DNA of 64,000 nt from Sphingomonas sp. Leaf67 (GTDB taxonomy: Bacteria; Pseudomonadota; Alphaproteobacteria; Sphingomonadales; Sphingomonadaceae): positions 744,001 through 808,000 of the forward strand of contig NZ_LMLP01000001.1 of NCBI RefSeq assembly GCF_001421965.1. The letters are read 5' to 3'. The notes under the pieces are model-generated. The model was not told the DNA's origin, did no database searches, and saw nothing but the letters and a program-made list of their open reading frames with translations. The translations under genes and the position numbers were made by a program. Shown piece after piece: positions 1 through 64,000 of this stretch. How positions within the stretch are numbered: the first letter of the stretch is position 1; the number at the start of each line of letters is the position of its first letter.

Positions 1-277
1 GGGGCTGACCGAAGCACAGGCGATGAAGCTGATGATGGAAGGTGCGTTCCAGCAGGAGCGCGAGGCTGCCGGCAAATGGACCCGCGCCCGGCTTGGGTCG
101 ACGCAGTTGCTCAGCTATTTCGTGGGGTATAGCGAGCATATGGACATGCGCCGCGAAGCCGAACGGCGCGCGGGCGGCAGGTTCGATCTGATGCGCTACA
201 ACAATAGCGCGATCTCACACGGATCGCCGCCGGTGCGGTTCGTCCGCGCGCTGATGTTCGACGAGCCGATCGCCTAG
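1..277 (+). CDS. DUF885-like protein, C-terminal end (partial)
   Basis: This is the 3' end of a gene that starts before the window; the first complete codon is at base 2 and about 91 residues remain. The stretch with TEAQAMKLMMEGAF, then a region around QLLSYFVGY and a final RALMFDEPIA, resembles the C-terminus of DUF885 proteins, which are putative zinc-peptidase-like proteins. Any metal motif would lie upstream and cannot be seen. The gene converges on the E2 gene, and a palindromic repeat begins three bases after its stop codon. Family assignment is tentative; the coding frame is clear. Confidence 0.6.
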   Translation, partial: GLTEAQAMKLMMEGAFQQEREAAGKWTRARLGSTQLLSYFVGYSEHMDMRREAERRAGGRFDLMRYNNSAISHGSPPVRFVRALMFDEPIA

Positions 278-280
278 AGT

Positions 281-415
281 CCTCCCCGGCACGGGGAGGG
301 GGACCGCCGCGAAGCGGTTGTGGAGGGGGCGTCCACGCAACGCAACGCAACGGTTGCGTTGCTTGGACGCCCCCCTCCACCAGCTTCACTGGTTCCCCTC
401 CCCGTGCCGGGGAGG
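281..415. repeat. Two-armed palindromic repeat, family 1, copy A
   Basis: Two inverted arms, each made of a stem-loop (CCTCCCCG, 2-3 nt, CGGGGAGG), a GGGACC-like link, a small GCGAAGC-type stem and GTGGAGGGGG. They flank a core with repeated CGCAA units. It fills the space between the convergent DUF885 and E2 genes and may act as a two-way terminator. Other copies are at 1330, 4250, 56803 and 60490, with a half copy at 55541. Confidence 0.85.
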
Positions 416-458
416 ATCAGTGCGCCGCGATCGTCAACCTTGCCCGCTTCCTCCGCGA

Positions 459-1787
459 TCAGTCGGCGAACAGCAGTACCGGCGTTTCGATCAGCCGCTT
501 CAACGCCTGGACATAGCTGGCGGCGTCATGACCGTCGACGACGCGGTGATCGCAACTGATCGACAGGTTCATCAGCTTGGCCTTGACGATTTCCTCGCCG
601 CCACCGGCGCGCGCGCGGAACACCGGGCGTTCGACGATGCGGTTCGGGCCGATGATCGCGACTTCGGGGCGATTGATGACCGGGGTGGTCGCGATGCCGC
701 CGAGCGGCCCCAGCGAGGTGACGGTGATCGTGCCGCCCGACAGTTCCTCCGACTTCGCCTTGCCGGTGCGTGCCGCCTCAGCCAGCCGGACGATCTCGGT
801 CGCGAGCTGCCACGGGTTCAGGTCCTGCGCGTCGCGGATTACCGGAACCATCAGCCCGGCATCGGTCTGCGCCGCCATGCCCAGATGCACCCGCCCGAAC
901 CGCGTCACCACCCCAGCCTCGTCGTCATAGCGCGCGTTGAGCATCGGGAAATCGGACAGCGTGCGGCAGATCGCGACGATCAGCAGCGGCAGCATGGTCA
1001 GCTTTGGCCGGGACCCACGCGCCATGTTCAGGTCGCCGCGCATCGCCTCCAGCGCGGTGACGTCGATCTCCTCGACATAGGTGAAGTGCGGGATGTGGCG
1101 CTTGGCCGCCGCCATGTTCTCGGCGATGCGGCGGCGCATGCCGATGACCTTGACGGTTTCGTCCGGGCGGGCGCGCGATACGTTGGGGGTGTGATAGCCC
1201 TGTGCGCTGCCGTAGCGGAGGTACGCGTCGAGATCGGCATGGCGGATGTGGGGACCGTCATGGTGGACGGCGGACAGGTCGATGCCGAGGTCGGCTGCGC
1301 GGGCGCGGACGGCCGGTGAGGCCAGAACTCTTCCCCGTTCATGGGTAGAGGGACCGTCCGGCGTAGCCGGATGGTGGAGGGGGGTGGCCTCTTGCGGGAC
1401 GGCAGCTGGCGTTGCGTCCAGCGGCGCGCCCCCTCCACCATGCTGCGCATGGTCCCCCTCCCCGTTCCGGGGAGAGGTTGCAACCTCCTCCACACCCGGA
1501 TTTTCCGCCTCGACCCGCTCGGGTTCGGCCGGCTGGACGACCTCTTCGGCCGTCTCGATCACGACCAGTGTCGCGCCGATCGCCACCTGGTCGCCCGGCT
1601 CGCCCGCCAGTTCGACGACGGTGCCCGCGACCGGGCTTTCCATCTCGACCGTCGCCTTGTCGGTCATCATGTCGGCGAGACGGCCGTCTTCCTCGACACG
1701 GTCGCCGACGGCGACGTGCCATGCGACGATCTCGGCCTCGGAAATGCCTTCACCGATATCGGGCAGGCGGAAGGAGAAACGTGCCAT
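459..1787 (-). CDS. bkdB: Branched-chain alpha-keto acid dehydrogenase E2 (dihydrolipoamide acyltransferase)
   Basis: E2 core of a 2-oxoacid dehydrogenase complex: it moves the acyl group from E1 through lipoamide to CoA. The 442-residue protein has an N-terminal lipoyl domain (1-80) with the lipoyl lysine in DKATVE at residue 44. A peripheral-subunit-binding domain follows at about 154-190, then a catalytic domain ending with DHRVVDG (His414, Asp418). Residues about 104-155, in the flexible linker, are encoded by an in-frame copy of the palindromic repeat found between genes elsewhere in the window. It is the last gene of the E1alpha-E1beta-E2 operon, starting 6 bp after E1beta. No E3 (lipoamide dehydrogenase) gene follows. 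The E1alpha type points to branched-chain rather than pyruvate dehydrogenase; substrate is inferred. Confidence 0.9.
   Translation of the reverse strand: MARFSFRLPDIGEGISEAEIVAWHVAVGDRVEEDGRLADMMTDKATVEMESPVAGTVVELAGEPGDQVAIGATLVVIETAEEVVQPAEPERVEAENPGVEEVATSPRNGEGDHAQHGGGGAPLDATPAAVPQEATPLHHPATPDGPSTHERGRVLASPAVRARAADLGIDLSAVHHDGPHIRHADLDAYLRYGSAQGYHTPNVSRARPDETVKVIGMRRRIAENMAAAKRHIPHFTYVEEIDVTALEAMRGDLNMARGSRPKLTMLPLLIVAICRTLSDFPMLNARYDDEAGVVTRFGRVHLGMAAQTDAGLMVPVIRDAQDLNPWQLATEIVRLAEAARTGKAKSEELSGGTITVTSLGPLGGIATTPVINRPEVAIIGPNRIVERPVFRARAGGGEEIVKAKLMNLSISCDHRVVDGHDAASYVQALKRLIETPVLLFAD
1330..1477. repeat. Family 1 repeat copy B, inside the E2 coding sequence
   Basis: Two inverted arms carrying the family-1 modules: CTTCCCCG / GAGGGACC / GTGGAGGGG on the left, and CCCCTCCACCA / GGTCCCC / CTCCCCGTTCCGGGGAG on the right. 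It is read through in frame as part of the E2 interdomain linker, coding for Gly-, His- and Pro-rich residues such as HGGGGAP and PLHHPATPDGPS. All other full copies here are intergenic. Confidence 0.85.
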
Positions 1788-1793
1788 GGCTTG

Positions 1794-2807
1794 TCAGTCC
1801 TGCATGATTTTCTTGAGCGCTTGTCCGATGCGGACCGGCCCCGGGAAATACGCCCATTCGAGGCTATGCGGATACGGCGTGTCGAAGCCGGTCACGCGCT
1901 CGATCGGCGCTTCGAGATGGTGGAAGCAGCGTTCCTGCACCAGCGCCGACAGTTCGGCACCGAAGCCGCCCGTCCGGGTCGCCTCGTGCACGATCATGCA
2001 GCGGCCGGTCTTCTTCACAGACGCCTCGATCGCCTCGATATCGAGCGGCACCAGCGTGCGCAGATCGAGGATTTCGGCGTCGATCCCGGCTGCTTCCACG
2101 GTCGCCTGCGCGACATGGACCATGGTGCCATAGGCGAGAATGGTCAGGTCGCCACCTTCGCGCACGACCTTCGCCTTGCCCAGCTCGATCCGGTAATAGT
2201 CCTCGGGTACCTCACCTTGCGGGTGTTTCGACCAGTTCTGCGCCGGCTTGTCCCAATTGCCGTCGAACGGGCCGTTATAGATGCGCTTGGGTTCGAAGAA
2301 GAGGACCGGGTCATTGTCCTCGATCGCAGCGATCAGCAGCCCCTTAGCATCATAGGGCGTCGACGGGATCACCGTCTTGATGCCCGATACGTGGGTGAAG
2401 ATGCCTTCGGGCGACTGGCTGTGGGTCTGTCCACCGAAGATGCCGCCGCCGAACGGCGAGCGGACCGTGATCGGCGCGATGAAATCGCCGGCCGAGCGAT
2501 AGCGCAGCCGGGCCGCCTCGCTGACCAGCTGGTCGAGCGCGGGATAGATGTAATCGGCGAACTGGATTTCCGGCACTGGACGCAGGCCATAGGCCCCCAT
2601 GCCGACCGCGACGCCGATGATGCCGCATTCGGTGATCGGCGTGTCGAACACGCGGGTCTTGCCATATTTGTTCTGAAGGCCCGCGGTCGCGCGGAACACC
2701 CCGCCGAAATAGCCGACATCCTCGCCCATCACGATGACGTTCGGATCGCGATCCATCATGACATCCATGGCGGAATTGATCGCCTGGATCATGTTCATGC
2801 GCGCCAT
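1794..2807 (-). CDS. bkdA2: 2-oxoisovalerate dehydrogenase E1 beta subunit
   Basis: Beta subunit of the thiamine-diphosphate-dependent E1 that decarboxylates branched-chain 2-oxo acids. The protein has 337 residues, the usual length. It carries the transketolase pyrimidine-binding region near the N-terminus (VMGEDVGYFGGVFRATAGL, then DTPITECGIIGVAVG) and the transketolase C-terminal domain (ILDLRTLVPLDIEAIEASV, then RCMIVHEATRTGGFGAE). It starts with ATG just after the E1alpha stop, so translation is probably coupled, and it precedes E2 by 6 bp. Confidence 0.93.
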   Translation of the reverse strand: MARMNMIQAINSAMDVMMDRDPNVIVMGEDVGYFGGVFRATAGLQNKYGKTRVFDTPITECGIIGVAVGMGAYGLRPVPEIQFADYIYPALDQLVSEAARLRYRSAGDFIAPITVRSPFGGGIFGGQTHSQSPEGIFTHVSGIKTVIPSTPYDAKGLLIAAIEDNDPVLFFEPKRIYNGPFDGNWDKPAQNWSKHPQGEVPEDYYRIELGKAKVVREGGDLTILAYGTMVHVAQATVEAAGIDAEILDLRTLVPLDIEAIEASVKKTGRCMIVHEATRTGGFGAELSALVQERCFHHLEAPIERVTGFDTPYPHSLEWAYFPGPVRIGQALKKIMQD

Positions 2808-2808
2808 G

Positions 2809-4101
2809 TCAGTGGCCCTCCTTGCGCGCCCAGGGGCGGCCGGAGGCTTCCTCCTCGGCCATCATCTGCGCCTGCTGCTCGCGCAGGTGCCACGGCATTT
2901 CCTCGAACACGCCGTCGAACAGCGTGTCGAGCGGCTGGTGCAGGCCGTGACCGAGAATGCCGTTGGCTTCCGCTTCCTTCTGGGCAGCGCGTACGCGTTC
3001 GGCGACGTCGCGATCCATTGCCGCGTGACGCTCGTCGTCCCACTCGCCGATCGCGATCAGATGTCCTTTCAGCCGCGCGATGGGATCGCCCAGCGGCCAT
3101 GCCGTCGGTTCGCCCGCCGATCGATATTGCGACGGGTCATCGGAGGTCGAATGGCCCTCGGCACGATAGGTGAAATGCTCGATCAGCGTCGGACCGGCAT
3201 TGGTCCGTGCCCGCTCGGCCGCCCATGCCGTCGCGGCATAGACCGCGAGCGCGTCATTGCCGTCGACCCGCAGGCCGGCGATGCCATAGCCGATCGCCCG
3301 CGCGGCAAAGGTCGTCGCCTCCGCCCCCGCGAACCCCGAAAAGCTGCTGATCGCCCACTGGTTGTTGACGACGTTGAAGATCACCGGCGCGCGATAGACC
3401 GTGGCGAAGGTCAGCGCGGAATGGAAGTCGCCTTCCGCCGTGCTCCCCTCCCCGCACCACGTCGCCGCGATGCGGGTATCGCCCTTGGAGGCCGAGGCCA
3501 TCGCCCAGCCGACCGCCTGCGGATATTGCGTCGTCAGGTTGCCCGAGATCGAGAAGAAGCCATAGTCCTTCGACGAATACATGATCGGCAGCTGCTTGCC
3601 CTGCAGCTTGTCGCCGCGGTTCGAGTAGATCTGGTTCATCATCTCGACCATCGGGTAATCGCGCGCGATCAGGATGCCCTGCTGCCGATAGCTGGGGAAG
3701 GTCATGTCGTCGCGGTCGAGCGCCATCGTGCCGGCGACGGCGATCGCCTCTTCGCCGGTGCATTTCATGTAGAAGCTGGTCTTGCCCTGCCGCTGGGCGC
3801 GGAACATGCGCTCGTCGAAGGCGCGGACCGTCGCCATGTGGCGCAGCATCCGGCGCAACACGTCCGGGTCGAGGCGCGGGTTCCACGGGCCGACCGCCTG
3901 CCCCTGCGCATCCAGCACCCGGACCAACGTGTAGGACAGTTCGTGGAAGCTGTCGGGGGCGGCAGTCGTGTCGGGACGCGGCTGCGCACCGGCGGCGGGC
4001 ACGGCCACGTCGGCAAAGTCGACCGCGTCGCCGGGACGGAATTTGGGTTCGGGCACATGCAGCGCAAGGCGCGGCAGATTCGTGCGGCTATCGCCGGTCA
4101 T
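2809..4101 (-). CDS. bkdA1: 2-oxoisovalerate dehydrogenase E1 alpha subunit
   Basis: Alpha subunit of E1, which binds thiamine diphosphate and forms a heterotetramer with E1beta. The 430-residue protein has the ThDP motif reading WCGEGSTAEGDFH and ending VNNQWAIS. A loop YRAEGHSTSDDPSQYR matches the conserved region that is phosphorylated in mitochondrial homologues. The length and an N-terminal extension of about 70 residues fit the BCKDH class rather than pyruvate dehydrogenase. The ATG at 4101 has a GGAG five bases upstream. It is the first gene of the operon; a palindrome and a possible promoter lie 50-75 bp upstream. Confidence 0.93.
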   Translation of the reverse strand: MTGDSRTNLPRLALHVPEPKFRPGDAVDFADVAVPAAGAQPRPDTTAAPDSFHELSYTLVRVLDAQGQAVGPWNPRLDPDVLRRMLRHMATVRAFDERMFRAQRQGKTSFYMKCTGEEAIAVAGTMALDRDDMTFPSYRQQGILIARDYPMVEMMNQIYSNRGDKLQGKQLPIMYSSKDYGFFSISGNLTTQYPQAVGWAMASASKGDTRIAATWCGEGSTAEGDFHSALTFATVYRAPVIFNVVNNQWAISSFSGFAGAEATTFAARAIGYGIAGLRVDGNDALAVYAATAWAAERARTNAGPTLIEHFTYRAEGHSTSDDPSQYRSAGEPTAWPLGDPIARLKGHLIAIGEWDDERHAAMDRDVAERVRAAQKEAEANGILGHGLHQPLDTLFDGVFEEMPWHLREQQAQMMAEEEASGRPWARKEGH

Positions 4102-4147
4102 GCACTCTCCATGTCGCTTCCACGTCGCCGGTTTCGGTCGCGTAGAC

Positions 4148-4177
4148 TCGTTACAAGCGCTTGTTATATAATTTCAA
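4148..4177 (-). promoter_or_regulatory. Candidate promoter and operator of the bkd operon
   Basis: On the minus strand a TTGAAA (4172-4177) and a weak TAACGA (4148-4153) are 18 bp apart. The spacer and its edge hold a perfect 12-bp palindrome, ACAAGCGCTTGT (4153-4164), next to an AT-rich TATATAA. A repressor of the TetR or GntR type binding here would block the promoter. The palindrome is seen directly; its role is inferred. Confidence 0.4.
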
Positions 4178-4249
4178 CGCGCTTGGCGAGAGGGAGGACG
4201 GGTCCGGTGGGCGCTTTCGTCGAAATGGCGTGAGGTTACGACCGAAATT

Positions 4250-4380
4250 CCTCCCCCATTCATGGGGGCAGGGGGGACCTTCCGCAGGACGGTGGAGCGG
4301 GTATCCGCACTCGCAACGGGTCCGTATGCGGACGCCCCCCTCCACCAGCTTCGCTGGTCCCCCTCCCCGTGTCGGGGAGG
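4250..4380. repeat. Family 1 palindromic repeat, copy C
   Basis: Inverted arms with the family-1 modules: CCTCCCCCATTCATGGGGG on the left, CCCCTCCACCAGC and CTCCCCGTGTCGGGGAGG on the right. The right edge is two bases from the dcp stop codon, so the element lies in the 3' end of the dcp transcript and upstream of the bkd promoter region. Confidence 0.85.
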
Positions 4381-4382
4381 AA

Positions 4383-6521
4383 TTACTGGACCGGGAAGCC
4401 GCGGCGCTTGAACAGCGCGGTCACGTCCGGGTCGCGTCCACGGAAGGCGCGATAGGCTTCCTTGCGGTCCGTTTCGTTGCCGGTCGACAGCAGCGTCTTG
4501 CGGAAACGATCCGCCGTTGCCTTGTCCCAGACATTGCCGGTCGCCTCGAACGCGGCCCAAGTGTCGGCGTCCATCGCTTCCGACCACAGATAGGAATAAT
4601 AGCCCGCCGAATAGGCATCGGACGAGAACAGGTGATTGAACTGCGGCAGGCGGTGCCGCATCACGATCTCCTTGGGCATCCCGATCTGTGCCAGCGTGTC
4701 GCGCTCGAACGCCGCCGGGTCGGTCACCGGCGTTTCACGGTCGTGCAATGCCATGTCGACGATCGCCGACGACAGATACTCGACCGTCGAGAAACCCTGA
4801 TTGAAGGTCGACGACTTTTCGATCTTGTCGACCAGCGCCTGCGGCATCGGCTGGCCGGTCTGGTAATGTTTGGCATAGCGGTCGAGTACGTCGCGGGTCA
4901 GCAACCAGTTTTCGTTCACCTGGCTGGGATATTCGACGAAGTCGCGCGGCGTACCGGCAAGACCCGGATAGGTTACGTCCTGCAACAACGAATGGATCGC
5001 ATGGCCGAATTCGTGGAACAGCGTCGTCGCGTCGTCGAGGCTGATCAGCGTCGGCTGTCCGGCCGCGCCCTTCACGAAATTATTGTTGTTCGACGCCAGC
5101 ACGTTGGTCTCGCCGCCCAGCTTCTGCTGGCCGCGATACCGGGTCGCCCATGCCCCCGATCGCTTGCCCGAACGCGCGAACGCATCGAAATAGAACACAC
5201 CGACATTCTTGCCCGTCCGCGCGTCGGTCACGACGAAGGTCCGAACATTTTTTTCGAACACCGGAATCTGCCCGGTATTCTCGGTGAATTTCAGGTCGTA
5301 GAGCCGTCCCGCCGCATAAAAGGCACCGGCAAGGATATTGTCGAGTTGCAGATACGGCTTCACCTCGCTTTCATCGAGGTCGTACTTCGCCTTGCGCACC
5401 TTTTCGGCATAGAAGCGATAATCCCATGGCGCGATCGTGATGGTGGCGCCGTCCTTCACGGCAAGCGCCTGCATGTCCGCCACTTCCTCCCGCACGCGCG
5501 CGACGGCGGCGGGCCAGACGCGCATCATCAGCGCCTTCGCATTGGCAGGCGTGCCCGCCATCGTATCGTCCATGCGGAGATAGGCGTGGTTGCGGAAGCC
5601 GAGCAGTTTTGCCCGCTCCTGCCGCAGCTTCAGGATCGTGGCGATCGTCGCCTTGGTATCGTTCGCGCCGCCATTGTCGCCGCGCATGGTGAACGCCCGC
5701 CAGACCTTTTCGCGCAAAGCCCGGTCGGTGGCATAGGTCAGCACCGGCGCGACCGACGACCGCGTGTTCACGATCGCCCATTTACCGGCAAGGCCGCGTT
5801 CGTCGGCCGCCGCCTTCAGCGATGCGACGAAGCTGTCGGGCAGGCCCGCCAACTGCTTTGCATCGTCGACGACGATCCACGTCTCCTCGTCGGCAAGGAC
5901 CTTCTGGCTGAAGTCGTTATAGGCGACCGACAGCTGCTGGTTCAGGCCGCTGACCTGCTGACGCTGCGCATCGGTCAGCAGGCTGCCGCGCCGGACGAAG
6001 CTGCGATAGGTCCGCTCCAGCAGGCGCAATTGCTGGGGGTTCAGATTCTGTTTGGCGCGGCTGTCGTACGCCGCCTTGATCCGGGCGAACAGTTTCGGGT
6101 CGAGGAACAGTTCGTCGTTGAACGCCGACAGTTTGGGCGACCATTCGCGGTCGATCGCCTGCACCTCCTTCGTCGCGAGGTTGCTGGTATAGACGCCCCA
6201 CATCGACCCGACCCGGTCCATCATGTTGCCGGCCAGTTGCAGCGGTTCGATGACCGTCCTGAACGTCGCCGGTCGCTTGTCGTCACGGATCGCGTGGATC
6301 TCGCGGCGCATCTCGGCCATCGCCACCGGGAAGGCGGCCGGGAACATCGCCGGCGTCACCTTGTCCCATGGCGGCACCCCTTGATACGGCCCGCCCCATT
6401 TCGCCGTCAGCGGGGTGGTGTCGATGGCGGCGACGGCAGTCGGGGTTTGCGGCATGGCGGCTCCATTCGCCGGAAGCGCGAAAGCGGTCGTGGCAAGCAA
6501 CGCGCCGAGACGTACGATCAT
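4383..6521 (-). CDS. dcp: M3 family metallopeptidase (peptidyl-dipeptidase Dcp)
   Basis: Zinc peptidase that removes dipeptides from peptide C-termini. The chosen start, ATG at 6521, gives 712 residues and an N-terminal signal peptide (MIVRLGALLATTAFALPANGA), so the enzyme is predicted to be periplasmic. An upstream in-frame extension of 27 codons lacks signal character and the start at 6521 has a GGACC-like ribosome site. The zinc motif is HEFGH at residues 503-507, with the third ligand probably Glu530 in FVEYPSQ, as known for M3 peptidases. It is transcribed away from the small gene at 6623. Confidence 0.92.
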   Translation of the reverse strand: MIVRLGALLATTAFALPANGAAMPQTPTAVAAIDTTPLTAKWGGPYQGVPPWDKVTPAMFPAAFPVAMAEMRREIHAIRDDKRPATFRTVIEPLQLAGNMMDRVGSMWGVYTSNLATKEVQAIDREWSPKLSAFNDELFLDPKLFARIKAAYDSRAKQNLNPQQLRLLERTYRSFVRRGSLLTDAQRQQVSGLNQQLSVAYNDFSQKVLADEETWIVVDDAKQLAGLPDSFVASLKAAADERGLAGKWAIVNTRSSVAPVLTYATDRALREKVWRAFTMRGDNGGANDTKATIATILKLRQERAKLLGFRNHAYLRMDDTMAGTPANAKALMMRVWPAAVARVREEVADMQALAVKDGATITIAPWDYRFYAEKVRKAKYDLDESEVKPYLQLDNILAGAFYAAGRLYDLKFTENTGQIPVFEKNVRTFVVTDARTGKNVGVFYFDAFARSGKRSGAWATRYRGQQKLGGETNVLASNNNNFVKGAAGQPTLISLDDATTLFHEFGHAIHSLLQDVTYPGLAGTPRDFVEYPSQVNENWLLTRDVLDRYAKHYQTGQPMPQALVDKIEKSSTFNQGFSTVEYLSSAIVDMALHDRETPVTDPAAFERDTLAQIGMPKEIVMRHRLPQFNHLFSSDAYSAGYYSYLWSEAMDADTWAAFEATGNVWDKATADRFRKTLLSTGNETDRKEAYRAFRGRDPDVTALFKRRGFPVQ

Positions 6522-6622
6522 CAACAGGTCCGTCCTAAATATCGAATATCGGCAAACTGAAAGATCGGGAGCCGCTTGGCAAGAACGGCGTTGATGCGGC
6601 AACGAAACGATACGGGGCCATC

Positions 6623-7087
6623 ATGCACATCACGACCATCGCCGAACTCGACCGCGTCCGCGACGACGCGCGCAAGCTGGTGACCAAGCGCGCGCTGGTA
6701 TCGGCGGGTGCCTCGGCAGTGCCGGTGCCCGGCGCGGACCTGATCGTCGACGCCAATATCCTGACGAAGTTGCTGCCCGACATCAGCAACCGGTTCGGGC
6801 TGAGCGAGAAGCAGGTTCAGGCGCTCGAGCCCGATCGGGCCAAGCAGGTGCTGTTGATCGCCGCCAATCTGGGCAACGGCGTCATCGGCCGGTCGATCAC
6901 CCGGCGGGTGGTGACGATGTTGATTCGCCGGGTCGGCGCGCGCTATGCCAGCAAGTCGTTGTTGCGGCTCGTGCCGTTCGCCGGGCAGATCGCGGCGGCG
7001 GGCATCAGTTTCGGGGCGATGAAACTGGTCGGCAATTCGCATATCGACGATTGCTACGAGACGGTCCGGCGGACGCTGCCGGCGTAG
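6623..7087 (+). CDS. Small DUF697-like hypothetical protein
   Basis: A 154-residue protein of unknown function. It begins with a charged helix (MHITTIAELDRVRDDARKLV). A conserved-looking block VSAGASAVPVPGADLIVD follows, then NRFGLSEKQVQALEP and two hydrophobic helical segments (VLLIAANLGNGVIG; LVPFAGQIAAAGISFGAMKL). This pattern resembles the C-terminal helical part of DUF697 proteins, usually found after a GTPase domain, but here it stands alone. GGGG sits five bases before the ATG. The gene is divergent from dcp. Membrane association is likely but not proven. Confidence 0.7.
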   Translation: MHITTIAELDRVRDDARKLVTKRALVSAGASAVPVPGADLIVDANILTKLLPDISNRFGLSEKQVQALEPDRAKQVLLIAANLGNGVIGRSITRRVVTMLIRRVGARYASKSLLRLVPFAGQIAAAGISFGAMKLVGNSHIDDCYETVRRTLPA

Positions 7088-7097
7088 GGCAGTGCTG

Positions 7098-7129
7098 TTC
7101 GTCATTCCCGCGCGGACGGGAATGACGAA
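7098..7129. terminator. Hairpin between convergent genes
   Basis: A perfect 13-bp inverted repeat (TTCGTCATTCCCG, loop CGCGGA, then the complement) stands between two convergent genes. There is no U-tract on either side. It could be a bidirectional transcript end or a dispersed repeat of the common GTCATTCCCG type. Confidence 0.55.
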
Positions 7130-7147
7130 TGGCTGGCGTCCGTAGGA

Positions 7148-7789
7148 TCAGTCCGCCGGCACCAGTTCGATCACGTCCAGCAGCGATTCGAACCGCGGAT
7201 AGGGCAGCACCAGCCGCCAGCGCCGCTCACCGATGCGTTCCAGCACGCCCGCCATGTCGCGGTCGCGGTCCTGCCCATATTGCAGCGCCGCCCGTTCGTC
7301 CCCGAGCAACAGCGTACCGAGGAAGACCGTCCGGTCGCCATCGGCGAACAACAGCCCGACCGGGCGCTGCGAGCCGGTTTCCTTGTAGAAACTCCGCACC
7401 CGCCCTTCGTCGGCGATGCGGCAGTCGAACGGCGGATAGGCGGTGAAATCGCGCATCGCGCTGCCCGCCGCGCCGAGTTTGAACACCCGGCAACGATAGC
7501 GTCCGGACGGGGCTGTGCCGGTCAGCGCCAGGTCGGGTTGAAACAATGCGCCCTGTTCGGCGATCGCCGCCGGATCGGCGGCACGGGCGCGGGGCAAGGC
7601 CGCCATCCACGCCTCGCGCCAGCGTCGCAGCCGGTCGCGATCGGTCGGCGTCGCCACGCGCCGCCAGTCGTCACCGGCGGCGGGACGCTCCGACGGGGCG
7701 GTGCCGGCCGATGCCGCCCCTGCCCCGCCGCCACAACCGCCGGTCGACAGGCCGAGCATCAGCCCGGCGATGCACGCGCTCCGCTTCAT
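7148..7789 (-). CDS. DUF4893 domain-containing protein, exported
   Basis: A 213-residue secreted protein of a family seen mainly in sphingomonads; function unknown. The N-terminus is a signal sequence with a Cys after a Gly pair (GLMLGLSTGGCGGG), so it may be a lipoprotein, although the lipobox is imperfect. The mature part has the DUF4893 pattern: DWRRVATPTDRDRLRRWREA, a central GRYRCRVFKLG, then FTAYPPFDCRI and a C-terminal VLPYPRFESLLDVIELVP. Two Cys in the mature region could form a disulfide. It is followed on the same strand by bdhA upstream and probably has its own promoter. Confidence 0.85.
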   Translation of the reverse strand: MKRSACIAGLMLGLSTGGCGGGAGAASAGTAPSERPAAGDDWRRVATPTDRDRLRRWREAWMAALPRARAADPAAIAEQGALFQPDLALTGTAPSGRYRCRVFKLGAAGSAMRDFTAYPPFDCRIADEGRVRSFYKETGSQRPVGLLFADGDRTVFLGTLLLGDERAALQYGQDRDRDMAGVLERIGERRWRLVLPYPRFESLLDVIELVPAD

Positions 7790-7796
7790 GCTGCAA

Positions 7797-8582
7797 TCAT
7801 GCCGCGGACCAGCCGCCGTCGATCGACAGGTTGGTACCGGTGATCGCCTTCGCCTCGTCCCGGCACAGATAGAGCGCGAGGCTTGCGACCTGTTCGGACG
7901 TGACGAATTCCTTGGTCGGCTGTGCCGCCAGCAGCACGTCGTTCATCACCTGTTCGCGGGTCAGGCCGCGCGAGGCCATGGTATCGGGAATTTGTTGTTC
8001 GACCAGCGGGGTCCAGACATAGCCGGGCGAAATGCAGTTGGCGGTGATGCCGAAGGTCGCGACTTCCAGTGCGACGGTCTTGGTCAACCCGGCCAGCCCG
8101 TGTTTGGCGGTGACGTAAGCCGACTTGTTGGGGCTGGCGACCAGGCTGTGCGCCGACGCGGTGTTGATGATCCGGCCCCATCCGCCCTTTTTCATATGCG
8201 GCACGGCGGCCCGGATCATGTGGAAGGCCGACGACAGGTTGATCGCGAGGATCGCATCCCATTTGTCGATCGGAAACTCCTCGATCTTCGCGACATGCTG
8301 GATACCGGCATTGTTGACGACGATGTCGACCGATCCGAACTCCGCCGCCGCCTTGTCGACCATCGCCGCGATCTGGTCCGGCTTGGTCATGTCGGCCTTG
8401 TCGTAGCGCGCCTCGGCGCCGCTCGCCTGCGCCAGCGCGGCGCGTTCGGCCTCGATCTTCTCTTCGTCGCCGAAGCCGTTGATGACGACGGTCGCGCCCT
8501 CTGCGGCAAATGCCTTCGCATAGGCGAGGCCGATGCCGGAGGTGGAACCGGTGACGATCGCGGTCTTGCCCTTCAGGAACAT
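7797..8582 (-). CDS. bdhA: 3-hydroxybutyrate dehydrogenase
   Basis: Short-chain dehydrogenase that interconverts (R)-3-hydroxybutyrate and acetoacetate with NAD, the last step of poly-hydroxybutyrate use. The 261 residues are the usual length. It has the Rossmann glycine motif TGSTSGIGLAYAKAF, the NNAG motif (VVNNAGIQHV), a catalytic Ser in NTASAHS and YVTAK as the Tyr-Lys pair. The C-terminal GTNLSIDGGWSA is typical. It starts 3 bp after the patatin stop, so the two form an operon. The substrate call is based on the long PTKEFVTSEQVA region typical of BdhA and on the neighbour. Confidence 0.9.
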   Translation of the reverse strand: MFLKGKTAIVTGSTSGIGLAYAKAFAAEGATVVINGFGDEEKIEAERAALAQASGAEARYDKADMTKPDQIAAMVDKAAAEFGSVDIVVNNAGIQHVAKIEEFPIDKWDAILAINLSSAFHMIRAAVPHMKKGGWGRIINTASAHSLVASPNKSAYVTAKHGLAGLTKTVALEVATFGITANCISPGYVWTPLVEQQIPDTMASRGLTREQVMNDVLLAAQPTKEFVTSEQVASLALYLCRDEAKAITGTNLSIDGGWSAA

Positions 8583-8585
8583 AGA

Positions 8586-9746
8586 TTATCCTTGGCGTTG
8601 ATGGAGATGCGGGGTGAGGTCGAACGCGGCGGTCCGACCGTCGAGGATGTTTTCGGCGACGACGCGGGCATTGGCGAGCGTGACGGCGATCGCCGCCCGA
8701 CCCGCCGCCCAATGCTCCTCCATCGCGCGTGCCGAAAATTCGAAGTCGCGCGCCCCGCCCTCCCAGTGATTGGCGCGGTAGATGAGGTGGACGAGGCTCA
8801 AGGGGTGTTCGTCGGCCATCGCCTCCAGCGCGCGGACATCGGCATCGTCACGCAGTTCGACCGGCAGCTTGCCGACCATGCGCCGGATCAGCTCGCGCTC
8901 CTGCCGCAGGCGCAGCCGGTCGGCGGTCACCTGTCGCGTTCGGCTGGAAAAGCGGATTTCCTTTTCGCGGGCGACGACATCGCCGATCGTGCGCGGCAGC
9001 AGCGCTTCGGCGGGAAACAGATCGACCTGAAACACCAGCATCGGATCGCGCTGATGGTCGAGGATGTGGGTCAGCGGGGTGTTGGATACCAGCCCGCCGT
9101 CCCAATACCAGCGCCCGTCGATCTCGACCGGCGGCAAACCCGGCGGCAACGCGCCCGACGCCATGACGTGTCGCGCATCCAGCCGTTCGCGCGCGCTGTC
9201 GAAATAGACGAAGTTGCCGCTTTCGATATCGACCGCCCCGACCGACAGCCGCACCGGTCCGTCATTGACCCGATCCCAGTCGACCAGCCGGTCGAGCGTT
9301 TCGCGCAACGGCGTCGTGTCATAGTAGCTGAGCGCGGCAGCGGTACCGGGCGCGGCGAATTGCGGAGGCAGCCCGCGTGGACCGAAGAAGCCGGGCACGC
9401 CGGTCGCGAGCACCACCCCCGCCGACCATTCATGCACCCATTCGCGCACCCGGTCGTCGGGCAGGATCGGGAACCACGGCAGCACGCCCGCCGCCTGCGT
9501 CCAGAAATCGCGGAGCCGCGCGACGCGGTGTTCGGGCGGGTTGCCGGCAAAGATCGCGGCGTTGATCGCACCGATCGAAATCCCGGCGACCCAGTCGACC
9601 TCGATCCCGGTTTCACCCAGCCGTTCGATCACCCCCGCCTGATAACTGCCGAGCGCGCCACCGCCCTGCAACACCAGCGCGACGCAGTCGGGGAGTGGCA
9701 GGCCGGGCGGGGATTGTCGGCGCAGGCGGGGATCGGCTTCGGCCAT
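8586..9746 (-). CDS. Patatin-like phospholipase with DUF3734 C-terminus
   Basis: Serine acyl hydrolase of the patatin family. From the ATG at 9746 it has 386 residues; an upstream in-frame extension runs through the repeat-rich promoter region and is unlikely to be coding. The oxyanion glycine box is QGGGALGSYQAG, the nucleophile lies in GISIG and the dyad Asp in DGG (WYWDGGLVSNTPL). The C-terminus has the DUF3734 signature LIYRANHWEGGARDFEFS and HWAAG. It is co-transcribed with bdhA, which suggests a role in poly-hydroxybutyrate or hydroxy-acid ester breakdown; that is inference. Confidence 0.88.
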   Translation of the reverse strand: MAEADPRLRRQSPPGLPLPDCVALVLQGGGALGSYQAGVIERLGETGIEVDWVAGISIGAINAAIFAGNPPEHRVARLRDFWTQAAGVLPWFPILPDDRVREWVHEWSAGVVLATGVPGFFGPRGLPPQFAAPGTAAALSYYDTTPLRETLDRLVDWDRVNDGPVRLSVGAVDIESGNFVYFDSARERLDARHVMASGALPPGLPPVEIDGRWYWDGGLVSNTPLTHILDHQRDPMLVFQVDLFPAEALLPRTIGDVVAREKEIRFSSRTRQVTADRLRLRQERELIRRMVGKLPVELRDDADVRALEAMADEHPLSLVHLIYRANHWEGGARDFEFSARAMEEHWAAGRAAIAVTLANARVVAENILDGRTAAFDLTPHLHQRQG

Positions 9747-9770
9747 CGGGGACACTTTGTGGGTTATACG

Positions 9771-9821
9771 AATCGGTTGCAACGCCCCTACAACCGATTT
9801 CGTGCACGCCGGTTGCAACGC
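9771..9821. promoter_or_regulatory. Repeated palindromes between patatin and ypfJ
   Basis: The divergent region holds two copies of CGGTTGCAACGC (9774-9785 and 9810-9821), 36 bp apart. Each includes the perfect palindrome GTTGCAAC. An inverted pair AATCGGTTG / CAACCGATT (9771-9779, 9791-9799) overlaps the first copy. The layout suits a dimeric regulator acting on one or both genes. The repeats are certain; the function is inferred. Confidence 0.45.
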
Positions 9822-9874
9822 AGTTGCCGTTTCGCGCATTTCAGTACGGACCTTTAACGAACGGACCGCCGCCC

Positions 9875-10747
9875 ATGCGCCTCGACGATCTCGATCCCGC
9901 CAGCAATGTAGAGGATCTCGGCCGGGGTGGTGGCGGCGGCGGCGGTTTCAACCTGCTGGGTTTGCTGCCATTGTTGCTGGGACGTGGGCTCGGCTGCGGG
10001 ACGATCGGTATTCTTGCCGTCGTCGCCATCGCATTCCTCGTGTTCTCGGGTGGCGGTGGCCTGCTGACCGGCGGGCAGGCCCCGACGACGCAACAGGGTT
10101 CGCAGCAAGGCAATGTTCCGTGCGATACCGCCGAAGAGCTGTTCGCCTGCCGCGTCCTGCAATCGACCAACCAGACCTGGACAGCGATCTTCCGCGAACA
10201 GGGGCAGCAATACCCCCTGCCGACGATGCGCTTCTACCAGCAGGGCGCGCAGTCAGGATGCGGCGCGGCGCAGTCGGCGATGGGTCCCTTCTATTGCCCG
10301 CCGGATCGTGGCGTATACCTCGACACCAGCTTCTTCCGGGAGTTGTCGCAGCGGTTCGGCGCGGCGGGCGACTTCGCGCAGGCCTATGTCATCGCGCATG
10401 AGGTCGGCCATCATATCCAGAACCTGACCGGACAAGCCGAGACCGTCAGCCGTGCCCAGCAGACGCTGCCAAAGGCGCAGGGCAACGCCCAGTCGGTACG
10501 GCTGGAGTTGCAGGCCGATTGCTATGCCGGCGTCTGGGCGGCACGGAACCGCAACCGCCTAGAACCGGGTGATATCGAAGAAGGGCTGCGCGCTGCTCAG
10601 GCGATCGGCGACGACACGCTGCAGGGGAACAGCGCATCTCCCGAGACCTTCACCCATGGCACGTCGGCCCAGCGGATGAAGTGGTTGCAGCGTGGGCTGC
10701 AGAGCGGCGACCCGGCGCAGTGCGACACCTTTTCGGGTGCGATCTAA
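9875..10747 (+). CDS. ypfJ: Neutral zinc metallopeptidase (YpfJ family)
   Basis: Membrane-anchored putative zinc peptidase of 290 residues. After a short cytoplasmic part with a poly-glycine run there is one membrane segment (IGILAVVAIAFLVF), then a domain outside the membrane. The zinc site is HEVGH at residues 175-179 and the likely third ligand is Glu211 in RLELQADCYAG, as in the family. The start ATG at 9875 gives MRLDDLDPASNVED, the usual YpfJ beginning. The gene overlaps the following Gre-like gene by one base (TAATG), and that gene overlaps yaiI, so the three form a tight operon. Confidence 0.9.
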   Translation: MRLDDLDPASNVEDLGRGGGGGGGFNLLGLLPLLLGRGLGCGTIGILAVVAIAFLVFSGGGGLLTGGQAPTTQQGSQQGNVPCDTAEELFACRVLQSTNQTWTAIFREQGQQYPLPTMRFYQQGAQSGCGAAQSAMGPFYCPPDRGVYLDTSFFRELSQRFGAAGDFAQAYVIAHEVGHHIQNLTGQAETVSRAQQTLPKAQGNAQSVRLELQADCYAGVWAARNRNRLEPGDIEEGLRAAQAIGDDTLQGNSASPETFTHGTSAQRMKWLQRGLQSGDPAQCDTFSGAI

Positions 10748-11214
10748 TGAGCGTTGCGTTCCGGCGGGAGGATGACGACGAACATAAGGAGCCGCGCTTC
10801 GAACTGCCGTTGCCGCCCGGCCCCAATCTGGTGACGCGGCGCGGGCTGCAGGCGATGGCCAATCAGGTCGAACGGCTGGAGGCCGAACTGGCCGGGGCCG
10901 ATGGCGATGCCGAGCGGACGACGGCGATCAAGCGCGATTTGCGCTATTGGCGGACGCGGCATTCGACGGCCGAGATCGCGCCGATCCCCGAGGACGAGGT
11001 CGCGTTCGGATCGCGGGTGACCTATCGGTTGAACGGGCAGCGCAAGACGATCGAACTGGTCGGCAGCGACGAAGCCGATCCGGCGGCCGGGCGTATCCCG
11101 TTCACCGCGCCGCTCGCCGTCGCGCTCACCGGGCTGATGGCCGGCGAAACGGCTGATTTCGGCGGCCGGAGCGATGCGATCGAGGTGATCGAGACGGGTC
11201 CGATCGAATCGTGA
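10747..11214 (+). CDS. GreA/GreB-family protein with shortened coiled coil
   Basis: A 155-residue protein related to transcript-cleavage factors that enter the RNA polymerase secondary channel. The C-terminal FKBP-like domain is clear: VAFGSRVTYRLNGQ, then IELVGSDEADPAAGRIPF, then PLAVALTGLMAGETADF. The N-terminal coiled coil (GLQAMANQVERLEAELAG, then RTTAIKRDLRYW) is about 25-30 residues shorter than in E. coli GreA. It lacks an obvious GDxxENAEY acidic tip, which GreA uses for cleavage. It may therefore compete with Gre factors, as Rnk does, rather than stimulate cleavage. The start overlaps the ypfJ stop. Confidence 0.8.
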   Translation: MSVAFRREDDDEHKEPRFELPLPPGPNLVTRRGLQAMANQVERLEAELAGADGDAERTTAIKRDLRYWRTRHSTAEIAPIPEDEVAFGSRVTYRLNGQRKTIELVGSDEADPAAGRIPFTAPLAVALTGLMAGETADFGGRSDAIEVIETGPIES

Positions 11215-11663
11215 TCCGCATTCTGGTCGACGCCGATGCCTGTCCGGTCAAGGACGAGGTGTACCGCGTCGCCGAGCGGCTCGGCGCACGCGTGGCGATC
11301 GTCAGCAACAGCCAGTTGCGCGTGCCGTTGGTGCCATGGGTCGAACGGGTGGTGGTATCGGACGGGTTCGATGCCGCCGACGACTGGATCGCAGAGGCGG
11401 CCGGCAGGGACTGCGTGGTGGTAACGGCCGACATCCTGCTCGCCGACCGCTGTCTGAAGGCCGGCGCCACGGTCATCGCGCCCAACGGCAAGCCGTTCAC
11501 CGGCGCGTCGATCGGCGGCGCGATCGCGACGCGGGCGATCATGGCCGATCTGCGTGCCGGCGGCGAGCAGTTGGGCGGGCCGCCGCCATTCGGCAAGACC
11601 GATCGATCACGCTTCCTGCAATCGCTCGACGCCGCGCTGGTCCGGCTGGCACGGGGTTGTTAG
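11211..11663 (+). CDS. yaiI: YaiI/YqxD family (DUF188) protein
   Basis: A 150-residue member of the DUF188 family, which has a PIN-like fold and is suspected to be a nuclease; its substrate is unknown. The family motif VDADACPVKDE is at the N-terminus. VVTADILLADRCLKAGA and APNGKPFT follow, and the end has the usual GGPPPFGKTDRSRFLQSLD. It starts with GTG inside the stop of the preceding gene (GTGA overlap), so it is translationally coupled. A strong hairpin follows directly after its stop codon. Confidence 0.92.
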   Translation: MIRILVDADACPVKDEVYRVAERLGARVAIVSNSQLRVPLVPWVERVVVSDGFDAADDWIAEAAGRDCVVVTADILLADRCLKAGATVIAPNGKPFTGASIGGAIATRAIMADLRAGGEQLGGPPPFGKTDRSRFLQSLDAALVRLARGC

Positions 11664-11821
11664 AGGCTGTTTGAAAACTCGCGAGAGAGCGAGTTTTGCA
11701 GGCGGTGCCGGCCCGCCCCCCTCCCGGCCACCCGTCAAGATATCGTGTGGGTGGCCGGGAGGGGGAGCGGGCCGGTACCGCAAAATGTGCCACAGCGCAT
11801 TTTCCAACGGACTCTTAGGAG
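11664..11821. repeat. Long palindromic repeat element (about 158 bp)
   Basis: The element begins at the yaiI stop codon and ends at the ribosome site of the next gene. Its outer parts are related inverted copies (TAGAGGCTGTTTGAAAAC and, reversed, TAAGAGTCCGTTGGAAAA). Its centre is a stem of about 30 bp at 11704-11779 with a 15-nt loop, CCCTCCCGGCCACCC pairing with its complement. It looks like a small non-autonomous element or two inverted copies of a 70-bp unit. Confidence 0.8.
11674..11697 (+). terminator. Intrinsic terminator after yaiI
   Basis: A 9-bp perfect stem AAAACTCGC / GCGAGTTTT with loop GAGAGA. The 3' arm ends in TTTT, which suits rho-independent termination of the ypfJ-gre-yaiI transcript. 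It is part of the larger palindromic element. Confidence 0.65.
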
Positions 11822-11828
11822 CAACGCC

Positions 11829-12008
11829 ATGGCCGAAAAATTCGAACGTCATCGCCAGCCTTGGCGACCCGATGAAATCCAGAAGCTGCATCAGCTTGCC
11901 GGCAAGGGCATGGCGCTGAAGGCGCTCGCCAAGGCGCTGACGCGCAGCGAGGAGTCGATCAAGCAGCGCGCGAAGGAAGACGGGTTGAAGATCACCAAGC
12001 TGCACTAG
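11829..12008 (+). CDS. Small helix-turn-helix-like protein (59 aa)
   Basis: A basic 59-residue protein. The sequence WRPDEIQKLHQLAGKGMALK then ALTRSEESIKQRAKEDGL resembles a Myb/SANT-like or resolvase-type helix-turn-helix, where the second half would be the recognition helix. It could bind DNA, but no partner or target is visible. The start ATG at 11829 has AGGAG eight bases upstream, and that site is the very end of the palindromic element on its left. It lies between two different repeats, so it may be transcribed alone or by read-through from yaiI. Confidence 0.7.
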   Translation: MAEKFERHRQPWRPDEIQKLHQLAGKGMALKALAKALTRSEESIKQRAKEDGLKITKLH

Positions 12009-12046
12009 GACCGATCGATATTCAGCTGTCAGGCCAGCGAACTTAT

Positions 12047-12149
12047 CCCTCCCTGACAAGGGAGGAGCTGGGGGTAGGTTGGTCTGTGGCTGGCGGGTCG
12101 CTCCCTCGCGGGCCAACCCACCCCCCGACCCCTCCCTTGTCAGGGAGGG
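12047..12149. repeat. Inverted repeat pair (CCCTCCCTGACAAGGGAGG type)
   Basis: Left arm CCCTCCCTGACAAGGGAGG with GGGGGTAGGTTGG. Right arm CCAACCCACCCCCC with CCCTCCCTTGTCAGGGAGGG. The arms are near-complementary over more than 30 bp. A smaller hairpin, CCTCCC / GGGAGG, follows at 12190-12210 just before the stop of the convergent oxidoreductase gene. Probably a dispersed repeat that also ends both transcripts. Confidence 0.8.
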
Positions 12150-12213
12150 GAGTGGTCGAAACCTTACTGAATTTCGATCGGCCCTAGATCCTCCCTGCAA
12201 AGCGGGGAGGAAT

Positions 12214-13203
12214 TTATAGCTTTACCAGCATCTTGCCCTTGTTCTTGCCGCTGAACAGGCCGAGGAACGCGTCGGGCGTCGCCTCCAGTCCGTCGACCAC
12301 CGTCTCTTCGCGCTGGAACTTGCCGCTCGCTACGAGCTCGCCCATGCCCTGATGGAATTCGCCGATGCGCCCAAAGAAGTCGCTGACGATGAAGCCCTGC
12401 ACACGGATACGCGCGGCGATTACCCGCATCAAATAGCGCAGGCTGGTCGCATGCGACGCATTATAGCCGTCGATCATGCCACAGATCGCGAAGCGCGCGC
12501 CCTGCCGGGCATGGGCCAGCGCCGCGTCGAGATGATCGCCGCCGACATTGTCGAAATAGACGTCGATACCGTCCGGTGCGGCAGCGCCCAGCGCCTTCAC
12601 CAGCGGCAAATCACCCTTGTAATCGATGACATGGTCCGCCCCCAGCGAGCGGACCCAATCGGTCTTCGCGGTACCGCCCGCCGAACCGATGACGGTCATG
12701 CCTTTCGCTTTAGCGATCTGCACGACGGTCGATCCGACCGCACCGGCCGCCGCCGAAACGAACACCGTGTCGCCGGCTTTGGCCTCCGCAACCGCCAGCA
12801 ACCCGAACCATGCGGTCATGCCGGGCATGCCGAGCGCGCCCAGAAACGCCTGATCGGGAATGCCGAGGTCGGGCAGCTTCTGCACACCCTTGGCCGCGAC
12901 GATCGCCTCGTCCCGCCATCCCGCCATGTGCTGAACCTGCGTACCGACCGGCAGCTCCGCCGCCCGGCTCTCGATCACCTCGCCGACCGCGCCACCCTCC
13001 ATGGGCGCATCCAAGGCGAAGGGCGGCACATAGCTTTTCCCGTCGTTCATCCGCCCGCGCATATAGGGATCGACCGACAGCCAGCGATTGGCGACGCGCA
13101 CCTCTCCGTCCGCCAGCTCGCGCGCCGGCAGGTCGCGCAATGCGAAATCCTCCGCCACCGGCATTCCGTTCGGCCGTCGCACCAGATGCCAAGCCTTCGC
13201 CAT
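12214..13203 (-). CDS. NADP-dependent oxidoreductase, zinc-free MDR family
   Basis: Medium-chain reductase of 329 residues related to leukotriene B4 dehydrogenase / CurA / YncB, enzymes that reduce C=C bonds next to a carbonyl. The N-terminal catalytic domain has WLSVDPYMRGRM. The cofactor domain has VFVSAAAGAVGSTVVQIAKA and YFDNVGGDHLDAAL, both typical of this family, and there are no structural-zinc cysteines. GGAG lies eight bases before the ATG at 13203; an upstream TTG at 13209 would be too close to that site. The natural substrate is unknown. Confidence 0.88.
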   Translation of the reverse strand: MAKAWHLVRRPNGMPVAEDFALRDLPARELADGEVRVANRWLSVDPYMRGRMNDGKSYVPPFALDAPMEGGAVGEVIESRAAELPVGTQVQHMAGWRDEAIVAAKGVQKLPDLGIPDQAFLGALGMPGMTAWFGLLAVAEAKAGDTVFVSAAAGAVGSTVVQIAKAKGMTVIGSAGGTAKTDWVRSLGADHVIDYKGDLPLVKALGAAAPDGIDVYFDNVGGDHLDAALAHARQGARFAICGMIDGYNASHATSLRYLMRVIAARIRVQGFIVSDFFGRIGEFHQGMGELVASGKFQREETVVDGLEATPDAFLGLFSGKNKGKMLVKL

Positions 13204-13309
13204 TCTCAACGCTCCATATCAGTTTCGTTCCGCTACGTAAGGCGCGACACCCCTAAAGCAAAGGGGGCCGGTTTCCCGACCCCCTCCGCCTGTCGCCGCT
13301 GCGAACCGA

Positions 13310-14608
13310 TCAATAGGTTCCGGGGAAGCTGCGATTGAGGTTCGTCTCGCTGTCGCTCAACGACGTGGCGGACGTGCCGGTGCCGGTCGTGCCGGTATTG
13401 GTCGTGCCGCCGATGCCGGTGCCGGCCGTGGTCGACGTGCCCGAACCGAGCGCCTGACCAGTGGTCGCGGTCGATCCGCTGCCATATTGGCCGGTCGTAC
13501 GGTTGGTATCGGTGTTACGGTCGTTGCCGAAGCGGTCATTGCCATAGCCGCGCTGCGCCGACGACTGGCTGCCGAACATCGCCTGCTGCTCTTCCTCGTC
13601 GCGCCACGCCTTCTTGGCTTCGCTGGCGGTCTTGCGCAACTTCACCTTGTCATCGATCGATTCGACCCAGCGCGACGGGATCGAATGATGATGGCCACCG
13701 GCAGCGGCATCGCTCTTGGTCAGGATGATGCGATCGCCGCGCACCTTGTCGACGACGCCGACATGCTCGCCATCGGAGCCGAGCACTTCCATATGCTCGG
13801 TAACGCGGGTCAGGCTGTCGCGCTGCGTCTGACGCTCGGTCCGGAACGCGGTGAATTCGTTCTGGAAGCGGGTCGCATTTTCCTGACGATATTCATCATA
13901 GTCGCGGTCGAACGCGCTGACCTGCGTGTCGCGCCACGAGCGATAGGCATGGTCGCTGTGCCGGTCGTCATAGCGCGACATCTGCTCGTCATAGCGCTGG
14001 TCGCGCTCGCGCCGACGTTCCGCGTCTTCGTCGCCGAACCACGACCGGACCTCGTCGCCGGCCCGTGCAAGGAAGCCGCGATCCTCGGCATCATAGTCCC
14101 GATCGCTGCGATTGCGATCCTGGTTGCGGTCTGCGCCATAGCGGTTGTCGCCGCGGTTCCGTTCGCCATAGCGGTTGCCGGTACCGTAGCGGTTGTCGTC
14201 GCTGCCATAACGGTTGCTGGTACCGTAGCGGTTGTCGTCGTTGCCATAGCCGCCCTGATAGCGGTCGCCCTGCGATCCATAGCTGCTGGACCCGCGGTCA
14301 TTTTGGTCGAAGTCGCGGCTGGCATAGCCACGGTTCCGGTCGGCACCATAGGTCGAACCCGAGGAACGGCTGCCCGACGAACTGCCGTAATAGTCCCGGC
14401 CGCGCGAGCCATCGCGGTCGTCGCGCTGCGACGACGATCCGCCATAATTCTGCTCGCCATAGCCGCGCGAGCCCTGTGCGCTGCCATAACCCTGCGAGCC
14501 ACCATAGCTGCTGCGCGAACGATCGTCGCGGTCGCGCCAGCGTCCGTCGTCGCCCGACCGGTCGTTCCACGATGAGTCTTCGTTGCGCGGATAGCGATCA
14601 TAACCCAT
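13310..14608 (-). CDS. DUF2171 protein with long disordered regions
   Basis: A 432-residue protein. The start at 14608 (MGYDRYPRNEDSSW) has AGGAG seven bases upstream, which rules out the longer frame. The first half is low-complexity, rich in Ser, Tyr, Gly, Arg, Asp and Asn, with near-repeats such as DNRYGTSNRYGSDDNRYG. About residues 265-340 form the DUF2171 domain (TEHMEVLGSDGEHVGVVDKV, then HHSIPSRWVESIDDKVKL), a small barrel-like domain whose role is unknown. The tail is Gly/Thr repeats (GTTNTGTTGTGTSATS). DUF2171 proteins are common in sphingomonads and suspected to act in stress; a condensate or surface role is speculation. Confidence 0.82.
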   Translation of the reverse strand: MGYDRYPRNEDSSWNDRSGDDGRWRDRDDRSRSSYGGSQGYGSAQGSRGYGEQNYGGSSSQRDDRDGSRGRDYYGSSSGSRSSGSTYGADRNRGYASRDFDQNDRGSSSYGSQGDRYQGGYGNDDNRYGTSNRYGSDDNRYGTGNRYGERNRGDNRYGADRNQDRNRSDRDYDAEDRGFLARAGDEVRSWFGDEDAERRRERDQRYDEQMSRYDDRHSDHAYRSWRDTQVSAFDRDYDEYRQENATRFQNEFTAFRTERQTQRDSLTRVTEHMEVLGSDGEHVGVVDKVRGDRIILTKSDAAAGGHHHSIPSRWVESIDDKVKLRKTASEAKKAWRDEEEQQAMFGSQSSAQRGYGNDRFGNDRNTDTNRTTGQYGSGSTATTGQALGSGTSTTAGTGIGGTTNTGTTGTGTSATSLSDSETNLNRSFPGTY

Positions 14609-14799
14609 GGAAATCTCCTGCAGATGTTTCATGTTATGGCGGCGCAGCAGCGCGGGCTGCCATGTCGTATGCGAACAAGCGCCGACCCTGCGGTTGGTTC
14701 CAATCGGGATCATGGGCCGCGACGAAGAGCGCCGCGCGAGCGATCGATCGCCATGCGAACGGGCGATCGGATTTTGTCGCGGCGACTGCGCGAGAGCCG

Positions 14800-14828
14800 T
14801 TGCATCCGCCAAAACTGCCCGCTACAGA
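14800..14828 (+). promoter_or_regulatory. Candidate promoter for tRNA-Ala
   Basis: TTGCAT (14800-14805) and TACAGA (14823-14828) are 17 bp apart and end 29 bp before the tRNA. Both boxes match consensus only partly. Confidence 0.4.
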
Positions 14829-14857
14829 AACGGCCCCGGCATGGCCGGATGAGGGGC

Positions 14858-14933
14858 GGGGCTGTAGCTCAGATGGGAGAGCGCTGCAATCGCACTGCAG
14901 AGGTCAGGGGTTCGATTCCCCTCAGCTCCACCA
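14858..14933 (+). tRNA. tRNA-Ala (anticodon CGC)
   Basis: A 76-nt cloverleaf with encoded CCA. The acceptor stem is GGGGCTG / CAGCTCC and contains the G3-U70 pair that marks alanine tRNA. The D arm is GCTC...GAGC, and the anticodon stem CTGCA/TGCAG encloses the loop ATCGCAC, giving anticodon CGC for GCG codons. The T arm is AGGGG TTCGATT CCCCT. A hairpin lies 13 bases downstream. Confidence 0.95.
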
Positions 14934-14946
14934 CCCCGCACACCCG

Positions 14947-14974
14947 ACCATCACGCCTATCCAGACGTGATGGT
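14947..14974 (+). terminator. Hairpin after tRNA-Ala
   Basis: A 9-bp stem ACCATCACG / CGTGATGGT with a 10-nt loop, followed by TTTGCG. It is a plausible terminator for the tRNA transcript, with a short U-tract. Confidence 0.55.
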
Positions 14975-15124
14975 TTGCGCGCTGGCGCCCGGCTGCGTTT
15001 CGCCATGCGCATCGATAGCAGCGCATTACCCCACTAAAGTAATGGGATTATAGTCTCCCCGTCATCGCTTTCTACTATGGGCGCTGCAACGGCTGCCCAG
15101 GCGGCGACGAACGGGAGACCGGGT

Positions 15125-15319
15125 TTGACGAACTACATCGCATCGCTGGCGGCCATTGCGCTGGTCGGGCTTGGCGGGTGTTCGGGCAATCCGCCGGCCG
15201 CCGACGCTTCGATCGAAACGAACCTGACGGCCGTCAACAACGACGCGTTGGTGTCGAACGACAGCGCGCTTCTGGTCGATCCGACGCCGACCACGACCGG
15301 CAATACTACCGGCCTTTGA
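15125..15319 (+). CDS. Small Asn-rich lipoprotein (64 aa)
   Basis: A 64-residue predicted lipoprotein. The start is taken as TTG at 15125 because GGGAG lies seven bases upstream and the product then begins with a signal peptide (TNYIASLAAIALVGLGGC) with lipobox LGGC, Cys19. The mature chain of about 46 residues is unstructured and rich in Asn, Asp and Thr (IETNLTAVNNDALVSNDSAL). It has no recognisable domain. The lipoprotein at 40990 has the same layout. A short CATTAC / GTAATG inverted repeat lies at 15024-15044, about 80 bp upstream. Confidence 0.7.
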   Translation: MTNYIASLAAIALVGLGGCSGNPPAADASIETNLTAVNNDALVSNDSALLVDPTPTTTGNTTGL

Positions 15320-15379
15320 GTTTCGCCGCGCTTCGGCGTGGTGTCCGCGACGCTTTGGTAGCTCCCTAAGCGTAACCTT

Positions 15380-15412
15380 GGTCGGGCGTCGTCAAGTCGC
15401 CCGACCTTTTTT
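15380..15412 (+). terminator. Intrinsic terminator
   Basis: A 9-bp perfect stem GGTCGGGCG / CGCCCGACC with a 9-nt loop is followed by six T. It is a textbook rho-independent terminator for the small lipoprotein gene, ending 18 bp before cysE. Confidence 0.85.
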
Positions 15413-15429
15413 GTTTCGAAGCGATCCGC

Positions 15430-16347
15430 ATGTCCCAGCCCGACGAAGACCGCCGCCAGATCATCGACCACGCCACCCGTGCCCTGTCGACCGCGCGCAT
15501 GGCATGGCGGCGGGCGCAACCGAGCCGGCAGCAACCGGCGATCTTTCCGTCGCGAACCACGCTGACACAGTCGGTCGAGTATCTGTCGCACGCCCTGTTC
15601 CCCGGCCGAATCGGCGGCTTTGCGGGCGACGCGGCTGGCGAAGACCGGTTCGTTGCCGAGCGACTCGACGCCGCCTTTGCGTTGCTCGACGAAGCGATCC
15701 GCGCCGAATTCGCCTATTGGCAGGATGTTTCGGCGATCGACTTCGCACCCGAACGGCCGGCGGAGATATTGCGGCTGTTCGCCGGCACGCTGTCGCGCGT
15801 GCGGGCGCTGATCGATACCGACGTCGCCGCGATCTTTCGCGGCGATCCGGCGGCACGCAGCGTCGATGAAATCCTGATCTGCTATCCCGGCGCGGTCGCG
15901 ATCCTGCACCATCGGCTGGCGCACGAACTCGACTCGCTGGGCGTGCCGATCGTCGCGCGGATCGTGTCGGAGATCGCCAACGAACGTACCGGCATCGACA
16001 TTCATCCCGGTGCGACGATCGGTCCCGGCTTCTTCATCGATCATGGCACCGGCGTGGTGATCGGCGAAACCGCCGTCATCGGCGCGCGGGTGCGGCTGTA
16101 CCAGCATGTCACGCTCGGCGCGCGAACCCCGCATCGATCGCAGCCCCGTTCCGCCAGTGGTCCGTTCGCGCAGCGCGTGGCCCGGCATCCGATCGTGGGG
16201 GACGATGTCGTGATCTATGCCGGAGCGACGATCCTTGGCCGGGTCACGATCGGTGACCGGGCGGTGATCGGTGGCAATGTCTGGCTGTTGCAGGACGTGG
16301 CGGCGAACAGCGTCATCATGCAGCCGGAGGCGGTCGTCGCAGGCTAG
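15430..16347 (+). CDS. cysE: Serine O-acetyltransferase (EpsC type)
   Basis: Makes O-acetylserine from serine and acetyl-CoA, the first step of cysteine synthesis. The protein has 305 residues, with a helical N-terminal domain. A left-handed beta-helix of hexapeptide repeats follows (GIDIHPGATIGPGFFIDHGT, then VVIGETAVIGARVRLYQHV and IYAGATILGRVTIGDRAVIG). The HPGA and HGTG motifs carry the catalytic His residues known in the family. The length and N-terminus match the EpsC-type enzymes rather than E. coli CysE. The gene sits alone between two terminators. Confidence 0.92.
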   Translation: MSQPDEDRRQIIDHATRALSTARMAWRRAQPSRQQPAIFPSRTTLTQSVEYLSHALFPGRIGGFAGDAAGEDRFVAERLDAAFALLDEAIRAEFAYWQDVSAIDFAPERPAEILRLFAGTLSRVRALIDTDVAAIFRGDPAARSVDEILICYPGAVAILHHRLAHELDSLGVPIVARIVSEIANERTGIDIHPGATIGPGFFIDHGTGVVIGETAVIGARVRLYQHVTLGARTPHRSQPRSASGPFAQRVARHPIVGDDVVIYAGATILGRVTIGDRAVIGGNVWLLQDVAANSVIMQPEAVVAG

Positions 16348-16370
16348 GGTCGCCGGAAGCGCTTCGTCAG

Positions 16371-16440
16371 CGCCCCGCTTGCGCGGGGCGAATGATCCGG
16401 GGCCGATCGTCCCCCGGACGATCGGCTCTCCGGATCATTC
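16371..16440. terminator. Nested bidirectional terminator between cysE and guaA
   Basis: There are two hairpins. The first is CGCCCCGC TTGC GCGGGGCG (16371-16390). The second is a nested palindrome at 16390-16440: outer stem GAATGATCCGG / CCGGATCATTC, inner stem GCCGATCGTCC / GGACGATCGGC, loop CCC. The second reaches into the last guaA codons. Both genes converge here. Confidence 0.75.
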
Positions 16441-17991
16441 CCACTCGATCGTGCCCGGCGGCTTGCTGGTATAATCGTAGGTGACGCGGTTGATGCCCTT
16501 CACCTCGTTGATGATGCGGGTTGCCACGCGCGGCAGGAAGTCGCCGGGAAACTGGAACGCCTGCGCGGTCATGCCATCGGTCGAGGTCACCGCGCGCAAA
16601 GCGAGGACATTGTCATAGGTGCGGCCATCGCCCATCACCCCGACGCTGCGCACTGGCAGGAGTACCGCGAACGCCTGCCAAATCGTGTCGTACAGCCCGG
16701 CCTTACGGATCTCCTCGAGATAGATCGCATCGGCCTTGCGCAGAATGTCGCAGCGTTCGCGCGTCACTTCACCCGGAATACGGATGGCGAGGCCGGGTCC
16801 GGGGAACGGGTGGCGGCCGACGAAGATGTCGGGCAGGCCCAGTTCGCGACCCAGCGCGCGGACCTCGTCCTTGAACAGCTCGCGCAACGGCTCGACCAGC
16901 GCCATGTTCATGCGCTCGGGCAGGCCGCCGACATTGTGGTGGCTCTTGATCGTCACCGACGGGCCGCCGGTAAAGCTGACGCTTTCGATCACGTCGGGGT
17001 AGAGCGTGCCCTGTGCGAGGAACTGCGCGCCGCCGAGCTTGTTCGCTTCAGCCTCGAACACGTCGATGAACGTCTTGCCGATGAACTTGCGCTTGGCCTC
17101 CGGATCGGTGACGCCGGCCAGACCGTCCATGAACAGGTCCTGCGCATCCACATGGACCAGCGGGATGTTGTAATGGCCGCGGAACAGGCTGACGACCTGT
17201 TCGGCCTCGCCCGCGCGCAGGATGCCGCCGTCGACGAACACGCAGGTGAGCTGGTCCCCGATCGCCTCATGCAGCAGCAGCGCCGCGACCGAGCTGTCGA
17301 CACCGCCCGACAGGCCGCAAATGACCTTGGCCGAACCGACCTGGTCGCGGATTTCGGCGATCTTGAGTTCGCGGAACTCGGCCATCGTCCAGTCGCCCGA
17401 CAGCCCGCAGACGTGGCGCGCGAAATTGGCGATCAGCTTGGCGCCATCGGGCGTATGGAACACCTCCGGATGGAACTGCACGCCATAATAGTGCCGGGCG
17501 TCGTCGGCGATGATCGCGAACGGCGCGCCGGGGCTGGTGGCGACGACGTGGAAGCCGGGCGCGATCGCCGCGACCTTGTCGCCATGGCTCATCCACACCT
17601 GATGCCGCTCACCCGTGGCCCACAGGCCGTCGAACAGGCCGCAGGTCTCGGCCACTTCGACATAGGCTTCACCGAACTCGCCCGAATGGCCCTTCTCGAC
17701 CTTGCCACCCAACTGCTCGGTCATGACCTGCTGGCCGTAGCAGATGCCGAACACCGGCACGCCGGAATCGAAGATCGCCTGCGGCGCGCGCGGGCTGCCG
17801 TCGTCGCAGACCGAGGCGGGACCGCCCGACAGGATCACGCCCTTCGGCTGCATCCGTTCGAACGCTTCCCCGGCCTTCTGGAACGGAGCGATTTCGGAAT
17901 AGACGCCGGCCTCGCGCACGCGACGCGCGATCAGCTGCGTCACCTGGCTACCGAAGTCGACGATCAGGATGGAGTCGGGGGTCTCGTTCAT
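16435..17991 (-). CDS. guaA: GMP synthase (glutamine-hydrolysing)
   Basis: Converts XMP to GMP using glutamine and ATP. From ATG at 17991 it has 518 residues. The N-terminal glutaminase domain has [20 protein letters not shown] and the nucleophile Cys84 in GICYGQQ; QFHPEV provides the His of the triad. The ATP-pyrophosphatase domain has the P-loop [10 protein letters not shown]. The C-terminal dimerisation domain ends with [18 protein letters not shown], highly conserved. A GTG two codons upstream is an alternative start. It is monocistronic, converging on cysE. Confidence 0.96.
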
Positions 17992-18063
17992 CCGCACCCG
18001 ATAGCAGAGCTTCGGGGGTGTGCCAGCCCTTTGGGGGTCGTCGGTGTGGTCAGGAAGAATTCG

Positions 18064-18309
18064 GGCTCACACGAAGGCGCGAAGACGCGAAGAGAAGAAG
18101 AAGGGAGTTTTCGCGCAGAGGCGCGGAGGCGCAGAGAGGTTGCGGATCTGGCGATCGTTCTGCGATCGGTAGACGCCTTCGCCCCCTGCCAATGAGTTGA
18201 AGGCCGCTGGCGCGGCGGAGAGGTTCCACGACCGCAACCCCTCCGCGTCTCCGCGCCTCCGCGCGAACCACTCTTCTTCTCTTTGCGCCTTCGCGCCTTC
18301 GCGTGAACC
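18064..18309. repeat. Inverted pair of about 80-bp repeats between guaA and an S9 peptidase
   Basis: Left arm 18064-18144 (ACGAAGGCGCGAAGACGCG, AGAAGAAG, then GCGCAGAGGCGCGGAGG). Right arm 18232-18309 is an imperfect reverse complement (CTCCGCGCCTCCGCGCG, TTCTTCTC, GCGCCTTCGCGCCTTCGCG). Each arm has short GCGAAGG / GGCGCGGA tandem units. The right arm abuts the stop of the peptidase gene. No gene is seen in this 318-bp gap. Confidence 0.8.
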
Positions 18310-20433
18310 TTACCCGATCGGCTTCACCTGCATGCCGGTCCACTTGGCGATGAACGCCCACAGATCGGCGGTTTCCTCGATCACCTTGTCGGTCGGCTTG
18401 CCCGAACCATGGCCGGCGCGGGTCTCGATCCGCACCAGATGCGGCTTCGGACCGATGTCCTTCGACTGGATCATCGCGGTGTATTTGAAGGTATGGCCGG
18501 GCACCACGCGGTCGTCGGTGTCGGCGGTGGTCGCGAGGATCGCCGGATAGGTCACGCCGGCCTTCACATTGTGATAGGGCGAATAGCCCAGCAGGTTGCG
18601 GAAATCGGCTTCCTTGACGGGCACGCCGTAATCGTCGACCCAGTAGCGCCCGGCGGTGAAGCGGTCGAAGCGCAGCATGTCCATCACGCCGACCGCCGGC
18701 AGCGCCGCCGCGAACAGATCGGGCCGCTGGTTGACGACGGCACCGACCAGCAGGCCGCCATTCGATCCGCCCTGGATCGCCAGCTGCCCCTTCGACGTGA
18801 TCCCTTGCGCGATCAGGTCTTCGCCCGCGCCGATGAAATCGTCGAAGACATTCTGCTTGTTCAGCAGCTTGCCGCCGTCATGCCATTCCTTGCCATATTC
18901 GCTGCCGCCGCGGATATTGGCGACGGCGAGCACGCCGCCCTGTTCCAGCCATGCGATACGCCCGGCAGAGAAGCCCGGCAGGATCGGCACGTTGAACCCG
19001 CCATAGGCATAGAGCAGCGTCGGTGCCGGACCCTTCACGTCCTTGCGCCTTACGATGAACATCGGAACCTTCGTCCCGTCCTTCGATGCGTAGAAGCGTT
19101 GGCGGACGTCGTACTGCGCGGGATCGAACGCTACCTTCGGACTGGCCCAAGGGGTCACCGCGCGGGTCGCGACGTCGTAGCGATAGATCGTCGTCGGCGT
19201 CGCGAAGCTCGAAAAGGCGAAGAAGCCTTCGTTGTTGTCGAGTTCGCCACCGACGCCGCCGACCGTGCCGATGCCGGGCAGCGCAATGCTGCCATCGGGT
19301 TTGCCGTCGAGCGTGAAGCGCTTCACCTCGGTCTTCGCATCGACCAGATAGGCGGCCATGATCCGGCCGCCCACCAGCGACGCGCCGTTCAGCACGGCCT
19401 TGTCCTCGGCGACCACTTCCTTCGGTGCCGGATTCACCGCAGCCATGTCGAGCGTCACGATGCGCAGGCGCGGCGCGCCCTGCGTCGTGGTCAGGTACAG
19501 GGTGCTGTCCTTCGACCCGATCGACGACCAGTCGACATTGTCGATGTTGACGATCGTCCGCGGCGTGTCGTTCGGCTTGGTCAGGTCGAGGACCGCGATT
19601 TCGGTATGGTCGCCGGGGCCGCTGGTCGAGATGATCAGCCAGCGGCCATCGTCGGTGATGCCGGGATAGAAGGTGAAGCGCGGCTGATCGGGGCGCTCGT
19701 AGATCAGCCGGTCGGCAGTCTGCGGCGTGCCTAGCTTGTGGAAATAGACCTGCGCGTTCAGGTTCTGGCTCTGGAACTCCTGCCCCTTTTCCGGGGTCGG
19801 GAAGCGGGCATAATAAAAGCCAGATCCATCCTTCACCCATGACGCGGTCAGGCCGTATTTGACCCAGTCGATCTGGTCGTCGAGCGTCTTGCCCGTATCC
19901 ACGTCGAGCACGCGCAGCTTGCGCCAGTCGCTGCCGCCGTCCTGGATCGAATAGAGCAGCCGCTTGCCGTCCTTCGACGGGGCCCATTCGGCCAGCGCCG
20001 TCGCGCCGTCCTTCGACCAGCCATTGGGGTCGATCAGCACCCGCCCTAGCCCGTTCACACTGTCGCGGACGTACAGCACCGACTGGTTCTGCAACCCCGA
20101 ATTGCGGCTGTAGAAATAGCGGCCACCTTCGCGGTTCGGCACACCGAAGCGTTCGTAATCGAACAACCGGGTCAGCCGCTGCTTTAAGATGTTGCGGCCG
20201 GGCAGCGTCGCCAGATAGGCGTCGGTGACCTTGTTCTCCGCCGCGACCCATGCGGCGACCTCGGGGTCGTTGCGAACGTCGTTTTCCAGCCAGCGATAGG
20301 GATCGGCGACCTTCACCCCGAACTGCTCGTCGACCTGATCGACGGTGCGGGTCTGCGGATAGGCGATGCTCTGGGCAAGGGCGGTCGTGCTGGTCATCAA
20401 GCAGGCAATCGCGACAAGGGCATGGCGGTACAT
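18310..20433 (-). CDS. Prolyl oligopeptidase family serine peptidase (S9A)
   Basis: Cleaves short peptides after proline. The 707 residues begin with a signal peptide (MYRHALVAIACLMTSTTALA), so it is predicted to be periplasmic. A beta-propeller fills the middle, preceded by the S9A N-terminal region YRWLENDVRNDPEVAAWV. The alpha/beta hydrolase domain is C-terminal: Ser557 in GGSNGG, Asp in TADTDDRVVPGH and His675 in RAGHGSGKP. A regulatory GGFNVPILPGF loop and RGGSEYGKEWH are typical of the family. The gene is single; a repeat arm follows its stop. Confidence 0.93.
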   Translation of the reverse strand: MYRHALVAIACLMTSTTALAQSIAYPQTRTVDQVDEQFGVKVADPYRWLENDVRNDPEVAAWVAAENKVTDAYLATLPGRNILKQRLTRLFDYERFGVPNREGGRYFYSRNSGLQNQSVLYVRDSVNGLGRVLIDPNGWSKDGATALAEWAPSKDGKRLLYSIQDGGSDWRKLRVLDVDTGKTLDDQIDWVKYGLTASWVKDGSGFYYARFPTPEKGQEFQSQNLNAQVYFHKLGTPQTADRLIYERPDQPRFTFYPGITDDGRWLIISTSGPGDHTEIAVLDLTKPNDTPRTIVNIDNVDWSSIGSKDSTLYLTTTQGAPRLRIVTLDMAAVNPAPKEVVAEDKAVLNGASLVGGRIMAAYLVDAKTEVKRFTLDGKPDGSIALPGIGTVGGVGGELDNNEGFFAFSSFATPTTIYRYDVATRAVTPWASPKVAFDPAQYDVRQRFYASKDGTKVPMFIVRRKDVKGPAPTLLYAYGGFNVPILPGFSAGRIAWLEQGGVLAVANIRGGSEYGKEWHDGGKLLNKQNVFDDFIGAGEDLIAQGITSKGQLAIQGGSNGGLLVGAVVNQRPDLFAAALPAVGVMDMLRFDRFTAGRYWVDDYGVPVKEADFRNLLGYSPYHNVKAGVTYPAILATTADTDDRVVPGHTFKYTAMIQSKDIGPKPHLVRIETRAGHGSGKPTDKVIEETADLWAFIAKWTGMQVKPIG

Positions 20434-20529
20434 CGTTGCTCCATGGACAGGCGGCCGGACCGGTATCCGGTGTTACCGACCACGATAGGCCCTGCCGCTC
20501 CCCACGCAACCCCGGGAACGTCCCAACGG

Positions 20530-20563
20530 AAAAGGGCGGCCGTACCGAAATACGACCGCCCTT
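20530..20563 (-). terminator. Terminator of the alpha operon
   Basis: On the minus strand an AAGGGCGG / CCGCCCTT stem extended by CGTA/TACG across one mismatch, loop of six, is followed by TTTTCC. It lies 25 bp after the rplQ stop and ends the ribosomal supercluster. Confidence 0.8.
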
Positions 20564-20587
20564 CGCTGTCATTCGATCGAAAGCCGA

Positions 20588-21010
20588 TCAGGCGGCTTCG
20601 TCGAAATCCTCGTCGTTCATGACCGGACCCGAATCCTGGCCCTTGGCCGACACGTCGCGGTCGACGAATTCGATGATCGCCATCGGCGAGGCGTCCGACG
20701 CGCGGATGCCGGCCTTGATGATGCGGGTATAGCCGCCGTTGCGATCGGCATAGCGGGTCGCCAGCACGTCGAACAGCTTAGTCAGCTGCGCATCGTCGAG
20801 CAGCCGGGCATGGGCCAGACGACGGTTCGACAGGCCGCCCTTCTTCGCCAGCGTGATCAGCTTTTCGACGTAGGGACGCAGTTCCTTCGCCTTGGCGACG
20901 GTGGTGGTGATCTGCTCATGCTTGATGAGCGCGGCCGACATGTTGCGGAACAGCGCAATACGATGGGCCGAGGTACGCTGCAGCTTACGGCCGCCGACGC
21001 GATGACGCAT
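20588..21010 (-). CDS. rplQ: 50S ribosomal protein L17
   Basis: Large-subunit protein near the exit tunnel. The 140 residues start [20 protein letters not shown], the diagnostic L17 beginning, and contain [20 protein letters not shown]. The C-terminus has a short acidic tail (NDEDFDEAA) beyond the conserved core. Last gene of the rpsM-rpsK-rpoA-rplQ operon; a 231-bp gap separates it from rpoA. Confidence 0.97.
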
Positions 21011-21241
21011 GGATATTTCCTTCGTTCGTTAAGGGGCCGTGTCACGGAATCCCCAGAGCAGGTGGCTGTTGGAGGCCGCCACCGGTTCGCCTCTTCGCGG
21101 CAAAGGTCACAAAAGTCACACTTGCCGCGTATTCGTTTGCCACGTCGGACACGGGCGAAGCCCGTGTCGTCGGACGGCCTGAAAGGCCGCCGGCCGGGCT
21201 GGTTCTGTCTCCGGGGCAGGCTCGCCTGCCCCGGTGCAAAA

Positions 21242-22306
21242 TCAGCCCATAATTTCCTGCTCGAGCTTCTTCGCCATCTCTTCGATGTTCTCCGGCGGCC
21301 ATCCGGGGATGTCCATGCCGAGGCGAAGGCCCATCGACGACAGCACTTCCTTGATTTCGTTCAGCGACTTGCGGCCGAAATTCGGGGTGCGCAGCATCTC
21401 GGCTTCGGTCTTCTGGACCAGATCGCCGATATAGATGATGTTGTCGTTCTTAAGGCAGTTGGCCGAACGAACCGACAGTTCGAGCTCGTCGACCTTCTTG
21501 AGCAGGTAGCGGTTGATCTGCGCGGTATCGCCCTGACCTTCGCTCGCCGGTGCTGCCACCTGCGTGCCGACAGCGGCGGCGCGCGGCAGTGCCGAGTCGT
21601 CGAAGTGGACGAACAGCGCCAGCTGGTCCTGAAGGATGCGACCGGCATAGGCCAGCGCGTCTTCCGGGGTCACGGTGCCGTCGGTTTCGACGGTCAGCGT
21701 CAGCTTGTCGTAATCGAGTTCCTGCCCGACGCGGGTGTTCTCGACCTTGTAGCTGACCTGACGGACCGGCGAATACAGCGCGTCGACCGGAATCAGACCG
21801 ATCGGCGCATCGGCCGGACGGTTGCCGGCGGCAGGCACATAGCCCTTACCGACGTCCGCGGTCAGTTCCATGTTGAGCGTCGCACCATCGTCGAGATGGC
21901 ACAGCACCAGATCGGGGTTCATCACCTCGATATCGCCGGTGACGGCGATGTCGCCGGCCTTCACTTCGGCCGGGCCGGTGACGGACAGCTGGAGGCGCTT
22001 CGGGCCTTCGCCCTGCATCCGCAGCGCGATCTGCTTCACGTTCAGCACCATGTCGGTCACGTCCTCGCGGACGCCGGCAAGGCTGGAGAATTCGTGAAGG
22101 ACATTCTCGATCTTGATCGAGGTTACGGCGGCGCCCTGCAGCGACGACAGCAACACGCGACGCAGCGCGTTGCCGAGCGTCAGGCCGAACCCACGCTCCA
22201 GCGGCTCCGCGACAAAGGTCGAACGGCGCTTGGGATCGCCGCCCGGCTTCTTCTCGAGGCCGCTCGGCTTCTTGAGTTCCTGCCAGTTCTTAGCGTTGAC
22301 GGACAC
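21242..22306 (-). CDS. rpoA: DNA-directed RNA polymerase alpha subunit
   Basis: Scaffold subunit of RNA polymerase. Of 354 residues, the N-terminal domain (about 1-235) has [20 protein letters not shown], which is conserved for dimerisation. The C-terminal domain has [19 protein letters not shown] and [16 protein letters not shown], which bind UP elements and activators. It lies downstream of rpsK, with a 93-bp spacer holding a hairpin. The gap after it (21011-21241) shows no gene. Confidence 0.98.
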
Positions 22307-22361
22307 GGGCTTCCCCTAGCTTGGCGGCGCGGAAAGGACGGGTCCGCGCCATGAAAGAACG

Positions 22362-22387
22362 GCCCCGCCGGACGAACCCGGCGAGGC
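22362..22387 (-). terminator. Hairpin between rpsK and rpoA
   Basis: On the minus strand GCCTCGCCGG, loop GTTCGT, CCGGCGGGGC (one G-U pair), followed by CGTTCTTTC. The stem is strong but the U-tract is weak. It may be an attenuator or an RNA-processing or stability site within the alpha operon. Confidence 0.45.
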
Positions 22388-22399
22388 GGCAGGCACGGA

Positions 22400-22789
22400 T
22401 CAGACGCGGCGACGCTTCGACGGACGGACGCCGTTGTGCGGGATCGAGGTCACGTCGCGGATCGACGTGATCTGGAAACCGACCGCCTGCAGCGCGCGAA
22501 GGGCCGATTCACGACCCGAACCCGGACCCTTCACTTCGACTTCGAGCGTGCGCACGCCGTGGTCGGCAGCCTTGCGACCGGCGTCCTCGGCGGCGACCTG
22601 CGCGGCGTACGGGGTCGACTTGCGCGAGCCCTTGAAGCCCATCGCGCCGGCCGACGACCACGAGATCGCATTGCCCTGCGCGTCGGTGATCGTGATCATG
22701 GTGTTGTTGAAACTGGCGTTCACATGCGCGACGCCGGCGGTGATATTCTTGCGCTCGCGACGGCGAATGCGCTGCGGTTCACGTGCCAT
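22400..22789 (-). CDS. rpsK: 30S ribosomal protein S11
   Basis: Platform protein of the small subunit. The 129 residues include [40 protein letters not shown] and the C-terminal [16 protein letters not shown], all diagnostic. The ATG at 22789 (MAREPQRI) is chosen over an upstream frame extension that reads into the spacer. Part of the alpha operon. Confidence 0.97.
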
Positions 22790-22870
22790 TGTTGGAAATC
22801 CTGACCTGTATATCGTGCGTGGTACGGAGATCGGGAGGCGGTCAGCCTCGAACATGTCCCCGACGGAGAA

Positions 22871-22907
22871 GAAGTTAAAAACAGTCCCCCGGACTGTTTT
22901 TTACTTC
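22871..22907. terminator. Terminator-like hairpin at the rpsM 3' end
   Basis: ACAGTCC, loop of three, GGACTGT flanked by A and T runs and then GAAGT / ACTTC, so it would work in both directions. On the minus strand the stem is followed by TTTTTAAC. It overlaps the last codons of rpsM and precedes rpsK. Confidence 0.6.
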
Positions 22908-23269
22908 TTCTTACCCGCGATCGGCTTCGCCTTGCCCTTGCGGGTGCGCGCGTTGGTGTGCGTGCGCTGACCGCGGACCGGCAGGCCCTTGCGGTGACGC
23001 AGGCCACGATAGCAGGCCAGATCCATCAGACGCTTGATGTTCATCGCGGTCTGACGACGCAGATCGCCTTCCACGGTGTGGCTGGCGTCGATCGCCTCAC
23101 GGATCTGGAGCACTTCCTGATCGCTCAGATCCTGCACGCGGCGTTCCGAAGCGATACCGAGCTGATCGGTCAGCTGCTTGGCCTTCGCCGGACCGATGCC
23201 GTGGATATACTGCAGCGCGATGATCACGCGCTTGTTGGTCGGGATATTAACACCCGCGATACGTGCCAT
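22901..23269 (-). CDS. rpsM: 30S ribosomal protein S13
   Basis: Small-subunit head protein contacting tRNA and L5. The 122 residues start [20 protein letters not shown] and contain [13 protein letters not shown] and [19 protein letters not shown]. The tail ends in a lysine run (IAGKKK). First gene of the alpha operon, with a consensus-like promoter about 135 bp upstream. Confidence 0.97.
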
Positions 23270-23402
23270 GAATTAAATTCTCCCAGCTCCACGGAGTGTC
23301 GCATGGCAGCGACCCTCCATCTCGTAGCGTTGCGCCCCTTCACGCATGATCGCGGCGAACGCACGGAAGCGTCACCGTAAACCAGTATGTCGGGGTAGAG
23401 CG

Positions 23403-23431
23403 CTGATACGGACCGATTCCCATGGTGTCAA
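23403..23431 (-). promoter_or_regulatory. Promoter of the alpha operon (rpsM-rplQ)
   Basis: On the minus strand TTGACA (23426-23431), 17-bp spacer, TATCAG (23403-23408). The -35 box is perfect consensus. It predicts a 5' leader of about 125 nt before rpsM. Confidence 0.65.
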
Positions 23432-23599
23432 CCGCCCAACGGAACCAAAAATCGGGTAGGACGTGCGCTGCGGAACCGGCGCGCGATGCCATCCGCTGGG
23501 GCCATCACGATTTCGCCAGCCCCCGAAACACGTCACCCCGACGAATGCCGGGGTGAGGATAGAGAACCATCAAAAAAGCACGTACCAACGCCCGCCCCG
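23432..23599. other. Spacer between adk and the alpha promoter, with a hairpin
   Basis: No gene is seen. A TCACCCCG / CGGGGTGA hairpin (23533-23556) of a dispersed-repeat type lies 44 bp after the adk stop and could end the spc transcript, though its U-run lies on the wrong side for the minus strand. Confidence 0.5.
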
Positions 23600-24244
23600 T
23601 CAGGCGTCGAGGATTGACGCGATCTGTACCGTGACGTCGTCCATGTCCGCCATGCCGTCGACACGGTGAACGATCCCGCGCGAATCATAAAGCGGCAGGA
23701 TCGGCGCAGTCTTCGCACGATATTCGACCATGCGGGTCCGCACCGTCGCTTCATTGTCGTCGGGACGACGCTTGAAGTCGGTGGCGCCGCAAACATCGCA
23801 TACGCCGGCCACGGCCGGCTGCTTGAAGCGGTCGTGATAGCCCGCACCGCAATTACCGCAGGTGAAGCGGCCGACGATCCGTTCGACCAGTGCGTCCTCG
23901 TCGACGACCAGCTCGATCACGTGGGTCAGCTTGCGCCCGCGATGTTCGAGCAGCAGATCGAGCGCGTCGGCCTGGGCCGCGGTGCGTGGATAACCGTCGA
24001 AGATCGCGCCCTGATCGCCCAGCTGATCGAGCCGTTCGCCGATCAGCGCCGATACGATCGCGTCGGACACCAGTTCGCCGGCATCCATCACCGCCTTGGC
24101 CTGCAACCCGACCGGACTACCCGCCTTGACCGCTGCCCGCAGCATGTCGCCGGTCGACAGCTGCACCATGCCGCGCGCCGTTTCGAGCCGCGCGGCCTGG
24201 GTGCCCTTGCCCGCCCCCGGCGGTCCGAGAAGGATGATGTCCAT
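23600..24244 (-). CDS. adk: Adenylate kinase
   Basis: Interconverts ATP + AMP and 2 ADP. From ATG at 24244 it has 214 residues; GGGGG precedes the start. The P-loop is GPPGAGKGTQA, the AMP site has STGDMLRAAV and FDGYPRTAAQA, and the ARG-type FTCGNC begins a LID with four cysteines (CGNC and CDVC), so this is the zinc-binding type. It ends the spc operon after secY. Confidence 0.96.
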   Translation of the reverse strand: MDIILLGPPGAGKGTQAARLETARGMVQLSTGDMLRAAVKAGSPVGLQAKAVMDAGELVSDAIVSALIGERLDQLGDQGAIFDGYPRTAAQADALDLLLEHRGRKLTHVIELVVDEDALVERIVGRFTCGNCGAGYHDRFKQPAVAGVCDVCGATDFKRRPDDNEATVRTRMVEYRAKTAPILPLYDSRGIVHRVDGMADMDDVTVQIASILDA

Positions 24245-24282
24245 AGCTGCCCCCACTTAACCCTGATGCATCCGTAATGCGC

Positions 24283-25650
24283 TTACCCGCGCAGGCGTCC
24301 ACCCTTCAGCTTCGCCTTCTTGATCAGGTCGCCATACTGGTGCGCCAGCAAATGCGACTGGATCTGCGTTACCGTGTCCATCGTGACGTTGACCACGATG
24401 AGCAGGCTGGTGCCGCCGAGATAAAAGGGAATCGACAGCGCCGACACCAAATATTCCGGCAACAGGCAGATGATGACCAGATAGGCCGCGCCGATGACCG
24501 TGATGCGGGTCAGCACATAGTCGAAGTAATTCTCGGTATTCTTGCCCGGGCGGATGCCGGGAATGAACCCGCCATAGCGCTTCAGATTGTCGGCGGTCTC
24601 TTCTGGATTGAAGACGATCGCGGTGTAGAAGAACGAGAAGAATACGATGCCCGCGCCGTACAGCAGCATGTAGAGCGGCTGACCATGCGCCAGATATTGG
24701 TTCAGGGTGATGATGAAATCGCCCCACCGGCTCTCCCCCGCCGTCGCCTGTCCGGCGAACTGGGTGATCGTCACCGGCATCAGCAGTAGCGACGACGCGA
24801 AGATCGGCGGGATGACGCCGGCGGTGTTGATCTTGAGCGGCAGGTGGCTGCGATCGGCCTGTACGCCGCGCGCCGTCTGACGCTTGGGGTACTGGATCAG
24901 GATGCGGCGCTGGGCACGCTCCATGAAACAGATGAACAGGACGAGGCCAGCGACGGCCGCGATGATGCCGATCAGCGTCAGCGGGTTCATCGTGCCCGAA
25001 CGGCTGCCCTCGAACAGCTGCAACAGCGTCGTCGGCAGATGCGCGACGATGCCGGCCATGATAATGAGCGAGATGCCGTTGCCGATGCCGCGGCTGGTGA
25101 TCTGCTCGCCCAGCCACATCAGGAACATCGTGCCGCCGATCAGCGAGATGACCGCCGCGATGCGGAAGGCCATCCCCGGCTCGATCACCGCCTGCGCGCC
25201 GGCCGATGCGCCGAACGCTTCGAGACCGACCGCGATTGTATAGCCCTGGATCGCGGTCAGCGCGACCGTGCCGTAGCGGGTATATTGGTTGAGCTTCTTG
25301 CGGCCCGACTCGCCTTCCTTCTTGATGGCGGCGAGCTGCGGGCTGAGCGACGTCGCGAGCTGCACGACGATCGACGCGGTGATGTAGGGCATGACGCCCA
25401 GCGCGACGACCGACATGCGCGTCAGCGCACCGCCGGAAAAGGTGTTGAAGAAGTCGAGGACGCCGCCCTGCGTCTGGTTGGCGAGCAGGCCCAGCTGCGT
25501 CGGGTCGATGCCCGGCAGCGGCACATAGCTCAACATGCGGAACACGATCAGCGCCCCGAGCGTAAACCACAAGCGCTTCTTAAGCTCGGTCGCCTTACCG
25601 AATTTCGATAGATTGAGATTGGTCGCAAGACCGTCTGATGCGGCTGCCAT
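24283..25650 (-). CDS. secY: Preprotein translocase subunit SecY
   Basis: Channel subunit of the Sec translocon, with ten membrane spans expected in 455 residues. The ATG at 25650 (MAAASDGLATNLNL) is the usual alphaproteobacterial start; the longer frame reads into the upstream spacer. Conserved parts are LKKRLWFTLGALIVFRML, the plug region near GVLDFFNTFSGGAL, and the C5 loop YGGFIPGIRPGKNTENY. It follows rplO after a 240-bp repeat-bearing spacer and precedes adk. Confidence 0.97.
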   Translation of the reverse strand: MAAASDGLATNLNLSKFGKATELKKRLWFTLGALIVFRMLSYVPLPGIDPTQLGLLANQTQGGVLDFFNTFSGGALTRMSVVALGVMPYITASIVVQLATSLSPQLAAIKKEGESGRKKLNQYTRYGTVALTAIQGYTIAVGLEAFGASAGAQAVIEPGMAFRIAAVISLIGGTMFLMWLGEQITSRGIGNGISLIIMAGIVAHLPTTLLQLFEGSRSGTMNPLTLIGIIAAVAGLVLFICFMERAQRRILIQYPKRQTARGVQADRSHLPLKINTAGVIPPIFASSLLLMPVTITQFAGQATAGESRWGDFIITLNQYLAHGQPLYMLLYGAGIVFFSFFYTAIVFNPEETADNLKRYGGFIPGIRPGKNTENYFDYVLTRITVIGAAYLVIICLLPEYLVSALSIPFYLGGTSLLIVVNVTMDTVTQIQSHLLAHQYGDLIKKAKLKGGRLRG

Positions 25651-25764
25651 GGAAATGTCCCGAATGATGCTGGCGGGCCATGAGCCCACCCCCCGGGCGA
25701 CCATATAGGGGTTGCAGCCGGGATGTCTAAGGGGTGGTTTACCCTACCCCTTTTGGTTCATCCC

Positions 25765-25879
25765 GTTCGGTTCGAGTAGCGATCGAGCTTGTCGAGAGCG
25801 TGTATCGAGAACGCATTTTCCCAGGCGGGAGTTCTCGACGGTCGCTTCTCGACTATGCTCGAAGCTGGTCGAACCGAAC
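25765..25879. repeat. REP-like inverted repeat between rplO and secY
   Basis: Arms GTTCGGTTCGAGTAGCGATC with GCTTGTCGAGAGCG, and GGTCGCTTCTCGACTATGC with GGTCGAACCGAAC, in inverted order around CAGGCGGGA. It resembles the TTCGACAAGCTC-type repeat at 42186. It is unusual to find a dispersed repeat inside the spc operon. Confidence 0.75.
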
Positions 25880-25890
25880 AGGTGGGAACG

Positions 25891-26421
25891 TTACGCGTGC
25901 GCGGCCTTCTTGGCAGCGAGCGTCTTGCCCTTCTTGGCAGCGGCCTTTTCGTGCGCGGGCACGACTTCGATGACCGACACCGAACCACCGACCTTTTCGA
26001 CCGCTTCGATCGCCGACTTCGACGCACCGGCGACGGTGAAGGTCAGCTTGGCGGTCAGTTCGCCCTTGCCGAGCAGACGGACCCCGTCCTTGCCACCACG
26101 GGCGAGGTTGGCTGCCTTCAGCGCCGCGTGATCGAGCGCCGCACCGGCTTCGATCTTGCCGGCGTCGATCGCCTTCTGGATCGCGCCGAGGTTCACTTCG
26201 GCATAGTCCTTGGCGAAGATGTTGTTGAAGCCGCGCTTCGGGATCCGCATGTGAAGCGGCATCTGACCGCCCTCGAACCCGGCGATCGAGACGCCTTCAC
26301 GGCTCTTCTGGCCCTTCTGGCCGCGACCAGCGGTCTTGCCCTTGCCCGAGCCGATGCCGCGTCCGACGCGCATCTTGCTCTTGCGGGCGCCGTCATTGTC
26401 GCGGATTTCGTTGAGTTTCAT
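25891..26421 (-). CDS. rplO: 50S ribosomal protein L15
   Basis: The 176 residues start [20 protein letters not shown] and include [20 protein letters not shown] and [17 protein letters not shown], which identify L15. The C-terminus is about 30 residues longer than in E. coli, with an Ala/Lys-rich end. It follows rpmD after a strong terminator-like hairpin. Confidence 0.97.
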
Positions 26422-26460
26422 ATGTGCACTCGCTTTCGCTATGTTCGCGCTTGATAAAAG

Positions 26461-26487
26461 AGGAAGGGGGCCGCTTAGCCCCCTTCC
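26461..26487 (-). terminator. Terminator-like hairpin between rpmD and rplO
   Basis: On the minus strand GGAAGGGGGC, loop of six, GCCCCCTTCC (perfect 10-bp stem) followed by TCTTTTATC. It has the form of an intrinsic terminator in the middle of the spc operon, so partial termination or 3'-end formation is likely. Confidence 0.7.
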
Positions 26488-26518
26488 CCATGCTTGTCAC
26501 CGGTAAAGATGAAGGGCC

Positions 26519-26695
26519 TCAGCCCTCTACCGATACCATGTGGTGCACCTTGCGGATCATGCCGCGCACCTCGGGGGTGTCGGTCAGTTCCACGGTCTTG
26601 TGCATCTTGTTGAGGCCGAGACCGATCAGCGTTGCACGCTGGTCCTTGGTCCGACGGATCGGCGACCCGGTCTGGGTGATCTTGACGGTTGCCAT
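26519..26695 (-). CDS. rpmD: 50S ribosomal protein L30
   Basis: A short gene of 58 codons: [20 protein letters not shown], then [20 protein letters not shown] and [17 protein letters not shown]. This is a complete L30. It starts 6 bp after rpsE and ends before the hairpin at 26461. Confidence 0.96.
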
Positions 26696-26701
26696 CGCTC
26701 G

Positions 26702-27433
26702 TTACTCCACGATCGCCGCGGCATCAGCCTCGGCGGTCTGCGATCCACCACGACCCAGCAGGTCGGCGATCTTCTTGCCGCGACGCTGCGCCACCGACTT
26801 CGGCGACGACTGATCGTTCAGGGCTTCGAAGGTCGCACGGATCATGTTGTACGGGTTCGACGTGCCTACCGACTTCGTCACGACATCGGCAACGCCGAGC
26901 GATTCGAAGATGGCGCGCATCGGACCACCCGCGATGATGCCGGTACCGGCCGGAGCCGACCGCAGCGTCACGCGACCGGCACCGAAGTGACCGTTGCCGT
27001 CATGGTGCAGCGTGCGACCGTCCTTCAGCGGCACGCGAACCATGGCCTTCTTGGCAGCGGCGGTCGCCTTCGAAATGGCTTCCGGCACTTCGCGCGCCTT
27101 GCCATGCCCGAAACCGACGCGACCCTTGCCGTCGCCGACGACGACGAGCGCGGCGAAACCGAAGCGCTTGCCGCCCTTGACGGTCTTCGACACGCGGTTG
27201 ATGTGCACGAGCTTTTCGATCAGCTCTTCGCCACCATCGTCCGGACCGCCACGACGGTCGTCGCGACGACCACCACGATTGCCGTCACGGCCACCGCGAC
27301 CACCGCCGCCGGGACCACCCGGACCGCCGCGACCGCGACCGCCGCGGGGACCACGGCCCTGCGGCTGCTCGCCACCCGGCGCTGCCGACACGTCGGCGGC
27401 GGGGGTTTCGGCCTGATTGTTTTCGTCAGCCAT
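26702..27433 (-). CDS. rpsE: 30S ribosomal protein S5 with Gly/Arg-rich N-terminal extension
   Basis: Small-subunit protein at the mRNA entrance, important for decoding accuracy. The conserved core begins near residue 70 ([20 protein letters not shown]) and ends with [18 protein letters not shown]. Unlike the E. coli protein of about 166 residues, this one has 243. Its first 68 or so residues are disordered and RGG-like ([28 protein letters not shown]). Such an extension may bind RNA; it is known in several sphingomonads and other alphaproteobacteria only by annotation. Confidence 0.96.
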
Positions 27434-27436
27434 GTC

Positions 27437-27793
27437 TTAGAACTCCAATCCGGCTTCGCGGGCGGCCTCGGCCAGCGCCTTGACGCGGCCGTGGAACAGG
27501 AAGCCGCCACGGTCGAACACGACCTGCGTCACGCCGGCGGCCTTCGCCGCTTCCGCAACGCGGGTACCGACGCCCTTGGCGGCATCGATGTTCGCGCCCG
27601 ATGCACTGCGCACGTCCTTTTCCAGGGTCGAGGCGGCAGCGACCGTGTGGCCGGCTGCATCGTCGATGACCTGGGCATAGATGTGCTTGCCCGAACGATG
27701 GATCGACAGCCGCGCACGGCCGCCCGAACGCGCCTTCAGCGCGGTGCGATTGCGCCGACGGCGCTTCTCGAAGAGGGAGAGACCCTTGGTCAT
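27437..27793 (-). CDS. rplR: 50S ribosomal protein L18
   Basis: 5S rRNA-binding protein of 118 residues. It contains [29 protein letters not shown] and [20 protein letters not shown]. The start overlaps the rplF stop by one base, showing tight coupling. Confidence 0.97.
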
Positions 27794-28326
27794 TACTTCT
27801 TCTTCCCTTCCTTGCGGAAGATGAACTCGCCGTCGTACTTGATGCCCTTGCCCTTGTACGGCTCGGGCTTACGCCAACGACGGATCTCGGCAGCGATCTG
27901 ACCGACCTTCTGCTTGTCGATCCCGCTGATTTCGATCGTGGTCTGATCGGGCGTCTTGATCTCGATGCCTTCCGGCACGTCGATGTTGACGTCGTGGCTG
28001 TAGCCGAGCTGCAGCTTCAGGTTCCTGCCCTGGGCCGCGGCGCGATAGCCGACGCCGGTGATCAGCAGCTTCTTGGTGAAGCCGGTGGTCACGCCGGTGA
28101 TCAGGTTCTGCACGAGCGTACGCTGCATGCCCCAGAACGCGCGAGCGCGCTTGGTTTCGTTCGCCGGCTGCACCGAGATGGTGTCGCCTTCGACGGCATA
28201 GGCGATGTCATCGGCCAGCGGCAGCGTGAGCGTGCCCTTCGGACCTTTGACGCTCAGCTCGCGCCCTGCGATGTTGGCGGTGACGCCGGCCGGAACCGGG
28301 ACTGCCTTCTTACCGATGCGGCTCAT
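27793..28326 (-). CDS. rplF: 50S ribosomal protein L6
   Basis: Large-subunit protein near the factor-binding site, 177 residues. It starts [20 protein letters not shown] and ends with [20 protein letters not shown], the conserved C-terminal signature. It overlaps both neighbours by one base. Confidence 0.97.
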
Positions 28327-28721
28327 CAGAAGACCTCCGCGAGCACTTCGCCACCGACATTCTGTTCGCGCGCTTCGGCGTCGGACAGAACGCCACGCGG
28401 CGTCGAGACGATGGTGATGCCAAGGCCGTTGCGGACCTTCGGCAGTTCCTGCGAACCCGAATAGACCCGACGACCAGGCTTCGAGACGCGCGCGACGTGT
28501 TTGATCGCCGGCTGGCCTTCGAAATACTTCAGCTCGATGCGGATGCCGGCCGCGGGGCCCATCTGCTCTTCGCTGTAGCCACGGATATAGCCCTCGCGCT
28601 GAAGCACGTCGAGGACACGGGCCCGCAACTTGCTGGCAGGCGTCAGGACGGAGTCCTTGCGCGCGCGCTGGCCGTTGCGGATGCGGGTGAGCATGTCACC
28701 CAGGGGATCGGTCAATGCCAT
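28326..28721 (-). CDS. rpsH: 30S ribosomal protein S8
   Basis: 16S-binding protein that also acts as translational repressor of the spc operon in E. coli. The 131 residues run from [19 protein letters not shown] to [19 protein letters not shown], the S8 signature. It begins 11 bp after rpsN. Confidence 0.97.
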
Positions 28722-28732
28722 TGCTGTGTTCC

Positions 28733-29038
28733 TTACCAGCTCGACTTCGTGACGCCGGGGATCAGGCCCTTATTGGCCAGTTCACGCAGCATGACGCGGG
28801 CGAGACGGAACTTGCGATAATAGCCGCGGGGACGACCCGTCAGCTCGCAACGGTTGCGGATGCGGGTCGGATTCCCGTTGCGGGGAATCTCGGCCATCTT
28901 CAGCCGCGCGATCAGACGCTCGGTCTCGTCGAGCGACTGGTCGGCTGCGATCGCCTTCAGCTTCGCATATTTGGGTGCGAACTTCTTGACGAGCGCACGA
29001 CGGCGCTCGTTCTTGTTCACGGAACTCAGTTTCGCCAT
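28733..29038 (-). CDS. rpsN: 30S ribosomal protein S14 (zinc-free type)
   Basis: The 101 residues match the long, zinc-independent S14. It contains [19 protein letters not shown] with only one Cys in that region, instead of the two CxxC pairs of zinc-type S14. The end is [15 protein letters not shown]. It is preceded by a hairpin at 29069. Confidence 0.97.
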
Positions 29039-29068
29039 GGACTTAAGCTCTCTTCGTTAAAGCACAGA

Positions 29069-29092
29069 CCGCTCCCCGGCGAAGGGGAGCGG
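29069..29092 (-). terminator. Hairpin between rplE and rpsN
   Basis: A 9-bp perfect stem CCGCTCCCC / GGGGAGCGG with a six-base loop, directly after the rplE stop. On the minus strand it is followed by TCTGTGCTTTAA, a poor U-tract, so it is more likely a stability or processing site than a full terminator. Confidence 0.45.
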
Positions 29093-29097
29093 GTTGG

Positions 29098-29682
29098 TTA
29101 TGCCGCCTTCTTTTCCTCGGCGCCCTCTTCCTGCGGGAAGGGGAAACCGAACAGACGCAGAAGCTCGCGAGCCTCTTCGTCGGTCTTGGCGGTGGTGGTC
29201 ACGATCACATCCATGCCGCGCACCTTGTCGATGCGGTCATAGTTGATTTCGGGGAACACGATCTGTTCCTTGATGCCGCAAGCATAGTTGCCGCGGCCAT
29301 CGAACGACTTCGGGTTCAGCCCACGAAAGTCGCGAACGCGAGGAAGTGCGATGGTGATGAAGCGATCGAGGAATTCGTACATCCGCTCGCGACGCAGCGT
29401 GACCTTGCAGCCGATCGCCATGCCTTCACGCAGCTTGAACTGCGCGATCGACTTCTTCGCCTTCGTGACGACAGGCTTCTGGCCGGCGATCAGCTCCATT
29501 TCGGAGCTGGCCTGCTCGACCTTCTTCTTGTCCTGCGTCGCTTCGCCAACGCCCATGTTCAGGACGATCTTGTCGAGGCGCGGGATTTCCATCACGTTCT
29601 TGTAACCGAACTTCTCGGTCATCGCCTTCACGATGCGATCGTCATAGATCGACTTCATGCGCGGCGTGTACTTATCAGCCAT
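29098..29682 (-). CDS. rplE: 50S ribosomal protein L5
   Basis: 5S rRNA-binding protein of the central protuberance, 194 residues. It contains [39 protein letters not shown] and [20 protein letters not shown]. The C-terminal [13 protein letters not shown] is an acidic-basic extension. It overlaps rplX by 8 bp. Confidence 0.97.
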
Positions 29683-29989
29683 TGATGACCTCCCCGCCCT
29701 TTACGGCGACCCGGACCTTCTTGCCGTCGCGCACTTCGAAGCGCACGCGGGTCGGCTTGCCGTCGACGACGTGCGCGACCTTGCTGACGTGCATCGGCGC
29801 TTCCGAACGCACCAGACCACCCTGCGGGTCGGCCTGGTTCGGCTTCTTGTGGCGAACGGCGATGTTCACGCCGGACACGACGACCTTGCCATCCTTGGGC
29901 AGCGACTGGGTGACCTGACCGGTCTTGCCCTTGTCCTTACCCGACAGGACGATCACGGTGTCGCCCTTCTTGATCTTCGCAGCAGCCAT
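29675..29989 (-). CDS. rplX: 50S ribosomal protein L24
   Basis: Assembly-initiating large-subunit protein, 104 residues. The KOW motif is [19 protein letters not shown], followed by [14 protein letters not shown]. It overlaps the ends of rplN and rplE, so translation is coupled. Confidence 0.97.
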
Positions 29990-30357
29990 TACAGCACCTC
30001 TGGGGCGAGCGAGATGATCTTCATGAAGCCCTTCGAGCGCAGCTCGCGGACCACCGGGCCAAAGATACGGGTGCCGATCGGCTCCTCGTTCTTGTTGACC
30101 AGCACCGCGGCGTTGCCGTCGAAACGGATCACCGAACCGTCGGTGCGACGGATGTCCTTGGCGGTCCGAACGATGACGGCACGGTGCACGTCACCCTTCT
30201 TCACGCGGCCGCGCGGAGCGGCTTCCTTGATGCTGACGACGATGACGTCGCCGACACCGGCCGTGCGGCGCTTCGAGCCGCCCAGCACCTTGATGCACTG
30301 CACCCGCTTCGCGCCGCTGTTGTCAGCGACGTCGAGATTGGATTGCATCTGGATCAT
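29989..30357 (-). CDS. rplN: 50S ribosomal protein L14
   Basis: Large-subunit protein at the subunit interface, 122 residues. It starts [20 protein letters not shown] and contains [18 protein letters not shown] and [13 protein letters not shown]. First gene of the spc part; a 216-bp spacer with terminator-like structure separates it from rpsQ. Confidence 0.97.
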
Positions 30358-30409
30358 GGATGCGATTCCTTACCCTATGGGGCCGATTCCGACCGGACCC
30401 CGCCTTGAA

Positions 30410-30447
30410 AAATGAACCCCCGGCTGCGGACCACGCCGGGCCGGGGG
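30410..30447 (-). terminator. Terminator-like hairpin between rpsQ and rplN
   Basis: On the minus strand CCCCCGGC, a 15-nt loop, GCCGGGGG, then TTCATTTTTC. It marks the boundary of the S10 and spc parts of the cluster. A second small hairpin, ACCCCG / CGGGGT (30520-30540), lies nearer rpsQ. Confidence 0.6.
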
Positions 30448-30573
30448 GAGCGGCCCAATAACCGCCCCATGGCGAAAAGGCAAGCGCCCTTCCGCGAATG
30501 TCCGTCATATCCGGATCTGACCCCGGAATTGCGTCGGGGTGAGAAGCCGATGGCACCCACCCCGTGCAAAGGC

Positions 30574-30846
30574 TTACGCCTCGGCTGCGACTTCCGCCGG
30601 CGTCGCGTGGGTGTTCACCCGCTCGATCACCTTCCAGGTCTTCAGCTTCGAGATCGGCGCGGTCTCTTCTATGCGCACGGTCTCGCCTTCGCGATATTCA
30701 TTGCCCTCGTCATGGGCATGATACTTCTTCGAACGGCGGATGATCTTGCCGTAGAGGGGGTGCTTGACCTTCCGCTCTACCTTGACCACCACCGTCTTGT
30801 CGGTCTTGTCCGAGACGATCATCCCGGTCAGCACGCGCTTCGGCAT
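30574..30846 (-). CDS. rpsQ: 30S ribosomal protein S17
   Basis: 16S-binding assembly protein, 90 residues. It has [20 protein letters not shown], then [20 protein letters not shown] and the OB-fold end [13 protein letters not shown]. It starts 11 bp after rpmC and ends the S10 part. Confidence 0.97.
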
Positions 30847-30857
30847 GTCTCTCGTCC

Positions 30858-31061
30858 TTACTTGTCGGACGAGCGCGAACGCTCGCCCTGCAGCGTCTTG
30901 ATCCGCGCGATGTCGCGACGGACTTCCTTCACGCGGGTCGGCTTTTCCAGCTGGCTGGTCGCCGCCTGGAAACGGAGGTTGAACGCCTCACGCTTCAGGC
31001 TCGACAGTTCATCGACCAGCTGGTCGTCGCTCTTGGCGCGAAGATCGGTTGCCTTCGTCAT
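30858..31061 (-). CDS. rpmC: 50S ribosomal protein L29
   Basis: Exit-tunnel protein that contacts trigger factor and SRP in homologues. It has 67 residues from ATG at 31061: [20 protein letters not shown], then [20 protein letters not shown] and RRDIARIKT. The longer frame in the same phase reads into rplP and is not real. Confidence 0.97.
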
Positions 31062-31063
31062 TC

Positions 31064-31495
31064 TCAACCCTCCAGGTGCGAGGTGTCGCCCAGACGGGCA
31101 ACGACCTTGACCGCGATCGGCAGCTTCATCGCGGCGCGTTCGAACGCCTCCGCGGCGAGCGGGCCGGGCACGCCGTCCAGTTCGAACAGGATGCGACCCG
31201 GCTTGACGCGGGCGACCCAGAATTCGGGCGAACCCTTGCCCGAGCCCATGCGGACTTCGGCAGGCTTCGACGACACCGGCAGATCCGGGAATATCCGGAT
31301 CCACAAGCGGCCCTGGCGCTTGATGTGACGCGTGATCGCGCGGCGAGCCGCCTCGATCTGGCGGGCGGTGATCCGCTCCGGCTCCATCGCCTTCAGGCCA
31401 TAGGACCCGAAGTTCAGCGACGTACCGCCCTTGGCATCGCCATGGATACGGCCCTTGAAGGCCTTGCGGAACTTGGTGCGCTTTGGTTGCAGCAT
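31064..31495 (-). CDS. rplP: 50S ribosomal protein L16
   Basis: A-site proximal large-subunit protein of 143 residues. It starts [19 protein letters not shown] and contains [20 protein letters not shown] and [20 protein letters not shown]. It lies 2 bp before rpmC and 12 bp after rpsC. Confidence 0.97.
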
Positions 31496-31507
31496 CTCAA
31501 ATTATCC

Positions 31508-32218
31508 TTAGCGGCGGTGATCGTCGCGCGCGGGGCGCACGCCGGAGGTCTGAGCCTCCATCATCAGCCGGTCCTGCGCCATCGGGTCATGGCCGAGGAT
31601 CTCACCCTTGAAGATCCAGACCTTGACGCCGCAGACGCCATACGCGGTGTGCGCCTGTGCCTCGGCATAGTCGAGGTTGGCACGCAGCGTGTGCAGCGGA
31701 ACGCGACCTTCGCGATAGCCTTCCGAACGGGCGATTTCCGCACCGCCCAGACGACCGCCGCAAGCGACGCGGATGCCGTCGGCACCCAGACGCATCGCCG
31801 ACTGCACCGCGCGCTTCATGGCGCGACGGAAGGCGATACGACGCTCGAGTTGATCGGCAATGCCCTGCGCGACGAGCTTCGCGTCGATTTCCGGCTTGCG
31901 GATCTCGACGATGTTCAGCGACACGTCGGACGAGGTCATCGAACCGAGCTTCTTGCGAAGCTTTTCAATGTCGGTGCCCTTCTTGCCGATGATCACGCCG
32001 GGACGTGCTGCAAAGATCGAGATGCGGCACAGCTTGGCCGGACGCTCGATCACCACCTTGGAGATCGCCGCCTGCGGCAGCGCCTTCATGATGAACTGGC
32101 GGATCTTCAGATCCTCCAGCAGCAGACGGCCATAGTCGGCGCCTTCGGCGTACCAACGGCTGTCCCAGGTGCGGTTGATCTGCAGACGCAGACCGATGGG
32201 ATTGGATTTGTGACCCAT
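31508..32218 (-). CDS. rpsC: 30S ribosomal protein S3
   Basis: mRNA-entry protein with helicase role. The 236 residues start [20 protein letters not shown], have a KH domain with [19 protein letters not shown], and the C-terminal domain [21 protein letters not shown] short basic tail ends the protein. One-base overlap with rplV. Confidence 0.97.
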
Positions 32219-32595
32219 TACGCTTCCTCCACCTCGGACACGACGATGCGCACGCGGCTGAACGGCTTCAGGATGCGCGTCGACTTGCCGCGACCACGGG
32301 TCGCGAAACGCTTCATCGTGATCGACTTGCCGACCGAGGCTTCCTTGACGACAAGTGCGTCAACGTCGAGGTTGTGGTTGTTTTCCGCATTCGCGATCGC
32401 CGAAGCGAGGCACTTGCGGACATCGATCGCCATCGCCTTCTTCGAGAAGGCGAGGATGTTCATCGCATCGCCGACCGGACGGTTGCGGATCAGTGCGGCG
32501 ACGAGGTTCAGCTTCTGGGCCGAGCCGCGGACCTGAGTCGCGACCGCCAGAGCTTCCTTGTCACCGACGCGGCGCGGTGCTGCCTGCTTGCTCAT
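32218..32595 (-). CDS. rplV: 50S ribosomal protein L22
   Basis: Tunnel-lining protein of 125 residues, with [35 protein letters not shown]-like helices and the tunnel hairpin ending [20 protein letters not shown]. It overlaps rpsS and rpsC by one base each. Confidence 0.96.
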
Positions 32596-32873
32596 CAGCG
32601 CTTGCCCTTCTTGTCGGCGGCGTGGCCGGGGAAGAAGCGCGTCGGCGCGAATTCGCCGAGCTTCATGCCCACCATGTCCTCGTTGACCGAAACCGGCACG
32701 AACTTGCGGCCGTTATAAACGTTGAACGTCAGGCCAACGAACTGCGGCAGGATCGTCGAACGGCGCGACCAGGTCTTGATCGGACCCGAACGGGTGCCGG
32801 CGTCCTGCGCCACTTCCGCCTTCTTCAGCAGATTGAGGTCCACGAACGGACCCTTCCATACGGAACGAGCCAT
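32595..32873 (-). CDS. rpsS: 30S ribosomal protein S19
   Basis: Head protein binding S13; 92 residues starting [19 protein letters not shown], with [20 protein letters not shown] and [20 protein letters not shown]. It begins 3 bp after rplB. Confidence 0.97.
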
Positions 32874-32876
32874 CGC

Positions 32877-33725
32877 TTAGCCCTTCTTCTTCGCGTGACG
32901 GCTACGGATGATCATCTTATCCGTCGCCTTGTTGTGCCGCGTGCGCGCGCCCTTGGTCGGCTTGCCCCACGGGGTGACCGGATGACGACCGCCCGAAGTC
33001 CGGCCTTCACCACCGCCGTGCGGGTGGTCGACCGGGTTCTTGGCGACGCCGCGGGTCAGCGGACGCTTGCCGAGCCAGCGGTTACGACCGGCCTTGCCCA
33101 GATTCTGGTTCTGGTTGTCGGGGTTCGACACCGCACCGATCGTCGCCATGCAGGCGGCGTGGATGTAGCGCTGCTCACCCGAGTTCAGACGGACGATGAC
33201 CATGCCCTTGTCGCGACCGACGACCTGCACATAGGTGCCGGCCGAACGGGCGATCTGACCGCCCTTGCCCGGCTTCATCTCGACGTTGTGGACGATCGTA
33301 CCGACCGGCACCTGGCCCAGTTCCATCGCGTTGCCCGGCTTCACGTCGGTCTTCTTGCCGGCGACGACCTTGTCACCGACGTTCAGACGCTGCGGCGCGA
33401 TGATGTAGGCGACGTTGGCCTTGCCATCGGTATCGCCATAGTTGACGAGCGCGATGAACGCGGTGCGGTTGGGATCATATTCGATCCGTTCCACGGTGCC
33501 TTCGACATCCCACAGCCGACGCTTGAAGTCGATGATGCGATAGCGCTGCTTGTGACCGCCGGCGATGCCGCGCGAGGTCACATGGCCCTTGTTGTTGCGG
33601 CCGCCCGACTTGGTCTTGCCTTCGGTCAGCGCCTTGACCGGACGACCCTTGTACAGGGCCGAACGATCGATCAGGACCAGGCCACGCTGCGACGGCGTGG
33701 TCGGATTATATTGCTTGAGTGCCAT
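32877..33725 (-). CDS. rplB: 50S ribosomal protein L2
   Basis: Core large-subunit protein near the peptidyl-transferase centre, 282 residues. It contains [20 protein letters not shown], the conserved [20 protein letters not shown] and [20 protein letters not shown] (with the His conserved for activity). It starts 1 bp after rplW. Confidence 0.97.
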
Positions 33726-33726
33726 G

Positions 33727-34044
33727 TTACTTGGCCCCCTCGGTAATGTCGATCGACTGGCCGTCGGCCAGGGTCACGATCGCCTTCTTGAAGTCCGACC
33801 GGGTGTAGGGCGCGCCCTTCCACTTCTTGGTCTTGCCCTTGGTCACGATCGTGTTCACGCCGGTGACGGTGACGTTGAACAGTGCTTCGACCGCTGCCTT
33901 GATCTCCGGCTTCGACGCCTTGTTCGCGACCTTGAAGACGACGGCGTTATGCTCGGAGAGCATCGTCGACTTTTCGGTGATGTGGGGGCTAAGCACCACG
34001 TCGTAATGACGGATGTCGATAGCCGACTGTTGCTGCTTAGCCAT
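33727..34044 (-). CDS. rplW: 50S ribosomal protein L23
   Basis: Tunnel-exit protein and docking site for trigger factor, 105 residues. It has [20 protein letters not shown] and [20 protein letters not shown]. It overlaps rplD by 8 bp. Confidence 0.97.
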
Positions 34045-34663
34045 TGAAGCGGGCCTCCAGCTTTTCGACGGCGGCGCGGGTGAGCACCAGCGTGTCGTGC
34101 TTCAGGATGTCATAGACGTTCGCGCCACCGGCGGGCAGGACATTGACCTGACGCAGGTTGCGAGCGGCCAGCGCGAAGCTGTTTTCGACGGCATCGCCAT
34201 CGATCACCAGCGACTTCTTGCCGAAGCCCAGCTTGGCAAGGCTGCCGAGCAGGACCTGCGTCTTGCCGTCCGCAACGGTCAGACCGTCGAGGATGACCAG
34301 CGAACCCGCCTTGGCATGGCTCGACAGCGCCATCTTCAGACCGAGCGCGCGAACCTTCTTGTTCAGCCCCGGGTTGAAGTCGCGGACGCGGGCGCCGTGC
34401 GCCTTACCGCCGCCGACGAACACCGGAGCGCGGCGATCACCGTGACGGGCGACACCGCCGCCCTTCTGGCGACCCAGCTTCTTGCCGGTGCGGGCAACGT
34501 CTGCACGCTCGCGGGTGCCGCGGGCGGTGCCGCGACGCTTTTCGAGCTGCCACGTCACGACCCGGTGCAGGATGTCCGCACGCGGATCGAGGCCGAACAC
34601 CTCGTCGTTCAGCTCGATATCGCCGTTTTCGACGGCATCGAGGGTCTGTACCTTGACCTTCAT
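34037..34663 (-). CDS. rplD: 50S ribosomal protein L4
   Basis: Tunnel protein; in E. coli it represses its own operon by attenuation. The 208 residues contain [40 protein letters not shown] and the globular C-terminal domain. Whether autogenous control applies here is open: the leader hairpin lies after rpsJ, not before it. Confidence 0.96.
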
Positions 34664-34665
34664 GA

Positions 34666-35391
34666 TCAGCCCTCCTGGCCGTCGGTCGCAGCCGATGCGG
34701 CGGCGTCGTTGCTGTTGGCGCTCTTCAGACCAGCGGGATACGGAGCGTCGGCATGGCGCGCGACCTTCACCGCGTCCTTGACCGTCAGCCAGCTTCCCTT
34801 GTGACCGGGAACCGAACCCTTGATGAAGATCAGCCCGCGCTCGACGTCCGTCGACACGACCTGCAAATTCTGCTGCGTGCGGTTACGGTCGCCCATGTGG
34901 CCGGCCATCTTCTTGTTCTTGAAGACCTTGCCCGGATCCTGACGCTGACCGGTCGAACCGTGCGAACGGTGCGACACCGACACGCCGTGCGTCGCGCGCA
35001 GACCGCCGAAGTTCCAGCGCTTCATGGCACCCGCAAAGCCCTTGCCCTGCGTACGGCCCGAAACGTCGACCAGCTGGCCGGCAACATAGTGATCGGCGCC
35101 GATGGTGGCACCGACATCGAGCAACGCATCGTCCGCCACGCGGAACTCGACAACGCGCGCCTTCGGGGTCACTTCGGCCTTGCCGAAATGGCCGCGCTGC
35201 GGCTTGGCGACGTTCTTCGCCTTGGCGACGCCGGCACCGAGCTGCACCGCGACGTACCCGTCCCGATCCAGTTCACGACGGGCGACGACCTGCACGTCTT
35301 CCAGCTGCAGGACGGTGACGGGCACGTGGCGCCCATCGTCCTGGAACAGCCGGGTCATACCCATTTTCTTCGCGATCACACCAGTACGCAT
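34666..35391 (-). CDS. rplC: 50S ribosomal protein L3
   Basis: Early assembly protein of 241 residues. ATG at 35391 ([20 protein letters not shown]) has GGAGGAG just upstream; the in-frame codons before it are not used. It contains [20 protein letters not shown] and [20 protein letters not shown], the methylatable Gln loop. The tail has an added Ala/Ser/Asp-rich stretch. It is separated from rpsJ by 323 bp. Confidence 0.97.
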
Positions 35392-35714
35392 GACCAACTC
35401 CTCCAACAGAGGCTCGTCTTGACGACGAGCTTGCCTAACGAAAAAGGCTCCGGTGCGCGGTCACCCGCCTCCGAAGCCCCAGCCCTTGCGATCTGCACGC
35501 CCCCGCCAGGGCCAGACATCGCCGAATTGCTCCATGAGGGAGTTGCATCGACGATAGCGGGGACGCGGACAACGGCATTTGCCCGGAAGCGTCGTGCCGT
35601 TCGGTATCCCTGTGGTTGCTTTCCCGGCTTCGACCGTGCGCGTGTCATTTCACATACGCGGGAAGCGAAAGCGCGACACAGGGCGGAATCACCCTGCGTC
35701 GCGGAAGCCGGCTA
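35392..35714 (-). other. 323-bp leader between rpsJ and rplC
   Basis: No gene is seen. From the rpsJ end it holds a 10-bp stem CGACGCAGGG / CCCTGTGTCG (35674-35701), then the terminator-like hairpin at 35441-35478, then a GCTCGTC / GACGAGC hairpin (35412-35430) close to the rplC ribosome site. No convincing sigma-70 promoter was found, so rplC onward seems to depend on read-through. Confidence 0.6.
35441..35478 (-). terminator. Terminator-like hairpin upstream of rplC
   Basis: On the minus strand GGCTTCGG, an inner stem GCGG-GTGA-CCGC, then CCGGAGCC followed by TTTTTCG. It has a G-U pair in the outer stem. It has the shape of an intrinsic terminator and lies 50 bp before the rplC start. Confidence 0.7.
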
Positions 35715-36023
35715 TTACGCCAGCTTGATCTCTACGTCCACCCCTGCCGCGAGGTCGAGCTTCATAAGCGCGTCAACGGTCTGCGGGGTCGGCTGCACGA
35801 TGTCAAGCAGACGCTTGTAGGTCCGGGTCTCGAACTGCTCGCGCGACTTCTTGTCGATGTGCGGGCCGCGGTTGACCGTGAACTTGTCGATGTGCGTGGG
35901 CAGCGGAATCGGTCCACGGATCAGGGCGCCGGTGCGACGCGCGGTGTCGGCGATATCGCCGGCCGCCTGGTCGAGCACGCGATGGTCGAACGCCTTCAGG
36001 CGAATACGGATATTGTTGTCCAT
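35715..36023 (-). CDS. rpsJ: 30S ribosomal protein S10 (NusE)
   Basis: S10 also works in NusG/NusB antitermination. The 102 residues start [20 protein letters not shown] and include [20 protein letters not shown]. The ATG at 36023 is chosen; the longer frame runs into the tuf terminator region. Between tuf and rplC. Confidence 0.97.
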
Positions 36024-36120
36024 GGTCCTACCGATGCGAAAGAGCGGGCCGTTGGGACGGCTCTTGATTAACAAAAGGCTTGGTGGAAACACCGGCCAAA
36101 AAGCGGGGTGCCCTCATTAA

Positions 36121-36156
36121 ATAGCAAACGGCGGCCCCCGTCTCCGGGGACCGCCG
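36121..36156 (-). terminator. Terminator of tuf
   Basis: CGGCGG, mismatch, CCCCG, loop, CGGGG, mismatch, CCGCCG; on the minus strand it is followed by TTTGCTATTTA. It lies 19 bp after the tuf stop. Confidence 0.65.
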
Positions 36157-36174
36157 CCTGTTCGAGTCGCTATA

Positions 36175-37368
36175 TTACTTGTCGATGCCGCTGACAACCC
36201 CTGCGCCGACGGTACGACCGCCTTCACGGATGGTGAAACGCTGGCCGACGTCCATGGCGATCGGTGCGATCAGCTTCACGCCCAGCGCGACTTCGTCGCC
36301 CGGCATGACCATTTCGGTGCCTTCCGGCAGTTCGATGGTGCCGGTCACGTCGGTCGTGCGGAAGTAGAACTGCGGACGATAGTTGGCGAAGAACGGCGTG
36401 TGACGGCCACCCTCGTCCTTCGACAGCACGTACACCGACGACTGGAAGTCGGTGTGCGGGGTGATCGAGCCCGGCTTCGCCAGAACCTGACCACGCTCGA
36501 CTTCGTCACGGGCAACGCCGCGGATCAGCGCGCCGATGTTGTCGCCGGCCTGGCCCTGGTCGAGCAGCTTGCGGAACATTTCGACGCCGGTGACGACGGT
36601 CTTGCGGACCGATTCGTGAATGCCAACGATTTCGACTTCTTCACCGACCTTGACGATGCCGGTTTCGACGCGACCAGTGACCACGGTACCACGACCCGAG
36701 ATCGAGAACACGTCTTCGATCGGCATCATGAACGGCTTGTCCAGCGGACGCTCCGGCTGCGGGATCGACTCGTCGACCGCCGCCATCAGCGCGAGAACCG
36801 CTTCCTTGCCGAACACGTCGTTCGAACCCGACAGCGCGCAGGTGGCCGAACCACGGATGATCGGAATGTTGTCGCCGTCGAATTCACGCTTCGATAGTTC
36901 TTCGCGGATTTCCATCTCGACGAGTTCGAGGATTTCCTCGTCGTCGACCAGATCAACCTTGTTCAGGAAGACGACCATGGTGGGAACGCCGACCTGCTTG
37001 GCGAGCAGGATGTGCTCCTTGGTCTGCGGCATCGGGCCGTCGGTGGCCGACACGACGAGGATCGCGCCGTCCATCTGCGCGGCACCGGTGATCATGTTCT
37101 TCACATAGTCGGCGTGACCCGGGCAATCGACGTGCGCATAGTGGCGGGCGGCGGTTTCGTACTCGACGTGGGCGGTCGAGATGGTGATGCCGCGCTCGCG
37201 CTCTTCCGGAGCCTTGTCGATGTTGGCGAAGTCGACGGCGACGCCGCCCGACGTTTCAGCCAGCACCTTGGTGATCGCGGCGGTCAGCGAGGTCTTGCCG
37301 TGGTCGACGTGACCGATGGTACCGATGTTGAGGTGCGGCTTGTTCCGCTCGAATTTTGCCTTAGCCAT
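36175..37368 (-). CDS. tuf: Elongation factor Tu
   Basis: GTPase that brings aminoacyl-tRNA to the ribosome. It has 397 residues from ATG at 37368 ([20 protein letters not shown]). Motifs: [14 protein letters not shown] (G1), [12 protein letters not shown] (G2), [12 protein letters not shown] (G3), [10 protein letters not shown] (G4). A 205-bp spacer with several hairpins separates it from fusA, so it may have extra expression from its own promoter. Confidence 0.98.
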
Positions 37369-37542
37369 TTTCCTACCTTCTGATTCGAATTCGGTGCCGC
37401 CGGGGCCACGCGAACGCGGCCCTTTAGCGGGTGTTGTTTCGTAATGCCAGCCCCCGTGCGGGGGAGCCGACAAGGGAGTAAATCCCTTGCCGTCGGTCGG
37501 GACGGTCTTCTGACCGCCCCGCCGGCCGGCCTTTCGGCGTCT

Positions 37543-37567
37543 CGGAGCTAAGCAAGCTTTAGCTCCG
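37543..37567 (-). terminator. Hairpin after fusA
   Basis: CGGAGCTAA / TTAGCTCCG with a 7-nt loop, 7 bp after the fusA stop. There is no U-tract on the minus strand, so it may protect the transcript end rather than terminate. The rest of the fusA-tuf gap (37369-37573) has further small hairpins but no gene. Confidence 0.45.
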
Positions 37568-37573
37568 TGCGCC

Positions 37574-39667
<2,094 letters not shown>

Positions 39668-39762
39668 GATCGTGCTTCCTTAGCAATGTGGGGAGCGAGG
39701 CATGTCGCCCGCTCCCCACGATATAGTCGGTTGCATCAGCGGTGAAAAGCCACCGCCGAGAC

Positions 39763-40233
39763 TTACCAGCGGTAGTGCGAGAAGGCGCGGTTCGCTTCCG
39801 CCATGCGGTGCGTGTCTTCGCGCTTCTTCACCGCGTTGCCGCGGTTGTTGGCAGCGTCCATCAGCTCGCCCGACAGGCGCGCCGACATGGTGTTCTCGCT
39901 GCGATTGCGGGCCGAGGTGATCAGCCAGCGGATTGCCAGTGCCTGGGCGCGTTCGAAGCGGACTTCGACCGGGACCTGATAGGTCGCACCGCCGACGCGG
40001 CGCGAACGTACTTCGATGTTCGGCTTCACGTTGTTCAACGCATCGTGGAACACGCCCAGCGGATCGCGCTTCGCGCGGCTCTCGACGGTTTCGAAGGCCG
40101 AATAGACGATGCCTTCGGCGACGGACTTCTTGCCGTCCAGCATCACCGAATTCATGAACTTGGTCAGAACCTCATCCCCGTATACGGGATCAGGCAGGAT
40201 TTCCCGCTTTTCGGGACGACGACGACGAGCCAT
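39763..40233 (-). CDS. rpsG: 30S ribosomal protein S7
   Basis: Head-assembly protein and repressor of the str operon in E. coli. The 156 residues run from [20 protein letters not shown] through [20 protein letters not shown] to [14 protein letters not shown]. The ATG at 40233 is the usual start; the five preceding codons are not conserved. Confidence 0.97.
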
Positions 40234-40332
40234 CAGATATTCCTTCAATCTTCAGCCGGTTCCCGAACCTGTCGGGGGCTTACTGGGGGTAGATGGACCT
40301 CTGGCCGCGCTGGTGATCAGCGCGGCGCGGGA

Positions 40333-40704
40333 TCACTTCGGACGCTTGGCGCCGTACTTCGAACGCGACTGGCGACGATCCTTGACACCCTGCGTATCGA
40401 GCACGCCGCGCAGGACGTGGTAGCGAACGCCGGGAAGATCGCGCACACGACCGCCGCGGATGAGCACGACCGAGTGCTCCTGGAGGTTGTGGCCTTCACC
40501 CGGAATGTAGCTGATGACTTCGCGCTGGTTGGTCAGGCGGACCTTGGCCACCTTGCGCAGAGCCGAGTTCGGCTTCTTCGGGGTCGTCGTGTAGACACGG
40601 GTGCAGACACCGCGCTTCTGCGGGTTCTGGTCCATCGCAGGGACCTTCGACTTGGCCTTCTGCGGTTCGCGGCCCTTGCGGACCAGCTGGTTGATCGTCG
40701 GCAT
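40333..40704 (-). CDS. rpsL: 30S ribosomal protein S12
   Basis: Decoding-centre protein; mutations at its two lysine loops give streptomycin resistance in homologues. The 123 residues start [20 protein letters not shown] and carry [19 protein letters not shown] and [19 protein letters not shown], both with the wild-type Lys. First gene of the str operon and of the whole cluster. Confidence 0.97.
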
Positions 40705-40875
40705 GAAGCCCTTCACCTTATCTTGCGGTTACTTTGCCGGAGCCGTTCCTGTCAGAAATGCGCAAAGGCCACGTGTGCGAATCGCCACGAGGCCGATGTC
40801 TCCAGCAATGTTCAGCTCTTTCAACCCACATGCAGGCCAGCGACGGCTACGACGCCGACCCAGCGGGACGGGCGG

Positions 40876-40904
40876 CCTATATAGGCGGCACCCCGGTCGG
40901 TCAA
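40876..40904 (-). promoter_or_regulatory. Promoter of the str operon
   Basis: On the minus strand TTGACC (40899-40904), 17-bp spacer, TATAGG (40876-40881), the -10 lying in CCTATATAGG. It is 172 bp before rpsL and could drive the ribosomal supercluster. Confidence 0.6.
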
Positions 40905-40989
40905 TGGCACGCGGCGGACCGCCGCATGTACGAACGGGCGGCGAGGCCGCTGCCCCGCCGCCCGCCACAGGCCCGTCGATCGGACGCGA

Positions 40990-41262
40990 TCAGTTGGCGC
41001 TGTTGCCCATCGTCGCGTTCATCGCGTCGGGGGTGTTGCCCATCATCGCGTCGCCCGCGGTCGTCACCGAATTGGCTTCGGTCTCCATCGGATTGATCGC
41101 GATCATCTCGTTGCCGACCTCGCCATCGTTGCGGAAGGCGGCATTGGCATAGGCATCGTTCAGCACGACATTGTTGTCGTTGGTCGTCGTGATCTCCTGC
41201 CCCCCGCAGGCGCCGAGCAGCGCAAGGACGGGCAAGGTGGCAGCGGCGGCGAAGCGGGTCAT
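40990..41262 (-). CDS. Small Asn-rich lipoprotein (90 aa)
   Basis: The start ATG at 41262 has GGGAG six bases upstream. The signal peptide MTRFAAAATLPVLALLGAC ends in lipobox LGAC with Cys19. The mature part of 71 residues is acidic, disordered-looking and rich in Asn, Asp, Met and Ala (TTTNDNNVVLNDAYANAAF; GNEMIAINPMETEANSV). No domain is recognised. The lipoprotein at 15125 has the same design (Cys19, Asn-rich short tail). It lies upstream of the ribosomal promoter with its own transcription. Confidence 0.72.
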   Translation of the reverse strand: MTRFAAAATLPVLALLGACGGQEITTTNDNNVVLNDAYANAAFRNDGEVGNEMIAINPMETEANSVTTAGDAMMGNTPDAMNATMGNSAN

Positions 41263-41525
41263 GACATTCTCCCAGCAGGATTTCCCGGTCAACGTCAAAG
41301 CCCGCTGCCCGTTCCGTTAGCGTCCGCCACCGCGCCGACCGGTCCGCGCGGCGACCGATGCGATTCCGACCGCTAGATCCGGTGCCGCCACCGCAACGGG
41401 CGGACACGGCACCGACCGCGCCCCGATCGATGTACCCGGACGAACCGAGAGCGTAGAGCCGACGGCCGCCACCCAAGCAGGTTGACGCGCTTTCGCCGGA
41501 CGGTTCGGGACGTTAGGTAGCGGCG

Positions 41526-42173
41526 ATGCGTATCCTGCTTGCCCTGATCCTGCTGGCCTTCGCCGTGCCCGCGTCCGCCCAGTCCGCCACCCGTGCGACA
41601 CCCGGTTATGTCCGGGTCCGGTTCGACACATCGGCGGGGCCGATCATCGTCGCGCTCGACGTGAAGCGGGCACCCGCGACGTCGAGGAATTTCCTCGCCT
41701 ATGTCGATGATGGCCGGTTCGACGGCACGATCTTCTACCGGTCGGCGCGGCGCAAGGCCGACCCGTCGCTGGGCTTCGTGCAGGGCGGCATCCGCACCGA
41801 TGCGCGACGCATCCTGCCGCCCTTCCCCCACGAACGGACCGACCGGACCGGCGTCAAACACGTCGACGGCGCGATCTCGATGGCGCGGCGGCCCGAACCC
41901 AATTCGGCGGGCGGCAATTTCGTGCTGCTGGTCGGCGCGATGCCGAGCATGGATGCGAAAGGCGACTTTCCCGGCTATGCCGCCTTCGGGCGGGTGGTCG
42001 GCGGCATGGCGACGGTCAAGCGCATCCTCGCCAAGCCGACCGGCGGCGGATCGGATGCGATGAAGGGGCAGATGATCCTCGACCCGGTTCGCATCCTCCG
42101 CGCCCGCAGGCTGGACGGGACTCCGAAGCCGACCGGCCAGCCCAAGGTGTGGCTGATCGACGTGCGACGGTGA
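41526..42173 (+). CDS. Cyclophilin-type peptidyl-prolyl isomerase, exported
   Basis: Speeds cis-trans change at proline. The 215 residues start with a signal peptide (MRILLALILLAFAVPASAQS), so it folds periplasmic proteins. The cyclophilin domain covers about 35-210: VRFDTSAGPIIVALDVKRAP, then DGTIFYRSARRKADPSLGFV and GAISMARRPEPNSAGGNFVL. The usual FHRVI.GFMIQGGD motif is altered to FYRSARR...GFVQGGI, so the active-site Arg may be displaced and activity is not certain. Confidence 0.87.
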   Translation: MRILLALILLAFAVPASAQSATRATPGYVRVRFDTSAGPIIVALDVKRAPATSRNFLAYVDDGRFDGTIFYRSARRKADPSLGFVQGGIRTDARRILPPFPHERTDRTGVKHVDGAISMARRPEPNSAGGNFVLLVGAMPSMDAKGDFPGYAAFGRVVGGMATVKRILAKPTGGGSDAMKGQMILDPVRILRARRLDGTPKPTGQPKVWLIDVRR

Positions 42174-42185
42174 GACTATTCTGCT

Positions 42186-42299
42186 CGTTCGTCCCGACTA
42201 GCCGCTGAGCCTGTCGAAGCAGCGCATCGAAGGACCGCGTTTGGGGCGGTGCTTCGATACGGGCTTTCGACAAGCTCAACCCCTACTCAGCGCGAACGG
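42186..42299. repeat. REP-type inverted repeat (TTCGACAAGCTC family)
   Basis: Left arm GTTCGTCCCGACTAG with GCTGAGCCTGTCGAAGCAGC; right arm GTGCTTCGATACGGGC with TTTCGACAAGCTCAACCC and AGCGCGAACGG. Arms are inverted and share the widespread sphingomonad and pseudomonad REP core CCTGTCGAAG. It lies between two convergent genes. Confidence 0.8.
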
Positions 42300-42315
42300 A
42301 AGGTGGCGAAGCCCC

Positions 42316-42942
42316 TCACCCCGCCGCCTGCATCTCCGCCACCGCCGCATCGTCCAACTGGCTCGCCCGCAGATGCGCCGGGCGGTCCGCCAGCCGCGCC
42401 AGATAGGCCATGAAGGGGTCCAGCTTCGGCAGCGTCCCGAACTGCGTTCCCCACATCACGTGCGACCCGACATAGACATCGGCGGCGGTGAAGCGGTCGC
42501 CGGCGATATAGTCGTGCGCCGACACCGCCTGCTCCAGCACCGCGACGACCCGGTCGTAATCGCCATAGCCGACCATGCGCTGCTGATCCTCGCTCGGCGT
42601 CACCCCGAGCGACCGGTTGGTGATCGCCTGTTCCAGCGGCCCGGCGGCAAAGAACATCCAGCGATAATAATCGGCGCGTTCGTCCGCCGTCGGCGTGAGG
42701 CCGGCGGCGGGAAAGGCGTCGGCGAGATAGGCGCAGATCGCCGCACATTCGGTGACGACGCGACCGTCATGGACGATCGCCGGCACCTTACCCATCGGGT
42801 TCAGCGCGAGATAAGCATCGGCCTTCATCGAGCCGCCATAGCCGAGCACCTCGACATCATACTTGGCACCGACCTCCTCCAGCATCCAGCGGGCGATCCG
42901 GCCACGCGACATCGGGTTGGTGTAAAGCGTCAGTCCGGTCAT
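42316..42942 (-). CDS. Glutathione S-transferase family protein
   Basis: A 208-residue GST. The N-terminal thioredoxin-like domain has LTLYTNPMSRGRIARWMLEE and NPMGKVPAIVHDGRVVTECA, the cis-Pro and gamma-glutamyl binding motif. The helical C-terminal domain follows. The start ATG at 42942 has GGGGAAG upstream, and codons before it are not conserved. The catalytic residue is probably Ser in NPMSRG. Substrate unknown. Confidence 0.88.
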   Translation of the reverse strand: MTGLTLYTNPMSRGRIARWMLEEVGAKYDVEVLGYGGSMKADAYLALNPMGKVPAIVHDGRVVTECAAICAYLADAFPAAGLTPTADERADYYRWMFFAAGPLEQAITNRSLGVTPSEDQQRMVGYGDYDRVVAVLEQAVSAHDYIAGDRFTAADVYVGSHVMWGTQFGTLPKLDPFMAYLARLADRPAHLRASQLDDAAVAEMQAAG

Positions 42943-42984
42943 TCTGCATCTTCCCCGCGATTCGCCCTGGAACAAAGATGGAAC

Positions 42985-43863
42985 TTATCCGCGTTTCGCG
43001 TCAAGTTCGTGATGCAGGAACGCCGTGGTGCGCTCCCATGCCAGCTTCGCCGCCGCCGCGTCGTAGCGCATCGCCGAGGTGTCGTTGTTGAACGCATGAT
43101 CGACGCCCGGATAGACATGGGTCGTCGCGTTCCTGCCCGCCTTGCGCAGCGCCTCTCCCCATGGAAGCGCGGTCGCATTCACCCGCGCATCCTTTTCGGC
43201 GAGTTGCAGCATCAGCGCCGCGCGGACCTTCGCCGCCTCGGCCGGATCGGGGGCCGGGCCGTAATAGCTGACCCCGGCGGTCAGCGCCGGATCAGCCACC
43301 GCCAGCCGGTTGACGAACGCGCCACCCCAGCAAAAGCCGACCGCACCGGCGTGCGATCCGCCCCGCTGGCCGCGTGCCTTTGCGAGGAAGGATTTGGCCT
43401 GCGCCAGCGCAAGGTCGTAATCGATCGTCCCGATCAGGGTGCGGGCGCGATCCTCATCGGCGGGGGTGCCCCCCTGTGGTGCTAGAAAATCGGGCGCAAT
43501 CGCACGGAAGCCCGCCAGTGCGACGCGACGTGCGACATCCTCAATATGCGCGTTCAGCCCGCGATTTTCATGGATGACCAGCACGATCGGCAGCGGCTGC
43601 TTCATGCCCTTCAGCGCCGCGAAATAAGCGGTGGCCGGTTGGCCGGCCTCGGTGCCGCTGCGTTTGGCGGTATCGAGCCGGCTATCGGTCGGCGCGATCT
43701 GTTGCGCGGCGGCGGGCGATGCGGCGATGCCCGCGATCAGCGTTTCGGCAGCGGCGACAGACCCCGCCAGTGCCACCATATCGGCCATGAACGCGCGCCG
43801 GTCGCGATGTTCGTGGGTGAAGGCGTCGTAAAGCGCGATCGCGCGGGCACGAAGGTCGGACAT
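42985..43863 (-). CDS. Dienelactone hydrolase family protein, Tat-exported
   Basis: Alpha/beta hydrolase of 292 residues. The first 55 residues look like a Tat signal: a charged stretch, the twin-arginine motif DRRAFMADM, then a hydrophobic segment ending PAAAQQ. The dienelactone hydrolase domain follows: VIHENRGLNAHIEDVARRV, the Cys nucleophile in GFCWGG and HVYPGVDHAFNND with the His. Since DLH is normally cytoplasmic, export suggests a periplasmic ester or lactone substrate. It stands alone; the substrate is unknown. Confidence 0.87.
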   Translation of the reverse strand: MSDLRARAIALYDAFTHEHRDRRAFMADMVALAGSVAAAETLIAGIAASPAAAQQIAPTDSRLDTAKRSGTEAGQPATAYFAALKGMKQPLPIVLVIHENRGLNAHIEDVARRVALAGFRAIAPDFLAPQGGTPADEDRARTLIGTIDYDLALAQAKSFLAKARGQRGGSHAGAVGFCWGGAFVNRLAVADPALTAGVSYYGPAPDPAEAAKVRAALMLQLAEKDARVNATALPWGEALRKAGRNATTHVYPGVDHAFNNDTSAMRYDAAAAKLAWERTTAFLHHELDAKRG

Positions 43864-43922
43864 GGCTGCTCACTCCACCGGGGATGCCGGCAACCTAACC
43901 GACTGGTCGGTTTACGCAAATA

Positions 43923-43951
43923 GCCCGGCCGCTCGATAAGAGCGACCGGGC
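43923..43951 (-). terminator. Terminator of trcR
   Basis: GCCCGG, mismatch, CGCTC, loop, GAGCG, mismatch, CCGGGC, followed on the minus strand by TATTTGCG. It lies 29 bp after the trcR stop. Confidence 0.6.
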
Positions 43952-43980
43952 CATCATAAGCGCGGATGCGCTTTAGCAGT

Positions 43981-44658
43981 TCAGCGCTTGAACGGATCGA
44001 AGAACGAGCCCGACGTTTCGGGCAGTTCGCCGCGTTCGGCCAGTTCGGCGTCGCGGGCGGCCTGGGTACGTTCGTTACGGAGCTGTTCGATCAGCGCCTC
44101 GCGATCGCCCTCCAGACGGGTGTCGGCGGGGGCTTCGATCCCGGCCGCCTTCGCGGCCTTGCCGACCAGCGCGTCGAGTTCGCGCTGCGAACACAGGCCC
44201 AGCGTAACCGGGTCCTTCGGCGTGATGTTACCGATGTTCCAATGGGTGCGGTCGCGGATTGCGGCGATCGTGGTGCGGGTGGTGCCGATCAGCTTGCCGA
44301 TCGCGCCGTCGCTGATTTCCGGATGGTTGCGGATGATCCACGCGATGCCGTCCGGCTTGTCCTGCCGCTTGCTCACCGGGGTATAGCGCGGGCCCTTGGT
44401 CCGGCGGACCTGATCGGGTCCCTTCATCATCACCAGACGATACTCGGGGTTCTTCTGCCCCTTCTCGATTTCGTCCATCGTCAGTTCGTGCGCGCGGACG
44501 GGATCGCGACCGGTCAGCTTGGTCGCGGCGGTATCGTCGGCAATCGCCTGCACTTCAAGAACGTGAAGGCCGCAAAAATCGGCGATCTGCGGAAAGGACA
44601 AGGCGGTGTTGTCGACCAGCCAGGAAGCGGTCGCGTGCGGCATCAGCGGCTGGGCCAC
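43981..44658 (-). CDS. trcR: DUF1013 protein, cell cycle regulator TrcR
   Basis: A 225-residue alphaproteobacterial regulator of the TrcR family, named as a cell-cycle transcription factor in annotations. The start is the GTG at 44658 because GGAG lies seven bases upstream and the product then begins MAQPLMPHATASWLVDNTAL, the family start. It contains FPQIADFCGLHVLEVQAIAD, a central HTH-like GAIGKLIGTTRTTIAAIRDR and a C-terminal helical region. It lies downstream of a quinone oxidoreductase with a terminator between them. Confidence 0.85.
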   Translation of the reverse strand: MAQPLMPHATASWLVDNTALSFPQIADFCGLHVLEVQAIADDTAATKLTGRDPVRAHELTMDEIEKGQKNPEYRLVMMKGPDQVRRTKGPRYTPVSKRQDKPDGIAWIIRNHPEISDGAIGKLIGTTRTTIAAIRDRTHWNIGNITPKDPVTLGLCSQRELDALVGKAAKAAGIEAPADTRLEGDREALIEQLRNERTQAARDAELAERGELPETSGSFFDPFKR

Positions 44659-44670
44659 GACGGGTCTCCG

Positions 44671-44701
44671 AAATAGAAAGGGCCGCCCAAACCGGGCGGC
44701 C
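44671..44701 (-). terminator. Terminator of the quinone oxidoreductase gene
   Basis: GGCCGCCC / GGGCGGCC with loop of five, followed on the minus strand by CTTTCTATTT. It stands 74 bp after the stop of the gene at 44776 and 22 bp before trcR. Confidence 0.65.
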
Positions 44702-44775
44702 ACGTTGGGAACGGACTTAGTACCGCTTGCCGAAAAGGGCAAGCGGTCGCGGGTTTTGGCGCTTTGCAGCGCGTT

Positions 44776-45783
44776 TCAGGCTGTGGACGCAACCGTCAGC
44801 ACGATTTTGCCGACATGATCGCCCGCCTCCATGCGTCGATGCGCCTCGTCCGCCCGATCAAGGGGAAAGGTCTTGTCGATCACCGGACGCAGCCGCCCTG
44901 CCTCGACATGCGGCCACACGGTCCGCGACAGTTCATCGGCAACCATTTCCTTGAACGCCGCATCACGGGCACGCAGCGTCGACCCGGTCAGGGTCAGGCG
45001 GCGGCGCATGATATCCCAGAGCGGAACGGTGGCGCTCGCCCCGCCCTGCACCGCGATCGAGACGTGGCGGCCATCCTCGGCGAGGCATTTGATATTGCGC
45101 GGGACATAGTCGCCACCGACCATGTCGAGCACGACGCTGACGCCCTTGCCGCCGGTGATGTCGGCTACACGTTCGACGAAATCCTCGGTACGGTAGTTGA
45201 TCACGTGCGCTGCCCCAAGGTCGAGCGCCGCGCGCGCTTTCGCCTCACTGCCGACGGTTACGATGACCTCCAGACCGAAGACGCGACCGAGCAGGATCGC
45301 CATCGTGCCGATACCGCTGGTGCCGCCATGGACCAGCACCGTGTCCCCGTCCGCCGCATACCCACGTTCGAACAGGTTGGTCCACACGGTGAACAGCGTT
45401 TCGGGCAGCGCCGCCGCCTCGACCATCGACAGCGCTTCGGGCACGGGCAGGCACTGGCCGGCCGGGACCGCGGCATATTCGGCATAGCCCCCGCCCGCCA
45501 GCAACGCGCAGACCGATTGCCCCAGCCAATGCAGATCGACGCCCTCACCCAGTGCCACGACCTCGCCCGATATTTCGAGACCGGGGATCGACGATGCGCC
45601 GGGCGGTGGCGGATAGCCGCCGGTGCGTTGCAGGACGTCGGGCCGGTTGACCCCGGCGGCGGCGATGCGGATCAGCACCTCCCCCTGCGCCGGTTGCGGC
45701 GTCGGGCGTTCGACGATCGTCAGCACTTCCGGGCCACCCGGTTCGGCCGGATCGATCGCACGCATCGCCGCTGGCACGTCCAT
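44776..45783 (-). CDS. NAD(P)H-quinone oxidoreductase (QOR/PIG3 type)
   Basis: Zinc-free medium-chain reductase of 335 residues. It contains PEVLTIVERPTPQPAQGEVL and RPDVLQRTGGYPPPPGAS, the PIG3-type beginning. The cofactor fold has VLVHGGTSGIGTMAILLGRV and INYRTEDFVERVADITGGKG. The ATG at 45783 has GGGGGAAG upstream; an ATG six codons later is possible. It is divergent from a DUF1192 gene, a common alphaproteobacterial neighbour. Confidence 0.88.
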   Translation of the reverse strand: MDVPAAMRAIDPAEPGGPEVLTIVERPTPQPAQGEVLIRIAAAGVNRPDVLQRTGGYPPPPGASSIPGLEISGEVVALGEGVDLHWLGQSVCALLAGGGYAEYAAVPAGQCLPVPEALSMVEAAALPETLFTVWTNLFERGYAADGDTVLVHGGTSGIGTMAILLGRVFGLEVIVTVGSEAKARAALDLGAAHVINYRTEDFVERVADITGGKGVSVVLDMVGGDYVPRNIKCLAEDGRHVSIAVQGGASATVPLWDIMRRRLTLTGSTLRARDAAFKEMVADELSRTVWPHVEAGRLRPVIDKTFPLDRADEAHRRMEAGDHVGKIVLTVASTA

Positions 45784-45847
45784 ATAGTCTTCCCCCTGCA
45801 CCGGCGCGTTATTGACATCGTCGGCCACAGGGTCAACGCTGCTTGCA

Positions 45848-46045
45848 ATGGAACCCGACGAAAATGTTAACCATGTTCGTGGCAACCTGCTCGCCATGCT
45901 GTTGCGCGAGGATCTTGACCCGTTGTCTCAAGACGAGCTGACCGCGCGAATCGACGCGCTGGAAGGCGAGATCGTGCGATGCCGTGCGCGAATCGACGCC
46001 GCGCGTAGCCACCGGTCCAGTGCCGACGCGCTGTTCCGGTCATGA
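45848..46045 (+). CDS. DUF1192 domain protein (65 aa)
   Basis: A short protein of 65 residues from ATG at 45848. The family block LLREDLDPLSQDELTARIDA is followed by LEGEIVRCRARIDAARSHRS, a likely coiled coil. Function unknown. It starts 64 bp from the divergent oxidoreductase gene; an upstream start at 45812 would extend it by 12 codons without improving the match. The ribosome site is weak. Confidence 0.75.
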   Translation: MEPDENVNHVRGNLLAMLLREDLDPLSQDELTARIDALEGEIVRCRARIDAARSHRSSADALFRS

Positions 46046-46157
46046 GATGTTCCGCCCCCCGCTTGATGCCGGGCGGCGGCGTACCGACATGGTGGAAGAC
46101 CCGGGACACCGGGACGCAGGGCCGGCGCGTTCCCGCCGGCCGACCGGAGTGAATTGA

Positions 46158-48476
46158 ATGCCATCCTTCGCATCCGCATTGGAATCCACGCTGCACAAGG
46201 CGCTTGAGGCCGCATCCTCGCGCCGGCACGAATATGCGACGCTCGAACATCTGCTCTTCGCGCTGACCGACGATCCGGACGCGGCGAAGGTGATGACCGG
46301 CTGCGGCGTCGAGCTCGACGAACTGCGCACCACCGTCGCGCATTATCTCGACACCGAACTCGACACGTTCAAACTGGACGCCGCGACCGATCCGTCGCCG
46401 ACCAGCAGTTTCCAGCGCGTGGTGCAGCGCGCGATCCTGCACGTCCAGTCGTCGGGCCGCGACGAAGTGACCGGCGCCAACGTGCTGGTCGCGATGTTCA
46501 GCGAGCGCGAGACCTATGCCGTCTATTTCCTGCAACAGCAGGACATGAGCCGGCTCGACGCGGTCAGCTTCATCAGCCACGGCGTCGGCAAGGGCGGATC
46601 GACCGCCACCGAAACTCCTAGCCCCAAGGGTACCGAGGAAAAGGAAACGCCGAAGGTGGCCGACAAGGGCAAGGGCGAAAGCGCGCTCAAGCAGTTCTGC
46701 GTCGACCTGAACGAAAAGGCGAAGATCGGCAAGGTCGACCCGTTGATCGGTCGGTCGGCCGAGGTCGATCGCACGGTACAGATCCTGTGCCGCCGGTCGA
46801 AGAACAATCCGCTGTATGTCGGTGATCCGGGCGTCGGCAAGACCGCGATCGCGGAAGGGCTGGCGCGCAAGATCGTCGAGGGCGACGTGCCCGAAGTGCT
46901 GTTGCCCGCTGTCATCTACTCGCTCGATATGGGCGCACTGCTCGCCGGCACCCGCTATCGCGGCGATTTCGAAGAGCGACTGAAACAGGTCGTGACCGAG
47001 CTGGAGAAGCTGCCACACGCGGTGCTGTTCATCGACGAAATCCACACCGTCATCGGCGCTGGTGCCACCAGCGGCGGGGCGATGGACGCGTCGAACCTGC
47101 TCAAGCCTGCGCTGTCGGGCGGGCAAATCCGCTGTATCGGCTCGACCACCTACAAGGAGTTCCGCAACCACTTCGAAAAGGATCGCGCACTGCTGCGCCG
47201 GTTCCAGAAAATCGACGTGAACGAACCGACGGTCGAGGATACGATCAAGATCCTGACCGGCTTGCGCACCGCGTTCGAGGAGCATCACAAGGTCAAGTAC
47301 ACCCCCGATTCGATCAAGTCGGCGGTGGAACTCTCGGCGCGCTACATCAACGACCGCAAGCTGCCCGACAAGGCGATCGACGTGATCGACGAAGTCGGCG
47401 CGATGCAGATGCTGGTGCCGGCCCCCAAGCGCAAGAAGACCATCACCTCGAAGGAAATCGAGGCGGTCATCGCAACGATGGCGCGTATCCCGCCGAAAAC
47501 GGTTTCGACCGACGATACGCGCGCGCTCGCCAATCTCGAACTCGACCTGAAACGGGTGGTGTTCGGACAGGACGATGCGATCAAGGCGTTGTCCTCGGCG
47601 ATCAAGCTGTCGCGTGCGGGCCTGCGCGATCCCGACAAGCCGATCGGCAACTATCTGTTCACCGGCCCCACCGGCGTCGGTAAGACCGAAGTCGCGCGCC
47701 AGCTGTCGGAAATCATGGGCATCCCGCTCCAGCGGTTCGACATGTCCGAATATATGGAACGCCATTCGGTCAGCCGGCTGATCGGTGCGCCTCCGGGCTA
47801 TGTCGGGTACGATCAGGGTGGTCTGCTCACCGATGCGATCGATCAGCAGCCGCATTGCGTGCTGCTGCTCGACGAGATCGAGAAGGCACATCCCGACCTG
47901 TTCAACATCCTGTTGCAGGTGATGGACAATGGCAAACTGACCGACCACCACGGCAAGACCGTCGATTTCCGCAACGTCATCCTGATCATGACAACCAATG
48001 CGGGCGCGTCGGACATGGCCAAGGAATCGATCGGTTTCGGCCAGATCGATCGCGAGGATGTGCAGGAAGAGGCGGTGCGCAAGCTGTTCACGCCGGAATT
48101 CCGCAACCGGCTGGATGCGATCGTGCCGTTCGGCTACCTGCCGCCGGAAGTCGTCGCGCGGGTGGTCGACAAGTTCATCCTTCAGCTTGAACTGCAGCTG
48201 GCCGATCGCAGCGTTCATATCCGCCTCGACGAAGCGGCGAAGACGTGGCTGACCGAAAAGGGCTATGACAAGCTGTACGGTGCGCGTCCGATGGGTCGGT
48301 TGATTCAGGACAAGATCAAGCAGCCACTCGCCGAGGAACTGTTGTTCGGCAAGCTGGTCCATGGCGGTGAGGTCAGCGTGACGCTCAAGGACAATGCACT
48401 GGCGTTCGAAATCACACCGGCCGCTCCCAAAAAACCTCGCAAGGGCGGCAAGGCCAAGGCTCCAGCCGAAGCGTAA
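46158..48476 (+). CDS. clpA: ATP-dependent Clp protease ATP-binding subunit ClpA
   Basis: AAA+ unfoldase that feeds substrates to ClpP. The 772 residues include an N-domain (about 1-145) and two AAA modules. Module 1 has the Walker [10 protein letters not shown] at residue 222; module 2 has GPTGVGKTE at 503. The ClpP-docking loop IGF is at 625-627, showing it works with ClpP. The C-terminus is Lys/Ala-rich. GGAG lies eight bases before ATG. The adaptor gene clpS, often just upstream, is not here; a DUF1192 gene is 112 bp before it instead. Confidence 0.96.
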
Positions 48477-48485
48477 CGCCGTTGT

Positions 48486-48513
48486 CCCGCCGCCAGCCAC
48501 GACTGGCGGCGGG
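48486..48513 (+). terminator. Terminator of clpA
   Basis: CCCGCCGCCAG / CTGGCGGCGGG, an 11-bp perfect stem with a six-base loop, 10 bp after the clpA stop and followed by CAAATCTT. Confidence 0.6.
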
Positions 48514-48625
48514 CAAATCTTAAACACTCTATCGTAGAATTCTGTTGCGGATCGACAACGAAACGTCTGGCCGGTCAAGTCTTCTACTCGATCGGTTTGC
48601 CTGTCACTCCGTACGGAACAGTATC

Positions 48626-49531
48626 GTGTCCGCAACCGTCGCAAAACTGATCGAAGGGGTCGGCCAGGCCGACGCGATGATCGCGCTCTACGACCCCGCC
48701 GGACTGATCCTGTTCGCCAATCCCGCGTTTCGGCGCGCCTTCTTTCTCGGACCGGACGAGCGGATCGACTGGGTGTCGATGATGCGTCGGAATCATGCCC
48801 ATCGGCGCGGTCCGATCGTGTCGCACGATGATTTCGAGGTCTGGTTAAGCTCATCGCTATCGCGCCGCGGCAAGGTGCCGTCGCTGTCGATCGAGACCGA
48901 CATGCATGACGGAACGTGGCTGCATATCGTCGAGCAAACCTTGCCTGACGGCCATATCCTGTTCACCGCGCTCGACATTACCCGGCTGGGGGAATCGGAG
49001 CGTGCCCTGCGCCAGGAACGTGACATCGCGTTGAAGTCGGCCTCGACCGATCCGCTGACCGGGCTGTCGAACCGGGCGCACATCATGGAATTGCTCGGCT
49101 GCCGGATCACGGCATTGCAGGCCGGTCGTTCGACCGACACGGCGGCAATGCTGATCGATCTCGATCATTTCAAACAGGTCAACGACCGCTTCGGCCATGT
49201 CGCCGGGGACCAGGTCCTGCAAGCCTTCGCACGGACGGTCCGCGCCGGCCTGCGCACGTGCGACGCGTTCGGACGGATTGGCGGCGAGGAGTTTCTGATC
49301 CTGTTCCCCGATCAAGGGATCGCCGATGCCGAAACGGCGGTCGGCCGCTTGCGCGACAAAGTCCGCGAGGTTTCGGTAATCGCGACGCAGCCGGACTTCC
49401 GAATCGATTTCTCTGCCGGCATGACCATGGTCCGCGCCGACGATACTGTATCGACCGTCTATACCCGCACCGACCGCGCGCTCTACGCCGCAAAGGCGGA
49501 GGGGCGCGGCCGGCTGAAGCTGGCGGGTTGA
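48626..49531 (+). CDS. PAS-GGDEF diguanylate cyclase
   Basis: Makes c-di-GMP from two GTP. The 301 residues from GTG 48626 begin with a PAS-like sensor (MIALYDPAGLILFANPAF), a short coiled-coil link (RALRQERDIALKSASTDPLT) and a GGDEF domain with GGEEF at 219-223 and an inhibition site RTCD at 210-213. So it is likely active and product-inhibited. The start is uncertain: TTG at 48545 would add 27 residues without conserved features. No signal or membrane segment is seen. Confidence 0.85.
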   Translation: MSATVAKLIEGVGQADAMIALYDPAGLILFANPAFRRAFFLGPDERIDWVSMMRRNHAHRRGPIVSHDDFEVWLSSSLSRRGKVPSLSIETDMHDGTWLHIVEQTLPDGHILFTALDITRLGESERALRQERDIALKSASTDPLTGLSNRAHIMELLGCRITALQAGRSTDTAAMLIDLDHFKQVNDRFGHVAGDQVLQAFARTVRAGLRTCDAFGRIGGEEFLILFPDQGIADAETAVGRLRDKVREVSVIATQPDFRIDFSAGMTMVRADDTVSTVYTRTDRALYAAKAEGRGRLKLAG

Positions 49532-49534
49532 TCC

Positions 49535-49563
49535 CCTGCCCGATCGCCGCTCGACCGGGCAGG
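49535..49563. terminator. Bidirectional hairpin between GGDEF gene and pal
   Basis: CCTGCCCG / CGGGCAGG with a 13-base loop between convergent genes. On the plus strand it is followed by TATGATCCTTTT. Confidence 0.55.
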
Positions 49564-49573
49564 TATGATCCTT

Positions 49574-50101
49574 TTACTGCAGCACCACCGTCACCGCGCG
49601 ACGGTTCTGCGCCCATGCACCTTCGTCCGAACCGAGCGCCAGCGGGCGTTCCTTGCCATAGCTGATCGTGGTGATCCGCGACGGCGAAATGCCGCGGGTC
49701 GCCAGATAGCTGGACGCCGCATTGGCCCGGCGATCGCCGAGGGCGAGGTTGTATTCGCGGGTACCGCGTTCGTCGCAATGCCCCTCGATCGTCACGCGCA
49801 CATTCGGATAGCGCGCCAGCCACTGTGCCTGGCTGTCGAGTACCGCGCGTGCCGACGCATCAATATCATATTGGTCGAGACCGAAATTGATCGTGTCGCT
49901 TGCCACCGACTGCTGAAAATCGGCGCGCGATCCCGGCACGACGCCCGTGGTGCCGGTGCCCGTTCCGGTATTGCCGGTACCGGCGTTCGAATCGACTGTC
50001 TGGCCCGGTGCCGGCGGCAGCACCTCGGGTCGCTTCTTGGCGCAGCCGGCGGTCGTCAGCAGCGCCGCGCCGACGATCAGCGTGGTCGAAAACTTGGTCA
50101 T
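49574..50101 (-). CDS. pal: Peptidoglycan-associated lipoprotein Pal
   Basis: Outer-membrane lipoprotein that links to peptidoglycan and binds TolB. The 175 residues have lipobox TAGC with Cys20, a Gly/Thr linker (NAGTGNTGTGTGTTG), and an OmpA-like domain with HCDERGTREYNLALGDRRAN. The ATG at 50101 has GGGAGG five bases upstream. Last gene of the Tol-Pal operon, 72 bp after tolB. Confidence 0.95.
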   Translation of the reverse strand: MTKFSTTLIVGAALLTTAGCAKKRPEVLPPAPGQTVDSNAGTGNTGTGTGTTGVVPGSRADFQQSVASDTINFGLDQYDIDASARAVLDSQAQWLARYPNVRVTIEGHCDERGTREYNLALGDRRANAASSYLATRGISPSRITTISYGKERPLALGSDEGAWAQNRRAVTVVLQ

Positions 50102-50173
50102 CAAAACCTCCCTTGGTCGTATCGCACCCGCTACAATGCCCCTGTACCGGAGTTGCCCCTGTTGGTGAAAGCC

Positions 50174-51496
50174 TCAGGACCGGATCGGGCCCCAGCTCGG
50201 GTCCGACCCGTCGAGCGCGGTCGGAATGCGGCGGATGTTCGATCCGGTCAGGTCGACCGACCAGATCTGTGTCTTGCCCGATCCCTGTGCGCTGCGGAAA
50301 AAGGTCAGCACGCGGCCATTGGGCGACCAGCTCGGTCCTTCGTCGCCCCAGGCATCGCTCAGCAGCTTTTCGCCACCGCCCGAAGGGGACATGATGCCGA
50401 TGCGGAACGATCCACCGCCTTGCCGGGTGAAGGCGATCAGGTCGCCGCGCGGGCTCCAGACCGGCGTTGCATAGCGCCCGCCGCCAAAGCTGATCCGCTG
50501 CTGGTTCGATCCGTCGGCGTTCATGACGTATAGCTGCTGGGTGCCCGAGCGGTCGCTTTCGAATACGATCTTCGACCCGTCGGGCGAATAGCTGCCGCCG
50601 GTGTCGATGCCGGGCGCATTGGTCAGCCGCTGCGGACTGCCGCCCGCTGCCGGCACGCGGTAGATATCGGTATTGCCGGCCTGCGCCATCGAGAACAGGA
50701 CATAACGGCCATCGGGCGAGAAGCGCGGCGCGAAGGTCAGCGACGCATTCTGCACCAGCAGCCGCTGCCGCCCGGTGCCGAGATCGAGAATGTAGATCGC
50801 CGGCCGGTCGTTGACATAGCTCATATACACGATCGACTGCTGGCCCGGCGCGAAACGCGGGGTCAGCACGATCGACTGGCCGTTGGTCAGGAAGCGGTGG
50901 TTGGCCCCGTCCTGATCCATGATCGCCAGCCGCTTGATCCGTTTGCCCTTCGGCCCGGTTTCGCTGACATAGACGATGCGGCTGTCGAAATAGGGGCCTT
51001 CGCCCGACAGGCGGGTATAGACGGCATCGGCGCATTTATGTGCGGCGCGACGCCATTCGGCCGGCGGCACGTTGAACCCCTGCCGCGTCAGTTCGGTGCG
51101 GCCGAACGTGTCGTAGAGATAGCAGCCGATCGTCAGCGTGCCGTTCGCCTCGGCACGGACATAGCCCTGCACCAGCGCCTGCGCGCCGCTCCACACCGCA
51201 TAATCGGGCGACTGGACCTGTGCCATGGCGACGGCGGGAAGGCCGGCGGGGCCGGCGGGCTTGAACAGGCCGGAATTGCGCAGGTCGCCCGCGACGATTT
51301 CCGCCAGTTGCCGCCCGAGCGCATCGGTCGACCCGGCGGGGGTCGAGGCGACCTGCGGCGTCGGCATCACCGGCACCGCGATCGGCAACGGTTCGGAGAT
51401 ACCGCCCTCGATATCCACCTCGACCTGCGCGAACGCGGCGGGCGCGGCCAGCACGCCTGCCAGCGCCGCACCAAAAGCCAGGGTCTTTCTACGCAT
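50174..51496 (-). CDS. tolB: Tol-Pal system protein TolB
   Basis: Periplasmic protein linking TolA and Pal. The 440 residues begin with a signal peptide (MRRKTLAFGAALAGVLAAPA), then the TolB N-domain and a beta-propeller with repeated YSPDGSKIVFESDRSGTQQL and WSPRGDLIAFTRQGGGSF units. The ATG at 51496 is used; upstream in-frame codons belong to tolA. It lies 13 bp after tolA. Confidence 0.95.
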   Translation of the reverse strand: MRRKTLAFGAALAGVLAAPAAFAQVEVDIEGGISEPLPIAVPVMPTPQVASTPAGSTDALGRQLAEIVAGDLRNSGLFKPAGPAGLPAVAMAQVQSPDYAVWSGAQALVQGYVRAEANGTLTIGCYLYDTFGRTELTRQGFNVPPAEWRRAAHKCADAVYTRLSGEGPYFDSRIVYVSETGPKGKRIKRLAIMDQDGANHRFLTNGQSIVLTPRFAPGQQSIVYMSYVNDRPAIYILDLGTGRQRLLVQNASLTFAPRFSPDGRYVLFSMAQAGNTDIYRVPAAGGSPQRLTNAPGIDTGGSYSPDGSKIVFESDRSGTQQLYVMNADGSNQQRISFGGGRYATPVWSPRGDLIAFTRQGGGSFRIGIMSPSGGGEKLLSDAWGDEGPSWSPNGRVLTFFRSAQGSGKTQIWSVDLTGSNIRRIPTALDGSDPSWGPIRS

Positions 51497-51509
51497 AAAT
51501 CCTCTCCGG

Positions 51510-52490
51510 TCAGCCGGGTAGTTTGTAGTTGATGATGATCGTTTTCCAGCCGCCTTCATATAGTTCGTCTGGGAGTTCGTAAGGTGCGCACTGGATGAAC
51601 GCGGCAATCGCCATTTCACCAACCCGCTGGGCGTACCGCTCGTTCTCGCCATCGACGCCGGTCTGGCCACGAATGGTCGGCTTGGCCGCAAGCGTACCGT
51701 CGGGACGCATGTTCAGCACAACCTTGGAGGTGATCTGGTTGGCACCGGGTCCGGGGCTGGGCACCCGATTGGCGCAGGGCTGCACTTGCCGGCGGATTGC
51801 GGCGCCCAGGCCAGCGACCTGCTGCGTCGAAACTGCCGTACCGCGCGGTGCCTCCGCCTTGCCAGGCTTGGGCGTGTCGGCAATGCCCTTCAGGAAATTG
51901 TCGCCCAGACGCCCGCCTCGCGGCCGGGGGGCGGTCGCCTGCGCATTGGTGCCTTGCCCCTTGGTCGCGGCGGGTTTGGCGGCTGCAGGTTTCGCCGGAG
52001 CCTTCGCCGCTGGTGCGGGCCGTGCCGGTGCCGGCGCGGGACGCTGCGCCGGCCTGGCCGGAGCCGGCTTCGGTTCCGGCTTGGGCGCGGGCGCGGGTTT
52101 CGGCGCAGGCTTGGGGACCGGCTTCGCCACCGGCTTGGGAGCCGGAACGGGCTTCCGCGCGGGCTTTGGTTCAGGGCGCGGTGCCGGCTGCGGACGCGGT
52201 GCCGGCGCCGGCGGCGCGGGTGCGGGTTCCGGAGCCGGTTCTTCCACCGCCTCGGGCGGGGCGGCGTCTTCCGGCGCGCCGGTGTCGGGGGCCTGGGCAA
52301 CCGCCGGAGCGTCGGTCTGGGCAGGCGCGCTCTGCTCGGCGGCGACGTCCTCCGCAAAGCTGACGTCCATCGGCTGGCTCTTCAACTTCACCGGATTCGG
52401 CGTGGCGAGGAAGCCGACCGACAGCAGGCCGAACAGGACGGCATGTCCCGCAACCGCGATGCCAAGCCCGATCTTCTCCGCCTTCTGCAT
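51510..52490 (-). CDS. tolA: Cell envelope integrity protein TolA
   Basis: Spans the periplasm and transmits energy from TolQR. The 326 residues have one N-terminal membrane segment (IGLGIAVAGHAVLFGLLSVG), a very long Pro/Ala/Lys-rich middle (PAPKPVAKPVPKPAPKPAP), and a C-terminal TonB/TolA domain with GAAIRRQVQPCANRVPSPGP. It starts 4 bp after tolR. Confidence 0.93.
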   Translation of the reverse strand: MQKAEKIGLGIAVAGHAVLFGLLSVGFLATPNPVKLKSQPMDVSFAEDVAAEQSAPAQTDAPAVAQAPDTGAPEDAAPPEAVEEPAPEPAPAPPAPAPRPQPAPRPEPKPARKPVPAPKPVAKPVPKPAPKPAPAPKPEPKPAPARPAQRPAPAPARPAPAAKAPAKPAAAKPAATKGQGTNAQATAPRPRGGRLGDNFLKGIADTPKPGKAEAPRGTAVSTQQVAGLGAAIRRQVQPCANRVPSPGPGANQITSKVVLNMRPDGTLAAKPTIRGQTGVDGENERYAQRVGEMAIAAFIQCAPYELPDELYEGGWKTIIINYKLPG

Positions 52491-52494
52491 CGCG

Positions 52495-52926
52495 TTACTG
52501 CGCCACGCTGATCAGCGACACCCGGTTCAGCCCCGCGCGGTTCAGTTCGCCGAGTACGCCGTTGACCCGGCCGTAATCGAGCGCGCGGTCGGCGCGCAGC
52601 ATCACCTGTCGTGGTTCGGTCGCCCCGGCACCCGCCGCCGCGATCTTTTCCAGTTCGCCGGGCAGATTGTCGGCCGACACTTCGACATCGTCGAGATAGG
52701 TCCGGCCATCGGCATCGATCGACAGCGTCACCGGCTGCTGCGTCTGTTCGACCGCCTTCGCGCGGCTGTCGGGCAGGTTCACCGGCACGCCCGCGGTCAT
52801 CAGTGGCGCGGTGACCATGAAGATGATGAGCAGCACCAGCATCACGTCGACCAGCGGCGTGACGTTGATCTCCGCCATCGGCGCACGACGCCCTTTACCC
52901 TTCGCGGACGGCAGGTTGATGCCCAT
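52495..52926 (-). CDS. tolR: Tol-Pal system protein TolR (ExbD family)
   Basis: Inner-membrane partner of TolQ. The 143 residues have one membrane segment MAEINVTPLVDVMLVLLIIF, with the conserved membrane Asp that carries protons, then the periplasmic domain TYLDDVEVSADNLPGELEKI and VMLRADRALDYGRVNGVLGE. It lies 3 bp after tolQ. Confidence 0.96.
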   Translation of the reverse strand: MGINLPSAKGKGRRAPMAEINVTPLVDVMLVLLIIFMVTAPLMTAGVPVNLPDSRAKAVEQTQQPVTLSIDADGRTYLDDVEVSADNLPGELEKIAAAGAGATEPRQVMLRADRALDYGRVNGVLGELNRAGLNRVSLISVAQ

Positions 52927-52929
52927 CGT

Positions 52930-53622
52930 TCAGACCCCTTCGAGCTGACGCGACAGCGTGGCATGGAACGCGTCGGCAAAGCGGTTCAGCCGCGACTCGA
53001 TCCGGTTCACGCTGTGGCTGAAGCGGTTATAAGCGATGACGGCGGGGATGGCGGCGAACAGGCCGATCGCGGTGGCGAACAATGCCTCAGCGATGCCGGG
53101 CGCGACGACGGCCAGCGACGTATTCTGTTCGGACGCGATCGCGGTGAACGACCGCATGATGCCCCACACTGTGCCGAACAGCCCGACGAACGGTGCGACC
53201 GACCCGATCGTCGCCAGCACGTTCAGCCGGTCGGCCAGCGTCTCGCTCTCGTCCGCCACGCTCGATGCCATCGCGGTGGCGAGCCGTTCGCGGGTGCCGT
53301 CGCGATCGATCTGCTTCGATGCGGTCGAGCGACGCCATTCGCGCACCCCCGACGAAAAGATGCGGGCGATGGCGGTGTCGCGCGTCCCCTGCAACCGGTG
53401 GAAGGCGTCGATATCCTCGGCCTGTTCGAACTCGGTTTCGAACCGGTCGATGTCGCGCCGCACCTTTCGCGCGCGGACGAGGAAGCCGATGATGATCGCC
53501 CACGTCCAGATGCTGGCCAGCAGCAGGCCGAGCATCACCGCCTTCACCACCCAGTCGGCGGCGAGGAAGAGCGCGACGGGCGACATGGTCGCGGCGTCGG
53601 TGTTCACGAGTACGTCCATCAT
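52930..53622 (-). CDS. tolQ: Tol-Pal system protein TolQ
   Basis: Proton-channel subunit of 230 residues with three membrane segments (ALFLAADWVVKAVMLGLLLA near the N-terminus, then two in the conserved block VGLFGTVWGIMRSFTAIASE and AIGLFAAIPAVIAYNRFSHS). Its ATG overlaps the ybgC stop (ATGA); the second ATG three bases later is also possible. Confidence 0.95.
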   Translation of the reverse strand: MMDVLVNTDAATMSPVALFLAADWVVKAVMLGLLLASIWTWAIIIGFLVRARKVRRDIDRFETEFEQAEDIDAFHRLQGTRDTAIARIFSSGVREWRRSTASKQIDRDGTRERLATAMASSVADESETLADRLNVLATIGSVAPFVGLFGTVWGIMRSFTAIASEQNTSLAVVAPGIAEALFATAIGLFAAIPAVIAYNRFSHSVNRIESRLNRFADAFHATLSRQLEGV

Positions 53623-54077
53623 GCCCCTTTTTCGGTTGCGACCAGGCGCTGGAAGGTGTCGACCCACGCGGCCGGTTGACGACGCGGACGCCCGTTCGGG
53701 GCCACGAACGCAACCTCAACCCGGGCCGATGCCAGTAAGAGTGTGTCGCGGATGACTGTCTGATGAATATCGACCGCCGCCGCGCGCACGCGTTCGACGG
53801 TACTGACCACGACCAGCGCATCGTTCAGTCGCGCGGGCGCCCGCCAGTCGAGCTGCATCGAGCGGACGGCATAGGCCCCCTCACCCGTTTCGTGCGCGGC
53901 GCGTTGATCGATACCGGCGATCATCAGCATGTCGCTGCGCGCGCGTTCGAAATAGCGCAAATAATTCGCATGATAGACGACACCCGACAGATCGGTGTCC
54001 TCGAAATAGATGCGAACGGGAAAGCGATGCGTACCGCCCGTGAAGCGGCCGCCGGCCGGCTGGTCGGGGTCGGTCAT
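53619..54077 (-). CDS. ybgC: Tol-Pal system-associated acyl-CoA thioesterase YbgC
   Basis: Hot-dog fold thioesterase of 152 residues. Its signature is RIYFEDTDLSGVVYHANYLR with the catalytic Asp in EDTD, then RARSDMLMIAGID. It leads the Tol operon, as in most proteobacteria. It overlaps tolQ by 4 bp and follows a small secreted-protein gene by 59 bp. Confidence 0.95.
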   Translation of the reverse strand: MTDPDQPAGGRFTGGTHRFPVRIYFEDTDLSGVVYHANYLRYFERARSDMLMIAGIDQRAAHETGEGAYAVRSMQLDWRAPARLNDALVVVSTVERVRAAAVDIHQTVIRDTLLLASARVEVAFVAPNGRPRRQPAAWVDTFQRLVATEKGA

Positions 54078-54136
54078 TCGTCCGCTTTAACCACTGCGAC
54101 CGGACGGGGAAAGGGGTGAAGGGCCCGTCCGACCCG

Positions 54137-54463
54137 TCAATCCGCCGGCGATTCGTTCAGGACCGTGACCTGGGTAAAGCCGGCCGACTGGGTCAGATAC
54201 AGGATACCACCGATCACCCGGTACGGGGCCGCGACCTTTCCCAGCACCGCGATCGTGACCGGGCGGTCCTTGTCCGGCAACGCCTTGAGCGCCGCTGACA
54301 TCGCGTCCTGTTCATCGGGCAGCACGAACTGCACCCCTTCGATGTCGATCCGTGCGGCGGCATCGCCACGCATCGTCACGCCGATCGTGAGCGGCGTTTC
54401 GGCGGCACCAACGGGCGCGTTTATCAAACCCAGCGCAGCCGACGTCAGCAAAGTCTTCTTCAT
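54137..54463 (-). CDS. Secreted protein like a TolR/ExbD periplasmic domain (108 aa)
   Basis: A 108-residue protein with a signal peptide (MKKTLLTSAALGLINAPVGAA). The mature part IGVTMRGDAAARIDIEGVQF ends with PVTIAVLGKVAAPYRVIGGI and LYLTQSAGFTQVTVLNE. That pattern is like the periplasmic domain of TolR/ExbD, whose end reads as a strand, then YGxVxxVMxxLKxAG, then a strand. Here the membrane anchor is replaced by a cleavable signal. It begins 9 bp after ruvB (the GAGGA ribosome site overlaps the ruvB stop), just before ybgC-tolQRAB-pal. It could compete with or modulate TolR; that is inference. Confidence 0.72.
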   Translation of the reverse strand: MKKTLLTSAALGLINAPVGAAETPLTIGVTMRGDAAARIDIEGVQFVLPDEQDAMSAALKALPDKDRPVTIAVLGKVAAPYRVIGGILYLTQSAGFTQVTVLNESPAD

Positions 54464-54472
54464 GGCGATTCC

Positions 54473-55492
54473 TCAGTCGAACAGACCGTCCTGCGATCCG
54501 GCCGGCGGTTCGAAGCCGAGATGCTTCCATCCGCCGGCGTTCAGGCAGCGCCCCCGCGCCGTGCGCGCGACCATGCCGATCTGGATCAGATAGGGTTCGA
54601 TCACTTCCTCGATCGTGTCGCGCGGTTCGGACAGGCCGGCGGCCAGCGTCTCGACGCCGACCGGGCCGCCGCGATACACATCGGCGATCATCGTCAGATA
54701 GCGGCGGTCCATCGCATCAAGCCCCTTGGCATCGACCTCCAGCCGGTTGAGTGCGGCATCGGCGGTGCGCGCATCGACGGTCTCGACCCCCGCGACATTG
54801 GCGAAGTCGCGGACCCGGCGCAGCAGGCGACCGGCGATCCGCGGCGTACCACGGGCACGCCGCGCGACTTCGGTCGCGCCGTCCCTCGCGATGCCGAGCC
54901 CCAGCAACCCGGCCGCGCGGATGACGACGCGGGTCAGTTCGTCGACGGTGTAGAACTGCAGGCGAACCGGAATGCCGAAACGGTCGCGCAGCGGCGTGGT
55001 CAGCAACCCCTGCCGGGTCGTCGCCCCGACCAGCGTGAAGCGCGGCAGGTCGATGCGGACGCTCCGCGCCGACGGCCCCTCACCGATCATCAGGTCGAGC
55101 GCACGGTCCTCCATTGCCGGGTACAGTACTTCCTCGACTGCCGGATTCAGCCGGTGGATTTCATCGATGAACAGGACGTCGCCGTCTTCGAGGTTGGTGA
55201 GCAGCGCGGCGAGGTCGCCCGACTTGGCGATGACCGGGCCAGACGTGGCGCGGAACCCCACGCCCATTTCGCGCGCGACGATCTGCGCCAGCGTCGTCTT
55301 GCCGAGGCCGGGGGGACCGAAGAACAGCACATGGTCAAGCACGTCGCCCCGCCCGCGCGCGGCATCGATGAACACCCGCAGATTTTCACGCGCCGCCTGC
55401 TGCCCGACGAATTCGTCCAGCGCCTTGGGGCGGAGTGCTGCGTCGACGTCCTCGGGACGGCGAAGCGGGGTGGTCATGCGGTCGTCGGTCAC
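54473..55492 (-). CDS. ruvB: Holliday junction DNA helicase RuvB
   Basis: AAA+ motor for branch migration. The 339 residues start at GTG 55492 (AGGGA six bases upstream); ATG at 55477 has no ribosome site. Motifs: [11 protein letters not shown], then [20 protein letters not shown] and [20 protein letters not shown]; the winged-helix end is PLIQIG-like ([20 protein letters not shown]). It follows ruvA. Confidence 0.96.
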
Positions 55493-55540
55493 GCGTGTTC
55501 CCTAGCTGTTCGCGTGGGAGGAAGAAAGCTGCTTCAAAAT

Positions 55541-55559
55541 CCTCCCCGTGCCGGGGAGG
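55541..55559 (-). terminator. Half repeat / terminator after ruvA
   Basis: CCTCCCCG, three bases, CGGGGAGG, the stem-loop module of the family-1 repeats, 4 bp after the ruvA stop and followed on the minus strand by ATTTTGAAGC. It separates ruvA from ruvB. Confidence 0.6.
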
Positions 55560-55563
55560 AGCT

Positions 55564-56166
55564 TTAGGTGCGGGACGCTTTTCGCAGCGCGAGCCTGACC
55601 ATCGCGTCGAGACTGGCACCCGCGCCCAGTTCCTCCGCCGCCTTGCCGACCGCCGTCGCCGCTTCGGCCGGCCGGAAACCGAGGTTGAGCAACGCCGACA
55701 CCGCGTCCCCCTCGACCCCGTCACCGCCCGCCGCGGGTGCCACCACCCCCGGACCGATCGCGATGCCGCCGACCTTGTCCTTCAGTTCCATCGCGATACG
55801 CTGCGCCAGTTTCGGGCCGACGCCGTTGGCGCGGGCAATGCTCGCCTTGTCGCCGCGCGCGATCGCGGTGCGGACTTCCTCGGGCGACAGCGTCGACAGA
55901 ATGCCGAGCGCCACCCGCGCGCCGACCCCCTGCACGCCGGTCAGCAGCCGGAACCAGTCGCGCTCGTCCGCCGTGGCGAAACCGACCAACCGGATGAAAT
56001 CCTCGGCGACCAGCATCTCGGTATGGATCGTCACGCTGCCGCCGACCGGCCCCAGCGCCTGCAACGTCCGTGACGACGCGCCGACCAGATAACCGACGCC
56101 GTTCACGTCGATGACGGCGTGGTCGATGCCGGAGACGGACAGCGTGCCTTTGAGATGGGCGATCAT
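55564..56166 (-). CDS. ruvA: Holliday junction branch migration protein RuvA
   Basis: Junction-binding tetramer. The 200 residues start [20 protein letters not shown], contain the helix-hairpin-helix [17 protein letters not shown] and [15 protein letters not shown], and the C-terminal domain that binds RuvB. It lies between ruvC and ruvB, 118 bp after ruvC with a long inverted repeat in the gap. Confidence 0.96.
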
Positions 56167-56188
56167 GCAGGATTTCTCTCAATACACC

Positions 56189-56270
56189 GTATCCCCGCGC
56201 AGGCGGGGATCCAGGGCGACAATCGACGCCGGTTCTGTATGGCTCTGGATCCCCACCTGCGCGGGGATAC
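56189..56270. repeat. 26-bp inverted repeat between ruvC and ruvA
   Basis: GTATCCCCGCGCAGGCGGGG ATCCAG (56189-56214) and its reverse (56245-56270) match over 26 bp with one difference. Each arm also folds on itself. This CCCCGCGCAGGCGGGG type is a frequent dispersed repeat in sphingomonads; in place it could form a strong structure in the ruv mRNA. Confidence 0.8.
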
Positions 56271-56284
56271 GGGCGCGGCAAGGG

Positions 56285-56794
56285 TCACGCCCCGATCCCT
56301 GTCGACCGCCGCGCCCGCGCATGGGCACTGGCAAGGTGATGGGCATGGGTAATCGCCACCGCCAGCGCGTCGGCGGCATCGGGACCCGACAGCTTCACGC
56401 CGGGCAACAAATGGCCGACCATCGCCTGAATCTGCTTCTTGTCCGCGCCGCCGGTGCCGACCACCGCCTTCTTGACGATGCTCGGATGATATTCACCGAT
56501 CGGAAGTCCTGCGGTGGAGGCGGACAACAGCACGACGCCGCGCGCCTGCCCCAGCTTCAGCGTCGACTGCGCGTTGCTGTTGCCCAGCACCTCCTCGACC
56601 GCCGCGCCATCGGGGCGTTCGGTGCGGATCACCTCGCCCAACGCACCGAACAGCAGCGCGAGACGGCGGGGAAGCTGCATCGAGGGGTCGGTACGGATCT
56701 GGCCGTTGGCGATGTGGCTGAGGCGGTTGCCATCGGCCCGGATGATGCCCCAGCCGGTGGTGCCGAGACCGGGGTCGAGGCCGAGGATCAGCAC
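56285..56794 (-). CDS. ruvC: Crossover junction endodeoxyribonuclease RuvC
   Basis: Resolvase that cuts Holliday junctions. The 169 residues start at GTG 56794 (product [20 protein letters not shown]). Asp7 is the first catalytic residue, and [20 protein letters not shown] and [20 protein letters not shown] hold others. The ribosome site GGGGAGGG lies in the outer stem of the family-1 repeat upstream, so it may be masked in a hairpin. Confidence 0.96.
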
Positions 56795-56802
56795 GTTCCA
56801 GA

Positions 56803-56929
56803 CCCTCCCCGTTCACGGGGAGGGCGACCAGCGTAGCTGGTGGAGGGGGGCTTCCGCGAGCGCTGTGCTGCGAGGTGCTCCCCCTCCACCACCGCTGCGC
56901 GGCGGTCCCCCTCCCCGCAGGCGGGGAGG
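56803..56929. repeat. Family 1 palindromic repeat, copy G
   Basis: Two inverted arms with the family-1 modules fill the yebC-ruvC gap. Left CCCTCCCCGTTCACGGGGAGG and GTGGAGGGGGG; right CCCCCTCCACCACCGC and CTCCCCGCAGGCGGGGAGG. Its left stem holds the ruvC ribosome site; its right edge is 10 bp from the yebC stop. Confidence 0.85.
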
Positions 56930-56939
56930 ATGAAAGGCG

Positions 56940-57683
56940 TCAACCCAGCTTCTCCATGACCTCGTCGGACACTTCGTAATTGCCCCATACGGTCTGGACG
57001 TCGTCGTCGTCGTCGAGCGCGTCGAGCAGCTTGAACAACGTCGCCGCATCGTCCTCGCCGACCGCGACCATCGTCTGCGGCCGCCATGCCAGCTTGGCAC
57101 CCTCCGCCTCGCCCAGCACCGGTTCCAGCGCCTTGGCGACTTCGTGGAGATCGCCCACGGCAGTCCAGATTTCGTGGCCGTCCTCGCTCGACGTCACGTC
57201 CTCGGCTCCTGCTTCCAATGCGGCTTCGAACACCTTTTCGGCGTCGCCGGCCTTGGCAGGATAATTGATCAGGCCCACCCGGTCGAAGCCGTGGCTGACC
57301 GAACCGGCGGTGCCCAGATTGCCGCCATTCTTCGACACGGCGGTCCGCACATTGGTCGCGGTGCGGTTCCGGTTGTCGGACAATGCCTCGATGATCAGCG
57401 AAACTCCGGCCGGGCCGAAGCCCTCGTAGCGGATTTCCTCGTAATTCTCGAGATCGCCCTTCGACGCCTTGTCGACCGCACGCTGGATATTGTCCTTGGG
57501 CATCGACTGCGCCTTGGCGGCGTTGATCGCCGCGCGCAGGCGCGGGTTCATGTCGGGATCGGGCAGGCCCATCTTCGCCGCGACGGTGATTTCGCGGCTG
57601 AGCTTGCTGAACATGCCCGACCGCTTCTTATCCTGCGCACCCTTGCGGTGCATGATGTTCTTGAATTTGCTATGGCCTGCCAT
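56940..57683 (-). CDS. yebC: YebC/PmpR family regulator
   Basis: A 247-residue protein of the YebC family, whose members act as DNA-binding regulators or as translation factors for proline stretches. It starts [20 protein letters not shown] and has [40 protein letters not shown] and an acidic end [18 protein letters not shown]. It comes before ruvC, as is common. Confidence 0.95.
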
Positions 57684-57712
57684 CGGTGCCTCTTTATGTT
57701 CTGTGTCCGCTC

Positions 57713-58246
57713 TTAGGCGGACGGCGCGCGTTGCGCCAGCGCGTCGATTTTCGCCTCCAGCGCCGCCAGCCGGTCGATCACGTCGACGTCCAGCTTGGCA
57801 TGCAGCGCGAGGATGTCGATCTCTGCGCGCAGGTTGGTTTCATAGTCGAGCCGCGCCGCCAGCCGATCCTTTTCCGACTGCCGGTTCTGGCTCATCATGA
57901 TGACCGGTGCCTGGATCGCGGCCAGTGTCGACAACATCAGGTTCAGGAAGATGTAGGGATAGGGGTCGAACGCCAGCCCGAAATGCGACAGCACGTCGGA
58001 ATTGAGCAGCATCCACCCGAGCAGCACCGCCGTGAAGGCGATGATGAACCCCCACGACCCGCCGACCGCCGCCACCCGATCCGCCAGCCGGTCGCCGACC
58101 GTCGAGCGCAGGTCCGATTCGTCGGCCGCATCGCGCGAGACCGGCGCGCCGCGTTCGATCGCGGACAGGACATGGGCTTCTTCCTCGCCATGCGGATCGC
58201 CATGCCCCTTGAGCAGGCGCGTCGCGAAGTGAAAGACGCTGGCCAT
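57713..58246 (-). CDS. DUF1003 membrane protein
   Basis: A 177-residue membrane protein of unknown function. Two membrane segments are visible ([39 protein letters not shown]). They are flanked by the DUF1003 motif [10 protein letters not shown] and [20 protein letters not shown]. The C-terminus is a coiled coil ([20 protein letters not shown]). It stands between yebC and a DUF2312 gene with no clear operon link. Confidence 0.87.
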
Positions 58247-58269
58247 GTCGCTGCCCCCTTGTCCGGTGT

Positions 58270-58506
58270 TCAGATACCGAGTGCCTGTTTATAGGTTTCG
58301 AGCAGCATGTCCGCTTCGTCGCGGTGATGCTTTTCCATCCGGCGCAGGCTGATGATCTTGCGCATCGTCTTCACGTCGAACCCGGTCGACTTGGCTTCGC
58401 CATAGACGTCCTTGATGTCGTCGCTGATGCCCTTCTTTTCTTCTTCCAGCCGTTCGATACGTTCGATCAGCAGGCGGAGCTGTTCCGCCGAAACATTGTC
58501 GGTCAT
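58270..58506 (-). CDS. DUF2312 domain protein (78 aa)
   Basis: A 78-residue coiled-coil-like protein. From ATG at 58506 (GAGG five bases upstream) it reads MTDNVSAEQLRLLIERIERL and then KKGISDDIKDVYGEAKSTGF and MRKIISLRRMEKHHRDEADM. DUF2312 is resembling the GapR nucleoid-associated protein of Caulobacter, which binds overtwisted DNA ahead of forks. The match in length and the DVYGEAKSTGFD motif support that. So it may be a GapR-type chromatin protein; the identity should be confirmed by alignment. Confidence 0.87.
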   Translation of the reverse strand: MTDNVSAEQLRLLIERIERLEEEKKGISDDIKDVYGEAKSTGFDVKTMRKIISLRRMEKHHRDEADMLLETYKQALGI

Positions 58507-58575
58507 GCGGTCCTCGAATTTCACGCGAATAGGGAACGGGCGCGCCTAGCCGATCCGCGCGCCCGCCTCAACCGA

Positions 58576-58941
58576 TCAGCGCGGCTCGGTGATCGCCGGC
58601 GGGTCGCTGGCCGGGAAGCTGTCCTCCAGCGCCTCGTCGAGCGCGTCGTCGGTCTGGTTCCGCGCGACGCTTTCTTCCATTTTCGCGATCTGCTCCGGCG
58701 TGGCAGGAAACTGGTGCGTCGCCTTCCACCGGGCATAGGGCATGCCGTACACCGCCTCACGTCCCTCGTCCTTCGACACGCCCGCCGCTTCACCCAGCCA
58801 ATCGCCGAGGCAGTTGCGGCAGAAACCGGCCAGTCCCATCAGGTCGACATTCTGCGCGTCGGTGCGATGTTGCAGGTGACGCACCAGACGCCGGAACGCC
58901 GCCGCCTGTGCCTGTTCGCCCATTGAATCGATTGTTGCCAT
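58576..58941 (-). CDS. DUF1244 protein with SFPASDPP tail
   Basis: A 121-residue protein. DUF1244 covers about residues 10-85: AFRRLVRHLQHRTDAQNVDL, then AGFCRNCLGDWLGEAAG and EAVYGMPYARWKATHQFPA, with a CxxC pair that could bind metal. The tail DDALDEALEDSFPASDPPAI carries the short motif SFPASDPP that also ends other small alphaproteobacterial proteins. GGAGG lies eight bases before the ATG. Function unknown. It is divergent from pyk. Confidence 0.85.
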   Translation of the reverse strand: MATIDSMGEQAQAAAFRRLVRHLQHRTDAQNVDLMGLAGFCRNCLGDWLGEAAGVSKDEGREAVYGMPYARWKATHQFPATPEQIAKMEESVARNQTDDALDEALEDSFPASDPPAITEPR

Positions 58942-59013
58942 GACATTGGCCTCCAAGGTTGATCGTTTACGAATAAGGGCTAGAGGCAGGCGCGCAACGC
59001 CCGGAGAGTGATT

Positions 59014-60480
59014 ATGACCAAGGCCATTAGCCCCCGTTCGCGCAAGGTTCGCGTTCTCGCCACGCTCGGTCCCGCCAGCAACACCCCGGAAATGATCGCG
59101 AAGCTGTATGAAGCCGGCGCCGATGCATTCCGGGTGAATATGAGCCATGGCGACCAGCAGTCGAAGATCGCGGTGATCGAGGCGATTCGCGGGCTGGAGC
59201 GCCAATATGGCCGCCCGACCACGATCCTCGCCGATCTGCAGGGACCCAAGCTGCGCGTCGGCCGCTTCGCCGAGGGCAAGGTGATGCTCGAAACCGGGCA
59301 GCGTTTCACGCTCGACCGGTCGAACGAGCCGGGCGATGCGACCCGCGTCGAATTGCCGCATCAGGAAATCTTTGCCGCGATCGCGCGCGATGCCCGTCTG
59401 CTGCTGGACGACGGCAAGCTGGTGTTGCGCGTGCTCGACCATGACGATCAGAAGATCGTCACCGAGGTCGTGGTCGGCGGCGCGCTGTCCAATTCGAAGG
59501 GGCTGAACGTCCCCGATGTGGTGCTGCCGATGGCGGCGCTGACGCCCAAGGATATTTCCGACCTGCACTTCGCGGTCGAACAGGGCGTCGACTGGATCGC
59601 GCTGTCGTTCGTGCAGCGGCCGGAGGATCTGGCGGAGGCGCGCAAGTTGATCCAGGGCAAGGCCGCACTGCTCGCCAAGATCGAGAAGCCGTCGGCGGTC
59701 GCGCGGCTGGAGGAGATCGTCGAGCAGTGCGACGGCGTGATGGTCGCGCGCGGCGATCTGGGCGTCGAATTGCCGCCGCAGTCGGTGCCGCCGCTGCAGA
59801 AGCGCATCGTCGAGACCGCCCGCCGCCTCGGCCGCCCGGTGGTCGTCGCGACGCAGATGCTCGAATCGATGATTACGTCACCCTCGCCGACCCGGGCGGA
59901 AGTGTCCGACGTCGCCACCGCCGTCTATGACGGTGCCGACGCGATCATGCTGTCGGCGGAAAGCGCCGCGGGCAGCTGGCCGGTCGAATCGGTCACGATG
60001 ATGAACGACATCTCGCACGCGGTCGAACGAGACCCGGCGCATGGCGACCGCGTCCACTTCACCGTGCTGCGTCCCGATCCGACCACCGCCGACGCGCTGG
60101 CCGAAGCCGCCAAGAACATCGCGGCGACGGTCGATGCGAAGGCGATCCTGTGCTTCACCAAATCGGGTTCGACCGCGCGCCGGATCGCGCGCGAGCGTCC
60201 GGCGGTGCCGATCATGGTACTGACCCCGCAGATCGATACCGCACGCCGGCTGGGGCTGTTGTGGGGTGTCCACGCTGTCCATACGCGGGATGTCGCGTCG
60301 TTCGAGGAAATGGTGGCCAAGGCCAAGCGCATGGTGCTGCGTCACAATATCGCGGGTGCCGGCGACCGCGTCGTCGTCTGCGCGGGCGTGCCGTTCGGGA
60401 CGCCGGGGTCGACCAACGTGCTGCACGTCGTGCAGATCGTCGGCGACGAATTGAAGAACTACAAAAAAGCCGAGGCGTAA
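59014..60480 (+). CDS. pyk: Pyruvate kinase
   Basis: Final step of glycolysis: PEP + ADP to pyruvate + ATP. The 488 residues from ATG at 59014 have RVLATLGPASNTPEMIAKLY, LADLQGPKLRVGRF, the active-site block LLAKIEKPSAVARLEEIVEQ with MVARGDLGVELP, and TRAEVSDVATAVYDGADAIM. GGAG lies seven bases upstream of this ATG; a GTG at 59008 would be too close to it. It converges on the transglutaminase gene; the gap is a repeat element. Confidence 0.96.
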   Translation: MTKAISPRSRKVRVLATLGPASNTPEMIAKLYEAGADAFRVNMSHGDQQSKIAVIEAIRGLERQYGRPTTILADLQGPKLRVGRFAEGKVMLETGQRFTLDRSNEPGDATRVELPHQEIFAAIARDARLLLDDGKLVLRVLDHDDQKIVTEVVVGGALSNSKGLNVPDVVLPMAALTPKDISDLHFAVEQGVDWIALSFVQRPEDLAEARKLIQGKAALLAKIEKPSAVARLEEIVEQCDGVMVARGDLGVELPPQSVPPLQKRIVETARRLGRPVVVATQMLESMITSPSPTRAEVSDVATAVYDGADAIMLSAESAAGSWPVESVTMMNDISHAVERDPAHGDRVHFTVLRPDPTTADALAEAAKNIAATVDAKAILCFTKSGSTARRIARERPAVPIMVLTPQIDTARRLGLLWGVHAVHTRDVASFEEMVAKAKRMVLRHNIAGAGDRVVVCAGVPFGTPGSTNVLHVVQIVGDELKNYKKAEA

Positions 60481-60489
60481 GCTGCAATT

Positions 60490-60615
60490 CCTCCCCGGCA
60501 AGGGGAGGGAAATCATTGCCGAAGGCGATGGTGGAGGGGGCGCTCCACGAGCGATCCGTACGCGGAAATCTCCCTTCGCCAGCGTCGCCGGTCCCCCTCC
60601 CAGTGCCGGGGGGGG
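60490..60615. repeat. Family 1 palindromic repeat, copy H
   Basis: Fills the pyk / transglutaminase gap. Left CCTCCCCGGCAAGGGGAGG and GGTGGAGGGGG; right CCCTTCGCCAGCG and GGTCCCCCTCCCAGTGCCGG. The right edge touches the transglutaminase stop codon. Degenerate compared with copies A and C. Confidence 0.8.
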
Positions 60616-61401
60616 TTACGCCTCTTCTACCCGTACATCGACGTCGAGCACCTCGTCGCCCGCGCCCATCCGCACCCCAGCGATCGGCGCGGCCGCAGCG
60701 GCGTCCAGCGCCACCGCGACGCGGATATGATCGAGGCCCGATCGGCCACCCATAGCGGGGTCGAACGCATACCAGCCGTCCGCCACGAACGCCTCAGCCC
60801 AAGCATGCGGCGCGGCAGTACGGCGCGCGTCATCGCCCGACAGGCTGTACCCCGACACATAGCGCGCAGGAACGCCCTGTGCGCGGGCAGCGGCGACGAA
60901 GATCTGCGCCATGTCACGCGGCGACAGCCGGTCGTCCGCCGTCGCGTCGACCGCGCTGCGGATCGTCGGCGTGGGTCGCCGGTCGAGCGGCCAACGGGCA
61001 TGGATCGCCGCCGCCAGCGCCGTCATCGCCGCCAGATCATTGCCTGTCGCCAGCGCGGCGATCGCGTCATCGGCGATCGTCAGCGGCGTCGTCCGCAGGA
61101 ACAGATCGGGCGGAAACGGTTCGTCGGTGCCCTCAATCGGCCCATCGCTCTCGCTCAACAGCGCTTCGCCGGTGACGATCAGGTTCAGCGTCTCGACCGG
61201 CCCCTCGGCATACAACATCCGCGTCCGATTGCCGTAGCCGTCGATGCTCTCGCGCAACCGCGCGTCGCAGTCGACGTCGATCCGCCAGTTCACCACCGTC
61301 TGCTGACTGGTATCGCCGGGGAACAGGCGCAGCAGCTGGACGATGCGCGCCTGCGGTTCGGTGAAGTGATAGTGCGTTTCGTGTTGGACCGACAGCCGCA
61401 T
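60616..61401 (-). CDS. Transglutaminase-like cysteine peptidase family protein
   Basis: A 261-residue transglutaminase-like protein with a bacterial transglutaminase N-terminal region (MRLSVQHETHYHFTEPQARI and VVNWRIDVDCDARLRESIDG). The papain-like core contains DMAQIFVAAARAQGVPARYV and AAPHAWAEAFVADGWYAFDP, giving the His and Asp of the triad. At the usual Cys position the text reads SPRDMAQIF, so the catalytic Cys may be missing and the enzyme may be inactive or use another residue. It overlaps the alpha-E gene by one base. Confidence 0.88.
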   Translation of the reverse strand: MRLSVQHETHYHFTEPQARIVQLLRLFPGDTSQQTVVNWRIDVDCDARLRESIDGYGNRTRMLYAEGPVETLNLIVTGEALLSESDGPIEGTDEPFPPDLFLRTTPLTIADDAIAALATGNDLAAMTALAAAIHARWPLDRRPTPTIRSAVDATADDRLSPRDMAQIFVAAARAQGVPARYVSGYSLSGDDARRTAAPHAWAEAFVADGWYAFDPAMGGRSGLDHIRVAVALDAAAAAPIAGVRMGAGDEVLDVDVRVEEA

Positions 61402-62339
61402 CAGATGAAGCGGAACTGGCGGGCGATCGCGGCGTCGAGCATCGCATTCTCCCGGATGAAAGCGGTCAGATATTCGTGGAGGCCGTTGACGATGACCTCA
61501 TGCGCGCGGGTCTTCTGCATCCGCGCCAGCCGGGCACGCGCCATGCGATCGGCCTCCCCCTGAAAGCCGGTGCGCTTGCCCAGCATGTTGAGCATATCGA
61601 CCGTTTCATCGACGCACGCTGCCAGACTGCGCGGCACCTCGCCCCGCGACAGCAGCAGCTCGATGACGCTGGCCGGCTTCAATCCGTCACTGTAGAGCCA
61701 GCGATAGGCGGTGACCGCCGACACGGTCTGCAGGATCGTCGTCCATTGATCGCGGTCGATCGCACCACCGATCCGCTCCCCCTCGGGCAGCAACAGGTGA
61801 TATTTGACGTCGATCAGTCGCGCGGTGTTGTCGGCCCGCTCGATCGCAGCACCCAGTTGCACGAACCACGTCGCCTCGTTCTTCATCATGCGCTGGACCG
61901 CGCCTTCGAAGCCTCGCGCCTCGGCCTTGATCGCCTCGACCAAGTCGAGAATGTCCTCGCCCTCCTCGCCGCGCGGCGCGTTGAAGACGATCCAGGCGCG
62001 ATTGATCGCGGTCCATGCGTCGCGGGTCAGCGCGGTGCGCACCGCCTTCGCATTGTTGCGGGCGGCGTCGAGGCACCACAGGATAGACCCCGGATGGCTG
62101 CGGTCGCAGGTCAGGAACCGCGCGACCGATGCCTGTCCGACCGGCTGGTCCGTCGCGGCGAAACTGTCCTCGGTATAGCTGACCGCCAGCGCGCTGGCCC
62201 ATGCCGCATCGCCCGCCGGGCGCGACGACAGCGCGTCGAGCCGCACCGTCGCCTCGACCAGCCGTGCGAGAAAATCGGCGCGTTCGACATAGCGGCCAAG
62301 CCAGTAGAGCGAGGCGGCGGTACGGGAGAGCATCGCCAT
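61401..62339 (-). CDS. Alpha-E domain-containing protein
   Basis: A 312-residue all-helical protein of the alpha-E family. It has the typical MLSRTAASLYWLGRYVERAD start, then LDAARNNAKAVRTALTRDAW and WFVQLGAAIERADNTARLID. The function is unknown. It lies between a transglutaminase and a circularly permuted ATP-grasp gene, with overlap on one side and 1 bp on the other, the arrangement seen across many bacteria. Confidence 0.92.
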   Translation of the reverse strand: MAMLSRTAASLYWLGRYVERADFLARLVEATVRLDALSSRPAGDAAWASALAVSYTEDSFAATDQPVGQASVARFLTCDRSHPGSILWCLDAARNNAKAVRTALTRDAWTAINRAWIVFNAPRGEEGEDILDLVEAIKAEARGFEGAVQRMMKNEATWFVQLGAAIERADNTARLIDVKYHLLLPEGERIGGAIDRDQWTTILQTVSAVTAYRWLYSDGLKPASVIELLLSRGEVPRSLAACVDETVDMLNMLGKRTGFQGEADRMARARLARMQKTRAHEVIVNGLHEYLTAFIRENAMLDAAIARQFRFI

Positions 62340-62340
62340 G

Positions 62341-63822
62341 TCAGCGTCCCCCCTGCGACTGGGTCATGCCGCCCAACGTCTGCGACTGCATCGGCGGATC
62401 GTCCATCAGCACGAAACTGTCCTTGGTCCCGCCGCCTTGGCTGGAATTGACGACCAGCGACCCTTCCTTCAGCGCGACGCGGGTCAGGCCGCCCGGCACG
62501 ACCTGTATCTTGTCGGCACCGGTCAGCACGAACGGACGGAAGTCGACATGGCGGGGTGCCAGCCCGGCATCGGTCAGTGTCGGCACCGTCGATAGCGCCA
62601 GCGTCGGCTGCGCGATGTAGCGCTGCGGCTCGGCGATCAGCGCGCGGCGGAAATTCTCGATCTCCGCCTTCGACGCGGTCGGTCCGACGAGCATGCCATA
62701 GCCGCCCGATCCATCGACCAGCTTCACCACCACTTCGCCCAGATGGTCGAGGACATATTTCAGCGCGTCGGGCTCGCGGCAGCGCCACGTCTCGACATTG
62801 GGGAGCAAAGGCTCGCTCTCCGCGTAGAATTTCACGATCTCGGGCATGTAGCTGTAGATCGCCTTGTCATCGGCAATGCCGTTGCCCGGCGCGTTGACCA
62901 GCGCGACGTTGCCCGCGCGATAGGCGGCGATCAGCCCCGGTACGCCCAACAGCGAATCGGGCCGGAACACGACGGGGTCGATGAAGTCGTCGTCGATCCG
63001 GCGATAGATCACGTCGACCCGGACCCGCCCGGCGATGGTCTGCATCCACACCACATCGCCATCGACGACCAGATCGGCCGGCTCGACCAGTTCGATCCCC
63101 ATCGAATCGGCGAGGAAACTGTGTTCGTAATAGGCAGAATTGAAATGCCCCGGTGTCAGCACCACGCAATTGGGATGCGCGCCGGCACCCGGCGGTGCGA
63201 CCGATCGCATCGTTTCGAGCAACAGGTCGGGATAGCTGTCGACCGCCGCCACCCGGAAATTGCGGAACAGTTCGGGGCACAGCCGGATCATCGCCTCGCG
63301 ATTCTCCAGCATGTACGACACGCCCGACGGCGTACGGGCATTGTCCTCCAGCACGAAGAATTCGTCCGGCCCGGTCCGTACCAGATCGATGCCGCAAATA
63401 TGCGCCCACACGCCGTGCGGCGGCCGGATGCCGGCGATTTCAGGACGGAATTGGGCGTTACCGAAGATCAGGTCGGCGGGCAGCACGCCGGCTTTCAGAA
63501 TACGGCGCTCGCCGTAGATATCGTCGAGGAACGCATTGATCGCCTGCGTCCGCTGAATCAGCCCCTGGGACAGGCGGGTCCATTCGTCGGCCTTGAACAC
63601 GCGCGGCACGATGTCGAACGGAATGATCCGCTCGGCCGCCTCGCTCTCGCCATAGACGGCAAAGGTGATGCCGAGCTGGCGGAAGGTCGCCTCGGCCGAT
63701 TGCAGGCGTCGTTTCAACTCGTGCGGCGGCACCTCGCGCATCCACCGCGCCAGAGCCGCAAGGTCAGCGCGCGGATTGTCCGGCCCACCATGTCCCCAGA
63801 TTTCATCGAACGCTTGCCCCAT
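62341..63822 (-). CDS. Circularly permuted type 2 ATP-grasp protein
   Basis: A 493-residue ATP-grasp of the permuted type, predicted to form amide or peptide bonds. From ATG at 63822 (GGGGG upstream) it contains FAVYGESEAAERIIPFDIVP, EDNARTPSGVSYMLENREAM, LTPGHFNSAYYEHSFLADSM and VVKLVDGSGGYGMLVGPTAS (a nucleotide loop). The end repeats GGGTKDSFVLMDDP. It leads the ATP-grasp / alpha-E / transglutaminase operon; the product is unknown. Confidence 0.93.
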   Translation of the reverse strand: MGQAFDEIWGHGGPDNPRADLAALARWMREVPPHELKRRLQSAEATFRQLGITFAVYGESEAAERIIPFDIVPRVFKADEWTRLSQGLIQRTQAINAFLDDIYGERRILKAGVLPADLIFGNAQFRPEIAGIRPPHGVWAHICGIDLVRTGPDEFFVLEDNARTPSGVSYMLENREAMIRLCPELFRNFRVAAVDSYPDLLLETMRSVAPPGAGAHPNCVVLTPGHFNSAYYEHSFLADSMGIELVEPADLVVDGDVVWMQTIAGRVRVDVIYRRIDDDFIDPVVFRPDSLLGVPGLIAAYRAGNVALVNAPGNGIADDKAIYSYMPEIVKFYAESEPLLPNVETWRCREPDALKYVLDHLGEVVVKLVDGSGGYGMLVGPTASKAEIENFRRALIAEPQRYIAQPTLALSTVPTLTDAGLAPRHVDFRPFVLTGADKIQVVPGGLTRVALKEGSLVVNSSQGGGTKDSFVLMDDPPMQSQTLGGMTQSQGGR

Positions 63823-63899
63823 TCGTCCCCCAACGCCGCCTGCCGCTAATTTCTCCCTATGCTGCGTTGCGAAGCGCGCGCTGGCAAGCAAGTTCGGGG

Positions 63900-64000
63900 T
63901 CAGGAGACGATATCGGTGAGGGTCGCCGGTGTAAGTACCTGCGGCAGAACCCGGGCATCGCGGCTGCCCGGTGCATAAAATAGATACAGCGGTACGCCGG
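63900..64000 (-). CDS. DsbD-like thiol:disulfide interchange protein, C-terminus (partial)
   Basis: Only the last 32 codons are in the window: GVPLYLFYAPGSRDARVLPQ, then VLTPATLTDIVS and stop. GVPLY and VLPQVLTP are typical of the C-terminal thioredoxin domain of DsbD-like membrane reductases. The gene continues beyond the window. Confidence 0.6.
   Translation of the reverse strand, partial: GVPLYLFYAPGSRDARVLPQVLTPATLTDIVS

Follow-up and report, generated by a model that had tools for sequence, protein, structure and literature searches.

The window, that is, the whole 64,000-nucleotide stretch of Sphingomonas sp. Leaf67 DNA analysed here, carries three branched-chain 2-oxoacid dehydrogenase genes, all on the minus strand. 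From the look of their sequences we take two of them to encode E1-alpha and E1-beta. The third encodes E2, the dihydrolipoyl acyltransferase, a protein of 442 aa whose acyltransferase domain spans residues 208-440 (Pfam) and which is matched at E ≤ 1e-130 in 289 of 295 same-genus genomes. A palindromic repeat lies within the coding sequence of this gene, and further copies of its family, termed family A, lie between genes of the window:

281-415, no strand assigned: intergenic family-A copy directly 3' of the E2 gene
459-1787, minus strand: branched-chain 2-oxoacid dehydrogenase E2 (dihydrolipoyl acyltransferase), the host gene, from the open reading frame and Pfam PF00364, PF02817 and PF00198
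1263-1328, minus strand: E3-binding domain, residues 154-175, which bounds the acceptor linker on its downstream side (Pfam PF02817)
1330-1477, minus strand: in-frame palindromic repeat of family A, about 49 codons (148 bp), between the lipoyl and E3-binding domains
1330-1386, minus strand: 3' arm of the repeat, which resembles the 5' arm in inverted orientation but has another tip on its inner hairpin
1387-1428, minus strand: spacer separating the two arms
1429-1477, minus strand: 5' arm of the repeat, outer hairpin CTCCCC-GGAAC-GGGGAG plus inner hairpin CCATGC-GCA-GCATGG
1557-1772, minus strand: lipoyl domain, residues 6-77, which bounds the acceptor linker on its upstream side (Pfam PF00364)
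1794-2807, minus strand: E1-beta, from the list of open reading frames
2809-4101, minus strand: E1-alpha, from the list of open reading frames
4243-4383, no strand assigned: intergenic family-A copy upstream of the E1-alpha, E1-beta and E2 genes
56803-56917, no strand assigned: intergenic family-A copy
60489-60615, no strand assigned: diverged intergenic family-A copy, found by repeat search

The first-pass annotation of this DNA had placed a repeat of about 50 residues in frame in the linker between the lipoyl and subunit-binding domains of E2, and the open reading frame and Pfam boundaries bear this out: the segment at 1330-1477 is free of stops and contributes about 49 residues. Its fold reaches -91.6 kcal/mol against a mean of -69.2 for shuffled versions (z = -5.9), and none of 200 shuffles was equally stable. 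The outer end of the 3' arm has decayed in the window genome relative to sister genomes, and a GGCGTCC string stands at the inner end of some family-A arms. In an AlphaFold model built with 29 sequences, E2 residues 82-152 fall below pLDDT 50, with a whole-model mean of 69, and the peptide encoded by the repeat is thus predicted to be unstructured. We also entertained an internal start provided by the GGGGAGGA arm end lying ahead of a GTG, and dropped it because the GTG is missing in the group around S. faeni.

An intergenic repeat that became protein was the earlier explanation of this segment, and two comparisons agree with it. The arms match the intergenic copies, and L040, a relative whose E2 is 88% identical to that of the window, has a shorter, plain Ala/Pro linker. 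Intergenic copies had been listed at 281, 4250, 56803 and 60490; the first three are clear, and the fourth is more diverged, having been found by the repeat search and being absent from the 70 family-A BLAST matches in this genome. These 70 matches merge into 40 distinct elements, and the random chance of 40 elements reaching one given 150-bp linker is about 0.0014. The copy at 281-415 is not present downstream of E2 in 11 relatives, whose sequences do not align there.

To place the insert among relatives, we read the E2 linker in 57 distinct same-genus linkers, 80 named records and a family-level sample of 67 loci, the last including three same-genus rows outside the 57. In all, 204 E2 loci were returned or fetched and 198 were read, six of the 67 family-level loci having no anchors; removal of 17 duplicates with identical linker DNA left 181 distinct linkers. 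When the sequences are set side by side, the two domains are conserved, and an EAENPGVEE-like motif is also kept in most same-genus rows. The stretch between this motif and LASPAVR is variable and holds either one of many repeat-like peptides (PGTGRGT..PPPRAGE; PSPLRGEGRGEG..HPSPLPAGERE; PLPLAGGAGGG; PAREGPGVG..PSLAGRG; VRPEPVEG; PAKAGAQ..GPRPSPG; PLPFRGGVGVG; SPLQGRGLGEG..LSPEGER) or a plain linker, often Ala/Pro-rich, of the kind found in L040. The relatives therefore do not all share the window's segment but carry different, unrelated repeats or none. The short acidic motif itself (window ~1490-1520) is kept in an otherwise free linker directly before the acceptor site; variants of it include AETPG.. 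and, in some other genera, VETPDASDADD.

Family labels were assigned by BLAST against 35 seed linkers chosen by eye, at 45 bits or more, the seeds labelling themselves. On this basis 114 of the 181 linkers carry a repeat with one of nine family labels (A 29, B 18, E 18, F 13, I 10, D 10, C 7, H 5, G 4), 46 carry none and 21 were set aside as ambiguous. A repeat occupies 47 of the 57 same-genus linkers (6 none, 4 ambiguous; ten of the 57 rows are the window's own clade), 52 of 66 further named records (9 none, 5 ambiguous) and 15 of 58 linkers in the family-level sample (31 none, 12 ambiguous), all from loci ranked by similarity to a repeat-containing query, which may favour carriers. Occupancy is therefore common in the genus and patchy outside it. 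A test independent of homology gave a similar picture: the best inverted repeat beat 12 of 12 codon shuffles in 118 of the 181 E2 linkers, with about 14 expected, and the test was passed by 105 of the 114 labelled linkers and by 70 of the 79 labelled linkers that were not seeds.

The linkers of the paralogous PDH and OGDH E2 proteins served as a control (39 loci from same-genus genomes, one of 40, L172, having no anchors). Only 3 of these 39 linkers exceeded all shuffles, as against 3 expected, and in view of the 118 E2 linkers that did so, chance palindromes were rejected as the source of the E2 pattern. By the same labelling method, seed-family matches were found in none of the 39, although these linkers are 25-88 residues long; the difference from 47 of 57 gives a Fisher p of 7e-18, which is nominal in that the 4 ambiguous linkers are counted as lacking a repeat and related rows are taken as independent. 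The tolerance of linkers to insertions, offered earlier as the reason for survival, is for this reason insufficient by itself. These comparisons indicate that the E2 linker is a recurrent acceptor site for unrelated palindromic families in sphingomonads. The insertion proposed by the first-pass annotation stands in so far as an intergenic repeat entered E2, but the linker is a recurrently occupied site and not the outcome of one event. We noticed that one of the three linkers that exceeded their shuffles, a PDH E2 linker (L155, genome G028), looks like a real palindrome, with no seed-family match at the threshold.

Unrelated families occupy one and the same position in some proteins whose cores are 97-99% identical. 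Cores are at least 97% identical in 91 pairs, of which 46 differ in state, 43 of these with a repeat on both sides. The majority (40 of the 43) come from a single 13-member group around S. faeni and S. aurantiaca, which at the same place holds eight B, two F and three A elements; the other three are independent of that group (L002/L071, C/E; L045/L054, A/I; L126/L129, H/F). At 95-97% core identity, a further 28 of 83 pairs are in different states, and in 20 of these each partner carries a repeat. G-rich motifs are common to families B, C, D, G and I, so some of the apparent swaps among these five could be divergence or conversion. On a core tree of 114 rows, in which 47 of 110 inner branches are weak, the states require a minimum of 60 changes, as against 78.5 with shuffled labels, and the nearest neighbour is in another state for 69 of the 114 rows; well-supported branches alone force 9 changes for A, 8 for E, 7 for F and 5 for C. 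Families A and B and the state without a repeat cluster on the tree, with none of 500 shuffles reaching so low a value, and are therefore partly inherited. In L050 and L065 (S. gilva), the left arm of an A element is followed by a whole family-I element, an arrangement that reads as a frozen step of replacement, and L126, L111 and L133 look nested.

Linkers with different repeats might instead have crossed between species as cassettes, by homologous recombination through the conserved flanks. Such exchange would suit families E, F, D, I and H, whose clustering on the tree is not significant (between 94 and 500 of 500 shuffles reach a value as low). It would also suit the TDK1 G element, which is nearly invariant (1.8% of third positions differ, as against 14.5% in the core) while the linker preceding it differs by 36%. 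More generally, the linker directly before the element differs at 36-55% of third positions, above core divergence in all six groups compared, so that a very short recombination tract could have ended inside the linker. In the flanking domains of seven swapped pairs, however, only a few bases differ per 60, with no rise toward the linker relative to four unswapped pairs and with no imported tract visible. Moreover, the E2 element of L019 has the spacer of the intergenic B copies in its own species group, whereas its relatives keep a different spacer, and exchange between species leaves the first arrival of a repeat unexplained. We consider cassette exchange unlikely as the main account of the swaps.

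Seven E2 genes of the faeni group have one common B insertion, in which 5.8% of third positions and 5.6% of first and second positions differ, compared with 25% and 1.8% on the catalytic side of the core; the element is therefore not under ordinary protein constraint. Variable columns make up 0 of 40 in the outer stems, 1 of 22 in the inner stems, 10 of 40 in the spacer and junctions and 5 of 6 in the loops of this single insertion (seven genomes), on which the stem-versus-loop comparison rests. In the same insertion, 1 of 21 third codon positions in the stems is variable, as against 85 of 134 in flanking sequence, which comprises the lipoyl domain plus the opening codons of the linker on one side and the 80 codons that follow the linker on the other (p = 2e-7); stems differ from spacer at p = 3e-4.

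Stem conservation appears less clear or absent in other insertions. Besides the TDK1 element, third-position differences of element and core are 16.6% and 25.2% for the adhaesiva B element, 14.7% and 21.3% for the F pair, 18.1% and 27.7% for the A element of the window clade, and 19.0% and 18.4% for the faeni A element, which is thus not slower than its core. Across the ten genomes of the window clade, the left outer hairpin varies only in its loop and at an edge base of the window copy, and the right arm has changed in the window and in L034. L036 carries paired changes at two places in the tip of its inner hairpin (CCATGC-GCA-GCATGG to CCAGCC-GCA-GGCTGG). The global consensus fold of the clade omits those local pairs and has both-sided changes in 1 of 47 pairs, and covariation support in this clade is thin.

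The kept stems may reflect selection on a DNA or RNA hairpin, templated correction between the arms, or conversion from other copies. Conversion alone would fit the seven B elements poorly, because all seven retain a spacer, and several of them loops, that differ from those of most intergenic copies that were read. It is conceivable that the hairpin works in the E2 mRNA or DNA, through pausing between domains, mRNA stability or protein binding, with the families interchangeable and only the stem mattering. The stems invariant at synonymous sites beside variable loops in the one B insertion are what such a function would predict, as are the folds of six elements of differing sequence, which all go beyond those of their shuffles (z = -9.42, -6.41, -6.26, -5.01, -2.96 and -2.95), whereas two plain linkers do not (z = -0.90 and +0.99). 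Yet no labelled repeat is present in 6 of the 57 linkers from the genus or in 46 of all 181, the best tree has the presence of a repeat changing no fewer than 20 times, and the same elements occur in unrelated genes and mostly between genes; a hairpin function as the reason for the pattern is in our judgement decidedly doubtful.

The repeats are also found in other proteins. The first-pass annotation had suggested searching the genome for further in-frame copies, and this yielded TruB beside E2: among 30 loci of the window genome, representing 27 distinct elements of the 40 in family A, two lie in genes by an open-frame and codon-composition test. By the same test, 4 of 20 family-B copies in genome G018, all 20 drawn from the strongest matches to an E2 element, are in frame, in genes that we presume from sequence recognition to encode ValS, GcvPB, GlyS and MurD. 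Three of these proteins were followed across relatives:

L179 1085-2395, in the window's own genome C12:215978-216095, minus strand: TruB with an in-frame family-A repeat
L331 682-2100 (G018), minus strand: GlyS (glycyl-tRNA synthetase beta chain) with two in-frame palindromic repeats of different families
L332 3-2099 (G018), plus strand: MurD with an in-frame family-B repeat

In TruB, a repeat occupies the loop preceding the strand that runs into VSKGTYIRS in 13 of 21 same-genus proteins; in seven others this loop measures 8-13 residues (L298 is truncated; L297, with a 45-residue loop in which no palindrome was detected, was scored as none). In GlyS, site 1 holds a repeat in 15 of 20 relatives and has four empty loops of 8 residues, and site 2 holds one in 9 of 20, with L345, which resembles a family-E repeat below the threshold, scored as none. 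In MurD, a repeat stands at the same place in 8 of 21 relatives with anchors, a count outside which falls the query L365, a visible carrier that missed the anchors. The queries for all three proteins were taken from repeat-carrying copies, and the best-matching families at these sites vary between genomes. Valyl-tRNA synthetase (L318) and glycine dehydrogenase subunit 2 (L328) of G018 have one in-frame family-B repeat each.

Dispersal was searched genome-wide for families A, B, F and G. With the best 40 candidates scored per genome, and with one match often representing a single arm or strand, family B gave at least 77, 80, 74, 38, 19 and 5 matches in six genomes. On the same terms, family F gave at least 78-79 in each of three genomes, which are those with at least 77, 80 and 74 B matches, and at least 23 in the window genome, and family G gave at least 46-83 in five genomes. 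The remaining families were compared only with a background of 1.14 Mb, in which few linkers of families C (1 of 8) and I (2 of 10) had a match, though inserts of both families are found again in GlyS and MurD. The B copies that we read lie, by eye, between genes. One of them, L276 (G018 C1:2119919), has an unusual spacer common to several faeni-group E2 elements and is a possible source or offshoot of these.

Could one ancient insertion in the E2 linker have diverged into all of the present segments? Carriers that have the ENPGVEE-like motif do hold their insert at the same place after it, and B, D, G and I have their G-rich motifs in common. Against common descent stand the different families in 43 of the 91 pairs with nearly identical cores (40 in one group), the occurrence of A, B, F and G each as dispersed multicopy repeats, the clean 8-residue empty loops at GlyS site 1 and the two families side by side in L050. 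A single ancestral insertion is thus very improbable, and we rejected it on the swapped near-identical pairs. Mitochondrial byp elements are bypassed in translation, and the supposition that the E2 element is likewise absent from the protein, bypassed or removed, would accord with such stable hairpins in coding DNA but is scarcely credible and was rejected because the same-genus E2 matches listed stay open through the linker with no stop, where open frames would not be needed.

What lies in the E2 linker is probably a mobile, REP-doublet-like palindrome, in frame in a permissive linker that is one of the few sphingomonad sites to be repeatedly recolonised. Several families of such palindromes would insert at a high rate, and most insertions in genes would be purged, the survivors being confined to a small number of disordered or exposed spots able to take up about 35-60 additional residues. 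Insertions would be accepted there because GC-rich palindromes have stop-free frames encoding Gly/Pro-rich, linker-like peptides. Replacement of one family by another would follow from a newer insertion together with deletion of the older palindrome; palindromes are unstable, and the old one would therefore be lost when or after the new one arrives, with the flanks unchanged. By eye, no target-site duplication is seen in the faeni-group and window-clade sequences. Y1 transposases (RAYT/IS200-type, PF01797) gave no match at E ≤ 0.001 in the window's own genome and matched in only 12 of 121 same-genus genomes, and a RAYT-driven REPIN is unsupported in this genome, which has no PF01797 match.

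REPINs consist of two inverted REP-like palindromes and a spacer, about 100-150 bp in all, with tens of copies per genome. Family A resembles them in its two inverted REP palindromes, its spacer and its dispersal. REPINs are described as mobilised by RAYT transposases (PMC3116915), and the present elements differ in the absence of a Y1_Tnp match from their own genome and its rarity in the genus. A second likeness is to the RPE and WPE elements of Rickettsia and Wolbachia, which, as far as the accounts consulted describe them, are palindromes of 100-150 bp in frame in core genes, at exposed sites, and also intergenic. The E2 repeat, at 148 bp and with 40 elements, is of this size and copy number, and the in-frame copies in E2 and TruB here, with four more genes among the 20 G018 copies, appear to be placed in the same way. 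The differences are that the hosts are Sphingomonadaceae, not Rickettsia or Wolbachia (the nearest named record is Sphingomonas sp. Leaf10), that the families are GC-rich, the likeness being one of architecture and placement, and that the swaps here occur between almost identical proteins, which makes recurrent replacement directly visible.

In the R. japonica study (PMC3767692), 18 genes are described whose Rickettsia orthologues have RPE-4, -6 or -7, often with another group in R. felis; one common origin is favoured there for RPE-4/6/7, with hotspots not excludable. Di Nocera et al. 2013 (PMC3733652) describe REPs, as monomers or dimers, within genes of many bacteria. For S. alaskensis and E. 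litoralis they name truB and genes of tRNA synthetases, and they report X. campestris and X. oryzae recB genes with different REPs at about one site. The main text of that paper, in the part consulted, does not name E2, and the string 'lipo' occurs there only in a species name. Among the matches listed in a search of titles and abstract openings, with few subscription papers, nothing further appeared on the E2 linker or on in-frame repeats of sphingomonads.

In-frame palindromes are already a known kind, most familiar from Rickettsia, because RPEs and intragenic REPs have been described before. As judged from sequence comparison, what is added here is 1) recurrence across a genus, 2) multiple families per site, 3) direct replacement between proteins that are nearly identical, 4) clean empty sites, 5) a paralogue control, and 6) one insertion whose stems are clearly conserved even at synonymous sites. 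Genus-wide recurrence, several families per site and stem conservation within coding sequence would go beyond the intragenic REPs as PMC3733652 describes them. For sphingomonads, the findings answer the question left open for Rickettsia (PMC3767692), namely hotspots or one old, diverged insertion. They do so in a free-living, culturable group, with direct replacement of families and several recurrent sites in many species, so that mobility, site choice and effect on fitness become testable. Such segments in databases should be read as mobile DNA and not as conserved domains, and the E2 proteins represent a natural linker library in a 2-oxoacid dehydrogenase.

A broader and more tentative possibility is that sphingomonad core proteins contain heritable docking sites at which unrelated families are exchanged without a RAYT, and that copies there can stay functional as nucleic acid, with constraint on the stems at synonymous sites and none on the loops, while the encoded peptide is irrelevant. 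If true, this would mean a layer of selection, or of hairpin-templated correction, that acts on coding DNA independently of the protein.

Two further palindromic segments were observed in the window. The one at 56187-56272 (CCGTATCCCCGCGCAGGCGGGGATCC...) has a family-F-like look, with 31-nt arms that are 94% complementary. The other, at 18064-18309, has 38-nt inverted arms that are 89% complementary and lie 170 nt apart; it is purine-rich and, by eye, unlike families A-I.
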